From Bacteroidales bacterium (GTDB taxonomy: Bacteria > Bacteroidota > Bacteroidia > Bacteroidales > GCA-2748055), in assembly GCA_029931975.1 (NCBI GenBank), contig JAOZQY010000027.1, positions 1 to 45,962 on the forward strand: 45,962 bases of DNA, read 5' to 3'. The notes under the pieces are model-generated. The model ran no database searches. It was not told where the DNA came from and saw only the letters and a program-made list of their open reading frames with translations. Of the stretch, positions 1 through 45,962 are shown piece after piece (the stretch's first letter is position 1; every line of letters begins with the position of its first letter). Position numbers and translations under genes: made by a program.

Positions 1-764
1 CCTGCCAGAGCAATATAGAGCGCTTTTTTTAAAGGAGTTTTTTTCCAGCTACGTATCACATAACCTGCCAGAGTACCCATTAGGGTAACTGAAACGGCAG
101 ATACAATGCATAATACACCTTCCGGGTCAAATACATCGTTATAGAGCTTGCCAGGAATCAGGTGCTGGTCCAGCCAGGCATTGATGGTGGTGGCAGGTTC
201 AAAGGTCCCGGCCCCGAATCCGGGTACAGGAACAAATAGCTGCAAAGCAGCCACACCGGCCATGATGCCCAGCATCCAGTATAGTGGTCCCTTTATGCTT
301 TTGGAGTAAAGACTGATTAGCGCTGCGAAAAAATATCCGAATCCAATCTGAGACAATACGCTCACATAACGCAGATTTGTAAATCCCCTGCTGGTTGCCC
401 CATTATAAATAATACCAAAGGCTATCAGGGCCAGTAGCCGGATAAATATTTTCTTAAAGAGTAGCGATTTGGAAACTCCTTTTTCCAGTTTCGAATTGAT
501 GGCATAAGGGATAGCCACTCCACTGATGAACATAAACAGGGGGAAGATCATGTCGTAAAAATGGAATCCCTCCCACTCCACATGATGGTGTGCCTGTGTG
601 GCCAGCACTTCCATCCAGTTCCATCCGGTCAGGTTGGCAAGTGCGACGAGGATTCCACCGCCTCCGACAAGCATGGCCATATCAAAACCACGCAGGGTGT
701 CAAGTGATTGTAATCTTTCTTTTGTCCCGGTTCTCCGGGGAGCTGTTGTATCGCTTGCTGACAT
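1..764 (-). CDS. HGSNAT/NagX-like transmembrane acyltransferase (partial, C-terminus beyond window)
   Basis: Translating the minus strand from the ATG at 764 gives about 254 residues with no stop before the window edge, so the C-terminal part is missing. The N-terminus has the pattern RLQSLDTLRGFDMAML followed by hydrophobic helices and FYDMIFPLFMFISGVAIPYA, which is typical of the DUF5009 / heparan-alpha-glucosaminide N-acetyltransferase-like membrane family (COG4299). At least four to five membrane segments are visible. Family members are thought to move an acetyl group across the inner membrane onto an amino sugar; the exact substrate here cannot be read from sequence. The gene sits just downstream of the alpha-fucosidase on the same strand (gap about 15 bases), so the two are probably cotranscribed and linked to glycan use. 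Confidence 0.8.
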   Translation of the reverse strand, partial: MSASDTTAPRRTGTKERLQSLDTLRGFDMAMLVGGGGILVALANLTGWNWMEVLATQAHHHVEWEGFHFYDMIFPLFMFISGVAIPYAINSKLEKGVSKSLLFKKIFIRLLALIAFGIIYNGATSRGFTNLRYVSVLSQIGFGYFFAALISLYSKSIKGPLYWMLGIMAGVAALQLFVPVPGFGAGTFEPATTINAWLDQHLIPGKLYNDVFDPEGVLCIVSAVSVTLMGTLAGYVIRSWKKTPLKKALYIALA

Positions 765-779
765 AATTAGGGTTTTATA

Positions 780-2192
780 TTACTTTATATCAATTTGTAA
801 GGTCCATGCATATAAACAGGGTATTTCATCCATCCCCATTCTGGGAAGTTCAATCGTAAGCTTCTCCCCTTCCACTTTCCATTGAAGCGCAGTATCCCAA
901 CCGAGCAGGGTTACATCGACAATCGTTTCATTATCAAGCAGATCTATATTTATCTTATTGTTCCAATTATCGAAGATGCAAAATATGGAACCGGGTTTGG
1001 TGGTGAAATAGAGTTTTTGCTCCCCATTCATCTGACCGCTTACCTCTCTTTTCCTGCTCTCGTAAATGGCTTCGCCGTTGACCTCCAACCAGGCTCCCAT
1101 ATCTACCAGCCGCTGTTGCATGATAACCGGGATCCGGCCGTCGGCCGTCGGCCCCACATTCAACAAAAGATTGCCCCCACGGCTCACAATATCTATAAGT
1201 TCATGTATCAGTTCTTCTGATGTGCTGTAATCATCGATATTTTCTGCCCTGTTAAAACCATAGGATCCACCAACGCCTCTGCTTTCCTCCCAGGGATGAC
1301 TAGCTTCCACCCCTTTCATATCCTGGTATTCACTGGAATAATAGTCCCCGTGATTGCCAGGCATATTCTTTGCAAAACGATCATTTACAACTACCTCATC
1401 CTTTACCGGAGAGTCGTTATACAGCCAGGCCAGGAAATCTTTAGTACGCCAGTACTCTTCGCTTCCATCCCACTCTCCTCCATCGGCAAAAATCAGGGAG
1501 GGCTGGTAATTATTAACCAGCTCCTTTAGCTGAGAATTCATATGTTCCACATAGGAATTCTCCGGAATTTTGTATTTCTCAACCACTCCATCGGGCAGGT
1601 AATAACCCGACTCGGTGCGATGGGTCCAGCTGCTTTCCCATTCTATATTTGAATAATAGAGTCCCATCTTCATCCCTTTGGTCCTGACGGCCGCGGTCAG
1701 ATCACCTACCAGGTCCCTGTGAGGTCCCACATCCATGGAATTCCAGGCCTTTTTATAGGGGCTCTTTGTGGGCCACAAACAATACCCATCGTGGTGCTTG
1801 CTGGTAAGTACCACATATCTGGCACCAGCTCTCTGAAATAGCTCTGCCCAAAGTCCGGGATCAAACAGCTCGGCCCTGAACATTGGTGCAAAGTCGCGGT
1901 ATTCAAAATCCGCTCCATAGTTCTTGTTGTGAAATTCCTCACCCCCATTGTCGGGATTGAACATCACCCTGGCATAGTACCATTCTGCGTAGGAAGCATA
2001 CAGTCCGGGCTCCAGCTTTCGCCAGGCAGGTACCGAATAAACTCCCCAGTGGATGAAGATTCCAAACTTGGCATCTTCAAACCAGTTGGGTATTGGCCTT
2101 GTATCAAGTGATTCCCAGTCATTTTCATAGGGCTGTGCATTTGCATGAAGATAGCTCACACAGATAAAAACCAGGACAAGAAGTTTTTTCAT
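780..2192 (-). CDS. Secreted alpha-L-fucosidase, GH29
   Basis: 470 residues with a signal peptide (MKKLLVLVFICVSYLHANAQ). The GH29 signatures are clear: FGIFIHWGVYSVPAW near residue 43, TSKHHDGYCLW near 130, and NLLLNVGPTADGRIP near 341. The Asp in IFADGGEW (about residue 237) is at the usual place of the catalytic nucleophile. Family enzymes release alpha-linked L-fucose with retention of configuration; the product here would be made in the periplasm or outside the cell. There is no C-terminal T9SS tail or obvious binding module. It is followed on the same strand by the HGSNAT-like membrane gene and diverges from the deacetylase gene at 2274. Fucose, sulfatases and a GH2 enzyme in one window suggest sulfated, fucose-containing glycans as food. 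Confidence 0.92.
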   Translation of the reverse strand: MKKLLVLVFICVSYLHANAQPYENDWESLDTRPIPNWFEDAKFGIFIHWGVYSVPAWRKLEPGLYASYAEWYYARVMFNPDNGGEEFHNKNYGADFEYRDFAPMFRAELFDPGLWAELFQRAGARYVVLTSKHHDGYCLWPTKSPYKKAWNSMDVGPHRDLVGDLTAAVRTKGMKMGLYYSNIEWESSWTHRTESGYYLPDGVVEKYKIPENSYVEHMNSQLKELVNNYQPSLIFADGGEWDGSEEYWRTKDFLAWLYNDSPVKDEVVVNDRFAKNMPGNHGDYYSSEYQDMKGVEASHPWEESRGVGGSYGFNRAENIDDYSTSEELIHELIDIVSRGGNLLLNVGPTADGRIPVIMQQRLVDMGAWLEVNGEAIYESRKREVSGQMNGEQKLYFTTKPGSIFCIFDNWNNKINIDLLDNETIVDVTLLGWDTALQWKVEGEKLTIELPRMGMDEIPCLYAWTLQIDIK

Positions 2193-2273
2193 TACTCAAA
2201 AATAGCAAAATGCAGTTGTGAATAATATATTTAAGGCCTAAAAATAAGAAACCCTTTCATAGTTTTGTGTAGC

Positions 2274-4700
2274 ATGAGATTCTTGATTCCATTGTTGTAC
2301 TTGATTTTACTTGTCGGGAAGCTATCCGGGCAAAGCAGCGACCTGACTGCCATTTTCGAGCCTTCAGACGAAACAGTCTCCTATCTCCTGTTTGACAAGG
2401 AGGAAAACGACTTCAGGATGATTGAGGCATTCAGTGCAAGAACTTATGATCTGGCTCCCAATCATCCCCGGCTTACACTTTCGGGCGATTTCACCGGAGA
2501 TGGCCTGGATGAGCTGGCTGTGTTTAATGATCTTAGCTATACTCCCAATATGAATCCTGCCTTTACCTGCTCAGTAGTAAGGGTTAGTCGCTCCGGTGGA
2601 GAAGTATTTATCCCCTCTGGAACCTGGTTTTCAACGCTGAACTCGCAACTGGATTTTGACTATGTCTCATTTTCCGTGGCTGGCGATTATAACCTGGATG
2701 GATTGGATGATATTGCGCTCCTCTACAATGATCCGGCAAGTGATCAGTTAAGCATTTACCTGCTTGAATCAAGTGGTTCAGGGTTTTCAGAGGCTCAAGC
2801 CTGGTACACCGTTAACAGAAACGAATTTAACTTCACCGCTTTGGAATTTGCATGTGCGGGCGACTATAACGGGAACGGAAAACCCGATATCGCTGTCTTG
2901 TACAACTACTTTGGTACAGCACCGGAAACCAAACAATCTGTTTTCATTTTTGAATCCGACGGAAGCTCATTTGAGCTACTTCCTGCAGCATATACAACTA
3001 CTAAAGCAGAGTATGATTTCTCCAATATAAAGTATGCTTTGCCGGGCGATTACAATCTGGATAGTTATTCAGATATTGCAATGTTACTTGATGATTCACT
3101 TAACCATCTCTTGTTGATCCCTGTATTTGAAGGGTCTGCAGCGGGTCAGCTCTCACCGGCTGAATTTATCAGCATTCCGGAAACAGAACTGGATATTTCG
3201 CAAGTGCTACATGCAACAGTCGGCAATTTTGCAGGCGATACAGCTACCGATCTGACTCTTTTTTATGACCATCCCGGAACAGGCAGTCAGGAGATTCTGG
3301 TGCTGGAGAGTAATCTACATTCCTTTAAGGTTCCTGAGATAGCCAATGTGTCTGATCTGGGAACCCTCTCATTCTCGGACCTTACTGCAGTACTAAGCGG
3401 AACTTTTATATATCAGCCACTGATCACTGCTGCCACCTGGAAGGACGATAGCCGGGGAGCTGTCTCTTTTACCTTTGATGACGGCTACAGGGGAGCTTTT
3501 GAACATGGGGGGGCGGAACTGGAAGAAGCTGGATTGAAGGGGACCTTTTATATTTTCACAGATACCACCATCGTCTATGACGGGGAGCTGGCCAGCACCA
3601 GCCTGGTCAGATCATACAGGGAGATGGGACATGAAATTGGCTCCCATACACACAATCACTCCAACCTGGGCTTTCTTACCGAATCAGGGAATCTTGATTC
3701 ACTTGAGCAGGTGCTCTCCACCTCTGTAGAGCTGCTAAATGAACGTTTTGACCAACAGACCGTGTCCATGTCCACTCCCTTCGGAAGCTTCCAATATGAG
3801 ACCCTGGTATACATCGCTCAGCATTTCTACACGGCCAGGAGTAGTCAGTTCGGATTTAACCTGGCCACTCCTTATGACTTCTATGCCCTTAAATCGTGGC
3901 CCATTCTGAGTACCACCCCCCCTGCCTATGTGGATAATCTGCTTGCCATAGCGGAGACTTATGGCACCTGGCTTCCTCTGATGTACCACGATATGGTGGA
4001 TATTCCCTTTGATGAGGAGACCGAGATCTACAATTACAGCAGGGAGCTTTTCCGGGAAACGGTGCAAGATGCCGCAGAAAGAGATCTCTGGATCGATACC
4101 CATGAAAGAGTCTATAAGTATATCAGGGAGCGTAATGCATTGAAGATAGTGCAGCTGGAGAGTGAGGATATGGAAGCAGAGCCGGGACACTTTTCCTTTG
4201 AGGCCGATGATGGTCTGCCTGATTCCATTTTCAATGTGGAACTGACTTTGAAAATTGTCCTGCCAGTTGGCTGGACAGAAGATTCTGTCACTGTGGGATC
4301 GGAAGAAAACTTCAACTATGTAGCGGTTCAGGAGGACAGCTTAGATCGCTTCATTCTCTTTGACTGGTTCCCGATCAATGGAATGACGATCACGGTACAT
4401 GAAGGCAAATTAGCCCTAAGCGGATTTTCTGAGCGTACTATGCAGCCCACAGAAGTAAACCTTAAGGCCACTCCCAATCCCTTTCACCACGAAACCCTGG
4501 TTACGATACCCGGAGGCAGTCATACAGATGCTTATCTAATCCTCAGGGACATACATGGACGGATCGCGCAGGAAATCAGGGAGCATGCAGGAGGAAGCTA
4601 TCGACTGTCACGAGAAAGCCTGGCTTCCGGGATCTACATATTGCAACTGGTCGAAAGTAGTGGAAGGCAGCTGGGATCACTCAAGGTGATGCTAAACTAG
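2274..4700 (+). CDS. Secreted FG-GAP repeat / polysaccharide deacetylase protein with T9SS tail
   Basis: The frame opens at a TTG (2265), but the ATG at 2274 gives a clean signal peptide (MRFLIPLLYLILLVGKLSGQ), so that start is preferred; 808 residues. Residues about 20-370 hold FG-GAP/VCBS-like repeats with recurring GDYNLDGLDDIA-type calcium loops, probably a beta propeller. Residues about 390-610 form a NodB-type polysaccharide deacetylase domain with TFDDG (D402, D403) and the metal motif SHTHNH (H458, H462). The last about 75 residues (TPNPFHHETLV... GIYILQLVES) are a Por/type IX secretion sorting domain, which marks a Bacteroidota cell-surface or secreted protein. It likely de-N- or de-O-acetylates an extracellular glycan; the propeller may bind substrate. 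It is monocistronic and divergent from the fucosidase. Confidence 0.88.
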   Translation: MRFLIPLLYLILLVGKLSGQSSDLTAIFEPSDETVSYLLFDKEENDFRMIEAFSARTYDLAPNHPRLTLSGDFTGDGLDELAVFNDLSYTPNMNPAFTCSVVRVSRSGGEVFIPSGTWFSTLNSQLDFDYVSFSVAGDYNLDGLDDIALLYNDPASDQLSIYLLESSGSGFSEAQAWYTVNRNEFNFTALEFACAGDYNGNGKPDIAVLYNYFGTAPETKQSVFIFESDGSSFELLPAAYTTTKAEYDFSNIKYALPGDYNLDSYSDIAMLLDDSLNHLLLIPVFEGSAAGQLSPAEFISIPETELDISQVLHATVGNFAGDTATDLTLFYDHPGTGSQEILVLESNLHSFKVPEIANVSDLGTLSFSDLTAVLSGTFIYQPLITAATWKDDSRGAVSFTFDDGYRGAFEHGGAELEEAGLKGTFYIFTDTTIVYDGELASTSLVRSYREMGHEIGSHTHNHSNLGFLTESGNLDSLEQVLSTSVELLNERFDQQTVSMSTPFGSFQYETLVYIAQHFYTARSSQFGFNLATPYDFYALKSWPILSTTPPAYVDNLLAIAETYGTWLPLMYHDMVDIPFDEETEIYNYSRELFRETVQDAAERDLWIDTHERVYKYIRERNALKIVQLESEDMEAEPGHFSFEADDGLPDSIFNVELTLKIVLPVGWTEDSVTVGSEENFNYVAVQEDSLDRFILFDWFPINGMTITVHEGKLALSGFSERTMQPTEVNLKATPNPFHHETLVTIPGGSHTDAYLILRDIHGRIAQEIREHAGGSYRLSRESLASGIYILQLVESSGRQLGSLKVMLN

Positions 4701-4746
4701 CAAGGAGATCTTTCTATGCTTTACAGTAAATTATTAAAACTTTAAA

Positions 4747-4786
4747 CGAAAGTTAATATGCTTTCATTCGAAAGTTTGTATATTTG
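4747..4786 (+). promoter_or_regulatory. Candidate promoter and DeoR-type operator of the glycyl radical operon
   Basis: TATATTTG at 4779-4786 matches the Bacteroidota -7 consensus TAnnTTTG and would put the transcript start about 20 bases before the ATG at 4813. Just upstream are two copies of CGAAAGTT (4747-4754 and 4769-4776), 22 bp apart, with an inverted CTTTC (4761-4765) between them. Repeated CTTTC/GAAAG half-sites about two helical turns apart are typical of DeoR-family operators such as those of AgaR. The DeoR-family gene that ends this operon is the obvious candidate binder. No clear -33 TTG box was seen. Motif positions are observed; function is inferred. Confidence 0.5.
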
Positions 4787-4812
4787 TTGTAGTAAACTCA
4801 CAGGCTGCTTCA

Positions 4813-5703
4813 ATGATCTTCAATATCCAACGATACTCAACCCATGATGGAGATGGCATACGGACCCTGATTTTTTTCAAAGGATGTCCGTTACGATGCC
4901 AGTGGTGCAGCAACCCCGAAAGCCAGTCTTTTGGTCATAGTATTCTTTACGACTCTAAGCTCTGCAAAAACTTTGGAGATTGTGCACTTGCAGAGCCATC
5001 TGCGATAAGTACAAATCCTGGTGGAGGAATAGAGATCAAACGCAATCTGATTGCCGAGCCGGAAAAACTGAAAGAGGTATGTGCTACCAGGGCCCTTACA
5101 ATCTCGGGTGAAACGAAAAGTGTAGATGTGCTGATGGCAGAGGTTCAGAAAGACCTCCCTTTTTACCGGGAAGATGGTGGAGTAACTCTGTCAGGAGGTG
5201 AACCCCTGGCTCAAGGTAAGGAGCTTGTTCTATTGTTGCAGCAACTTAAGAAACAAGGTACAAATACCAATATAGAAACCTCACTTCATGTGAAATGGGA
5301 GCAGGTAGAAAGATGCATCGGTCTGGTAAATACCTTCCTGGTTGATCTGAAACATACTGATCCCAGGAAATTCAAGCAATTTACTCACGGAACTTCCGGT
5401 CTGGTGTTGGACAATCTGGAGAAACTGGCCTATTTTGGGGCCCATGTGGTGGTCAGGATACCGGTAATTCCTGGATTTAACCATACAGAACGTGAAATTA
5501 TGCAGATGGTCGACTATGTATCGACCATTAAAGGCCTCAAAGAAATACATTTTCTTCCCTACCATACATATGGAGTAGAGAAATATAAAATGCTGGGAAT
5601 GGATTATATTTTCAATAACAATACCCAGGTCCTTGAAGAGGAGCTGCTCCCCTATGTTCAATATGCACAATCACAAGGATTTAAAGCGAAAATTGGAGGA
5701 TGA
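4813..5703 (+). CDS. ybiY: Glycyl radical enzyme activase, radical SAM (YbiY-like)
   Basis: 296 residues. The N-terminus MIFNIQRYSTHDGDGIRT followed by the radical SAM motif CPLRCQWC is the PflA-type activase signature; TLSGGEP near residue 135 is the conserved SAM-binding GGE motif, and HFLPYHTYG is also present. The enzyme uses a 4Fe-4S cluster and SAM to place a radical on the glycine of its partner, here the next gene. Between about residues 55 and 100, where many activases carry two extra ferredoxin-type clusters, only three cysteines remain (LC, DC, VC); as I recall, E. coli YbiY is also depleted there. The stop TGA lies one base before the ATG of the glycyl radical enzyme, so the two are translated together. 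Target assignment to the adjacent enzyme is confident. Confidence 0.9.
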   Translation: MIFNIQRYSTHDGDGIRTLIFFKGCPLRCQWCSNPESQSFGHSILYDSKLCKNFGDCALAEPSAISTNPGGGIEIKRNLIAEPEKLKEVCATRALTISGETKSVDVLMAEVQKDLPFYREDGGVTLSGGEPLAQGKELVLLLQQLKKQGTNTNIETSLHVKWEQVERCIGLVNTFLVDLKHTDPRKFKQFTHGTSGLVLDNLEKLAYFGAHVVVRIPVIPGFNHTEREIMQMVDYVSTIKGLKEIHFLPYHTYGVEKYKMLGMDYIFNNNTQVLEEELLPYVQYAQSQGFKAKIGG

Positions 5704-5704
5704 G

Positions 5705-8125
5705 ATGATAGACACCAAACAAGTCACAGAGATCACAGAGCGAATTGCCCAATTGCGTGAAAAGGTACTGAGTAGCAAACCCACTGTTTGTACCGAGCGG
5801 GCCCGCTTCTATACTGAGATTTTCCGGGACCATGAAGATGAACCGGTGATTATCAAACGGGCACTGGCACTGCAGAAGACTCTTGTAAAGATGACCATCT
5901 TTATTGATAAGGGTGAGTTGATTGTGGGTAACCAGTCGTCCAGTCACCGGGCGGCCCCTATCTTTCCTGAATATGCGGTGGACTGGCTTCCGGAGGAGAT
6001 GGATGAGCTTGATAAACGTCCGGGAGATGCTTTTTATATTACTGAGGAGCATAAAGCAGAGCTTAAGGAGATTGCCTCCTGGTGGAAGGGCAAGGTGCTC
6101 TGGGACCGTGGAAGGGCGTTGATGACGCAGGAACTGCGCGATCTGCAGGATTCGGCAATCATCAAGGCCACCGGGAACCTCACCTCGGGTGATGCTCATA
6201 TTGCGGTTGACTTTCCGAAGATTCTGGAAGTGGGATTACAAGGCTATTTTGAAGAAATTAAACTCCACCATGAAGCTGTAGATCGTTCGGACCGTGAAGG
6301 AATCCGGAAGGATAAGTTTTACTCTGCTCTAACTATCGGACTGGAATCCTTTCAGACCTTTATTCGTCGTTATCGCGATTTGGCTAGCTACCTAAGTAAG
6401 GAGAGTGATGATCCTCAGCGGATTAATGAATTAAAACGCATTGCCGAAAACTGTGATGTGATTGCAGAGAAGCCCCCACAGGATTTCTACCAGGCCCTGC
6501 AGCTGGTTTATTTTGTACAGCTGATTCTACAAATCGAGAGCAACGGTCACTCGGTTTCCCTGGGCAGGCTTGATCAGTACCTCTACCCCTTCTTCCAGAA
6601 GGATCTTGCAGCTGGAAAGCTGGATGAGGACTTAGCTTCAGAATTACTTGAGAACACATGGATCAAGTTATTGTCCGTTAATAAGATAAGACCATGGTCT
6701 CATACCCGTTTTTCGGCTGGCGGACCTCTTTACCAGAATGTGACTATCGGTGGACAAACCACCGAAGGATCAGATGCCGTCAATGAACTCAGTTTTCTGG
6801 TACTTGATTCTGTGGGTAAAATGAAACTGACCCAGCCTAACCTGAGCGTTCGCTTTCATAAAGGAATTAGTGAGGAGTTTATGATGGCCTCCATGAAGGT
6901 GATTGAGAAAGGTTTCGGGATGCCTTCTTTTAACAATGATGAGATCGTGATCCCTGAACTGATCAAGATGGGTGTGGAACGAGATGATGCCTATAACTAC
7001 TCGGCCATTGGCTGTATTGAGATTGCTGTACCCGGGAAATGGGGCTACCGTTGCACCGGTATGAGCTTTCTGAATCTGATGCGGGTATTCCTGGCCACCT
7101 TGCATGACGGGTATGACAGTCAGTCGGGACAGACCTTCAGGAAAGGAACTGGGAACTTTAAGGATTTCAGCTCTTACGAAGAACTTTTTAAAGCCTGGCA
7201 GCAGCAGATCAAGTACTACACCAGGAAGACCGTGGAGATAGATACAGCCGTGGATACAGCGCTGGAGGAACATGTTCCTGACATTCTCTGTTCTGCTTTT
7301 GTGGATAGTTGTATATCCCGGGGAAAGACAATCAAGGAAGGTGGTTCCAAGTATGATTTTATTTCTGGTCTCCAGGTAGGTATCGCCAACCTGGGCAATG
7401 CCCTGGCAGCCATCAAAAAGCTGGTATATGAAGAGAAAAAGATAGGCAGGGAAGAGCTTTTGGATGCTTTGGAAAGTAATTTTGAAGGCAGGGAAGGCGA
7501 AAGAATAAGGCAGTTATTGCTGAACTTTGCTCCCAAATATGGCAACGATGATGATTATGTGGATCTCCTGCTGAAGGATGCTTATATGGAGTTTATCAAG
7601 GAATTGGAGAACTACCATACCACCCGCCATAACAGGGGTCCCATCGGTTGTAAATACTATGCAGGAACATCAAGCATCTCGGCCAATGTGCCCAGTGGCG
7701 CGGTGGTTCCGGCCACACCCGATGGTAGAAAGGCCTTTACTCCTGTGGCCGAAGGTAGCTCCCCTTCTTCAGGGACTGACTTGCTTGGACCTACTGCCGT
7801 ATTCAAGTCTGTGGCCAAGTTGCCCACTAATAAAATCATGGGCGGAGTGCTTCTGAATCAGAAGCTCAGTCCAGCTGCTATTGAGAAGGAGGCGGACAAG
7901 CACAAGCTGATTTCAGTGCTTCGTACCTTCTTTGCCGAGCTGAAGGGTTGGCATGTACAGTACAATATTGTTTCCAGGGAGACCCTGCTGGCTGCCAAGA
8001 AAGATCCGGAGAAATACAGAGACCTGGTGGTGAGAATTGCGGGATATTCTGCATTTTTTACTACATTATCTCCCGATACACAAGACGACATCATTGCTCG
8101 CACCGAACATACATTATCGCACTAA
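5705..8125 (+). CDS. ybiW: Glycyl radical enzyme, YbiW-like (candidate 1,5-anhydroglucitol-6-phosphate lyase)
   Basis: The frame is open from 5633, inside the activase gene, but the ATG at 5705 has GGAGG six bases upstream and gives the normal length of 806 residues (E. coli YbiW is about 810). The catalytic thiyl Cys and base are in GCIE (C437, E439) and the radical glycine is G780 in RIAGYSAFF, 27 residues from the end. The single Cys followed by x-Glu places it among eliminating (dehydratase/lyase) enzymes and not pyruvate formate-lyase, which has adjacent cysteines. Long stretches agree with my memory of YbiW, for example SALVD/SAFVD, GLQVGIANLGN, APKYGNDDD and GTSSISANVP. YbiW has been reported to open the ring of 1,5-anhydroglucitol-6-phosphate to 1-deoxyfructose-6-phosphate. 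The enzyme is cytoplasmic and destroyed by oxygen. The adjacent kinase fits a need to phosphorylate the substrate. Confidence 0.88.
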   Translation: MIDTKQVTEITERIAQLREKVLSSKPTVCTERARFYTEIFRDHEDEPVIIKRALALQKTLVKMTIFIDKGELIVGNQSSSHRAAPIFPEYAVDWLPEEMDELDKRPGDAFYITEEHKAELKEIASWWKGKVLWDRGRALMTQELRDLQDSAIIKATGNLTSGDAHIAVDFPKILEVGLQGYFEEIKLHHEAVDRSDREGIRKDKFYSALTIGLESFQTFIRRYRDLASYLSKESDDPQRINELKRIAENCDVIAEKPPQDFYQALQLVYFVQLILQIESNGHSVSLGRLDQYLYPFFQKDLAAGKLDEDLASELLENTWIKLLSVNKIRPWSHTRFSAGGPLYQNVTIGGQTTEGSDAVNELSFLVLDSVGKMKLTQPNLSVRFHKGISEEFMMASMKVIEKGFGMPSFNNDEIVIPELIKMGVERDDAYNYSAIGCIEIAVPGKWGYRCTGMSFLNLMRVFLATLHDGYDSQSGQTFRKGTGNFKDFSSYEELFKAWQQQIKYYTRKTVEIDTAVDTALEEHVPDILCSAFVDSCISRGKTIKEGGSKYDFISGLQVGIANLGNALAAIKKLVYEEKKIGREELLDALESNFEGREGERIRQLLLNFAPKYGNDDDYVDLLLKDAYMEFIKELENYHTTRHNRGPIGCKYYAGTSSISANVPSGAVVPATPDGRKAFTPVAEGSSPSSGTDLLGPTAVFKSVAKLPTNKIMGGVLLNQKLSPAAIEKEADKHKLISVLRTFFAELKGWHVQYNIVSRETLLAAKKDPEKYRDLVVRIAGYSAFFTTLSPDTQDDIIARTEHTLSH

Positions 8126-8156
8126 GCATTAACCACTAACCATTAACTTCCAATCC

Positions 8157-9119
8157 ATGCCAGGAATACTTTGCGGAGTCGATATCGGTGGAACCAAGTG
8201 TTCCATCGCCCTCATTGATGAAGAAGATGGCAAGATCCTGGATAAGATATATACCTGCGCGCATGTGGCTGAGGGTGAGAAGGGTATGGTCGATATGGTG
8301 GCTGGTCATGTAAAAGAGCTTCTGCAGCGTAACCAGATAAAACAGTCTGATCTTCCCGCCATAGGAGTGGGTTGTGCGGGCCATATTCGTCACAGCGACG
8401 GGGTAATTATCACTACTTCCAACCTGGAGGGATTCAATAATTACCCCCTGCGTGAAAAATTACAATCCCATTTCGAAATCCCGGTGATCCTGGATAATGA
8501 TGCCAATGCCCAGGCATTTGGGGAGTATAAGTTTGGCGCTGGCCAGGGCTATGAGGATATGATCTTTGTGACCATCAGTACGGGAATTGGAGCCGGGATA
8601 GTGATTAACGGGAAGCTATATCGGGGGATGACCGGTACCGCCGGCGAATTCGGACATACTATTGTGGAGCCGGATAGTAAACTGGTCTGTAACTGCGGGA
8701 ATCGGGGATGTATCATGGCCCTAGCCTGCGGCATGGCCCTCCCCTACATGTTCGAAAAGAAGCTAAAAGAAGGTCTTAAGACCAAATTGAAGATGCCTCC
8801 CAACTTTAATATTTCAAAAATAAACGGGCAGACCCTTAAGAAGGGACTGGATATGGATGATCCGCTGTCCAAAGCGGTGATCTCCGACAGCGCCTACTAT
8901 GTGGGGATCGGGCTCTATAACCTGTTTCAAACTCTGAATCCGCCCCTGATTGTGCTGGGCGGGGGATTGACCAACTGGGGAGAGTTTTACCTGGATAAGA
9001 TCAAGGAGACTTTCTATACATTGGCCAGGGATATGATATTCGATCCCATAGAGATCACCCTTTCTGATATTATTGGTGATGCCGGGGTGATCGGTGCCGC
9101 CGCTTTGAGCCTTGAATAA
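8157..9119 (+). CDS. ROK family sugar kinase
   Basis: 320 residues. The ATP-binding motif VDIGGTK is at residues 8-14, the catalytic Asp is in DNDANAQ (D115), and the ROK zinc site is present as GEFGH (H167) plus CNCGNRGC (C178, C180, C185). The C-terminal GGGLTNWG segment is also typical. ROK kinases phosphorylate glucose, mannose, fructose, allose or N-acetyl sugars at C6; unlike the NagC-type repressors there is no N-terminal helix-turn-helix. In this operon the likely substrate is the free form of the glycyl radical enzyme's substrate, such as 1,5-anhydroglucitol or 1,5-anhydromannitol; that is inference. It starts 31 bases after the glycyl radical enzyme and its stop is one base before the ATG of the DeoR regulator. 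Confidence 0.88.
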   Translation: MPGILCGVDIGGTKCSIALIDEEDGKILDKIYTCAHVAEGEKGMVDMVAGHVKELLQRNQIKQSDLPAIGVGCAGHIRHSDGVIITTSNLEGFNNYPLREKLQSHFEIPVILDNDANAQAFGEYKFGAGQGYEDMIFVTISTGIGAGIVINGKLYRGMTGTAGEFGHTIVEPDSKLVCNCGNRGCIMALACGMALPYMFEKKLKEGLKTKLKMPPNFNISKINGQTLKKGLDMDDPLSKAVISDSAYYVGIGLYNLFQTLNPPLIVLGGGLTNWGEFYLDKIKETFYTLARDMIFDPIEITLSDIIGDAGVIGAAALSLE

Positions 9120-9120
9120 G

Positions 9121-9867
9121 ATGCTGAACGAACGACAGAGCAGGATCCTGGAGATCCTTGGAACAGACAACCGGACCTCGGTAAATGAGCTTTCGCAGAA
9201 GCTGGATGTGTCTTCGGTGACCATTCGGCAGGACCTGAATCACCTGGAGTCGCAGGGACTGCTGAAAAGGGTTCATGGCGGAGCTGTGCTAAAGGACGGA
9301 GACGACCTTGATAACCGCCTGGGGATCAATTATGATCAGAAGTTAAAAATTGCCCATAAAGTGGCTGGATATGTGAATGATGGGGAGACGATTCTAATTG
9401 AATCGGGTTCGGTTAATGCTCTGCTTGCCAGGGAAATTGTAGCACATAAGAAGGTGACTATCATTACCACCAATGTCTATATTGCCCGTCAATTCAGGAA
9501 GAATAGTAAGGCCAATATTATTTTGCTTGGCGGAATTTACCAGCCCGACAGCGAGGCCCTGGTGGGTAAAATGACCCGGGCCTGCATCGACCAGCTGAAT
9601 ATTGACAAGGCCTTTATCGGCATCGATGGATATACCCCGGAAAAAGGTTTCATGCTGCGCGATCTCTTCAGGGCCGAGGTCTCCAGTCATATCATACAGC
9701 GAGCCAAAGATGTTTTCATCGTATCAGACTCCAGTAAGTTCGGGAAAACCGAGCTGACCAGCATCTGTTGTTTATCGGAGATCAGACATGTGGCCACCAA
9801 CGAGGATCTGCCTCAGGAGTTCAAAGAAGCTTTTCAGAAAGCGAATGTGGATCTGATTCTGGCCTAG
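9121..9867 (+). CDS. DeoR family transcriptional regulator
   Basis: 248 residues from the ATG at 9121, directly after the kinase stop; a TTG at 9112 in the same frame would add three residues and overlap the kinase. Residues 1-57 are the DeoR helix-turn-helix (RQSRILEIL...VSSVTIRQDLNHLESQGLL). The rest is the DeoRC sensor fold, with IESGS, IGIDGYT and SDSSKFGK, where such proteins bind phosphorylated sugars. As the last gene of the operon it probably represses it and is relieved by a phosphosugar made by the kinase or by the glycyl radical enzyme. Candidate binding sites lie at 4747-4776. Confidence 0.9.
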   Translation: MLNERQSRILEILGTDNRTSVNELSQKLDVSSVTIRQDLNHLESQGLLKRVHGGAVLKDGDDLDNRLGINYDQKLKIAHKVAGYVNDGETILIESGSVNALLAREIVAHKKVTIITTNVYIARQFRKNSKANIILLGGIYQPDSEALVGKMTRACIDQLNIDKAFIGIDGYTPEKGFMLRDLFRAEVSSHIIQRAKDVFIVSDSSKFGKTELTSICCLSEIRHVATNEDLPQEFKEAFQKANVDLILA

Positions 9868-9891
9868 TAGCGTCCCATCAGCGACTCATAA

Positions 9892-10119
9892 GAGATATTC
9901 TACTTACCATGCAGATTTCGAATCATCTCAAGGGAGAGCTTCCTTTTCCGTGACAACACTTCCGATAGGCTACAGAATTTCCCCTTCCGGGTAGGGATTG
10001 GTTGGTGGTTCTTCCTGCTTCCCCTTTTGATGGTGTTACTGATTTCCTGGCTGACAGTTAGTTCACAGGTAATTAAAACAGCCAATGTGAATCCGGCCGA
10101 CACCTTGAAACGTGAGTAG
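9892..10119 (+). pseudogene. Decayed C-terminal end of a MacB/FtsX-type ABC permease
   Basis: The forward frame from about 9892 to the TAG at 10117-10119 has no start codon of its own and begins right after a stop at 9889, but it reads as the end of an FtsX-like permease. There is FPFRVGIGWWFFLLPLLMVL (last membrane helix) followed by ISWLTVSSQVIKTANVNP and ADTLKRE, matching the usual NP-x-x-SLR-x-E ending of MacB-type permeases. About 76 codons remain; the rest of the gene, the periplasmic domain and the partner ATPase are absent. It is a remnant lying between the DeoR regulator and the convergent small membrane protein gene. Confidence 0.7.
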
Positions 10120-10132
10120 AAAGAGTGCTTAA

Positions 10133-10438
10133 TTAAACATTTTTACAACGCAAGAGATCCATCACCAGGCAGGAGCTCTTCTGATGGCAACGTCGATGTA
10201 CCCATTGTATCAGCAAGGAACCAAATTGTTGTCCCAGGAAAAATGCGCCAACCAGGAAAACATAGGTATACCAGCTAAATCCAATTCCTGAAAGAAGCCT
10301 TAGAGCCACAATAAAGGGGACCGGAATATGGATGGCCAGAAACCACTGGGTGGATAAGCGTTTCACATTGCCCCTCCAGTACCCGAAGGGTATATTCAGG
10401 ATGAAAACAAGGATACTTATAAGAATGAGTTTACTCAC
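10133..10438 (-). CDS. Small conserved membrane protein, unknown function
   Basis: 101 residues with about three hydrophobic segments: LILISILVFILNIPFGYWRG, WFLAIHIPVPFIVALRLLSG and YTYVFLVGAFFLGQQFGS. The IPFGYWR and HIPVPF patterns recall a small family of unnamed membrane proteins in Bacteroidota and relatives; I know no function. It starts at a GTG (10438-10436) that overlaps the helicase stop as GTGA, so its translation is coupled to the upstream DEAD-box helicase. The C-terminal tail is basic and cysteine-containing (HRRCHQKSSC). Confidence 0.65.
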   Translation of the reverse strand: MSKLILISILVFILNIPFGYWRGNVKRLSTQWFLAIHIPVPFIVALRLLSGIGFSWYTYVFLVGAFFLGQQFGSLLIQWVHRRCHQKSSCLVMDLLRCKNV

Positions 10439-11676
10439 TTCTTCTTCTTTTTCTTCTTTTTCTTCTTCTGAAATTCCTCTTCCTCGGTGATTAAGGACTG
10501 CCAGTCAGTCTCTTCGTTTTCAATGGATGCGGCTATAGTATCTTTGTAGAAGCCTTTGGAGATCTCAACCCTGTAGATGGGTTTTCCAAGATGCTCCTCA
10601 ATGATTTTAAGCATCTCCCTTTCCTCCTTGCTGCAAAAAGAGATGGCCTGACCCTTGTTGCTGCCCCGACCGGTCCGTCCCACCCTGTGTACGTAGTATT
10701 CGTGAGTTTCAGGAAGATCGTAATTCACTACCAGCTCAACTTCTGGAATATCAATACCCCGCGCACTAACATCAGTGGCAATGAGCACTTTTAATTTCCC
10801 CTGTCTGAAGTCCTGCATGGTTCGCTCGCGCTGGGCCTGTTCCTTGTCACTATGGATGGTCTCAGACTCAATTTCCACACGCTCAAGCGCCTTTTTAACT
10901 CGCTCGGCCCGTACCTTTGTTCTGACGAAAACAAGGATTTTCTGCTCAGCACGCTCCCTGATCACACTTTCAAGGAAGAAGCGCTTATCATCCATTTCGA
11001 TAAAGGCCACCGCATGGTCAATGTTCCTGGCCACGGGATCCTTGGGTGATATCTGGATCCGGATGGCATCTGTCACCAGAGAGTAGGCGATCTTCTTGAT
11101 TTTTTCATCAATGGTGGCGGAGAAAAAGAGAGTCTGCCGCTTGCGGGGCAGGTGTTGCATCAGGTCCCTGATGTCACGGATAAAACCCATATCAAGCATA
11201 TGATCAGCCTCATCCAGTACCAGGATTTCCACGCGCTGGAGCTTCAGTGCTCCCTGACTCACCAGGTCAAACATCCTTCCGGGAGTAGCTATGAGCACAT
11301 CTACCCCTTTATTCAGCTGTTCAATTTGTGGATCCTGTTCCACCCCACCGTGAATGGCAAAGGCTTTTACCCTTGTGTGCTTTCCCAGAACGCGGAAGAC
11401 ATTTTCAGTTTGCAGAGCCAATTCGTGGGTAGGCACCATTACAAGGCACTTTACACCATCGGGACGTCCTTTGATTTTACGCTCCTGAAGCACATGCAAA
11501 ACCGGAATGGCAAAAGCTGCCGTCTTACCCGTTCCTGTCTGGGCAATGGCCAGCACATCTTCTCCACTCAGGATGTGAGGAATGGATTTAAACTGTATAT
11601 CTGTGGGCCTGGTAAAACCAAGTTTGGAGATGCTGGTTTTGATTCCTTCTGCGATGCTGTACTCTTCAAACTTCAT
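10435..11676 (-). CDS. DEAD-box RNA helicase, RhlE-like
   Basis: 413 residues with the full motif set: Q motif FTRPTDIQ, motif I AQTGTGKT, Ia PTHELALQ (His replaces the usual Arg), Ib TPGR, II DEAD, III SAT, V ATDVSARGID and VI HRVGRTGR. It unwinds short RNA duplexes with ATP, in ribosome assembly, RNA decay or cold adaptation. The C-terminus is a run of about eleven lysines directly before the stop, a short basic RNA-binding tail encoded by the AAG/AAA-rich tract at 10438-10470. The end of the gene overlaps the next small membrane gene. It diverges from a second DEAD-box gene across a 267-base gap. Confidence 0.93.
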   Translation of the reverse strand: MKFEEYSIAEGIKTSISKLGFTRPTDIQFKSIPHILSGEDVLAIAQTGTGKTAAFAIPVLHVLQERKIKGRPDGVKCLVMVPTHELALQTENVFRVLGKHTRVKAFAIHGGVEQDPQIEQLNKGVDVLIATPGRMFDLVSQGALKLQRVEILVLDEADHMLDMGFIRDIRDLMQHLPRKRQTLFFSATIDEKIKKIAYSLVTDAIRIQISPKDPVARNIDHAVAFIEMDDKRFFLESVIRERAEQKILVFVRTKVRAERVKKALERVEIESETIHSDKEQAQRERTMQDFRQGKLKVLIATDVSARGIDIPEVELVVNYDLPETHEYYVHRVGRTGRGSNKGQAISFCSKEEREMLKIIEEHLGKPIYRVEISKGFYKDTIAASIENEETDWQSLITEEEEFQKKKKKKKKKK

Positions 11677-11943
11677 TCATTAACTATTTGATGCAAAGAT
11701 CTCAATATTCCTGCTAAGTTCAAATCTTTCCCCGAATGTTGCCGGAAAAAGCTCTAAAAGCGGAATGTGGATTATTTGATTACCTTTGCACAAATTTCTT
11801 AGCCGACTTTTCAAACAGGCAGTTTTCCCGTATTCAGGGTCCCTTCTCTTTTTTTCTGATTCAGCTAAGGCAGCGAACTCTTTGAAGCTCGTCATTTTAA
11901 ACCATATAACAGTCCTGTAATAAGGCTGTTCAAAATCAATTTT
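11677..11943. promoter_or_regulatory. Divergent intergenic region between two helicase genes
   Basis: 267 bases separate the two helicase start codons. On the plus strand TACCTTTG at 11781-11788 matches the Bacteroidota -7 element TAnnTTTG; a start there would leave a leader of about 150 bases before 11944, as is common for cold-shock RNA helicases. No equally good -7 element was found for the minus-strand gene. A 97-codon minus-strand frame spans the region, but it shows no recognisable family and I do not call it. Promoter assignment is tentative. Confidence 0.3.
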
Positions 11944-13167
11944 ATGAGTAATACAACAGTAAGAAACAAACAAAGTAATTATTCGAATCCCGGACGCAAA
12001 AGAGTTCAGGGTTCAAACAACAGAAACCGGAACAATGCCCGTCCGGCCAAGAAAGCATCGACACTTGATCCTGCGCTTCTTGTGAAAGAGGCAGATCATT
12101 CAGTGGTAGAAAAAGCATTTCGCTCAGACCGCATGGTCAGTGAGCTTCCCATAGATATCAAACTGAGACAGGCTCTTGCCGCAAAGGGTTATGAAACGCC
12201 CACCGAAATTCAGGACAGAACCCTGGAGACCCTGCTTGAGGGCAAGGACATTCTGGGAATTGCACAAACAGGAACCGGGAAAACCGGAGCCTTTCTGATC
12301 CCAATCATTGAGCAATTGCTTCATAAGAGGGTAAATCCATATGCACTTGTGGTGGTACCCACCCGTGAACTGGCGCTTCAGGTAGAAGAGGAATTCAAAA
12401 GTATGTCAAAGGGACTGGGCCTCTATAGTGCCTGTTTTATCGGAGGAACCAATATCAACAGGGACCTTCAGACCCTTCGCAGAAACACCCACGTAGTGAT
12501 TGCCACACCAGGAAGGTTGCTCGACCTGACAGATCGCAGGGCTATTGACCTTGGTAAATTTAGAACCCTGGTACTGGATGAGTTTGACCGCATGCTGGAT
12601 ATGGGTTTCATTCGCGATGTGAACAGGATCCTGGATGGAATGAAGCAGCGTAATCACACCATGTTGTTCTCAGCTACCCTCGATAAGTCACAACAATCGA
12701 TGATCAATAAAATTCTGAAGGATCATGTGACTGTGAAGGTGAGTACTGGAAACAGAGGTGGTGATGCTATTGACCAGGAAGTGATCAAAGTGAAGCCGGG
12801 TGAGGACAAATTCAAGATATTGGAAGAAATGCTTTCTCATGATGAGTTCTCAAAGGTGCTACTTTTCGAAGAGACCAAGCATCGGGTAAGTCGCCTTTGT
12901 ATGAAATTAAACAATTCGGGCGTCCGGGCGGATCAGATTCATGGAAACAAGAGTCAGAATGCCAGACAAAACGCTTTGAAAGCATTTAAGCAGGGTCGCG
13001 TCCAGGTACTTGTGGCTACCGATGTGGCTTCACGTGGCATTGATGTATCCGATATATCCCATGTGATCAACTATCAGGTTCCGCAGACCCACGACAGTTA
13101 TATTCACCGCATTGGCCGTACCGGTCGCGCCGGAAAGATTGGGAAGGCATACACTTTCGTAGCCTAG
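11944..13167 (+). CDS. DEAD-box family RNA helicase with DEFD motif II
   Basis: 407 residues. A basic, low-complexity N-terminal extension of about 40 residues (rich in Asn, Arg, Lys) precedes the helicase core. Motifs seen: AQTGTGKT, PTRELALQ, TPGR, SAT, ATDVASRGID and HRIGRTGR. Motif II reads DEFD in place of DEAD, while the Asp and Glu needed for magnesium and water activation are kept. The protein ends right after motif VI (KAYTFVA), so unlike its neighbour it has no C-terminal tail. It is divergent from the RhlE-like gene and converges with the LytTR regulator gene, their stop codons sharing four bases (CTAG) at 13164-13167. Confidence 0.92.
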   Translation: MSNTTVRNKQSNYSNPGRKRVQGSNNRNRNNARPAKKASTLDPALLVKEADHSVVEKAFRSDRMVSELPIDIKLRQALAAKGYETPTEIQDRTLETLLEGKDILGIAQTGTGKTGAFLIPIIEQLLHKRVNPYALVVVPTRELALQVEEEFKSMSKGLGLYSACFIGGTNINRDLQTLRRNTHVVIATPGRLLDLTDRRAIDLGKFRTLVLDEFDRMLDMGFIRDVNRILDGMKQRNHTMLFSATLDKSQQSMINKILKDHVTVKVSTGNRGGDAIDQEVIKVKPGEDKFKILEEMLSHDEFSKVLLFEETKHRVSRLCMKLNNSGVRADQIHGNKSQNARQNALKAFKQGRVQVLVATDVASRGIDVSDISHVINYQVPQTHDSYIHRIGRTGRAGKIGKAYTFVA

Positions 13168-13913
13168 CTATCCAGCCAGTTCTTGAATTCACGCACACGT
13201 TCACGTGCTACTACGATCTTTTGATCGTCGATACCTTCAATAACGATTTTCAGCCGGCTGTTGGACCAGGCAATGATCTGTGAACATGCCTCTATGGAAA
13301 CAATATATTTCCGGCTGATCCTGAAAAATCTGTTCACATTCAGCATGCTTTCCAATTCTTCCAGGGAATAGTCGATAATATAGTCCCTGTGCGTGCTGGT
13401 ATGCAGGTAGGTAGTCTTCTCAAAACTGTAGAAGGCAAGGATGTCTTCCACCATGATTGTTCTGATCTTCTCCCCCACTTTCACCATAAACCTCGATTTG
13501 GCCGGCTTTGAACCAGGATCGGCCCTGAGGTTCAGCAGGCTTTCCAGTCCTCTGTTTGAAGTAAACTGTTTTGCCTTCTCCACGGCCTTTCGCAGGCGTT
13601 CTTCCTCGATGGGCTTTAAGAGATAGTCGATGCCGTTGGTATTAAAGGCTTCAATGGCATAGGTGTCATAGGCAGTTGTAAAGATGATGGGGCAATCGAT
13701 ATGGACCTTTGAGAAGATCTCGAAACTGATTCCGTCGGCCAGCTGTACATCTGAAAAAATAAGATCCACAGGAGGTTCCTGCTCCAAGAAGGCTATCGCC
13801 TCCCTGACTGTTTCAAATACTCCGTCTATTTCCATTCCGGGTGCTACCTCATGAATCAGCCTTTTAAGGTGACTAACAGCCCTGTTTTCATCTTCCAGAA
13901 TTATCACCCTCAT
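13164..13913 (-). CDS. LytTR-type response regulator
   Basis: The frame opens at an ATG at 13925, but the in-frame ATG at 13913 overlaps the kinase stop as ATGA and begins with the normal receiver start MRVIILEDEN, so it is preferred (249 residues). The receiver domain occupies residues 1-120 with phospho-acceptor D55 (IFSDVQL) and the conserved Thr/Lys (TTAYDTY, LLKPIEE). A LytTR DNA-binding domain follows (about 145-249: ILAFYSFEKTTYLHT, RFFRISRKYIVSI). LytTR regulators bind direct repeats upstream of target genes. It is the partner of the LytS-type kinase just upstream and the last gene of a four-gene operon with a TonB receptor. Confidence 0.92.
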   Translation of the reverse strand: MRVIILEDENRAVSHLKRLIHEVAPGMEIDGVFETVREAIAFLEQEPPVDLIFSDVQLADGISFEIFSKVHIDCPIIFTTAYDTYAIEAFNTNGIDYLLKPIEEERLRKAVEKAKQFTSNRGLESLLNLRADPGSKPAKSRFMVKVGEKIRTIMVEDILAFYSFEKTTYLHTSTHRDYIIDYSLEELESMLNVNRFFRISRKYIVSIEACSQIIAWSNSRLKIVIEGIDDQKIVVARERVREFKNWLDS

Positions 13914-14956
13914 TGCTTGTCCCATTTGATGATTGGCACCTCTACAGAAAAATGCTTATCACTTTCCCCAATTACAATCTTCCTGTCGGTGAAGTAGCTG
14001 TACTGCTGCCTGATATTGGCGAGTCCGGTCTTTTTTGATTCAGACGAAGCTGCTTTCAATTGCAAGTTATTCTCCACCTTCAAATATTCTCCCTTTCTGG
14101 AAATATGAACTGTCAGGGCTTGATTTCCTGAGATTTCGTTATGCTTTACACAATTTTCAATCAGTAGCTGAAGGGTCATGGGTACAATCATTTCATCTTC
14201 CTTTGCCTTGAAATCTTGTCTGATGGATAATTTATCTTCAAATCTGGTTTGCAGGAGATAAGTGTATGCATTAATAAATTCCAGCTCCTCTGTGATAGGT
14301 ACCAGCTCCTTGTCCCGGCTGTCCAGCACATAGCGAAAAAGCTGACTCATCTGACTGATAAAAGCTACTGCCTTCTTTTGATCTTCGTAAACCAGATCGC
14401 TCAACACATTGAAACTATTAAAGAGGAAGTGGGGATTGATCTGGTTTTGAAGCGCTTCGTACTTATATTGCAACATCTCGGCCTTGAAGCGTTCTGCTTC
14501 CAGCAGGGATTTTTTCCAGTTCTGAAAGAAAGCAATCAGCACAAAAGTCGCAGAGACCAGGAAGGAGATCAGAATTGCAATATAGCTGGTCCGAAGAGCC
14601 CAATATATTGGATTCTCCGGTAGGGCTCCATAGACCAGCAAGAACATGATCATCTGAACCGCCAGGTAGGCTATGGCAGAATATCCAATGATCGCCAGGC
14701 TTCCGAAAATGGCTCTTTTTACCAGGTGCTCCTGCCAGCTGTACTTCTTGTCGAGCAGTTTATATATATAACTGTGCCCTAGCGATTGGGTCAAACAGAT
14801 CGCTAAAGCCCAGACATAACTGATTAAAAATATCCGGAAGCCCTCATCCCTACTGTCAAAAATAAAAAGGGTGATTAGCAGGGCCAGCAGGAGCATGGCA
14901 GCCAGGTTGATCAGGTGTTGCCTGACCGGGTATTTTTTTATGATTGAAACTTTCAT
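13910..14956 (-). CDS. LytS-type sensor histidine kinase
   Basis: 348 residues. Four membrane helices lie at about 16-33, 41-60, 84-108 and 122-144, followed by a short linker and the His_kinase domain (PF06580) with QNQINPHFLFNSFNVLSDL; the phospho-acceptor is H176. The ATP-binding N box is LIENCVKHNE near residue 265, followed by a glycine-containing SKKTGLANIRQQY segment. There is no separate periplasmic sensor domain, so the membrane helices themselves or a partner protein must sense the signal. The neighbours upstream, a TPR-like secreted protein and a TonB receptor, are candidates for that signal path. Confidence 0.92.
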   Translation of the reverse strand: MKVSIIKKYPVRQHLINLAAMLLLALLITLFIFDSRDEGFRIFLISYVWALAICLTQSLGHSYIYKLLDKKYSWQEHLVKRAIFGSLAIIGYSAIAYLAVQMIMFLLVYGALPENPIYWALRTSYIAILISFLVSATFVLIAFFQNWKKSLLEAERFKAEMLQYKYEALQNQINPHFLFNSFNVLSDLVYEDQKKAVAFISQMSQLFRYVLDSRDKELVPITEELEFINAYTYLLQTRFEDKLSIRQDFKAKEDEMIVPMTLQLLIENCVKHNEISGNQALTVHISRKGEYLKVENNLQLKAASSESKKTGLANIRQQYSYFTDRKIVIGESDKHFSVEVPIIKWDKQ

Positions 14957-14984
14957 CTTTTACAAAATACAAGTTTTCACCAGA

Positions 14985-15629
14985 TTACTGGCCACATCTT
15001 TTCACAATTCCTTCAGTCTCCCCTTTCCCCCAGCTGGGATGGATGGGCGATTTTCGCTTATAGGAATCCCAGGATTCCAGCAGTTCTAAAGCTTTTTCAC
15101 AAATGGGTGCGGTATCGGAACCAAAGAAACTGGCAGTTCCCATTTCATTGGAGATTCGCAGGAAGAGCGCACGTGGATTATTGGGTTCAATGGCCAGGGC
15201 CCGGGCAATGGCAGCACTGATAAGCGGCGAAGTGCTCATCGATCTTCCAGGAGGATTAATGACCATATAGCCCGTATGATAGAATGCTTTCATCACATAT
15301 ACCTCCGCTTCATCGGGGGCAATTTCTACCATCTTTTCAATGGAAACCGAAGCTCTTTCCAAATATCCATCTCTGACGCCGGCTTCCAGATGATCCATGA
15401 AACCCATTATAACATAGCAATGCGCTTCGTAGTAAAGCGGCAGCCACTCTTTTGTTTCCATATTAGCAATAACATGGAACTGGTTGGCGAGGTCCTGGAA
15501 ATCTTCCACGGAGCTGCAGCTTGCAAATTTCCTCAGAGTCTCCCCCATTTTTTGGTAGTACTTCTCATTTCCGCCCATAACGACTGTGGCAATAAGCAGG
15601 GCACTTAACAATAATGTTGTTCTTTTCAT
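14985..15629 (-). CDS. Secreted TPR-like protein of unknown function
   Basis: 214 residues with a signal peptide (MKRTTLLLSALLIATVVMGG). The body is helical with TPR-like repeats, for example YLERASVSIEKMVEIAPDEA and IARALAIEPNNPRALFLRI. The C-terminus ends in a conserved-looking SYKRKSPIHPSWGK segment and a late cysteine. It lies 11 bases after the TonB receptor and 28 bases before the kinase gene on the same strand. That placement suggests a periplasmic scaffold or cofactor of the receptor, possibly linking it to the kinase; this is inference. Confidence 0.7.
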   Translation of the reverse strand: MKRTTLLLSALLIATVVMGGNEKYYQKMGETLRKFASCSSVEDFQDLANQFHVIANMETKEWLPLYYEAHCYVIMGFMDHLEAGVRDGYLERASVSIEKMVEIAPDEAEVYVMKAFYHTGYMVINPPGRSMSTSPLISAAIARALAIEPNNPRALFLRISNEMGTASFFGSDTAPICEKALELLESWDSYKRKSPIHPSWGKGETEGIVKRCGQ

Positions 15630-15640
15630 GATTTCGATTA

Positions 15641-17809
15641 TTAATTGATTTTATCTAATTGGTTGATTTCTTTGTCTTTGGAAAGGGTAATAAAACATCC
15701 TATTAAAAACCAGCGTTTTGCTCCCGGAAGAATCGGGGCACTGCGGTAGGTCCCGCTCTCATCTGGCACAGACGCATATTTATATCCAAATTGTTGCTCT
15801 GAGCCCAGAAGGTTAGATACTGAAGCATAGATGATGACATTCTGTTTGGGCAGATAACTCCAGTTGATATTAAGTGAATGGTACGCCATGCTTTTCTCTC
15901 CGTTGAAAACATCCTTGTTGGGATCGTTGTAGTGACGGGGGGAAGCTATGCTGAAGTTAACTCCCAGCTGAGATCTCAGGCTGTCGAACCAGTGTTTGTA
16001 GATCAATGTCAGATTGTGCTTACTGGTGAAATTATGCACAGCCTCACCGGGATAATCGAGGTAATCCCGAATGGATTCTATGTAGGAGTATGAGATCCAG
16101 TACTCCCCGTTTTTAATACTCTTGCGGTCTCTCCAGAAAAAATCCAGACCATAAGCATATCCATCTCCAAGGTTGTTGACAAAGCTGTACTGCTGATTCT
16201 CTCCTATGCCATACTTTACCAACTTGCTATATTTTTTGTAGTATACTTCGGTTCGCAACATTCGCTTATCTCCGTTCATCAGGTAATTGAAGGTATAGTG
16301 ATCGGCCCGTTCAAAATCGAGACTATTACTATACAGGAGATAGTCATTATCGGGATCCTGAAAAAACCAACCATAGGCCAGGGATACCTGGCTTCTCTTA
16401 GCTATTTTATATGCGGTGGATATCCTGGGTGCCAGGCTGGAACGGTTCAGGTAGTCTGAGTATTCAAAGCGGGTACCCACGCGAGTGATAAACCTGGATG
16501 AGGCATATATTTCAGCTTCAAAAAAGCCGGTGAGGGTGTTGTTGGTATAAGTGCTGGCTTCCTGCAACTCTGCCAGAGGATATTCCATTCCAAATGTTTT
16601 TGCGTACCATTCTGTCCCAGCCAGAATCCTAAGACGGTCGCTGACCTTGTGTTTCAGGCTGAGTTTGGCATGTGTGCCCCGTAGTGACTCATTTATCTTC
16701 AGACTGTCGATGGCTATCCTGTCCTGGTTGTTGGTAAAAGAGAAAGCAGTGGTCAGGATCCAGTTTTTTCGGATCTCGCCGATCCATGATGTATTAAAAA
16801 ACTGATTATCGTTTACCAACTTGTAGTTGAATGTGGTTCCGGGGTGATCCAAACTCTCTTCAATGGTAGTAAGGCTGGAGCGATTGGCTGATCCGTAAAA
16901 CTTGAACATACCCGATTTCCCCGTCTTCAGTCTGAAACTCATATCTCCTCCAAACGATTGGGGCTCACTTTTCCAGCTGGTATACTGTGGCACTAGTTTC
17001 ATATATGGACTCAGGTTGTTATACCCGATGGAGGCTGCAACAGAGGCATTCTCCCAGGTTTTTGTACCACCCAGTTCCGCTCCAACTGATAGCAATGAGA
17101 TATTGAGCTGATCCTGCACCGGCATGGCATTGGTCTGCAGGGAAAGAACAGATGAGAGTGCCTGACCGAACTCTGCAGAGTATCCACCGGTACTGAACAT
17201 CATACCACTGAACATAAAGGGACTGAAACGTCCCCTCACCGAAGTGTTGGGCGATGAGGAACTATAGGGTACATAGACCAGGGTACCATCGATATAGGTT
17301 TTCGATTCCCTGCTATCACCCCCCTTTACAAAAAGTTTGCCCGATTCTCCTACGGTCGTGGTTCCTGGCAGCGCCTGCAGGGCACCATATACATCACCAG
17401 AAGAGCCATCGGTGGTTACCATATCTATGGAACTAAGGGCAATGGACTTCTTTTTGTCTCCCGCCTCAAAGGTTCCGGCTGTTATGGTTACAGCAGTGAG
17501 TTCATTTACTTCTTCATCAAGCTTAATGGGATCCAGTTCCATAGAGCCGCCAGTAAGGCTGATTTTTTCCCTATGCTTCTTGAATCCGATAAACTCAATA
17601 TTGAGTATCTGTTCACCAATTTCTGAAGTCTCCAGGATAAAATCCCCTTCCAGGTTACTGGTGGTTCCGTCGTAGCTTCCCTCAATATAGATATTGGCTC
17701 CGATCAGGGCTTCTCCCCTGTTATCTGTAACTACTCCTGAAATAATACCTTGTGCAAACAGGGAGGCCGGGATCAGGAACAAGAGGCAAAAGAGTAAAGA
17801 ATATTTCAT
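15641..17809 (-). CDS. TonB-dependent outer membrane receptor with CarboxypepD_reg domain
   Basis: The frame extends to 17863, but the ATG at 17809 gives the signal peptide MKYSLLFCLLFLIPASLFAQ and is preferred (722 residues). Residues about 22-105 are a carboxypeptidase-regulatory-like domain (GVVTDNRGEALIGANIYIEG), followed by the plug (about 120-235, with ALQALPGTTTVGESGKLFVK) and a beta barrel of alternating aromatic strands to the C-terminus. There is no SusD-like partner next door, so this is not a classic Sus pair. The operon context with a sensor kinase and regulator suggests uptake of, or response to, a specific ligand. An 11-bp inverted repeat lies nine bases upstream of the start. 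Confidence 0.9.
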   Translation of the reverse strand: MKYSLLFCLLFLIPASLFAQGIISGVVTDNRGEALIGANIYIEGSYDGTTSNLEGDFILETSEIGEQILNIEFIGFKKHREKISLTGGSMELDPIKLDEEVNELTAVTITAGTFEAGDKKKSIALSSIDMVTTDGSSGDVYGALQALPGTTTVGESGKLFVKGGDSRESKTYIDGTLVYVPYSSSSPNTSVRGRFSPFMFSGMMFSTGGYSAEFGQALSSVLSLQTNAMPVQDQLNISLLSVGAELGGTKTWENASVAASIGYNNLSPYMKLVPQYTSWKSEPQSFGGDMSFRLKTGKSGMFKFYGSANRSSLTTIEESLDHPGTTFNYKLVNDNQFFNTSWIGEIRKNWILTTAFSFTNNQDRIAIDSLKINESLRGTHAKLSLKHKVSDRLRILAGTEWYAKTFGMEYPLAELQEASTYTNNTLTGFFEAEIYASSRFITRVGTRFEYSDYLNRSSLAPRISTAYKIAKRSQVSLAYGWFFQDPDNDYLLYSNSLDFERADHYTFNYLMNGDKRMLRTEVYYKKYSKLVKYGIGENQQYSFVNNLGDGYAYGLDFFWRDRKSIKNGEYWISYSYIESIRDYLDYPGEAVHNFTSKHNLTLIYKHWFDSLRSQLGVNFSIASPRHYNDPNKDVFNGEKSMAYHSLNINWSYLPKQNVIIYASVSNLLGSEQQFGYKYASVPDESGTYRSAPILPGAKRWFLIGCFITLSKDKEINQLDKIN

Positions 17810-17817
17810 GTGAATGG

Positions 17818-17849
17818 TTTGCAGTGTTTGAAATAAATAACACTGCAAA
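17818..17849 (-). promoter_or_regulatory. Perfect 11-bp inverted repeat in the leader of the TonB receptor operon
   Basis: TTTGCAGTGTT (17818-17828) and AACACTGCAAA (17839-17849) are perfect inverted copies with a 10-base AT-rich loop, placed 8 bases before the start codon at 17809. It could be a regulator's operator or an RNA hairpin that hides the ribosome binding site. There is no T-tract after it on the minus strand, so a terminator for the upstream M24 remnant is unlikely. Confidence 0.5.
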
Positions 17850-17921
17850 TCTGCTTCACTCAAACATCAAAGAGAAATAAGAGTTACCGAATTGACGGTT
17901 TTTCCGGATGAACTGTATAAG

Positions 17922-18506
17922 CTACTGCGACCGGACCGCTTCCACCCCTTCAATCGTGAGAGGCAGAGCCTTTCCAAGACGGAGGGCCCCCACTTCCGTG
18001 ATCAGGAAGTCCTCCTCATTTCGCATTCCGCTGAAATCCCTGAATTTTTCTATATCGCTGTAGTTCAGGAACTGTGAGTGCTGGTTTTTGGATTTCCAGA
18101 GATCCATCAGATCGGGAATAAAATAGATGCCCGGTTCAATGGTAAGTACGTAGCCGGGACGAAGTTCTTTACCCAGTCTCAGGGACTTCAGACCGAATTG
18201 GCTTGATTTGGGTACGCCGTCATAGCCGACCCATTGCTCACCCAGGTTCTCCATATCATGAACATCCAGTCCCATCATATGTCCAGTCCCGCAGGGGAAG
18301 AACAGGGCATGGGCGCCCGCCTCCACTGCTTCCTCAGTATCTCCTCTGGTAAGGCCAAATGTTTTGAGTCCTTCGAATATGGTACGACAGGCGGTAAGGT
18401 GCACTTCCTTAAACGCTGTTCCAGGCTTTAGCATGGAAACGGCTGCCAGATGGGCATCCAGGCTTAGCTGGTAAATTTCTTTGCTAAACATTTGCACAAT
18501 ATACTA
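17922..18506 (-). pseudogene. Truncated M24 metallopeptidase (Xaa-Pro aminopeptidase C-terminal half)
   Basis: About 190 residues from a GTG at 18497 remain; an in-frame TAG at 18504-18506 lies just upstream. The frame reads as the C-terminal part of a pita-bread-fold aminopeptidase P: GTGHMMGLDVHD (metal-binding His), LTIEPGIYF (Glu) and EDFLITEVGALR (Glu). The first metal-binding segment with its two Asp ligands, and the whole N-terminal creatinase domain, are missing, so the usual length of about 430-460 residues is cut by more than half. The upstream DNA is occupied by the divergent PQQ-propeller gene. I read this as a non-functional remnant. Confidence 0.7.
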
Positions 18507-18540
18507 ACTTAGAGCCTTCCAAACCATTTTTTAATATTCC

Positions 18541-19785
18541 ATGACCAAATATATTTTTCCGCTTTTTTTGCTGCTGCTCTCCTGCTCCGCCGCTCAATCC
18601 GATATTTCTGAATGGCGCGGAGCCAACCGTTCCGGAGTCTATCCCGATACCGGATTACTAACTTCCTGGCCAGAAAAGGGGCCGCGAGAGATCTGGACCA
18701 TAGACAGCCTTGGAAGAGGTTATGGATCACCTCAATTTATGGAAGATCGTTTTTACATTACCGGAGAAGTGGATAGTATGGCGCTTTTGTATTGCTTTGA
18801 CCTGGATGGAATGAAACTATGGCAAACCACTCTGGGCAAAGAGTGGGTCACAAGTTTTCCCGGATCCCGCTCTGCCCCCACTATTGTGGATGATCTGATC
18901 TACATTGGAACCGGTATGGGAGACCTCTATTGTATTAATCGTGTCGATGGCAGCCTGCTTTGGTCCAAAGATTTTACGGATGATTTTCAGGGGGGCTATC
19001 CTCTGCATGGTCATTCCGAAGCTGCGAATATTTTGGGCGATTTGGTATTCTGGACCCCGGGTGGAAAAACCTACAATGTGGTGGCACTTGATCGCTTCAA
19101 TGGAGGGCTCATATGGAGTAATCCTGGATTTGGTGAGTATTCCGCCTATAATCCTGGAAAAATAATCTCTCTTGCGGAGCGAAAGCTTTTTGTCACTTTT
19201 ACAGCCTACCATATTATGGGCCTGGATGCAGAAACCGGGGATCTGTTGTGGTCCCAGGAACAGACGAGTTATCCCCCCGAGAAGAGGAGTCCCGGATACG
19301 GTGACACTCATGCCAACTCGGTGATCTATAAGGATGGTTCGATCTACTATGCGGCCGGAGATGGCAATGGTGGCGTCAGACTAGACCTCTCCGAAGATGG
19401 CAGCGAAATCACCCAGGTTTGGCGTAATCCTGGATTTGACAGCTTTATGGGAGGTATTGTAATGATTGGACAGTATTTATATACCTGTGGAACCACCGCA
19501 CAATATCTCAAATCCATTGATGCCACCACAGGGATGCTCACAGATTCATTGAAAATTGGTCAGGGTGCAGTGATTGCCGCTGATGAGATGCTATATTACT
19601 ACAATCAGCGTGGGCAGATGTATCTGATCAGCTACGATGAGGGAAAGATGAAGGAGCTTAGTTCCTTTAAAATTAAAAAGGGAACACGGCATCACTTTTC
19701 CCACCCGGTTATTCACAGGGGTGTGCTTTATCAACGGCGGGGAGAGGCGCTGATGGCTTATGATATCAGGGAGCAGTCCGAATAA
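18541..19785 (+). CDS. PQQ-like beta-propeller lipoprotein
   Basis: 414 residues. A lipoprotein signal with LLLLSCS places the lipidated Cys near residue 15. The body has repeated PQQ-type blades, for example YCFDLDGMKLWQ, YCINRVDGSLLWSKDF, VALDRFNGGLIWS and MGLDAETGDLLWSQEQ, and starts with ISEWRGANRSGVYPDTGLL, a hallmark of PQQ-binding-like (WD40-like) proteins such as those seen in Planctomycetes and Bacteroidota. These lack proven PQQ chemistry and the function is unknown; an envelope-located binding or scaffolding propeller is likely. It stands alone on the plus strand among broken genes and is followed by a small hairpin. Confidence 0.82.
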   Translation: MTKYIFPLFLLLLSCSAAQSDISEWRGANRSGVYPDTGLLTSWPEKGPREIWTIDSLGRGYGSPQFMEDRFYITGEVDSMALLYCFDLDGMKLWQTTLGKEWVTSFPGSRSAPTIVDDLIYIGTGMGDLYCINRVDGSLLWSKDFTDDFQGGYPLHGHSEAANILGDLVFWTPGGKTYNVVALDRFNGGLIWSNPGFGEYSAYNPGKIISLAERKLFVTFTAYHIMGLDAETGDLLWSQEQTSYPPEKRSPGYGDTHANSVIYKDGSIYYAAGDGNGGVRLDLSEDGSEITQVWRNPGFDSFMGGIVMIGQYLYTCGTTAQYLKSIDATTGMLTDSLKIGQGAVIAADEMLYYYNQRGQMYLISYDEGKMKELSSFKIKKGTRHHFSHPVIHRGVLYQRRGEALMAYDIREQSE

Positions 19786-19797
19786 CTAAGACATACC

Positions 19798-19812
19798 TGG
19801 GAATACTTCCCA
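19798..19812 (+). terminator. Small hairpin after the PQQ-propeller gene
   Basis: TGGGAA-TAC-TTCCCA is a perfect 6-bp stem with a 3-base loop, 13 bases after the stop at 19785, followed by ATTTCC-like sequence with only three T. It may act as a weak intrinsic terminator; the T-tract is poor. Confidence 0.35.
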
Positions 19813-19843
19813 TTTCCATATGTTGTTGGATATGATGCAATGC

Positions 19844-19886
19844 TTGGATCACATTCCTCTTTAGCGTAATTAATAGTGTGATCCAA
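19844..19886. repeat. 10-bp inverted repeat
   Basis: TTGGATCACA (19844-19853) and TGTGATCCAA (19877-19886) are perfect inverted copies with 23 bases between them. A second palindrome, AATGATC-GAT-GATCATT, lies at 19896-19912. Both sit right before a truncated gene remnant. They could be the trace of a mobile element, a folded RNA, or an operator. No transposase is nearby. Confidence 0.4.
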
Positions 19887-19887
19887 A

Positions 19888-20149
19888 TCCAGCTTAATGA
19901 TCGATGATCATTCAGAATCCACTCACATGAAGATTTACAATACTTTTGTCCGAAAGTGGGGAGGTGCATTTATTATCATTGCTGCCCTCTTTCCCTTCAC
20001 CCCCCTTTCACTGGTGGTAATTGCCCTTACCCTATTTCACTATCCTTTCAGGCCATTTTTTACTTTACGCCCTGGCACGGCTGCTTAGATTTGTTCTCCA
20101 GGGCCTTTTCTTCTTCGATCTTTTGAAGCTGGACCACTGGGTCATCTGA
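19888..20149 (+). pseudogene. Frameshifted remnant of a small membrane protein
   Basis: The plus frame from 19897 gives KWGGAFIIIAALFPFTPLSL and HYPFRPF, then falls out of frame. Removing one T from the six-T run at 20055-20061 restores a continuous reading into LLYALARLLRFVLQGLFFFD and LLKLDHWVI, ending at the TGA at 20147-20149. The joined product has two to three membrane segments and looks like the C-terminal part of a VTT/YqaA-like or related membrane protein; an in-frame stop at 19879-19881 cuts off anything upstream. Either the gene is dead or the T-run is a sequencing error; the missing N-terminal part favours decay. Confidence 0.55.
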
Positions 20150-20237
20150 TATAAAGTGAAATATAGATACAGGTCCTGCCTGTTCTATTTGACTTTAGAC
20201 TTGATTTATTTTCCCGTTTTATAAGTCAAATTATTTA
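20150..20237. other. Non-coding spacer with a 9-bp inverted repeat
   Basis: This AT-rich spacer lies between two convergent gene remnants. ATTTGACTT (20187-20195) and AAGTCAAAT (20223-20231) are perfect inverted copies with a 27-base gap. No gene was seen here. Confidence 0.35.
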
Positions 20238-21045
20238 TTATATATGTTTTTGCCGCTTTTCTTCATCTACCAGTGCTTCGGGTGATCCGTTGGGGTAGTG
20301 TTCTGTATCGAGCATTTTCAGAATCCGCTCAAAGTAGCCGTAGATACCAAGGGTGTGAACCCTGATCTCGCTACTGGCATTTCCTCCCAGTACGGGCCTG
20401 TCGTGGATCAGGGCAACCTTTAATCCCTGTTCCACAGCGGCAATGGAGGCTGCACATCCGGCAATTCCCCCTCCTACAACTACCAGGTCGAAACTTAGAT
20501 TTTGTACGGGAATCTCTCCACTTTCTGAGAAACGGTTCCGCATCTCCTTCAGGTAATCTTGCTGGTTAGTGGGAGTCCGGTCAGATCCTCCAGTACTACT
20601 TCAACCGGTCCTTCTTCCAACTTTACCTTCCCGGCATAGTTCCAGCCCCATCCACTAAAGTGCCCCATGGTTTTGGAGAGTTTCGCCCCTCCATCCAGAT
20701 ATTAAACTGTCCGGGCGGGGACCAGTTTCCCGGTGCCCAGTCTGTAGTCCGGGCCCAAACATGATAGTTTCCACCTGAAGGAACCCGGATAGTATCCTTT
20801 GTTGTCAAAACTTTCACATTCAATAAACAGCTCCTTGCCGTACTGTCCTGGTACTGCAGATAGAGCCGGTGGTAAAAATTACGTGCCAATTCCCCAATCA
20901 CAGCAGAGGAAGTTCCTCCATAGATGATCATATCTGCGACAAATTGCTTGTCAGGCATCGATTTTTGCCTATTTTCACAGGAGCTTGTGAAAAGGACCAT
21001 GAAAAGGAGCGTGCCCAGGGTATGAAGGAGTGTTTTCATGATCAT
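20238..21045 (-). pseudogene. Multiply frameshifted FAD-dependent oxidoreductase
   Basis: Three overlapping frames on the minus strand together read as one protein. The first (start 21045 or 21039) has a lipoprotein signal (LFTSSC), the fragment MIIYGGTSSAVIGEL, and a beta domain with YHVWARTTDWAPGNW. The sense then moves to another frame near 20687-20692 (GHFSGWGWNYAGKVKLEEGP and VEVVLEDLTG), and moves again near 20570-20585 into LVVVGGGIAGCAASIAA and RPVLGGNASSEIRVHT, the dinucleotide-binding start of a PF12831 FAD oxidoreductase. The reading ends at 20238, soon after VDEEKR, so most of the catalytic part, several hundred residues, is missing. Members of this family often sit in glycan-degradation clusters, as here. 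It is a dead gene with at least two frameshifts and a 3' deletion. Confidence 0.75.
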
Positions 21046-21096
21046 TCAGGATTGATTGTATTGAAAGCTGAAAATATGAAAATCTAAAGTAAGCAT

Positions 21097-22878
21097 ATGT
21101 ATATGAAAATCTTAGTTTTTTCATTATTTATCTGCATGCTATTATCAGCATGCAATACACCGCAAGAACTTAGTGAAACCAGCTCACCGAACATTATTCT
21201 GGTGATGACAGACGACCAGGGATATGGGGATCTGGGTTTACATAAAAATCCTTATATCAGGACCCCGGTACTGGATTCTCTGGCCAGACACAGTACCAGA
21301 ATAGATCCCTTTTATGTATCTCCCGTATGTGCACCCACCCGTTCCAGCCTGATGACTGGAAGGTATCACCTGCGCACAGGTGTCTATGATACTTACAACG
21401 GTGGAGCCATGATGTCCACGGAAGAGCAAACTGTGGCCGAGGTGCTTGCTGAACATGGCTACCATACAGCCATGGTGGGTAAATGGCACCTGGGCGACTC
21501 CTATCCAATGAGGCCCATGGACCAGGGTTTTCAGTATTACCTGGCCCATAAGGGAGGTGGAATTGGTCAGCCCGGAGATGATTTTGGAAACTTTATGCGG
21601 ACAGATAGCTCCTATTTTGATCCATTTCTCTGGGAAAACGGGAAGCGGGTAAGACGATCAGGCTATTGCTCTGACATTTTTACAGATCAGGCCATTGAAT
21701 TTATTACCTCACACACCAGCGAACAGGCTAAGAATCCCTTCTTTCTCTACCTGGCCTTTAATGCACCCCACACACCCCTCCAATTGCCAGAAAAATATGA
21801 ACAGGAATATAGCGAGATGGAGTATGGAAGTACAGATTTCTTAGTGAGTGGCGGAAATGTGTCTGAAATGAATGAGCGGGATATGGAAAGTGCCCGGAGG
21901 GTATATGGCATGGTCAGTAATATTGATGATAACATGGGCCGTCTTCTGAGTACTTTGAAAAAGCTGGGGATAGAAGAGAACACCCTGGTCGTCTTTCTCA
22001 CCGACAATGGTCCCCAGCAAAGAAGGTATACGGCGGGACTGAACCAGAGGAAATCGAGTGTTATGGAGGGAGGCATACGGGTTCCATGTATGTTTTACTG
22101 GAAGGAAAAGCTCCAGGAAAACCGTATAATAAACACCCCATCTGCCCATATCGATATGATGCCTACTCTGCTGGATTTTGCAGGGATATCCTATAGCGGG
22201 GATATGGATGGAATCAGCCTGGAGCCTGAACTCACAGGGAAACATGTATCCAAAGAAGACCGTTCCCTCTTTTTTGTCTGGGACCGGGGATACCCGCAGC
22301 GGTACAGTAATATGGCTGTAAGAAAGGGTCGTTATAAGCTGGTGGGTCAGACCGAACATGGAGAAACAAATGATCATCTGAAACTTTTCGATTTGGAGAA
22401 TGATCCTTATGAACTGGTGGATGTAAGTGCGGAACAAAGGGAGGTGAAGGCTGCCTTGCAACTGGAACTGGATCAGTGGTACGAAGAGATCATTGTGAGT
22501 CCCCATCTGTTGAAGTCGCCCAGAATGATTATCGGGTCCGAATATGAGAACACCGTGATCCTGGGACGCAACGACTGGAAAGGTCCTAAAGCTATGCAAT
22601 GGGCCTCTGATCAGGCATTTGGCTATTATGATATAACGTTCGTGGACCCTGGACCTTATTCGGTTAAGATGGTTTTCAAAGAGTCTCTCCCTGCTGCGGG
22701 ACAAGTGAGGATCAGGGTGGGTACGCGACAGTACTGGTTCAGCAATCGCGATACGACAATCAGCGAAATTAGCATGGAAGATTTATTGTTCGACCGGGGA
22801 GATCATGCTTTTGAGGCCTGGTACCAGGCAAAAGGTGGAATTTATTCACCCATCTGTATTGAAGTAGAAAAGCGGTAA
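21097..22878 (+). CDS. Sulfatase (S1 family, CxPxR type), lipoprotein
   Basis: 593 residues from the ATG at 21097; an ATG at 21103 is equally possible. The lipobox LLSACN puts the lipidated Cys at residue 19. The formylglycine motif CAPTRSSLMTGR starts at C78, metal ligands include the Asp pair in TDDQGYGD (39-40), and VGKWHLG and TDNGPQ follow. After the sulfatase fold there is an extra C-terminal beta domain of about 110 residues (from about 480). Family enzymes remove sulfate esters from glycans once Cys is oxidised by an anaerobic sulfatase-maturing enzyme, which is not in this window. It is the first gene of a sulfatase-GH2-sulfatase operon; the next start is 3 bases after its stop. Confidence 0.92.
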   Translation: MYMKILVFSLFICMLLSACNTPQELSETSSPNIILVMTDDQGYGDLGLHKNPYIRTPVLDSLARHSTRIDPFYVSPVCAPTRSSLMTGRYHLRTGVYDTYNGGAMMSTEEQTVAEVLAEHGYHTAMVGKWHLGDSYPMRPMDQGFQYYLAHKGGGIGQPGDDFGNFMRTDSSYFDPFLWENGKRVRRSGYCSDIFTDQAIEFITSHTSEQAKNPFFLYLAFNAPHTPLQLPEKYEQEYSEMEYGSTDFLVSGGNVSEMNERDMESARRVYGMVSNIDDNMGRLLSTLKKLGIEENTLVVFLTDNGPQQRRYTAGLNQRKSSVMEGGIRVPCMFYWKEKLQENRIINTPSAHIDMMPTLLDFAGISYSGDMDGISLEPELTGKHVSKEDRSLFFVWDRGYPQRYSNMAVRKGRYKLVGQTEHGETNDHLKLFDLENDPYELVDVSAEQREVKAALQLELDQWYEEIIVSPHLLKSPRMIIGSEYENTVILGRNDWKGPKAMQWASDQAFGYYDITFVDPGPYSVKMVFKESLPAAGQVRIRVGTRQYWFSNRDTTISEISMEDLLFDRGDHAFEAWYQAKGGIYSPICIEVEKR

Positions 22879-22881
22879 AAT

Positions 22882-25695
22882 ATGTACAAGATGAAAATAG
22901 CAGGAATACTACTATCCGGACTTCTTCTTGTACTCCTTCCCTTTGTTTCTGTCCACGGACAGGATACTGAAGTAATCTACCTCTCAGGAACCGGATTCGA
23001 TAATACCGTGGAATGGGACTTTTACTGTAGCAATGGAATGAACAGTAAGGCCTGGACTACTATACAGGTCCCCTCCTGCTGGGAGCAGCAGGGATTTGGT
23101 GAATATAATTATGGACATGTTCCACTGGAAAACCGCTTAAAAGAAGAGGGACACTACAGGTATTTCTTCGATGTCCAAAAAGCCTGGAGAGGAAGGCAGT
23201 TGAAATTGGTTTTTGAAGGTGTGATGACAGATGCCCAGGTGTTGGTTAATGGAAAGCAGGCCGGAGAAGTACATCAGGGAGGCTTTTACCAGTTCATTTA
23301 TTATATTTCAAAACTGGTGAAGTATGGAAAAGAAAACAAGCTGGAGGTGAAGGTAAAGAAGTACTCAGATAATGAGTCGGTTAATCAGGCTGAACGCAAG
23401 GCCGATTACTGGGTGTTTGGAGGAATCTACCGTCCTGTCAGACTGGAGATCAAACCTGAAAATAATATCAACACAGTGGCGATAGATGCATGTGCAGATG
23501 GTATGTTTAGGGCAGACATCGGGCTGGAAGGTAATACGTCAGGGGGGAAAGTACTTGTGGATATTCTTGACCGGGAGGATAGTGTGGTAAGTGCTTTTGA
23601 GACGGTTGTTCCGCCCGAATCTGATAATATCAGAGTAGAGGGAAAAGTGGAATCGCCTCTTCAGTGGAATCCTGAGTTTCCCAATCTCTACACTGCTCAA
23701 TTCACTTTACTGGATGAGGGTGGTGAAGTAATTCACCGGGTAAAGGAGAAGATAGGTTTCAGAACTGTGGAGGTCCGGCCCGAGGACGGAATATATGTGA
23801 ATGGGGAACGCATCAAGTTCAAGGGCGTTTGCAGGCATTCCTTTCATCCTGATCACGGCCGTACATCAAGTAAAGCTTTCAGTATCGAAGTGGTGAACCT
23901 ACTGAAGGATATGAATATGAATGCGGTACGCATGTCACACTACCCTCCTGATGTGCATTTTTTAGATGTTTGTGATTCGCTGGGACTCTTTGTACTGGAC
24001 GAACTGGCCGGCTGGCAGCGTCCCTCCTACGATTCAGTGGTAGGTCGTAAGCTACTTGGTGAGATGATAGCACGCGATGTGAATCATCCCTCTGTGGTGA
24101 TGTGGGATAATGCCAATGAAGGAGGCTGGAACAAAGCCTACGACAAGGATTTCAAAGAACTTGATATCCAGCAGCGGGAGGTCAATCACCCCTGGGCGGT
24201 TTTTGGGCTGACCAATACGGCCCACTATGTGAACTATGATTACCTGGCCATGGACCATTTTGCGCCCAGGAAAATCTTCTTTCCCACGGAGATGATTCAT
24301 GGCTTGTATGATGGGGGGCACGGAGCCGGACTGGAAGATTTTTGGCTGCGTATGTGGAACAATCCCCTCAGTGCTGGCGGATTTCTCTGGGTATTTGCCG
24401 ACGAAGCCGTCAAACGCAGCGACACTGGGAAGCTGGATTCAGATGGAAACCATGCCCCCGATGGCATCCTGGGACCCTATCATGAAAAGGAGGGTAGCTT
24501 CTATGCTATCCGTGAAATCTGGTCGCCCGTGCACTTCGAAAAACGCTATATCACTTCCTGGTTTAACGGAATCTTTCGTATCCAGAACCGCTTTCATTAT
24601 ACGAACCTGGATCAATGCAACTTTCGCTACAACTGGATCAAACTAAAGGGGCCGGGTAATCCTGGGGTGATTGATCCTTCATCCATTGAATCGGGACAGG
24701 TGCTTGATTTTGGCCGGCCACTGGTAGACCCTCTTGAACCAGGACAGAACGGAATACTGGAAGTTCCCTTGTTTGATGGCTGGCAGGATTGTGATGTACT
24801 TTACATGGAAGCATTTGATCCTCATGGACGTTTAATTCATCGCTGGAGCTGGCCGCTTAAGTCGCCGGATCAAAGCACCGCTGAATTACTGGTCCCGGGG
24901 ACTCCAGGAGTTATTGCTGTATCGGAAACTAACGAAACTCTGATCCTTGAATCGGGACCTGTGATCATAGAATTCTCCAAAGCAGATGGAACACTGAAGA
25001 GGGTAAACTCGGGAGAATGGCAGGTACCTTTGTCGGATGGACCGATTTTCAGGGATGATGACCTTCAGCTCATCTCATTCAGACATTTTTCCGGCGAGGA
25101 CAGTCACCATGTGCTTGTGGATTTTGGAAGGGAGGGCAGCCTGGAGTGGATTTTGCATGCCGGGGGACTGCTTGACATGAAACTTCACTATCAGCCTGGA
25201 GAACAAAGACTTCCCTTTACCGGCGCCTCCTTTTCTTTTCCGGAACAAGGTGTCCGGACAGTTAGTTACCTGGGGAACGGACCCTACCGGGTATGGAAAA
25301 ACCGGATGAAGGGAGTAAACTTCAATGTATGGAACAAGAAGTACAACAACACCATTACGGGCCACTCAGGGTTTGACTACCCGGAATTTAAAGGATATTA
25401 TTCAAATCTCTACTGGGCCAGGATCACAGATCTTCAGGATCGGCATTTCACTGTTTACAGTCATACCGATGATTTGTTTCTAAGATTATTCACTCCCGAA
25501 GAGGCTCCCCAACCGGCAGGAACCGCGGTGATCCATCCCCCGGGAGACCTTTCCTTTATGCTGGGAATTCCAGCTATTGGAACCAAATTTAAAAACGCAG
25601 AAGAACTTGGCCCACAGTCCTGTGATTATTATTATATAAAGCGAAGAGTTAGCGGTGAATCTCTTCAGATTGAACTTACTTTTGACTTCAAATAG
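22882..25695 (+). CDS. Glycoside hydrolase family 2 (beta-galactosidase-like)
   Basis: 937 residues with a signal peptide (KIAGILLSGLLLVLLPFVSV). The GH2 order is clear: a jelly-roll sugar-binding domain (VPSCWEQQGFGEYNYG, ADYWVFGGIYRPVRLE), an Ig-like domain, the TIM barrel (GVCRHSFHPDHGR, MNAVRMSHYPPD) and C-terminal beta domains. By position the acid/base is E413 in WDNANEGG and the nucleophile is E470 in FFPTEMIHG. Substrate could be a beta-galactoside, glucuronide or mannoside; sequence alone does not decide. It is exported and sits between two sulfatases, so it likely works on a glycan after desulfation. The second sulfatase starts 7 bases after its stop. Confidence 0.9.
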   Translation: MYKMKIAGILLSGLLLVLLPFVSVHGQDTEVIYLSGTGFDNTVEWDFYCSNGMNSKAWTTIQVPSCWEQQGFGEYNYGHVPLENRLKEEGHYRYFFDVQKAWRGRQLKLVFEGVMTDAQVLVNGKQAGEVHQGGFYQFIYYISKLVKYGKENKLEVKVKKYSDNESVNQAERKADYWVFGGIYRPVRLEIKPENNINTVAIDACADGMFRADIGLEGNTSGGKVLVDILDREDSVVSAFETVVPPESDNIRVEGKVESPLQWNPEFPNLYTAQFTLLDEGGEVIHRVKEKIGFRTVEVRPEDGIYVNGERIKFKGVCRHSFHPDHGRTSSKAFSIEVVNLLKDMNMNAVRMSHYPPDVHFLDVCDSLGLFVLDELAGWQRPSYDSVVGRKLLGEMIARDVNHPSVVMWDNANEGGWNKAYDKDFKELDIQQREVNHPWAVFGLTNTAHYVNYDYLAMDHFAPRKIFFPTEMIHGLYDGGHGAGLEDFWLRMWNNPLSAGGFLWVFADEAVKRSDTGKLDSDGNHAPDGILGPYHEKEGSFYAIREIWSPVHFEKRYITSWFNGIFRIQNRFHYTNLDQCNFRYNWIKLKGPGNPGVIDPSSIESGQVLDFGRPLVDPLEPGQNGILEVPLFDGWQDCDVLYMEAFDPHGRLIHRWSWPLKSPDQSTAELLVPGTPGVIAVSETNETLILESGPVIIEFSKADGTLKRVNSGEWQVPLSDGPIFRDDDLQLISFRHFSGEDSHHVLVDFGREGSLEWILHAGGLLDMKLHYQPGEQRLPFTGASFSFPEQGVRTVSYLGNGPYRVWKNRMKGVNFNVWNKKYNNTITGHSGFDYPEFKGYYSNLYWARITDLQDRHFTVYSHTDDLFLRLFTPEEAPQPAGTAVIHPPGDLSFMLGIPAIGTKFKNAEELGPQSCDYYYIKRRVSGESLQIELTFDFK

Positions 25696-25702
25696 AAAGC
25701 TT

Positions 25703-27079
25703 ATGAAATCTCCATTATCTTCAATTTTACTGGCTCTTATGGTGCTGGGTCCATATTCATGCAAGACTGAACAGTTGCCTGCAAAACCTAATGTTGTGAT
25801 TATCTTCCTGGATGATTCAGGATGGTCCGATTTTGAGCCCTTTGGGAAAGTTTCTGTGGAAACTCCCAATGTAAGTCAGCTGGCTGCTGAAGGGACTGCT
25901 TTCCATAACTTCTATGTACCCCAGGCGGTTTGTTCAGCTTCTCGTTCAGCCCTGATGAGCGCTTGTTTCCCGGGACGCACGAAAGTTTTCGGAGCCCACG
26001 GACCCAATGCATGGGGACTTGATACCACCTTTGCCACCATGGGTGAGGTTTTTAGTCAGGCGGGCTATGCCACAGCCGCATTCGGTAAATGGCATTGTGG
26101 CGATCAGCCTGAAACCAGGTCCTATGCACGGGGTTTTGATGAGACCTGCGGTCTGATGTACTCCAATGATATGTGGAAAAACCATCCGGGGAATCCTGAG
26201 TACTGGGGCCAATGGCCCCTGAAGTTCTGGGAGAACGGACAGGTGACCATTGAGGATGTGGACCATCAGGATCAGAAGAACCTGACCCGTTGGTATACCG
26301 AACATGCAGTGGATTTCATCGACCGGAACCAGGATAGTGCCTTCCTGCTCTATGTTCCCCACAGCATGCCCCATGTCCCTCTCCATTGCAGTGACAGGTT
26401 TGCAGGTAAATCAGGTAAGGGCCTGTACTGGGATGTGATGCTGGAAATCGACTGGAGTGTGGGAGAGATCAACCGGGCCCTGAAGGAGCGTGGACTTGAA
26501 AACAATACCATTGTGATCCTTACCTCCGACAACGGACCCTGGGTTTCTTACGGCGATCATGCCGGAACCACTCCTTTCAGGGAGGCCAAAGGGACCTCCT
26601 TTGACGGGGGCGTCCGTTCAGCATGCATTATGAAATTCCCTGGTAAAATTGAAGAAGGAAAGATCTCTGATAGAACTTTTGGTTCAGTGGATCTCCTTCC
26701 CACCCTATGTCACCTGGCCGGTATTCCATTGCCCGAAAATGAGATTGACGGGGAAAATGTTTGGGGATTGATATCCGGTGTTGAAGGTGCGGTTAACCCG
26801 CACTCCTACTATGCCTTTTCAAATAATAGCAATTTTGAAGGGGTAATGAGCGGAGACGGCAGGTGGAAATTACACCTCCCCCATGAATATCGTACCCTGG
26901 ACTCTGCAGGAAGCGGGGGATATCCCGGCAAATATGCCATATCGAAAATCGATACGTCCCTTTTCGATATGGTGGCAGACCCTTTCGAAACCACCAATGT
27001 GATCGGGGAATACCCGGAAAAGGCAGAGATGCTTCTTGGTCTGGCAGCGGCCCACGCTGAAAAGTTTTACAGCGAGTAA
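25703..27079 (+). CDS. Sulfatase (CxAxR type), lipoprotein
   Basis: The frame opens within the GH2 gene at 25655, but the ATG at 25703 gives a lipoprotein signal (ALMVLGPYSC, Cys 20) and is preferred; 458 residues. The formylglycine site is CSASR (C77), the less common CxAxR form. Metal ligands LDDSGWSD (37-38) and TSDNGPW are present, with FGKWHCG. It is the third gene of the operon and converges with the aldo/keto reductase gene 11 bases away. It differs enough from the first sulfatase to act on another sulfate position. Confidence 0.9.
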   Translation: MKSPLSSILLALMVLGPYSCKTEQLPAKPNVVIIFLDDSGWSDFEPFGKVSVETPNVSQLAAEGTAFHNFYVPQAVCSASRSALMSACFPGRTKVFGAHGPNAWGLDTTFATMGEVFSQAGYATAAFGKWHCGDQPETRSYARGFDETCGLMYSNDMWKNHPGNPEYWGQWPLKFWENGQVTIEDVDHQDQKNLTRWYTEHAVDFIDRNQDSAFLLYVPHSMPHVPLHCSDRFAGKSGKGLYWDVMLEIDWSVGEINRALKERGLENNTIVILTSDNGPWVSYGDHAGTTPFREAKGTSFDGGVRSACIMKFPGKIEEGKISDRTFGSVDLLPTLCHLAGIPLPENEIDGENVWGLISGVEGAVNPHSYYAFSNNSNFEGVMSGDGRWKLHLPHEYRTLDSAGSGGYPGKYAISKIDTSLFDMVADPFETTNVIGEYPEKAEMLLGLAAAHAEKFYSE

Positions 27080-27090
27080 ATAGCTTTGCT

Positions 27091-28089
27091 TCAGGCCAGC
27101 CGGATTTCAGGCTTAAACCCATCCCGATAGGAAGGATCCATCCATGCAAGATTTCTTCCCTGGAAGAAGGGCTGCAATGCCAGTCGCATCTCTCTCATCT
27201 TCTCTTTACTCAGCGAGGTGAAATTCCGGAGGATATCCAGGTTGGAGTTCAATACCTCCATACTGTCAATGCCTATATTGGCCATATGGAAGTCTTCCAG
27301 TGTGAGAGCATAGCGGACCAGATCGTTTGCTGCCAGTCCATTGACTGTTTCCCTGGGCCGGACTACCTTCATGGCCACAACTCCCATCCCCTTTTGTCTG
27401 GCCAGCGGAGCGGGCAGACCTTCAAAATCTTCGCTTCGATCTGTCGATTGATGATTCAGAGCCATCATCATCACATCAAAATTATAGAGTTCCACAGCTC
27501 GCTTCATTCCCTTTGCCGAAGCGTGCCCGGAAAAGCCAATGTTCCGGATTACCCCCTCACTTCTGAGTTGATGAAGGACTTCAAACACCTTGCCCTTTTC
27601 GCCCAGTTGCTCTGCATCTTCTACCGAAGAGACAGCATGAATATGAAGCAGGTCCAGATGGTCGGTCTGAAGTCTTGTTAAACTGCGTTCCACACTCCTA
27701 AGGGCCAGGTCACCATCCCGATCCCCGGTTTTTGAAGAGAGAAAAACCTGTTCCCTACGCTCCTTTAGGATGATGCCGATGCGTTCTTCACTGGAAATCT
27801 TTTCATTGCCGTAGTTGGCAGCCGTATCCCAGTAATAGAGTCCCTGGTTAAATGCCGATTCCAGAATCTCCAAAGCCTTATCATTATCCGATACTGCCAT
27901 CCAGCGGCTGCCGCAACCAAAGCCCAAAACCGGTACCACTGCACCGGTTTTGCCAAGTTCGACCGTAGGCAATTCTTTGGCGTCGAAGTGGGATGTTGTT
28001 TTGCATCCTGCAACAGGAGTAATGACTACTGTGGCAGCAGCGGCAGCTGTGGTCTGCACAAACTGCCTTCGGGAAATTTTATGTTTCAT
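27091..28089 (-). CDS. Tat-exported aldo/keto reductase
   Basis: The open frame begins at a TTG (28104), but the ATG at 28089 gives a Tat signal (KHKISRRQFVQT) and is preferred; 332 residues. The twin arginines are followed by VITPVAGC, so Cys 29 may be lipidated. The aldo/keto reductase barrel has the catalytic tetrad D88, Y93 (WDTAANYG), K120 (SSKTGD) and H151 (LLHIH). Such Tat-borne reductases occur in Bacteroidota glycan regions; substrate and cofactor source outside the cytoplasm are unknown. It lies downstream of the TolB-like gene on the same strand with a tiny open frame between them. Confidence 0.88.
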   Translation of the reverse strand: MKHKISRRQFVQTTAAAAATVVITPVAGCKTTSHFDAKELPTVELGKTGAVVPVLGFGCGSRWMAVSDNDKALEILESAFNQGLYYWDTAANYGNEKISSEERIGIILKERREQVFLSSKTGDRDGDLALRSVERSLTRLQTDHLDLLHIHAVSSVEDAEQLGEKGKVFEVLHQLRSEGVIRNIGFSGHASAKGMKRAVELYNFDVMMMALNHQSTDRSEDFEGLPAPLARQKGMGVVAMKVVRPRETVNGLAANDLVRYALTLEDFHMANIGIDSMEVLNSNLDILRNFTSLSKEKMREMRLALQPFFQGRNLAWMDPSYRDGFKPEIRLA

Positions 28090-28100
28090 AGGAACATGGT

Positions 28101-28199
28101 TCAATAAATAAGATAAGCATACACCTCCATCCTTTTGACAGTAGTTTGGAACAGCATCAGCCCCAGAAGTACAAGGTAATAAATATGCAATGATTTCAT
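28101..28199 (-). CDS. Tiny signal-peptide-like open frame (32 codons), possible remnant
   Basis: ATG at 28199 starts MKSLHIYYLVLLGLMLFQTT and stops at 28101, just before the aldo/keto reductase start. The sequence is a good signal peptide or single membrane helix with no mature domain behind it. It lies ten bases after the TolB-like gene stop. It may be the leftover of a deleted exported protein or a small membrane peptide. Support is weak. Confidence 0.25.
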   Translation of the reverse strand: MKSLHIYYLVLLGLMLFQTTVKRMEVYAYLIY

Positions 28200-28208
28200 G
28201 GCTTGGAC

Positions 28209-29711
28209 TTATTCGAAAATTCCGTTACTAACAAAGGCGATTTTCTTACTGTCGGGCGACCAGCTAGGCACATTTATACTTCCCTGTCCCCCGTACAGAT
28301 AGGCAATTACCCTTGGCTTTTTCTCTTCCACTGACATCAAGCGGATATAGACCCGCTTGTAAAAGGGGTGACTTCCAGCCGGCACTTCCGGGGGAAATGA
28401 GACAAAGGCCAGCCATTTGCCATCCGGTGAAACATGTGCAAACCAGTCATTATGCTTATCGAATGTGAGCTGGGTCTGGTTTCCGCCATCAGGATCCATA
28501 CGCCAGATCTGCATGGTGCCGGTCCGCGCCGAGTTGAAGTAGATATACTTTCCATCGGGACTGTATTCGGGACCATCATCCAGAGTGCTTTCATTGGTTA
28601 ACTGCTCTTCCTCCCCACCTTCCACCGGGATCCGGTACACATCGTATTGCCCGTTTCGGGCCGCACAATAGACCAGATATTTATTGTCGGCCGACCAGCC
28701 ATGGAGGTAGGACGGGCTTAAAGGAGTGACTCTTTTGGGTGTTCCGCCTTCAATGGGGACGGTATAGACTACCGATTGCCCGTCTTCTCCAGCGTGATGA
28801 CTGATGGCCATCTGTTTGCCGTCGAAGGAGATCACATGGTCGTTGTTGTTTCTGTCTGCAAAATCTGTATTCAAAACCTTTGAATCGCCGGTGGCCAGAT
28901 CAAACTTATGCAGCAGTCCGTCCGCATTATAGATAAGCGTTTTCCCATCGGGGGTCCAGTTGGGAGCCTGCCACGATCCAGGGGCTCCGCCAAGAATCTG
29001 CCGTTTTCCATCCTCCACATTCATCACTTCCAGCAGGCTTCCGAGATAATCCTGATACTGGGTAAAATCGTCAGGTTCAATACCAAAGATCCTCACATTG
29101 CTAAAAACGACTTCCTCGATCACCTTCTCATTGTGTGAACAGATAAATAGCCCTGTTTCAAGAGCTCCCTCCAGCTTCAGTTCCACGGTATTTTTCGTAT
29201 AGAGATCTCCGAAATGAGCTACCGACATGGTAAAAGAATCTCCATTCTTTTCAAGCTGAATGACATCAGGACCCTGTATATCAAAAATCACTTCCTCCAT
29301 ATCCTTTCCTGCTTCAGAGCGGTATTGCAGAGTAGCAAGCCCATTACCATGAATCACACAACTTACATGTGCTGCATCGGGCGACAACCCGTTTCGGATC
29401 ATCAGTCCGGCCTTGCGATGAGGCTCTGTTCCTTCACCTACAAAGGCTAGCTGTGCCTGGATAATGAAATTACCTTCCATCTTCTTCCAGAGGAAAGAGA
29501 AACTATCGGAACCGAACCATATATTTTCACCAGAACCTGTCATACGATACTCCTGTGTTGGCTCACTGTACAGTGCGCTGCCCTTCAGTACCGGGGAGCC
29601 AATATCATTGAATCCCTCGAAAAAACCGGTGGCTGGTCCCCGGAATTGGCCCATTGAAGCTGTTTGTATCATCATAATAGCAATTAGTATTACTCCATGT
29701 TTTGCATCCAA
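28209..29711 (-). CDS. Secreted TolB-like (PD40) propeller protein with N-terminal DUF1349/concanavalin-like domain
   Basis: The reading frame runs back to 29894, but the only convincing signal peptide (KHGVILIAIMMIQTASMGQ) begins at a TTG at 29711, giving 500 residues; the N-terminal stretch before it has no hydrophobic start and is not recognised. Residues about 25-210 form a beta-sandwich of the DUF1349 type (KKMEGNFIIQAQLAFVG, HRKAGLMIRNGL). The rest is a TolB-like propeller of PD40 repeats (WTPDGKTLIYN, YSPDGKYIYFNSARTG, WSPDSKKIAFVSNG). Function is unknown; such proteins are often annotated as biopolymer transporter TolR/TolB-like. The start is uncertain. It shares a strand with the aldo/keto reductase, so both may be one transcript. 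Confidence 0.75.
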   Translation of the reverse strand: MDAKHGVILIAIMMIQTASMGQFRGPATGFFEGFNDIGSPVLKGSALYSEPTQEYRMTGSGENIWFGSDSFSFLWKKMEGNFIIQAQLAFVGEGTEPHRKAGLMIRNGLSPDAAHVSCVIHGNGLATLQYRSEAGKDMEEVIFDIQGPDVIQLEKNGDSFTMSVAHFGDLYTKNTVELKLEGALETGLFICSHNEKVIEEVVFSNVRIFGIEPDDFTQYQDYLGSLLEVMNVEDGKRQILGGAPGSWQAPNWTPDGKTLIYNADGLLHKFDLATGDSKVLNTDFADRNNNDHVISFDGKQMAISHHAGEDGQSVVYTVPIEGGTPKRVTPLSPSYLHGWSADNKYLVYCAARNGQYDVYRIPVEGGEEEQLTNESTLDDGPEYSPDGKYIYFNSARTGTMQIWRMDPDGGNQTQLTFDKHNDWFAHVSPDGKWLAFVSFPPEVPAGSHPFYKRVYIRLMSVEEKKPRVIAYLYGGQGSINVPSWSPDSKKIAFVSNGIFE

Positions 29712-29988
29712 CAGGCTTGAATTCAGATAATGCAGGAAATCCTGTATAAATGTTTCATTTTTTGTGGGTGAGAAGTAGTATTCAAGGATGGGTTTTGTTC
29801 CATATTCACTTTTACATGCGGCCAAAATCTCATCAATGGGGACTGTTCGCATATAAGACTCCTGCCTGGGTTCAGGTTTTATGGAAAAACGCATTTAGAT
29901 GCGTAGTTTAGTTCCTCTAAAATAGCGTTTTTTTCTAAACATCCACATCCAGGTCCATTCTTATTGAAAGGGACAAATATTATGCATC
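29712..29988. other. Spacer upstream of the TolB-like gene
   Basis: 277 bases separate the proposed start of the TolB-like gene from the end of the ABC-2 permease operon, both on the minus strand. The frame of the TolB-like gene stays open through most of it (to 29894) and reads unlike a signal peptide, so it may be leader sequence or the trace of a longer N-terminus. No promoter or terminator could be supported. Confidence 0.3.
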
Positions 29989-30702
29989 CTAGCGGAGAAA
30001 TTTCTCCCGCCGCTGCAGGTTCAGCAGTCCAAGCAGAATCATGACCAGACTTCCAATGCCCATGATGATCCGGTTCTGACGGACGATCTCCTTCCAAACG
30101 ATCTCATTTAGATCATTTGGCATATAAAAAGGATTGAGGAAGACATTCCATTTGGATTCATTCAGTTCATCGGCCAGGATTAGAAGGGCCAGTCCCATGA
30201 TCACTATGATCACAGCGGAGGCATTGCCATTACGGACGATGGTGGATATGCAGAATCCCATTGCGGAGACAAAAAATACCATCACCATCAGGTGGAGAAT
30301 CATTTTCAGTATGGGGAAAGAAACCAGGGCATAGAAAGTCAGTCCCGCGAAAGGAAAAAGAAGCAGGAAAACCAGGAGAAGGATCATTACATAGCGCACC
30401 AGCCATACCTTATAGCGATAGTCGGGTATGCCAAATATAATCTCCAGGGTGCGCTGATCCGCATCGCTCTGTATCCCGAATACCGAGGGATAAAAGACCA
30501 GGAGGATGGCTGGAAAGGCCAAGAGGTTAAAGACATCCTCTATAAAAATGTCCCCGCCATCCAGCGCGAAAATAATACCAAATACCAGGAAGAAGAAAAA
30601 GGCTGCAAGGATGAAATAAACGAATTTTCCCCCGAAAATTATTTTTATATTGTACCTGGCCAGGCTGATGGTGTTCTGAATGGTGGATTTGAAGGATGAC
30701 AT
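29989..30702 (-). CDS. ABC-2 type transporter permease
   Basis: The frame extends into the preceding gene, but the ATG at 30702 lies 4 bases after the stop of the RND-ABC fusion and gives 237 residues, a normal ABC-2 length. About six membrane helices are seen, for example FVYFILAAFFFFLVFGIIFA, VWLVRYVMILLLVFLLLFPF and SAVIIVIMGLALLILADEL. There is no ATPase of its own nearby except the ABC domain fused to the upstream RND protein, so that domain is its likely partner. It is the last gene of the seven-gene export operon. Confidence 0.85.
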   Translation of the reverse strand: MSSFKSTIQNTISLARYNIKIIFGGKFVYFILAAFFFFLVFGIIFALDGGDIFIEDVFNLLAFPAILLVFYPSVFGIQSDADQRTLEIIFGIPDYRYKVWLVRYVMILLLVFLLLFPFAGLTFYALVSFPILKMILHLMVMVFFVSAMGFCISTIVRNGNASAVIIVIMGLALLILADELNESKWNVFLNPFYMPNDLNEIVWKEIVRQNRIIMGIGSLVMILLGLLNLQRREKFLR

Positions 30703-30706
30703 ATGT

Positions 30707-33700
30707 TTACACTTTTCCCTGTTTTTCTTTATCATTTCGTAGCAGCCATAGGTAGGCATCCTCCAGGAGCGGAGATTCTTCAATGGAATCTTCAAAGGGT
30801 TTCTCTGCAGCAATAGCTCTGAAGCGGATGTTTTGACCATCGCGCATATGGTGCACCACCAGCATCTCTTTACTTGCTTCTTCAAATTCTTTTTCAGGAA
30901 GAGAGGATTTCCATACCCTGCCCCTTGCAATTTCGGTCATCTCTGTTGGGGTGCCATTAAAGAGCACCTCTCCCCTGTTGATTACCGCCATGGTATTGCA
31001 TGAACTGGAAATATCTTCAATAATATGGGTAGAGAAGATAACCACACGCGTAGTACTCAGTTCCACCAGCAGGTTGCGGAAACGGATCCGTTCCCTTGGA
31101 TCCAGTCCCGCCGTGGGCTCATCCACCACCAGGATGCGTGGCAGGTGGAGCAGCACCTGGGCAATGCCGATGCGTTGCTTCATCCCCCCCGAATAGGCCC
31201 CGATCTTTTTCTTACGCTGATCCCACATATGCACCGAATTCAGCACTTCTTTGATTCGTTTAGCACGTACATCAGGATCTTTTATTCCCTTTAATACTGC
31301 CAGATAGTCAAGGTAGGAATAGGCCGACATATTCTCGTACATGCCAAATTCCTGGGGCAAATAGCCTATCAGTCCCTGCAACTCTTCCCGCTTCTCCTGG
31401 GTATCAATACCATTGATCCAGATCTTACCATAACTCTGCTCCAGGATGCCGCAGATAATACGAATCATGGTTGATTTCCCGGCACCATTGGGCCCCAGCA
31501 ATCCAAACATCCCGGTTCCAATCTCCAGGGAAACCCCCTTGAGTGCTTTGAATTTTTCGGGCCCCTTACCCAATCCGGGAAGTACTGAGACAAACCAGGC
31601 AAACCAGCGGAAGATGGGACGAATCTTTTTCAGCTCAAAATTTCGTTTTTTAAGCAGTTTCGAAATAACTCCCATGGCAATAACCAGGTACCACAGAAAA
31701 CCTGCCACTATGCTCAGGGCAGCGTTGTTCCAACGAAGCTGGAAAATGACCAGCACAGCTACCGGGGCCCCATATCTGACTGCTGAGTTGAGTATTTCTA
31801 AGGAGCGGCGCTTGCCTAAGCTGCTGAAGTCGCCCAGGATTGCTACCAGGTAGTAGTAGGCCACAGCCGAAGAAACCAACTGCCAGAAGCCACTTAGCAG
31901 GAAGAACCAGGAGAAATATACCAGGAAGGCCAGGAGAGGAATCTGCCAGATGAGCGACTCCAACCTTGGTTTGAGTGTACGATCGGCCATCCTGGCTACT
32001 TTGGCCAGTCTGCCACCACTCTGGAACTCCCTGATCATTCGGGACTCTCTTCCATAGATCTTTACCAGGTTGGAGACCTGGATATGGATATCGCTTTGCT
32101 CATCAATAATGCGTTCCGATGCTTTACGAAGACTGTTGGAGATAAACCACCAGACTATCGGGATCCCCACAATAACCAGGAGTCCTGCGGCCATCTTCCA
32201 GATAAAGGTTTCCAGGTAAAGTGCCACCAGGAGCATTCCTGCCAGCTCCAGGATCAACAGGAAGATTTTGACCACCAGTTTTTGTGCCCCGATCCACTTC
32301 AGTGCCTGTTCGACACCATTATAGAGCATGGGAATATAGATCAGGGTCAACAGCGTACTCAGGCTTAGTCCCCCGATAACCGTAATGGCAAAGGGTGGGC
32401 CAATGGCTTCTACATACTCAGCATTGCCCATGGCCAATGGAATCATGGCCACACAGGTGGTTACCGCCGTAATCAGGATGGGACGCACCCTGGAGAGTCC
32501 GGCCACAAGGATGGCCCGTTGTTTCCGGTATCCTCTCTTACGCAATACGTTGATGAAATCGATCAGAATGATCCCGTTGTTGACCACCACGCCCAGCAGG
32601 ATCAGAAATCCCATGATGGTGTTGGCATTGAAAAGTGATTCGCCGGTGACTGTCAATAGCAAAAATGAACCAATGGCTGCCAGTGGAATAGAAAATAGCA
32701 GCACAAAGGGAGTCACAAAGGATTCAAAGATGGCTGCCAGGATCATATAGACCAGCAACATGGCAATCAAGAACATATACTTGAAATCGTCCAGTCCGGA
32801 ATCCTCCTGGACCAGCTCTACAGCTACACCCGAAGGAATATTGGAATTCTGAATCAGGTTCTCAATTTCGCTCCTGGCATAAGTCAGGAGCTCGTTTGAG
32901 TCGTACACATCGTCGTTGTACTGGTAACGAAGCTCCACCCTCTTTTCCTGGTTGACACGGGAGATATCACGCAGGCCTGTAGCATAAAAGATCTCGGAGA
33001 TCTCCTGCAGCTCAAAAAGATTCTCGTCATAACTGTCGGGAATCTGCAGTCCCTGCAGGTCCTCCATCCGCTTCTCCTCCTCATCCACCGCATCGTTATA
33101 CTTAATGATGATTTCATACTCCTCATTGTCCTGACTGAAATTTACACCCGAGCTGATTTCGCTGGTAAAGGAGCTCAGTTCATTGACCACCCCTCCCCGT
33201 GTAATGTTGTAACGGTCCATCATCAGGGAATTGAAGTCCAGATGCACCTCCGGCTGGTTTTCGCGAACCGAAAGCCTGGCAGAGCTGATATTTTCCAGTT
33301 CGTCCATATAGGATTGCAGGACCTCTCCCACCTCTACAAGCAGGTTAAAATCCTGTCCCTTCAGAACGATATACTCCTCATCTTCCCCAATTCCCAGTAA
33401 TTTCTCAAAACCGGCTTCTCCACCCATGTTGCCTCCATCTCCACCTCCACGCAATTTCCCGCTTCCCGACGAGGAAGCAGTCAGACTGATATCCGATGCC
33501 GGAAGATCCTTTACCATCTCGTAGGCTTCCGACTGTATCTGTCCGAAGGAACGATTGGCAATTTTACGATAATCATCCTGTAGCATAATGGTGACGGTGG
33601 CCTCCTCCTCTTCTATTCGGGAGATCACCTCCTTATGCTCTTCAATCTCCATCAGTGCCGTCTCCATACCAGAAACCAGAGCATCGGTGGTATTTAACGT

Positions 33701-35410
33701 GGTACCGGTAGGCATGGTCACATAGAGGGTAATCTGATTGGTTTCCAGTTCCGTAAGCTTATTTACCGATACAGAGAGGGTGCTCAGGATGGTTCCGAAA
33801 AAGAGGATCAACACCCCTATAATGGTAGGTGCAGGATTTCTGAGGGCTGTTTTTAGCAAAGACAGGTAGATTCGTACCAGCCGGTTATCCAGCGATACCT
33901 CCTGGTAGACTTCCCGTTTCTCCAGCTTCCTGCGCTTCATTATAAAATGAACCCCCATGGGTATTAGCAAGAGTGATACAAGCAGGGATATGGTCAGAGT
34001 GGAGATAATGGATACACCGATATGCCTGGCTAACAGCTTGATAAGGAAATCAGACGAGAAGACAAAGGGGATGAATACGGCTATGGTGGTTCCTGTGGCG
34101 GCCACAATGGAACGCCAAACTTCCCCGCTACCTCTAAGCACAGCTTCGGCCGGTTTTACCCCCAGACTCCTGAGCCGGTATATATTCTCCAGCACCACTA
34201 CCGAAGTATCGAGCAGCATGCCCACCGCAAGTGCAATACCAATCAGTGTGAGGCTATTGATGGAGATATCAAAGGCAAAAAAGAAATTGAATGCGGTAAA
34301 AATTGAGATGGGCATGGCCAGAGCCACCAGCAGCACCAGCTTTACATTGCGAAGAAAAACCCACAAGACAAAGATTGCCAGCAGTGCACCGGTAAGCGCC
34401 AGGCGGATGATCTGGTTGATATTATCCTCCATTAACTCCGCACTGTTTTCCTGCACAATTACCTCAACATCAAAGGGGGCACCCTCCCTGTTCAGCCTCT
34501 CAAGCTGATCATTCACCTTGTGAGAGAGATCTATGATATTGGCCTGGGCATCGTTGATAAGCTCCAGGGACACTGCATCTAAGCCATTGACACGGCTGAT
34601 AGTCTCTTCTTCCTTCTCTCCATAATAGACCTCTGCAATATCCTTCAACCTTACAGGCATAGTTCCCCGTCCGATAATTAACTCCTCGATCTGGGAGATA
34701 TGGTCATATTCGGCGTTCAGGTAGACAAAGAAACGCTGTCCTTGTTCTTTTACTGTGCCCCCATACTGGCGAAGGTTCATGTTGGAGGCGAGGACGTTCC
34801 TTACCCTGGAAGGAGCAATATTGTATGCTTCACATGCGGCCCGGTCCAGGATAATATCCACCGATTTCTGCTTTCCCCCGAAAACATTGACTGCTGCCAC
34901 TCCCTCTATATTCTCCAGCTCATTTATGATATGCTGATCCACATAATTTCGGACCCGGTCCACACCTCCCGATCCCCTGGCCTGCAGACTCATCAGGGTG
35001 TTATCTGCTGCATCCAGATCAATTTTCACCACCTGCAGGGTGAAATCATCGCTTAGATCGCCCCGGATGGCACTTACTTGTTCGTCCAGCTTCAGATAGG
35101 CATATTTCAGATCGGTACGCTTTTCGTAGGAAATAAGGATGGAACCGGTTCGCCGCCCGGCATTGGACTGGATCTCTTCGATGTTGTCCAATCCCGCGAT
35201 CATACTTTCCACCGGGACAATGGCCTCCTGTTCCATATATTCGGGAGTTACCTCTATCCTGGAATTAATCTGTATGAAGAGCATGGGCAGCTCCGCATTG
35301 GGAAATATCTCCATCTTCAACTGTTTCCAGGAGAGGATGCCAAGCATGGTTGCTGCAATAAACAGCATGGAAATGAGAACCTTTCGCTGTATGAGGAAGT
35401 GCTTATTCAC
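30707..35410 (-). CDS. RND efflux transporter fused to an ABC ATPase (1567 residues)
   Basis: Starts at a GTG (35410) overlapping the upstream RND stop by 8 bases, with GGAGG before it. Residues 1 to about 1035 are a full RND pump: N-terminal helix, porter domains, TM4 motif GMLLDTSVVVLEN (D401, T402) and TM10 VVVNNGIILID (N944, N945). Two or three further helices follow (about 1045-1092). Then the first strand of an ABC domain appears (IQVSNLVKIYG, Y1119), interrupted by about 165 residues with about four membrane helices, before the ABC domain resumes at F1287 (FKALKGVSLEI). Walker A K1312, Q-loop Q1353, signature YSGGMKQ (1406-1412), Walker B D1430-E1431 and H-loop H1462 are all intact. 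The reading frame is continuous with no sign of a sequencing join. An ABC-2 permease follows. The protein likely couples ATP use to an RND export complex; the cargo is unknown. Confidence 0.9.
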   Translation of the reverse strand: MNKHFLIQRKVLISMLFIAATMLGILSWKQLKMEIFPNAELPMLFIQINSRIEVTPEYMEQEAIVPVESMIAGLDNIEEIQSNAGRRTGSILISYEKRTDLKYAYLKLDEQVSAIRGDLSDDFTLQVVKIDLDAADNTLMSLQARGSGGVDRVRNYVDQHIINELENIEGVAAVNVFGGKQKSVDIILDRAACEAYNIAPSRVRNVLASNMNLRQYGGTVKEQGQRFFVYLNAEYDHISQIEELIIGRGTMPVRLKDIAEVYYGEKEEETISRVNGLDAVSLELINDAQANIIDLSHKVNDQLERLNREGAPFDVEVIVQENSAELMEDNINQIIRLALTGALLAIFVLWVFLRNVKLVLLVALAMPISIFTAFNFFFAFDISINSLTLIGIALAVGMLLDTSVVVLENIYRLRSLGVKPAEAVLRGSGEVWRSIVAATGTTIAVFIPFVFSSDFLIKLLARHIGVSIISTLTISLLVSLLLIPMGVHFIMKRRKLEKREVYQEVSLDNRLVRIYLSLLKTALRNPAPTIIGVLILFFGTILSTLSVSVNKLTELETNQITLYVTMPTGTTLNTTDALVSGMETALMEIEEHKEVISRIEEEEATVTIMLQDDYRKIANRSFGQIQSEAYEMVKDLPASDISLTASSSGSGKLRGGGDGGNMGGEAGFEKLLGIGEDEEYIVLKGQDFNLLVEVGEVLQSYMDELENISSARLSVRENQPEVHLDFNSLMMDRYNITRGGVVNELSSFTSEISSGVNFSQDNEEYEIIIKYNDAVDEEEKRMEDLQGLQIPDSYDENLFELQEISEIFYATGLRDISRVNQEKRVELRYQYNDDVYDSNELLTYARSEIENLIQNSNIPSGVAVELVQEDSGLDDFKYMFLIAMLLVYMILAAIFESFVTPFVLLFSIPLAAIGSFLLLTVTGESLFNANTIMGFLILLGVVVNNGIILIDFINVLRKRGYRKQRAILVAGLSRVRPILITAVTTCVAMIPLAMGNAEYVEAIGPPFAITVIGGLSLSTLLTLIYIPMLYNGVEQALKWIGAQKLVVKIFLLILELAGMLLVALYLETFIWKMAAGLLVIVGIPIVWWFISNSLRKASERIIDEQSDIHIQVSNLVKIYGRESRMIREFQSGGRLAKVARMADRTLKPRLESLIWQIPLLAFLVYFSWFFLLSGFWQLVSSAVAYYYLVAILGDFSSLGKRRSLEILNSAVRYGAPVAVLVIFQLRWNNAALSIVAGFLWYLVIAMGVISKLLKKRNFELKKIRPIFRWFAWFVSVLPGLGKGPEKFKALKGVSLEIGTGMFGLLGPNGAGKSTMIRIICGILEQSYGKIWINGIDTQEKREELQGLIGYLPQEFGMYENMSAYSYLDYLAVLKGIKDPDVRAKRIKEVLNSVHMWDQRKKKIGAYSGGMKQRIGIAQVLLHLPRILVVDEPTAGLDPRERIRFRNLLVELSTTRVVIFSTHIIEDISSSCNTMAVINRGEVLFNGTPTEMTEIARGRVWKSSLPEKEFEEASKEMLVVHHMRDGQNIRFRAIAAEKPFEDSIEESPLLEDAYLWLLRNDKEKQGKV

Positions 35411-38400
35411 CGCCAGGAGCCTCCTCTTTTTGTCGCTTCAATCCCATTGTTCCAAAAACCATGTAAATGCAGGGAATCACCACCAGGGTCAGCATGGTCG
35501 ATGTAATGAGTCCCCCGATAACCGCCCAGGCCATGGGTGAGCGTAGCGATGCACTCTCACCGAAACCCAGTGTAAGCGGAAAAAGGGCCAGGATGGTGGT
35601 AAGTGAGGTCATAAGGATGGGCCTGATTCGCCGCTGTCCGGCCGAAACAATGGCCTCCCTCAGCTTCATCCCCTCTTTGCGGAACTGGTTGATGGCATCC
35701 ACCAGGATAATGGAGTCGTTTACCGCTATTCCCACGAGCAGGATAATCCCGATTAGTGCCATGATATTGAGCGCTTTGCCTTGCAGATAAAAGACTGCCA
35801 CCGCTCCTACCACTGCCAGCGGAACAGGCAGCAGAATGGTAAAAGGGTGTAGCAGGCTTTCAAATTGCGCTGCCATCACCATGTAAACCAGGATCAGGGA
35901 GAGAAGCAGGGCAAAGCCCAGGCTCCCCATGGATTCCTTTCTGAGGGCCTCTTCACCGGTAATACTGTAGCTGTATTTGGGCGGGAATTCCACATTTTCC
36001 AGTTTTTCATCAATGGTTGAGGCCACCTTATCAAGAGGTAGATCATTATCCAGGTCGGCCGAGATTTCAACGATTCGGTTCTGGTTGTTATGCAAAATCT
36101 CCCTGGGTGAATTCCCTATCCTTATGTTGGCTACTTCCCTGAGGAGAATCTCAGTGTTGTTTACCTCCACTGAGAGCATCTCCAGCTCCTGGAGAGTTAT
36201 ATCGTGCAGTTTGACCGTGATATCGGTCAGATCGCCCTTTACGGTCATCTGTCCTGCATCTGAACCCTGTAGTTTCTCACTGACCCGGTTGATAAGTGTA
36301 TTCACATCCACATTCATCAGTCCGGCCCGGTAGCGGTCGATCACAATCTCAAGCTCCGGGGCTCCACCCTCAATGGAGGAGCTTATATTACGAATACCGG
36401 GAATCTCCTGCATCTGAGTCATTACCGATTCGGTAAGGGTTTCCAGCTCCTCCATCTCCTCCCCTGTAATTTCTACCACAAGTGGAGAAACATCGGCACC
36501 AAGGATGGTGGACAGGGCACTTTCCTCCTGTCGGAAAAGTGCTGTAAAGTTGGGGTTATCCTTGAAATAACCGGTGAGTACTCCAATCAGGCTACTGGTA
36601 GAGAGATGGCTGTCTGGTTTCATTTTCACCTTGATGGTGGCCATGTTCTGGTCATCAAAGAGATTTTCCCCTCCGGAAGAAAGGCCCGAGCTTGGACCGA
36701 TCTCACTGTAGATAAGATCCAGGTCTTCACCTGCTAGCTCACGGATAATTGTCTCCAGGCTATTTACGGCACCTGCAGTTCGTTCCAATTGAGTCCCCTC
36801 GGGCATCTGAAGGTCCACATAAAACTCCCGCGCCTCGGCACGGGGCATAAATTCACTTCCGGTTTGCTTAAGCATAAACCATCCACCAGCCATCAGTAGC
36901 AGGGCTCCCAGCATTACCCAGCCCCGGTAATTCAATATATTATTTAAAAAGCGACCATAGCCATTGAACTGAATCGATTCACGTTTCTTTCCGGTAAAAG
37001 GCGATTTCTTTTTATAGATCCTGGAATAAAGCATAGGGATAATCAGGATGGCCACCACCAGTGAGGCCAAAAGGGAGAAGGCGACGGTAAAGGCTTGCTC
37101 CTTAAATAGTTCACCAGAAGCCCCACGCATGTAAACAATGGGAAAAAAGACCACAATGGTTGTAAGTGTGGAGGCGATAATTGCGCCCCCAACCTGGGAT
37201 GTTCCCCGCACAGCAGCTTCCCCTGCATCGGCACCCTGTTCATGATGACGGAAAATATTTTCGAGCACCACAATGGCATTGTCAACCAGCATTCCGGCTC
37301 CCAGGGCCAGACCCCCGAGCGTCATAATATTAAGTGTAAGACCAGAAAAGTACATTAGTACAAAGGTGGCAATGATGGAGATCGGTATGGCAGCACTGAC
37401 AATGAATGTAGGTCCAATTCTGCGAAGAAAGAGGAAGAGTACAAAAACGGCCAGGAGAATTCCGAAAATCAGACTGTCGCTAACCTCACCGATGGCCGAT
37501 GAGATATAGTTGCCCTGGTCCTCTACTACGGTAAAAATGAATCCGGGAAGTGCTTTTTCCATCTCATCCAGGGCCAATTTCAGATCTTCCACCGCTTTAA
37601 CTGTGTTATAGCGCATCTCCTTGTAAATACTTAAGCCCACACATGGCGTTCCATCAATCATCACAGCGTTCTCCTGTTCCTTCAGGCTCCAGGAGACTGT
37701 GGCCACATCCCTCAGCAGGACAGGAACCCGCTTTCCATCCGTTTCTTCAGTGGAGGCTCCCATCTTAACAATGATCTGTTCCAGGTCCTGAACCTGTTCC
37801 AGTTCGCTGATGCCTCTAACGATGTAGCGCTTACCCATTTCCACAATGGATCCGCCTGAGATATTTTGATTATAGCTTTCTATCTTGCTGGTAAGAGTCG
37901 AAATATCTAAATTAAAGGAGTTTAGCAGGTAATCATTTGTTTCTACCAGTACTTCAAGCTCTTCTGCTCCGTCAACCTCCACATCTGCGATTCCCTCCAG
38001 TCGTATTAATTCGTTCCTGACATAGTCCTCGGCGGTCCTCCTTAACTCGTTCAGGTCACTGCTTTCGGCATGCTGAAATGCCACCAGCATCACTGGACTG
38101 GCGTTGGGATCATACTGGGTAATATTGATCTCCTCCAGGTCCTCATCCTGGTTAAAAGAGGAGAGCGCCTTGGACAGGTCGAGAAAGGCCTCATTCATAT
38201 CTTTTTCCCATGTATATTCCACCTCGATAAGAGCCACACCCACCCGGGAAGTGGAAGAAACATTGACCACACCGCTCTGCCTGATAGCCAGCGATTCAAC
38301 ACCGTCCACAAACTTTTCTTCCATTTCCTCCGGCGGACGTTCACCGGCCTCCAGTTCGATATATAACCTGGGACTATGAAGGTTGGGAAAGAGGTCGATT

Positions 38401-38504
38401 CCCAGCTTATCGAAGGAAATAAATCCCAGCAACAGCGTGGCGATGATGATCATACTTACCGATACAGGGTAAGAGACCGAAAATCTGGTGATGGCTTTTA
38501 ACAT
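35403..38504 (-). CDS. RND efflux transporter permease
   Basis: 1033 residues, the normal RND length, with twelve membrane helices in the two-fold RND pattern and two large periplasmic loops. TM4 reads GMLVDNAIVVLENIF with D408 followed by Asn in place of the AcrB Asp pair; TM10 reads AVNDSIILVDAIN, without the AcrB lysine. These changes are common in Bacteroidota RND pumps, so the ion relay differs from AcrB. It is 18 bases after the adaptor gene and its stop overlaps the start of the RND-ABC fusion. The two RND proteins are different in sequence and may form a hetero-oligomer, as MdtB and MdtC do; this is inference. Confidence 0.93.
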   Translation of the reverse strand: MLKAITRFSVSYPVSVSMIIIATLLLGFISFDKLGIDLFPNLHSPRLYIELEAGERPPEEMEEKFVDGVESLAIRQSGVVNVSSTSRVGVALIEVEYTWEKDMNEAFLDLSKALSSFNQDEDLEEINITQYDPNASPVMLVAFQHAESSDLNELRRTAEDYVRNELIRLEGIADVEVDGAEELEVLVETNDYLLNSFNLDISTLTSKIESYNQNISGGSIVEMGKRYIVRGISELEQVQDLEQIIVKMGASTEETDGKRVPVLLRDVATVSWSLKEQENAVMIDGTPCVGLSIYKEMRYNTVKAVEDLKLALDEMEKALPGFIFTVVEDQGNYISSAIGEVSDSLIFGILLAVFVLFLFLRRIGPTFIVSAAIPISIIATFVLMYFSGLTLNIMTLGGLALGAGMLVDNAIVVLENIFRHHEQGADAGEAAVRGTSQVGGAIIASTLTTIVVFFPIVYMRGASGELFKEQAFTVAFSLLASLVVAILIIPMLYSRIYKKKSPFTGKKRESIQFNGYGRFLNNILNYRGWVMLGALLLMAGGWFMLKQTGSEFMPRAEAREFYVDLQMPEGTQLERTAGAVNSLETIIRELAGEDLDLIYSEIGPSSGLSSGGENLFDDQNMATIKVKMKPDSHLSTSSLIGVLTGYFKDNPNFTALFRQEESALSTILGADVSPLVVEITGEEMEELETLTESVMTQMQEIPGIRNISSSIEGGAPELEIVIDRYRAGLMNVDVNTLINRVSEKLQGSDAGQMTVKGDLTDITVKLHDITLQELEMLSVEVNNTEILLREVANIRIGNSPREILHNNQNRIVEISADLDNDLPLDKVASTIDEKLENVEFPPKYSYSITGEEALRKESMGSLGFALLLSLILVYMVMAAQFESLLHPFTILLPVPLAVVGAVAVFYLQGKALNIMALIGIILLVGIAVNDSIILVDAINQFRKEGMKLREAIVSAGQRRIRPILMTSLTTILALFPLTLGFGESASLRSPMAWAVIGGLITSTMLTLVVIPCIYMVFGTMGLKRQKEEAPGGE

Positions 38505-38522
38505 GGTTTCTCGCTTCCTGTT

Positions 38523-39584
38523 TTATCTGAGTATTCTGACCCTGGACTGATCCCTGAGGGTTTCAAAGCCTGAATTGACAATACTCTCCCCTTTCAGTAA
38601 TCCCATCTTCACCTCCACACTTGTGGCATTTTGAAGTCCAGTCGTGATAATACGTTCACTGGCCACTCCCTGCTCCACCACATAAACAATCTGGTTCCGG
38701 TTCCGGCTCATGATGATATCCTTGGGTATCACGATTACTTCCTCAGCACTGTTAACCACCAGGTCGGCCTTAACAAACATACCGGGAAGCAGTACTTCAT
38801 CTTTGTTCTCTATCTCCACAAAGCTAAGAAAGGTCCGGGCCTCAGCATCGATGGAAGGTGAGATCTGGGTAATGATGCCCAAAAGGGTATCGGCCGTGCT
38901 GGTATAGCTGGTCACATAGACCTTAAATCCCCGCTCGATGTTTCTGAAATACTTTTCCGGAAGGTTTGCTTCCAGGTAAAGTTTCTGAAAGTCGATCAAA
39001 GAGACCATCTCTGTGCCACTGGCCACTCTTGTTCCATTGGTAAAGTAGGGAAGTTCTGCAATCACCCCTGAAAAAGGTGCTTCCAGGGTCATCTTGGCCA
39101 GGTTGAGCCTACTACTCTCCATATCGTACTCCGTATTGATCATGGTAATTTCCGCATTCTTCAGGTCCCTGAGGGTGACCCCTCCCTTTTCATAGAGTGC
39201 CTGCTGCTTTTCATACTCCAGTTCAGAGATCTCTTTGTCTAACTCTTTGGACTTAATCTTCATATCATTCACATATTCTGCATCCTCCAGCTTAATAATT
39301 GTGGCACCAGCCTTTACGTGATCACCCAGGGCATAGGGCTTTCCGGTTGCGGGATTAATCTGCAGGCTATATTCCCCGGTAATCTCCGAGCTCATGCTTA
39401 CCTCCTTGAGCGGGTAGACCGATCCGGTGGTGCTTACAAATTCTTCGATGGCGGAAGTGCTCGCCTCGATCACTCCCACAGGCACCTCAATGGTGGTGTT
39501 GACCTCCGTATCTGGCTGTTTGCAGGAGCTCAGCAGCAGGACTGCAGCTGCAAATAAGAAAAAAGTGTTTCGGATCTGTTTCAT
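38523..39584 (-). CDS. RND periplasmic adaptor (membrane fusion protein), lipoprotein
   Basis: The frame opens inside the TolC gene, but the ATG at 39584 gives a lipoprotein signal (AAAVLLLSSC) and is preferred; 353 residues. The order is typical: a lipoyl half (EFVSTTGSVYPLKEVSMSSE), a short coiled-coil hairpin (about 115-160, KSKELDKEISELEYEKQQAL), the second lipoyl half (LEAPFSGVIAEL), a beta barrel and a membrane-proximal domain. It bridges the inner membrane pump to TolC. It is 13 bases after the TolC gene and 18 before the first RND gene. Confidence 0.92.
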   Translation of the reverse strand: MKQIRNTFFLFAAAVLLLSSCKQPDTEVNTTIEVPVGVIEASTSAIEEFVSTTGSVYPLKEVSMSSEITGEYSLQINPATGKPYALGDHVKAGATIIKLEDAEYVNDMKIKSKELDKEISELEYEKQQALYEKGGVTLRDLKNAEITMINTEYDMESSRLNLAKMTLEAPFSGVIAELPYFTNGTRVASGTEMVSLIDFQKLYLEANLPEKYFRNIERGFKVYVTSYTSTADTLLGIITQISPSIDAEARTFLSFVEIENKDEVLLPGMFVKADLVVNSAEEVIVIPKDIIMSRNRNQIVYVVEQGVASERIITTGLQNATSVEVKMGLLKGESIVNSGFETLRDQSRVRILR

Positions 39585-39597
39585 GATTATGTTCGTT

Positions 39598-41112
39598 CTA
39601 TTTGTTCTCTTCTTCATAGCTATGCAGTTCTTCAGGTATGATGGGAACCTGTTTTTCAAAATCGTACAGGGTTTGAATCTTCAGATTCAGCAACTCTATT
39701 TTATAATTGATAATGGCATTAGTCAGCGCCATCTTCGATTCAGAGAGCTGATTCTGGTACAAACCCAGATCCATGCTGGTGAGGTCTCCATTGCGGTAAC
39801 GTTCCAGGTTGATATCATAGGTTAGCTCCGCATTTTCAACGGTTTTGCGCTGAATCTCAATCTGGTTCTCCAGATTTTTCAGACTCCGAACCACCGAGCG
39901 GATATTCATCTCTATGTCGGTTTGTTGTACCTGGTAATCGATCTGGCTACTCTGCAAGCTTGCTTCAGCCGCTTTGATCTCCGATTTTCGCTCCCCCCAG
40001 TCAAACAGCGGGATGTTCAGGGTAAGTCCGATTGCCGGTGTGTTGGTGGGAGTTTCAAACAGCCTGGAGAATTGTTCATCGTTCCCCTGTACACCAAAGG
40101 AGGCGGTCACCGAACCGGCAAATTCATTGGTGGATTTTGCCACAATCAGATCAAAATTGGCATTTTCCAAATCGATCTCCCTTTCCCTTAATTCCATCCT
40201 GTTCTCAAGGGCATGGGAAATAGCCAGCTCCTGGTTTACAGGGACGGTATCGGCCATGATCTCGGCTGCAACCAGAAGCGAAGTATCCAGGGGAAGTCCA
40301 ATCAGTACTTTGAACTGGTCCAGGCTGTTGGCCAGGGTCAGTTCCGCATTGAATACCCCTGAATGACTGGTGGCCCGGTTAACCTCGGCCTGGTATAACT
40401 CCTCCAGGGCCAGCAAACCGCCCTCCACTTTGTTAAGGATGATTTCGTAGCTCTCCTCATTATTTTTTAAATCTTCCCGCGCAATATCCAGGCTCATCTG
40501 GTTGGAGTAAACCGAATAGAATTCCTGGGCTACATTCCGCTCCAGGTTGAGCTGCATCAGCAGGTAGCGAATCAGAGAGGCTTCATACTCCAGCTCCAGC
40601 TTCTCAGTCTCCATCCTGGTTCTATTGTAAGTAAAGATGGGTTGTGTAAACTGAAGATAGAGACGGTTATTATAGGTTTTGGAGAGCGGGTCAGAGGCAA
40701 ATGCAGACTCCGTTAAGCTGTAGTCGTAGGAGAAACGGTTCACCAGCATCAGTTCTCCATCGGTGGGAAGTATCCTCTGGTTGATGGCGAAGGTCCCCCC
40801 GGTGGAGGCCGATTCGTTCAGATACCACTCACTGGTCTGCTGATCGAAGCGGTTGGTCTTCTCATAATCAAAGGGATCCAGTGTGATGGAGAACTGTGAT
40901 TTAAGTCTGGCCCGCTGGGCATTGAGTCGCTCCTGGCTACGTACCAGTGAGAGTTCGGTCTGCTGCATATCGGGACTGTTATCAACAGCGATCTCCATGG
41001 ATTTATCGATGGTGAGCAGGGCCTGTGCCTCAAGAGCGACACCCAATACAGTGATGGTTCCTGCCAAAAGCAATCCCTTTCTGAATCTGCTACTATTGAA
41101 ACATTTCATCAT
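39598..41112 (-). CDS. TolC family outer membrane channel protein
   Basis: The frame extends to 41175, but the ATG pair at 41112/41109 leads into RKGLLLAGTITVLGVALEAQ, a signal peptide, and fits after the preceding stop at 41157; about 504 residues. The mature protein has the duplicated OEP pattern: LTIDKSMEIAVDNSPDMQQT at the start, a long helical part, and the second repeat around LTLNIPLFDWGERKSEIKAA and YRNGDLTSMDLGLYQNQL. It is the outer membrane exit duct shared by the RND and possibly the ABC parts of this operon. Confidence 0.92.
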   Translation of the reverse strand: MMKCFNSSRFRKGLLLAGTITVLGVALEAQALLTIDKSMEIAVDNSPDMQQTELSLVRSQERLNAQRARLKSQFSITLDPFDYEKTNRFDQQTSEWYLNESASTGGTFAINQRILPTDGELMLVNRFSYDYSLTESAFASDPLSKTYNNRLYLQFTQPIFTYNRTRMETEKLELEYEASLIRYLLMQLNLERNVAQEFYSVYSNQMSLDIAREDLKNNEESYEIILNKVEGGLLALEELYQAEVNRATSHSGVFNAELTLANSLDQFKVLIGLPLDTSLLVAAEIMADTVPVNQELAISHALENRMELREREIDLENANFDLIVAKSTNEFAGSVTASFGVQGNDEQFSRLFETPTNTPAIGLTLNIPLFDWGERKSEIKAAEASLQSSQIDYQVQQTDIEMNIRSVVRSLKNLENQIEIQRKTVENAELTYDINLERYRNGDLTSMDLGLYQNQLSESKMALTNAIINYKIELLNLKIQTLYDFEKQVPIIPEELHSYEEENK

Positions 41113-41156
41113 ATTATAATTTTCTATTTTTCTCACTTCCATTAACTCCAAAGCTT

Positions 41157-44100
41157 TCACCTCCTTCTTACCCATTTTACCGCATCGGCAATGACCCGCC
41201 AGCCATCGGTCTCATTGGTGAGCCGGATGGAAACCGAATCGGCCGGGAAGTGAAAGGATCCAAGGCGGTTCCAGCCATCTTCCGGGTTATTTAGTTCATA
41301 GCTCACTTTCTCACTTCCTTCACTGGAAGTGATGGTATAGTTGTAATCGGTGCCCTTATCAGCAAACTGCGGACCGGAGCCCCTTCCCTTTCCGGGTGTA
41401 TGGCCTCCCTGTTGTCCGCCTCCCTGCTCCCTGCGTGAAGGGCGTTTATACATGGCCGAAACGGGAATATATACATAGAGATCGTAGAAGCCTTTCTCTG
41501 GCAATACAGTGCTCCAGCTTACGTAGTTGGTGCCATCACCTCTCCTTATGACCATGGCCGAGCGCACGGCCTCACCATAATAGGCAGAGTGTGCAACCGG
41601 GGTCCAGCGTGATGGGGTCCACCATTCGTGAAGACTCTCGTAGAGGAGCCCGTCATCCTCCTCTTTCCTGGAATCGACCCATTGCTTTAATTTACTCTCC
41701 CGGGAGATGGAAAAACTACTAAAACCTTCATCTTCATTGTCCACCACATATTCGTCCTTGAAAATAAAACTCACTGGATGCTCGGAATTCCGTTCATACT
41801 CCTCCAGGTTGGCAGCAGTCACCTCGCTGGGTGATCGGAGGAAGTTATTGTAGCTTGAGGGTATATTCCCTGATATAAGCGTATTTACGGTCATCATCAT
41901 GGGACGGTCGTAGAGCACCACCTGCACATCCCTGGTAACGCCAGCCTCCACTTCATATAGTCGTTTTTCCTCGCTCATGCCGCCTCCGCCACCAAAACCG
42001 CCCTGTCCCATGATCCGGAAGTTGAAATCGACCAGTCCTGTTGCATTGCCCACATTGGTGATTTTAAATTTCACCAGGTAGACATCCCCTATTTCGTCAC
42101 GTGTTTGCAGGTATTCAGGTTCAGATATCAGGAAGGTGGGCATCTCCCCTCCTGCATTGATCACTTCCAGGTAGGGAGCTATCTCAACCCCGAACTCCTT
42201 TAGAAAGTCAGTCGAAAACTGCTCAAAAGTGATCTCTGAAAAGGCATGGTCCTCCAGGTAATAGAAAAAGAAATAATCAAAGTCGCCCATTCCCACCTTG
42301 TTTTTCAGGGCTGAGATAATAAAACTACCTGTCTGGTTAATAAGCGATGAAGTGAGTTCCGTATCCCAGCGGGCAAACAGTTCCAGCATACTCTTCCGGC
42401 TCAGCAGCAGGTTAGCCCGCTCCTTATCGGTGATGCCCCCTGAGAATCCATCTCTCGGACTTACCTCATATCCTTCCTTCAGGTAGATCTCCAGCATGGA
42501 ATTGAATACCGGGTATTTTGTGGAACTGACACCACAAACATAACTGTAATACAGCGGGAAGACACAGTAGGGATTCTTGCTGTAACTGATATCACCCTGG
42601 AAAGTGATCAGTTCTTCACCTCCACTACCTCCGCCGGGACCGCCTCTACCCCTGCTCTGGGTCTCGGTTCTGAAAAAAGTATTTTGTAAGAGTCGTTTAA
42701 ACATATCGGTCTCGATTTCACGTGAGCTACGTACATTCTCATTCCTTCTATCGCGATTCTCTGCCACACGCATGAAGCGATGAAAATCAAGAGTACTGAG
42801 TCCGGCCCCTTTTTCCGGCAGCAGGATCATCTCCGGGAGAATATTCTCAACGGTCTGTATATAAGGTCGTTCATATGCATGAAACTGGATCGGCACTTCG
42901 ATCAGGTTGATCCGGTCGAAGGCATAATACAGGTCCAGCTCATCCAGTTCATAATCATCTTTAGCCTCGGTGATCAGTGCCTTGATGGTATCCTGAATAT
43001 TAGTGAAGTATTCTGAAAAATAATCATGCTCCGGATCCAGGTAGAGATTGTATTCCACCCCGTCAATCTCGAGACTTCTCCGCTTCAGGGGAGCCAGCAC
43101 CAATGGAAATGCATTCAGATCATGTTCCGGGGAAAAATGGGTCCCTTTCGCATCTTCAGATACATTCCCCGGGGCGATGGCCGTGATAGTACTATCACAT
43201 CTTACTGTTAGTCTGAATCGGGTAAAATCAGGCTCCCGGGGTTGAAAGGTCTCCAGATTAAATCCCACTCCGGCCACCGGATACCAGTTTAATTCGGGGG
43301 TGAGCAGCATATAGTCGGGATGGATAATCCCAGGTTTTTTATCGACGGCGGCCACCATAATTCGCTTGGTCGCCTCCATCTGTTCGCGAGGAATATCCAG
43401 GTAGGCTATGGATTCTTGGGGAACACCGCTGTAGTAGATATTAAAGCTCGATCTCCTTCCCGTTTCCAGTCCCCCTTCAGGAAACAGCATCAGAAGCTGT
43501 TTTTCTCTCAGGTAGTCCACTGCTCCACCCCTGCTGGTAATGCTGTCGATGATAAAACCGGGATTTAGTGAAAACAGTAGAGTGTCAAGCCGTGTACTGT
43601 CTTGATTCTGAACATGCAGGGCGGAGTGAATCTGCAGTGATTTTCCAACCTGCTCCACATGCAGGTTATTGGAAAGAACATCGCTAACATAGCTGCCAAC
43701 ATAACGATTGTTCAGCTCCAGGTAAGCCTCCCTTTCCAGGGCAATACTTCGGTAACTGTTGTAGTACATTACCCCGACGAACAACCCGGCAGTAACAAAT
43801 GCAATAAATCCAAATAGATTAAGTCCGTTCCAGCGCCCGGTCTGCGGCAGGCGGTTCAGAAAGCGGATAGTAGCAAAGATAAATCCGATTCCCAGCAATA
43901 AATAGCTAAGCCGGTGCAGCAGCATCAAGCGCGGATCTGCAAAGCCAATGAAATCGGAGTAAACCATTGGCAGATTGAAGGCCATATAGTCCAGCATGCC
44001 GTAAAGCTTATCCTGGAAATAGAAGAGGGTGAGCCCTATGTAGCCCAGGAGCACCAGGAAGGTAACTGCCTGGCTTCGGAAGAGAATCATCATAATGAAG

Positions 44101-44588
44101 GAGAGTCCCAGGATATAGATCAGTGTGGGTATGGAGATCAGCAGCGGATAGTAAAGGTAGGCCACCCACTCCACCGGCACATCTTTACGTACCAGGTTAA
44201 ATACCAGGGTCATCACTAGCGCCATCAATACCAGTCCCACAAACAGCACCAGGATGCCCAGGGTTTTCCCCACCACATATTCTCCGTTGGTAATGGGGCG
44301 TGCGTAGATCACCTCCGTTGTATCCAGTTTTTTGTCCCGTTGCAGAAAATCGGAAGCCAGAAAAACAGCAATAATTGCCTGTGCCACATTGATGAATAAT
44401 ACATTGATGTAGGGCAGGTTGGCGGGAATTGCCCTGAAGGTCCACTGTGCATCATTTGTCCCAAAAAATCCCATATTGGTTCCAAAGAGGATCAGCAGGG
44501 CAAAAATGGCAAATATCCTGAAAAACCAGCTTCTGAAAAGCGTAAGGCTTTCATAGGTGGCCACATTCCATATGTTGATCAGGTTCAT
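41157..44588 (-). CDS. Giant ABC-2 permease with degenerate M1-like and Golvesin-like C-terminal domains
   Basis: 1143 residues. Residues 1 to about 285 hold ABC-2 membrane helices (six or seven). A large extracytoplasmic region follows. Its middle resembles the M1 aminopeptidase-like part fused to some ABC-2 permeases (DSTITAIAPGNVSED, TVENILPEMILLPEKGAGL), but no HExxH zinc motif was found, so it is probably non-catalytic. The last about 140 residues (STVLPEKGFYDLYVYIP, GWNRLGSFHFPADSVSIRL, ADAVKWVRR) look like a Golvesin/xanthan-lyase-type beta domain. Three glycine-rich linkers lie between (near GRGGPGGGSGGEE, GQGGFGGGGGMSEE, EQGGGQQGGHTPGKG). Its start overlaps the ATPase stop as ATGA. 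It likely forms a transporter with that ATPase and reaches into the periplasm to meet adaptor or cargo. Confidence 0.8.
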   Translation of the reverse strand: MNLINIWNVATYESLTLFRSWFFRIFAIFALLILFGTNMGFFGTNDAQWTFRAIPANLPYINVLFINVAQAIIAVFLASDFLQRDKKLDTTEVIYARPITNGEYVVGKTLGILVLFVGLVLMALVMTLVFNLVRKDVPVEWVAYLYYPLLISIPTLIYILGLSFIMMILFRSQAVTFLVLLGYIGLTLFYFQDKLYGMLDYMAFNLPMVYSDFIGFADPRLMLLHRLSYLLLGIGFIFATIRFLNRLPQTGRWNGLNLFGFIAFVTAGLFVGVMYYNSYRSIALEREAYLELNNRYVGSYVSDVLSNNLHVEQVGKSLQIHSALHVQNQDSTRLDTLLFSLNPGFIIDSITSRGGAVDYLREKQLLMLFPEGGLETGRRSSFNIYYSGVPQESIAYLDIPREQMEATKRIMVAAVDKKPGIIHPDYMLLTPELNWYPVAGVGFNLETFQPREPDFTRFRLTVRCDSTITAIAPGNVSEDAKGTHFSPEHDLNAFPLVLAPLKRRSLEIDGVEYNLYLDPEHDYFSEYFTNIQDTIKALITEAKDDYELDELDLYYAFDRINLIEVPIQFHAYERPYIQTVENILPEMILLPEKGAGLSTLDFHRFMRVAENRDRRNENVRSSREIETDMFKRLLQNTFFRTETQSRGRGGPGGGSGGEELITFQGDISYSKNPYCVFPLYYSYVCGVSSTKYPVFNSMLEIYLKEGYEVSPRDGFSGGITDKERANLLLSRKSMLELFARWDTELTSSLINQTGSFIISALKNKVGMGDFDYFFFYYLEDHAFSEITFEQFSTDFLKEFGVEIAPYLEVINAGGEMPTFLISEPEYLQTRDEIGDVYLVKFKITNVGNATGLVDFNFRIMGQGGFGGGGGMSEEKRLYEVEAGVTRDVQVVLYDRPMMMTVNTLISGNIPSSYNNFLRSPSEVTAANLEEYERNSEHPVSFIFKDEYVVDNEDEGFSSFSISRESKLKQWVDSRKEEDDGLLYESLHEWWTPSRWTPVAHSAYYGEAVRSAMVIRRGDGTNYVSWSTVLPEKGFYDLYVYIPVSAMYKRPSRREQGGGQQGGHTPGKGRGSGPQFADKGTDYNYTITSSEGSEKVSYELNNPEDGWNRLGSFHFPADSVSIRLTNETDGWRVIADAVKWVRRR

Positions 44589-45478
44589 TTCAGGTTCCAG
44601 TGTTCCAGTTTGTTATCCATATAATGCACATAGGCATGTTCCAGGTTGGGATCCACGCGTACTGCATCGATCCTGTCTGGTTTCTCACCCACAAATTGTA
44701 CTTCCCAGCCTCCACCCGAAGGAATAGTTGAGATAATAGGCACTTCGCTCTTTAATGATTCGTATTCCGCCTGGCTGATTTCGGCCCTCCAGACATATCC
44801 ATCTGCCAGTTCCACCAGGTGATCAGGTGTGCCGTTGTATATAAGAGAACCCTCGTTTAACAAGGCCATCTGGTTGCATGTACTGGAGATGTCGCCCACA
44901 ATATGAGTGGAGAGTATGATAATGGTATCGGAGTGGCCCATGTCCGATAGAAGGTTTCTGAAGCGGATTCGTTCCTCAGGGTCGAGACCGGTTGTCGGTT
45001 CATCCACAATGATCAAGGATGGACGGGCAATGAGTGCCTGTGCAATCCCAAGTCTTCGTTTCATTCCGCCCGAAAGCTTATTAGCCATACGATTCCGAAA
45101 CTCATAGAGGCCCACGCTCTCCAACATTTCTTCCACACGTTCTCCACGTTCTCTTTTAGAGTTCATTCCTGCAAGACGGGCAGCATAATCCAGAAACTCC
45201 CAGGAGCGAAGTTTGGAGAAGAACCTGAAATCCTGGGGAAGATAACCAAGCATTTTCCGCATTTCCTTGCGGAAGGAGGAGATCTCTTTTCCATCCACAA
45301 GTACTTGTCCTTCAGTAGGCTGCATCAGGGTAACCAGTATACGCATCAAAGTTGATTTCCCTGCTCCGTTGGGACCCAGAAGTCCGAACATCCCGTCTGT
45401 GATAGTCAGATCCACATTATCCAGAGCTTTAAATCCGCCCGTATAGGTCTTGGTCAGGTTTTTAATTTCTATCTTCAA
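44585..45478 (-). CDS. ABC transporter ATP-binding protein
   Basis: 297 residues, starting at a TTG (45478) because a TGA in frame lies two codons upstream and no ATG fits the conserved start KIEIKNLTKTYTGGFKALDN. Walker A GPNGAGKST, Q-loop LPQDF, signature LSGGMKRR, Walker B LIIVDEPTTGLDP and H-loop STHIV are complete. A C-terminal extension of about 80 residues follows (GYVWRAEISQAEYES). The ABC part of the RND fusion has a matching extension (GRVWKSSLPEKEFEE), so the two are paralogs. It is the first gene of the seven-gene operon and overlaps the giant permease gene. Confidence 0.93.
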   Translation of the reverse strand: MKIEIKNLTKTYTGGFKALDNVDLTITDGMFGLLGPNGAGKSTLMRILVTLMQPTEGQVLVDGKEISSFRKEMRKMLGYLPQDFRFFSKLRSWEFLDYAARLAGMNSKRERGERVEEMLESVGLYEFRNRMANKLSGGMKRRLGIAQALIARPSLIIVDEPTTGLDPEERIRFRNLLSDMGHSDTIIILSTHIVGDISSTCNQMALLNEGSLIYNGTPDHLVELADGYVWRAEISQAEYESLKSEVPIISTIPSGGGWEVQFVGEKPDRIDAVRVDPNLEHAYVHYMDNKLEHWNLK

Positions 45479-45631
45479 AATTCAAAATTGATGCAGGGTC
45501 TGCCATTCGTTGGGTTTTGACTGATGGGACGCAGCAAGGTTTAATCTTGTTACAAAAATCAAACATTGAAATTAAACCTTTATTAGATAGATTGATCATA
45601 GAAACAGATATACACATTTAACATACAGAAG
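45479..45631. promoter_or_regulatory. Divergent control region with a perfect 10-bp inverted repeat
   Basis: The 153 bases between the divergent ATPase and Spy-like genes contain AAGGTTTAAT (45536-45545) and ATTAAACCTT (45571-45580), perfect inverted copies with a 25-base gap. A shared operator that controls both the export operon and the periplasmic protein is plausible. No clear TAnnTTTG promoter element was seen on either strand. Confidence 0.45.
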
Positions 45632-45962
45632 ATGAAGACAACATTTTATTTAAGATTGATGGGACTAGCCTTCCTGATCTCGCTTAGTGCTCTGAATATT
45701 TCGGCCCAGGGTCGTGGAGGCGGACCTGGTCGCGGATTTCAGATGACCGAAGATGATATCAAGGAGCGGGTCGAACAAAGGGCCCAAACTCTTAAACTCA
45801 CCGATGAGCAGCATAAAAAGGCTCTGGCAGTGGAAATGGACTTCTATAATAAGAGGCAGATCGAATTCCAGAAAATGAGAAACGCCGGCGGTCCTCCTGC
45901 CGAAGGTGGTCGTGAGGCCATGCGTGAGAAGATGATGAAGATGCGTGATGATCGCAACGCTG
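45632..45962 (+). CDS. Spy/CpxP-like periplasmic protein (partial, runs off the window)
   Basis: 110 codons are visible from the ATG at 45632. A signal peptide (LMGLAFLISLSALNISAQ) is followed by a glycine/arginine-rich stretch (GRGGGPGRGFQM) and a charged helical region with LKLTDEQHKKAL, close to the LTxxQ pattern of Spy/CpxP proteins. These are periplasmic chaperones or stress-response modulators. The gene is divergent from the RND/ABC operon, which fits a joint envelope-stress response. The C-terminus is beyond the window, so the call is provisional. Confidence 0.7.
   Translation, partial: MKTTFYLRLMGLAFLISLSALNISAQGRGGGPGRGFQMTEDDIKERVEQRAQTLKLTDEQHKKALAVEMDFYNKRQIEFQKMRNAGGPPAEGGREAMREKMMKMRDDRNA

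Follow-up and report, generated by a model that had tools for sequence, protein, structure and literature searches.

In Escherichia coli, the ybiUVWY/fsaA genes reportedly make up the 1,5-anhydroglucitol (AG) branch of anhydroglycolysis, as described by Ma et al. in 2024. According to a review, this route begins with phosphorylation of AG by the phosphotransferase system (PTS), and YbiW is the enzyme that cleaves 1,5-anhydroglucitol-6-phosphate (AG6P) (PMC12441222). Here we compare these genes with a four-gene operon on a 45,962-nucleotide contig from an uncultured member of the Bacteroidota, the whole of which is referred to below as the window. We propose, with a probability of roughly 0.8 and on the strength of sequence comparison, that this operon would encode a kinase-fed form of anhydroglycolysis, self-contained for AG and placed under a YciT-type repressor. 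Our literature search, which was not aimed at YciT, found neither a Bacteroidota operon of kinase and glycyl radical enzyme (GRE) nor a Bacteroidota YciT operator named.

Results

A tight operon of four genes

The operon runs from 4813 to 9867 on the forward strand and comprises genes for an activase, a GRE, a ROK-family kinase, and a DeoR-family regulator, separated by only 1, 31, and 1 bp (Table 1). A first-pass annotation, made from the letters of the DNA alone, had described such a four-gene operon, and gene positions, strand, spacing, and NCBIfam and Pfam families all bear it out. The activase scores 307 bits against TIGR02494 (cut-off 174), so that a dedicated activase, as required in E. 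coli anhydroglycolysis, is in place, and the GRE scores 1035 bits against TIGR01774 (cut-off 678). The GRE most likely starts at the ATG at 5705 rather than at the TTG at 5633 chosen by the open reading frame program; for the regulator, the ATG at 9121 is the most likely start, because the reading frames of relatives mostly begin there and encode 247 to 248 residues.

Table 1. Features of the operon and its upstream region (window coordinates)
Feature	Position	Strand	Basis or remark
Operator copy 1, ACTTTAAACGAAAG, putative DeoR/YciT-type site	4739..4752	.	Weaker copy, 9/14 to consensus
Operator copy 2, near-perfect palindrome CTTTCATTCGAAAG	4761..4774	.	Putative site
-7 promoter box TATATTTG (TAnnTTTG, Bacteroidota type)	4779..4786	+	
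Activase, radical SAM, CxxxCxxC, YbiY-like	4813..5703	+	TIGR02494, Radical_SAM; CPLRCQWC at residue 25
GRE, YbiW ortholog	5705..8125	+	57% identity to E. coli YbiW, tree, motifs
ROK-family sugar kinase, GCxM instead of GCx(E/D)	8157..9119	+	Pfam ROK, 231 bits
Codon of ROK Met187, position of the 1-OH-engaging residue of a ROK kinase	8715..8717	+	Alignment; PMC10031466
DeoR-family regulator, YciT-like	9121..9867	+	DeoRC and HTH_DeoR; 45% identity to E. coli YciT

The window is contig C172 of a genome (G000) of 4.76 Mb in 366 contigs that is 96% complete. Elsewhere on this contig, a GH2 glycosidase gene is flanked by two sulfatase genes (21097-27079), an arrangement that suggests use of sulfated glycans and has no visible link to the operon. 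A 1567-residue open reading frame (30707-35410) combines a full RND efflux domain (residues 4-1031) with an ABC ATPase domain (residues 1290-1434), as either a fusion or a frame artefact.

The unit is conserved in gene order and restricted in distribution

A collection-wide genome scan recovered 24 related loci with a GRE 74-91% identical to that of the window, all in metagenome-assembled genomes (MAGs) labelled as Bacteroidota, its subgroups, or Chlorobiota. Wherever the junction can be read, the activase precedes the GRE (22/22), the ROK gene follows it (20/20), and the DeoR gene comes after (19/19), the unreadable junctions (2, 4, and 5, respectively) being contig ends; because the order is kept at every readable junction, the operon is not a chance layout. 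Genes farther out are common to at most four of the 25 loci, and therefore the unit consists of these four genes. The fucosidase and deacetylase genes upstream of the operon were considered as members and rejected, being present beside it in only some relatives. We found no transporter or aldolase gene conserved next to the operon, and none of 20 flanking genes scanned, hand-chosen from a longer list and drawn from 11 loci, encodes an aldolase. A GntP-family permease gene lies downstream in L016, within a cluster that recurs only in L015.

Distribution is narrow. Across 395 phylum-wide genomes, the GRE ortholog occurs solely in the window's own genome, the best full-length matches in the rest reaching 31-35% identity (49-60% in short pieces of 50-88 residues). 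Among 100 close relatives it occurs in 11, all of the window's genus (11/18), whereas the 10 further genomes from the family and the 72 from the order lack it. The ROK ortholog (71-95% identity, 528-725 bits) accompanies it in 10 of these 11 genomes, the 11th having a contig that breaks off within the GRE gene. None of the 89 close relatives without the GRE ortholog carries a ROK ortholog: their ROK proteins score no more than 155 bits, with identities of up to 36% over long stretches and up to 39% in partial matches.

Some related loci depart from this layout in detail. In two, a 123-residue protein, which by eye we take to resemble four-helix-bundle/intervening-sequence proteins, is encoded between GRE and ROK (L015:10462-10833 and L026:2907-3278). 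L014 and L016 have a gap at this position in which no gene of 80 or more residues was called. Two MAGs (L023, where the region also contains unknown residues, and L026) have the GRE gene divided between frames, through either assembly error or decay.

The glycyl radical enzyme groups with YbiW

The GRE is 57% identical to E. coli YbiW and 38% identical to PflD (BLAST), in agreement with the first-pass annotation, which had called it YbiW-like. Against three YbiW-type PDB chains (6xs4, 8yjn, and 8id7) it scores 1019-1030 bits, compared with 632 bits for a solved glycerol dehydratase and 523 bits for PflD; 6xs4 is deposited as a formate C-acetyltransferase, yet aligns like YbiW. A tree had been set beforehand as the check that could overturn the assignment. 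In our quick maximum-likelihood tree of YbiW, PflD, operon GREs, and 36 other Bacteroidota GREs, which covers part of that check since glycerol and diol dehydratases entered only pairwise score comparisons, YbiW and 23 operon GREs form one group with an SH-aLRT of 100, although long branches are flagged and the depth of the group is unsure. PflD instead pairs with a PflD-like GRE from the window's genus (SH-aLRT 99). The tree holds 61 of 63 rows, L012 and L023 being excluded as partial; the sequences of L025 and L026 did not reach the length needed for inclusion.

The catalytic Cys437 and Glu439 (GCIE) and the radical Gly780 (AGYS) are all present. Across 25 operon GRE rows (gaps ignored) and YbiW, 310 window positions are invariant, 72 of which are not shared by PflD and are found in at most three of the 36 other GREs. 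Several of these YbiW-specific positions fall in or beside active-site motifs, including H282 (NGHSVS) and W446 and R449 (KWGYRCTG). By these comparisons, the enzyme is the Bacteroidota counterpart of E. coli YbiW. The second GRE of this genome (L001, contig C325) was also considered as part of the system and set aside, as it is HypD, trans-4-hydroxy-L-proline dehydratase (1186 bits, cut-off 1100).

A motif acid is replaced in the operon ROK kinase

The kinase displays the ROK motifs DIGGT at residue 9 (DxGxT), NDAN at 114 (catalytic Asp), EFGH at 164 (ExGH), and CNCGNRGC at 178 (zinc Cys). The CxCGxxGCx(E/D) motif of ROK proteins, as defined in PMC5458393, ends in an acid, in whose place the window protein has Met187. 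This change to GCxM is found in all 23 distinct operon ROKs, compared with Glu (GCxE) in all 14 other ROKs with the zinc motif, comprising 12 from the relatives' genomes together with E. coli NagK and Mak. The 12 were drawn from 30 other ROK loci (10 + 20), those not counted having no zinc motif or failing the filter; with a looser filter, and before the two E. coli proteins were added, Glu is found in 15/15. All five PDB alignments of the ROK protein that were displayed likewise have Glu at this position.

D187 of P. shigelloides NagK interacts with the 1'-OH of GlcNAc, and the D187N variant has a kcat/Km lowered about eightfold, from 2.1 to 0.26; the same account names one other NagK in which this residue differs (PMC10031466). 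E. coli NagK has Glu186 at the motif-acid position, which equates with D187 of the P. shigelloides enzyme if a one-residue offset is assumed. Because 1,5-anhydro sugars lack the 1-OH, a hydrophobic residue would be expected at the position that engages it. This argument would be weakened by the placement of Glu187 near O5/O6 of glucose in E. coli glucokinase, a non-ROK enzyme (PMC13133996); another paper says of this residue that it bonds glucose and nothing further (PMC12312565).

PTS_EIIC (PF02378), the one EIIC family searched for, has no match in any of the six genomes searched, so the PTS step of the E. coli pathway was not found in them. The first-pass annotation had proposed that the kinase makes the phosphorylated substrate from the free anhydro sugar, an idea that gains support from the strict co-occurrence of ROK and GRE, the Met at the motif acid, and the lack of PTS_EIIC in 6/6 genomes. 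The operon ROK may be regarded as a candidate soluble AG kinase with a one-residue signature.

Later steps of the pathway

Neither FsaA/TalC (TIGR00875) nor the whole TAL_FSA family (PF00923) has a match in the 96%-complete genome, where the FsaA/FsaB aldolase that E. coli anhydroglycolysis requires was accordingly not found; the absence of an FsaA-type aldolase, first noted for the window, thus extends by these profiles to the whole assembly. PF00923 is present in two of 10 GRE-bearing genus mates, both proteins being transaldolases by NCBIfam, and in nine of 19 genomes of other operon loci, with ten matches, at least one of which (L024) comes from a genus-mate genome already counted. From these ten, L134-L136 and that of L024 were scanned with NCBIfam (the remaining six are L137-L142): L134 passes the FSA cut-off with 284 bits, L135 falls just under it (231 of 246), and L136 is weaker (169). 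Only one of the five PF00923 proteins of related genomes scanned lies over the FSA cut-off, so that conservation of the first step of the published pathway does not extend to the second.

Overall, 19 of 30 GRE-bearing genome handles have no PF00923 match, a count in which a few genomes appear twice and many are incomplete MAGs. Because a gene of the FsaA/transaldolase family was not found in many GRE-bearing genomes, in many of these one of three explanations must hold: 1-deoxyfructose-6-phosphate is split by a different enzyme, it has another fate, or the gene was missed by the assembly. The DeoC family (PF01791) has three matches in G000, and the two scanned are TIGR00126. Since the family is present in 6/6 genomes and has no link to the operon, DeoC-type proteins as the missing aldolase are only a guess. 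In the search for GldA, two Fe-ADH genes were found in G000, and the one scanned falls below all equivalog cut-offs.

Putative operator sites, promoter, and a YciT-type regulator

Upstream of the activase gene, two sites resembling the palindrome CTTTCATATGAAAG are found in 20/20 readable loci (from 25 operon loci, with L004, L014, L020, L021, and L026 excluded because their upstream DNA is missing or unclear), spaced 22 bp apart in 18 and 21 bp in two. The better site agrees with the consensus at no fewer than 11 of 14 positions in 16/20 loci (1.3% of shuffles) and the second at no fewer than 10 in 12/20 (0.8%), scores that are partly circular, as the consensus was picked by eye from those 20 loci; the spacing and the E. 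coli matches described below are the independent parts. In the window, operator copy 2 is the only match to the pattern YTTTYRWWYRAAAR, with 0.07 expected. TAnnTTTG is the -7 consensus of Bacteroidota promoters, and it follows operator copy 2 by 4-7 nt in 18/20 loci, compared with 2.6% in a shuffle control. A sigma-70 scan gave no signal beyond shuffles, as expected for Bacteroidota. The position of the putative operators would fit repression by promoter blocking.

Over 230 residues, the DeoR protein shares 45% identity with E. coli YciT. YciT is also its best NCBIfam model, at 238 bits, which is below the curated cut-off of 450 and above the next model at 168; the same model ranks first in 7/7 DeoR proteins scanned (the window and six relatives), all of them below the curated cut-off. 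The recognition-helix sequence TIRQDL is found in 20/20 operon DeoR proteins and in YciT.

A weight matrix built from Bacteroidota sites only gave three matches in the 14-kb E. coli ybi locus, namely just before ybiU, before ybiV, and between the divergent ybiYW and fsaA, compared with one in 195 kb of control E. coli sequence. No match was found in the E. coli pflD/frw/fsaB/gldA locus. The lone control match (L150:16880-16893, E. coli K-12) lies upstream of pdeR on the strand toward yciZ and yciT, where it may reflect YciT autoregulation or chance.

In a study of E. coli regulators (PMC8464067), YciT ChIP-exo peaks lie upstream of ybiUVWY and fsaA, and deletion of yciT changes expression of ybiV, ybiY, and fsaA. 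A further report (PMC12132413) describes YciT enrichment at the ybiYW promoter and anaerobic activity of that promoter. Given the shared motif, the likeness to YciT, and this published binding at ybi promoters, our comparison suggests that AG use in the two phyla relies on a common type of regulator and a common operator code. PMC8464067 also lists 49 YciT binding sites, 23 of them regulatory and including ybiO, cusF, and ompX, records slower growth of the deletion strain at high osmolarity, and gives the authors' proposal of an osmolarity role besides an uncharacterised pathway. These many other sites and the osmolarity phenotype count against a dedication of YciT to the AG pathway.

Alternative substrates and functions

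The chemistry proposed here could also serve another epimer, with the operon handling 1,5-anhydromannitol or a further 1,5-anhydrohexitol. PflD, a 38% relative of the GRE, takes the mannitol epimer according to a review (PMC12441222). We nevertheless consider this unlikely, as the GRE groups with YbiW and not PflD, carries YbiW-specific residues near its active-site motifs, and coexists in the window's genus with a separate PflD-like GRE, found in two genomes (L154 and L155). In one of these (G411, L155:8225-11721), the PflD-like GRE, 41% identical to PflD, is followed directly by a different ROK protein of 375 residues without the zinc motif, possibly a second GRE-ROK pairing for the mannitol epimer.

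Slightly less probable again is a kinase whose substrate is either a 1-O-substituted glycoside, as in beta-glucoside kinases, or a common hexose, and whose link to the GRE is indirect. Loss of the motif acid may also accompany a blocked C1, since a Listeria ROK protein deposited as a beta-glucoside kinase (4htl) has Asn at the equivalent position (PMC5458393), and the best NCBIfam model of the operon ROK is ROK glucokinase, at 227 bits against a cut-off of 260. The strict inheritance of this ROK together with the GRE argues against such a role, and a glycoside phosphate would need a hydrolase, none of which is conserved in the unit. A role for the GRE as a dehydratase of glycerol, propanediol, or another diol was rejected on pairwise scores and alignment and appears very improbable: glycerol dehydratase is the GRE's next solved relative, but YbiW chains outscore it by about 390 bits. 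In addition, where the dehydratase has GWHDSAF, the window GRE and YbiW both have GYRCTGMSF in pairwise alignment, and therefore Asp447, a residue that matters in glycerol dehydratase, is not kept.

Discussion

Orthology, gene order, the change at the motif acid, the operator, and the regulator match rest on comparison, which supports the first-pass interpretation in essence. The operon appears to work like the AG branch of anhydroglycolysis, and not like the E. coli pathway gene for gene, because PTS and FsaA were not found. In the scheme that we infer, the ROK kinase would phosphorylate free AG to AG6P, replacing the PTS step of E. coli. Under anoxia, the activase would give the YbiW-type enzyme its glycyl radical, and this enzyme would in turn open the ring of AG6P, its presumed substrate, to yield 1-deoxyfructose-6-phosphate. 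The operon's own YciT-type DeoR protein would repress transcription from the pair of palindromes that closely precedes the -7 box, and a sugar phosphate of the pathway would be the effector that releases this repression.

A broader reading, on which we are evenly divided, is that AG use from Bacteroidota to E. coli is controlled by a repressor of the YciT type that reads a single operator code. The orphan YciT would then at heart regulate anhydroglycolysis, with osmolarity not its primary concern, and the Bacteroidota form would pair a novel AG kinase with an aldolase that is not related to FsaA. The comparison thus suggests a role for E. coli YciT, the target pathway of which is left open in PMC8464067. 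The kinase-fed scheme would extend a recently described radical route for AG to uncultured Bacteroidota, and the operon exposes a missing enzyme after ring opening in many GRE-bearing genomes.

Comparison with known systems

The E. coli pflD/frw/fsaB/gldA locus (AM branch) encodes a GRE and activase related to those of the window, its PflD being 38% identical, but unlike the window it has linked PTS genes, fsaB, and gldA. No homolog of E. coli FsaA, YbiV, or YbiU was found beside the window operon, and FsaA was not found in G000 either. With ROK glucokinases, NagK, and NanK, the window kinase shares DxGGT, the catalytic Asp, ExGH, and the zinc cysteines, whereas the acid after GCx is Met in the window. 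The E. coli ybiUVWY/fsaA system is the closer counterpart, having in common a YbiW-type GRE with adjacent activase and a YciT-type regulator, although a PTS takes the place of the ROK kinase. The window regulator falls below NCBI's curated YciT cut-off and is encoded inside the operon, whereas E. coli yciT is unlinked to ybi. The two proteins nonetheless share 45% identity and the TIRQDL recognition helix, YciT itself binds ybi promoters (PMC8464067), and ybiU, ybiV, and ybiYW/fsaA carry the same operator motif as the window.
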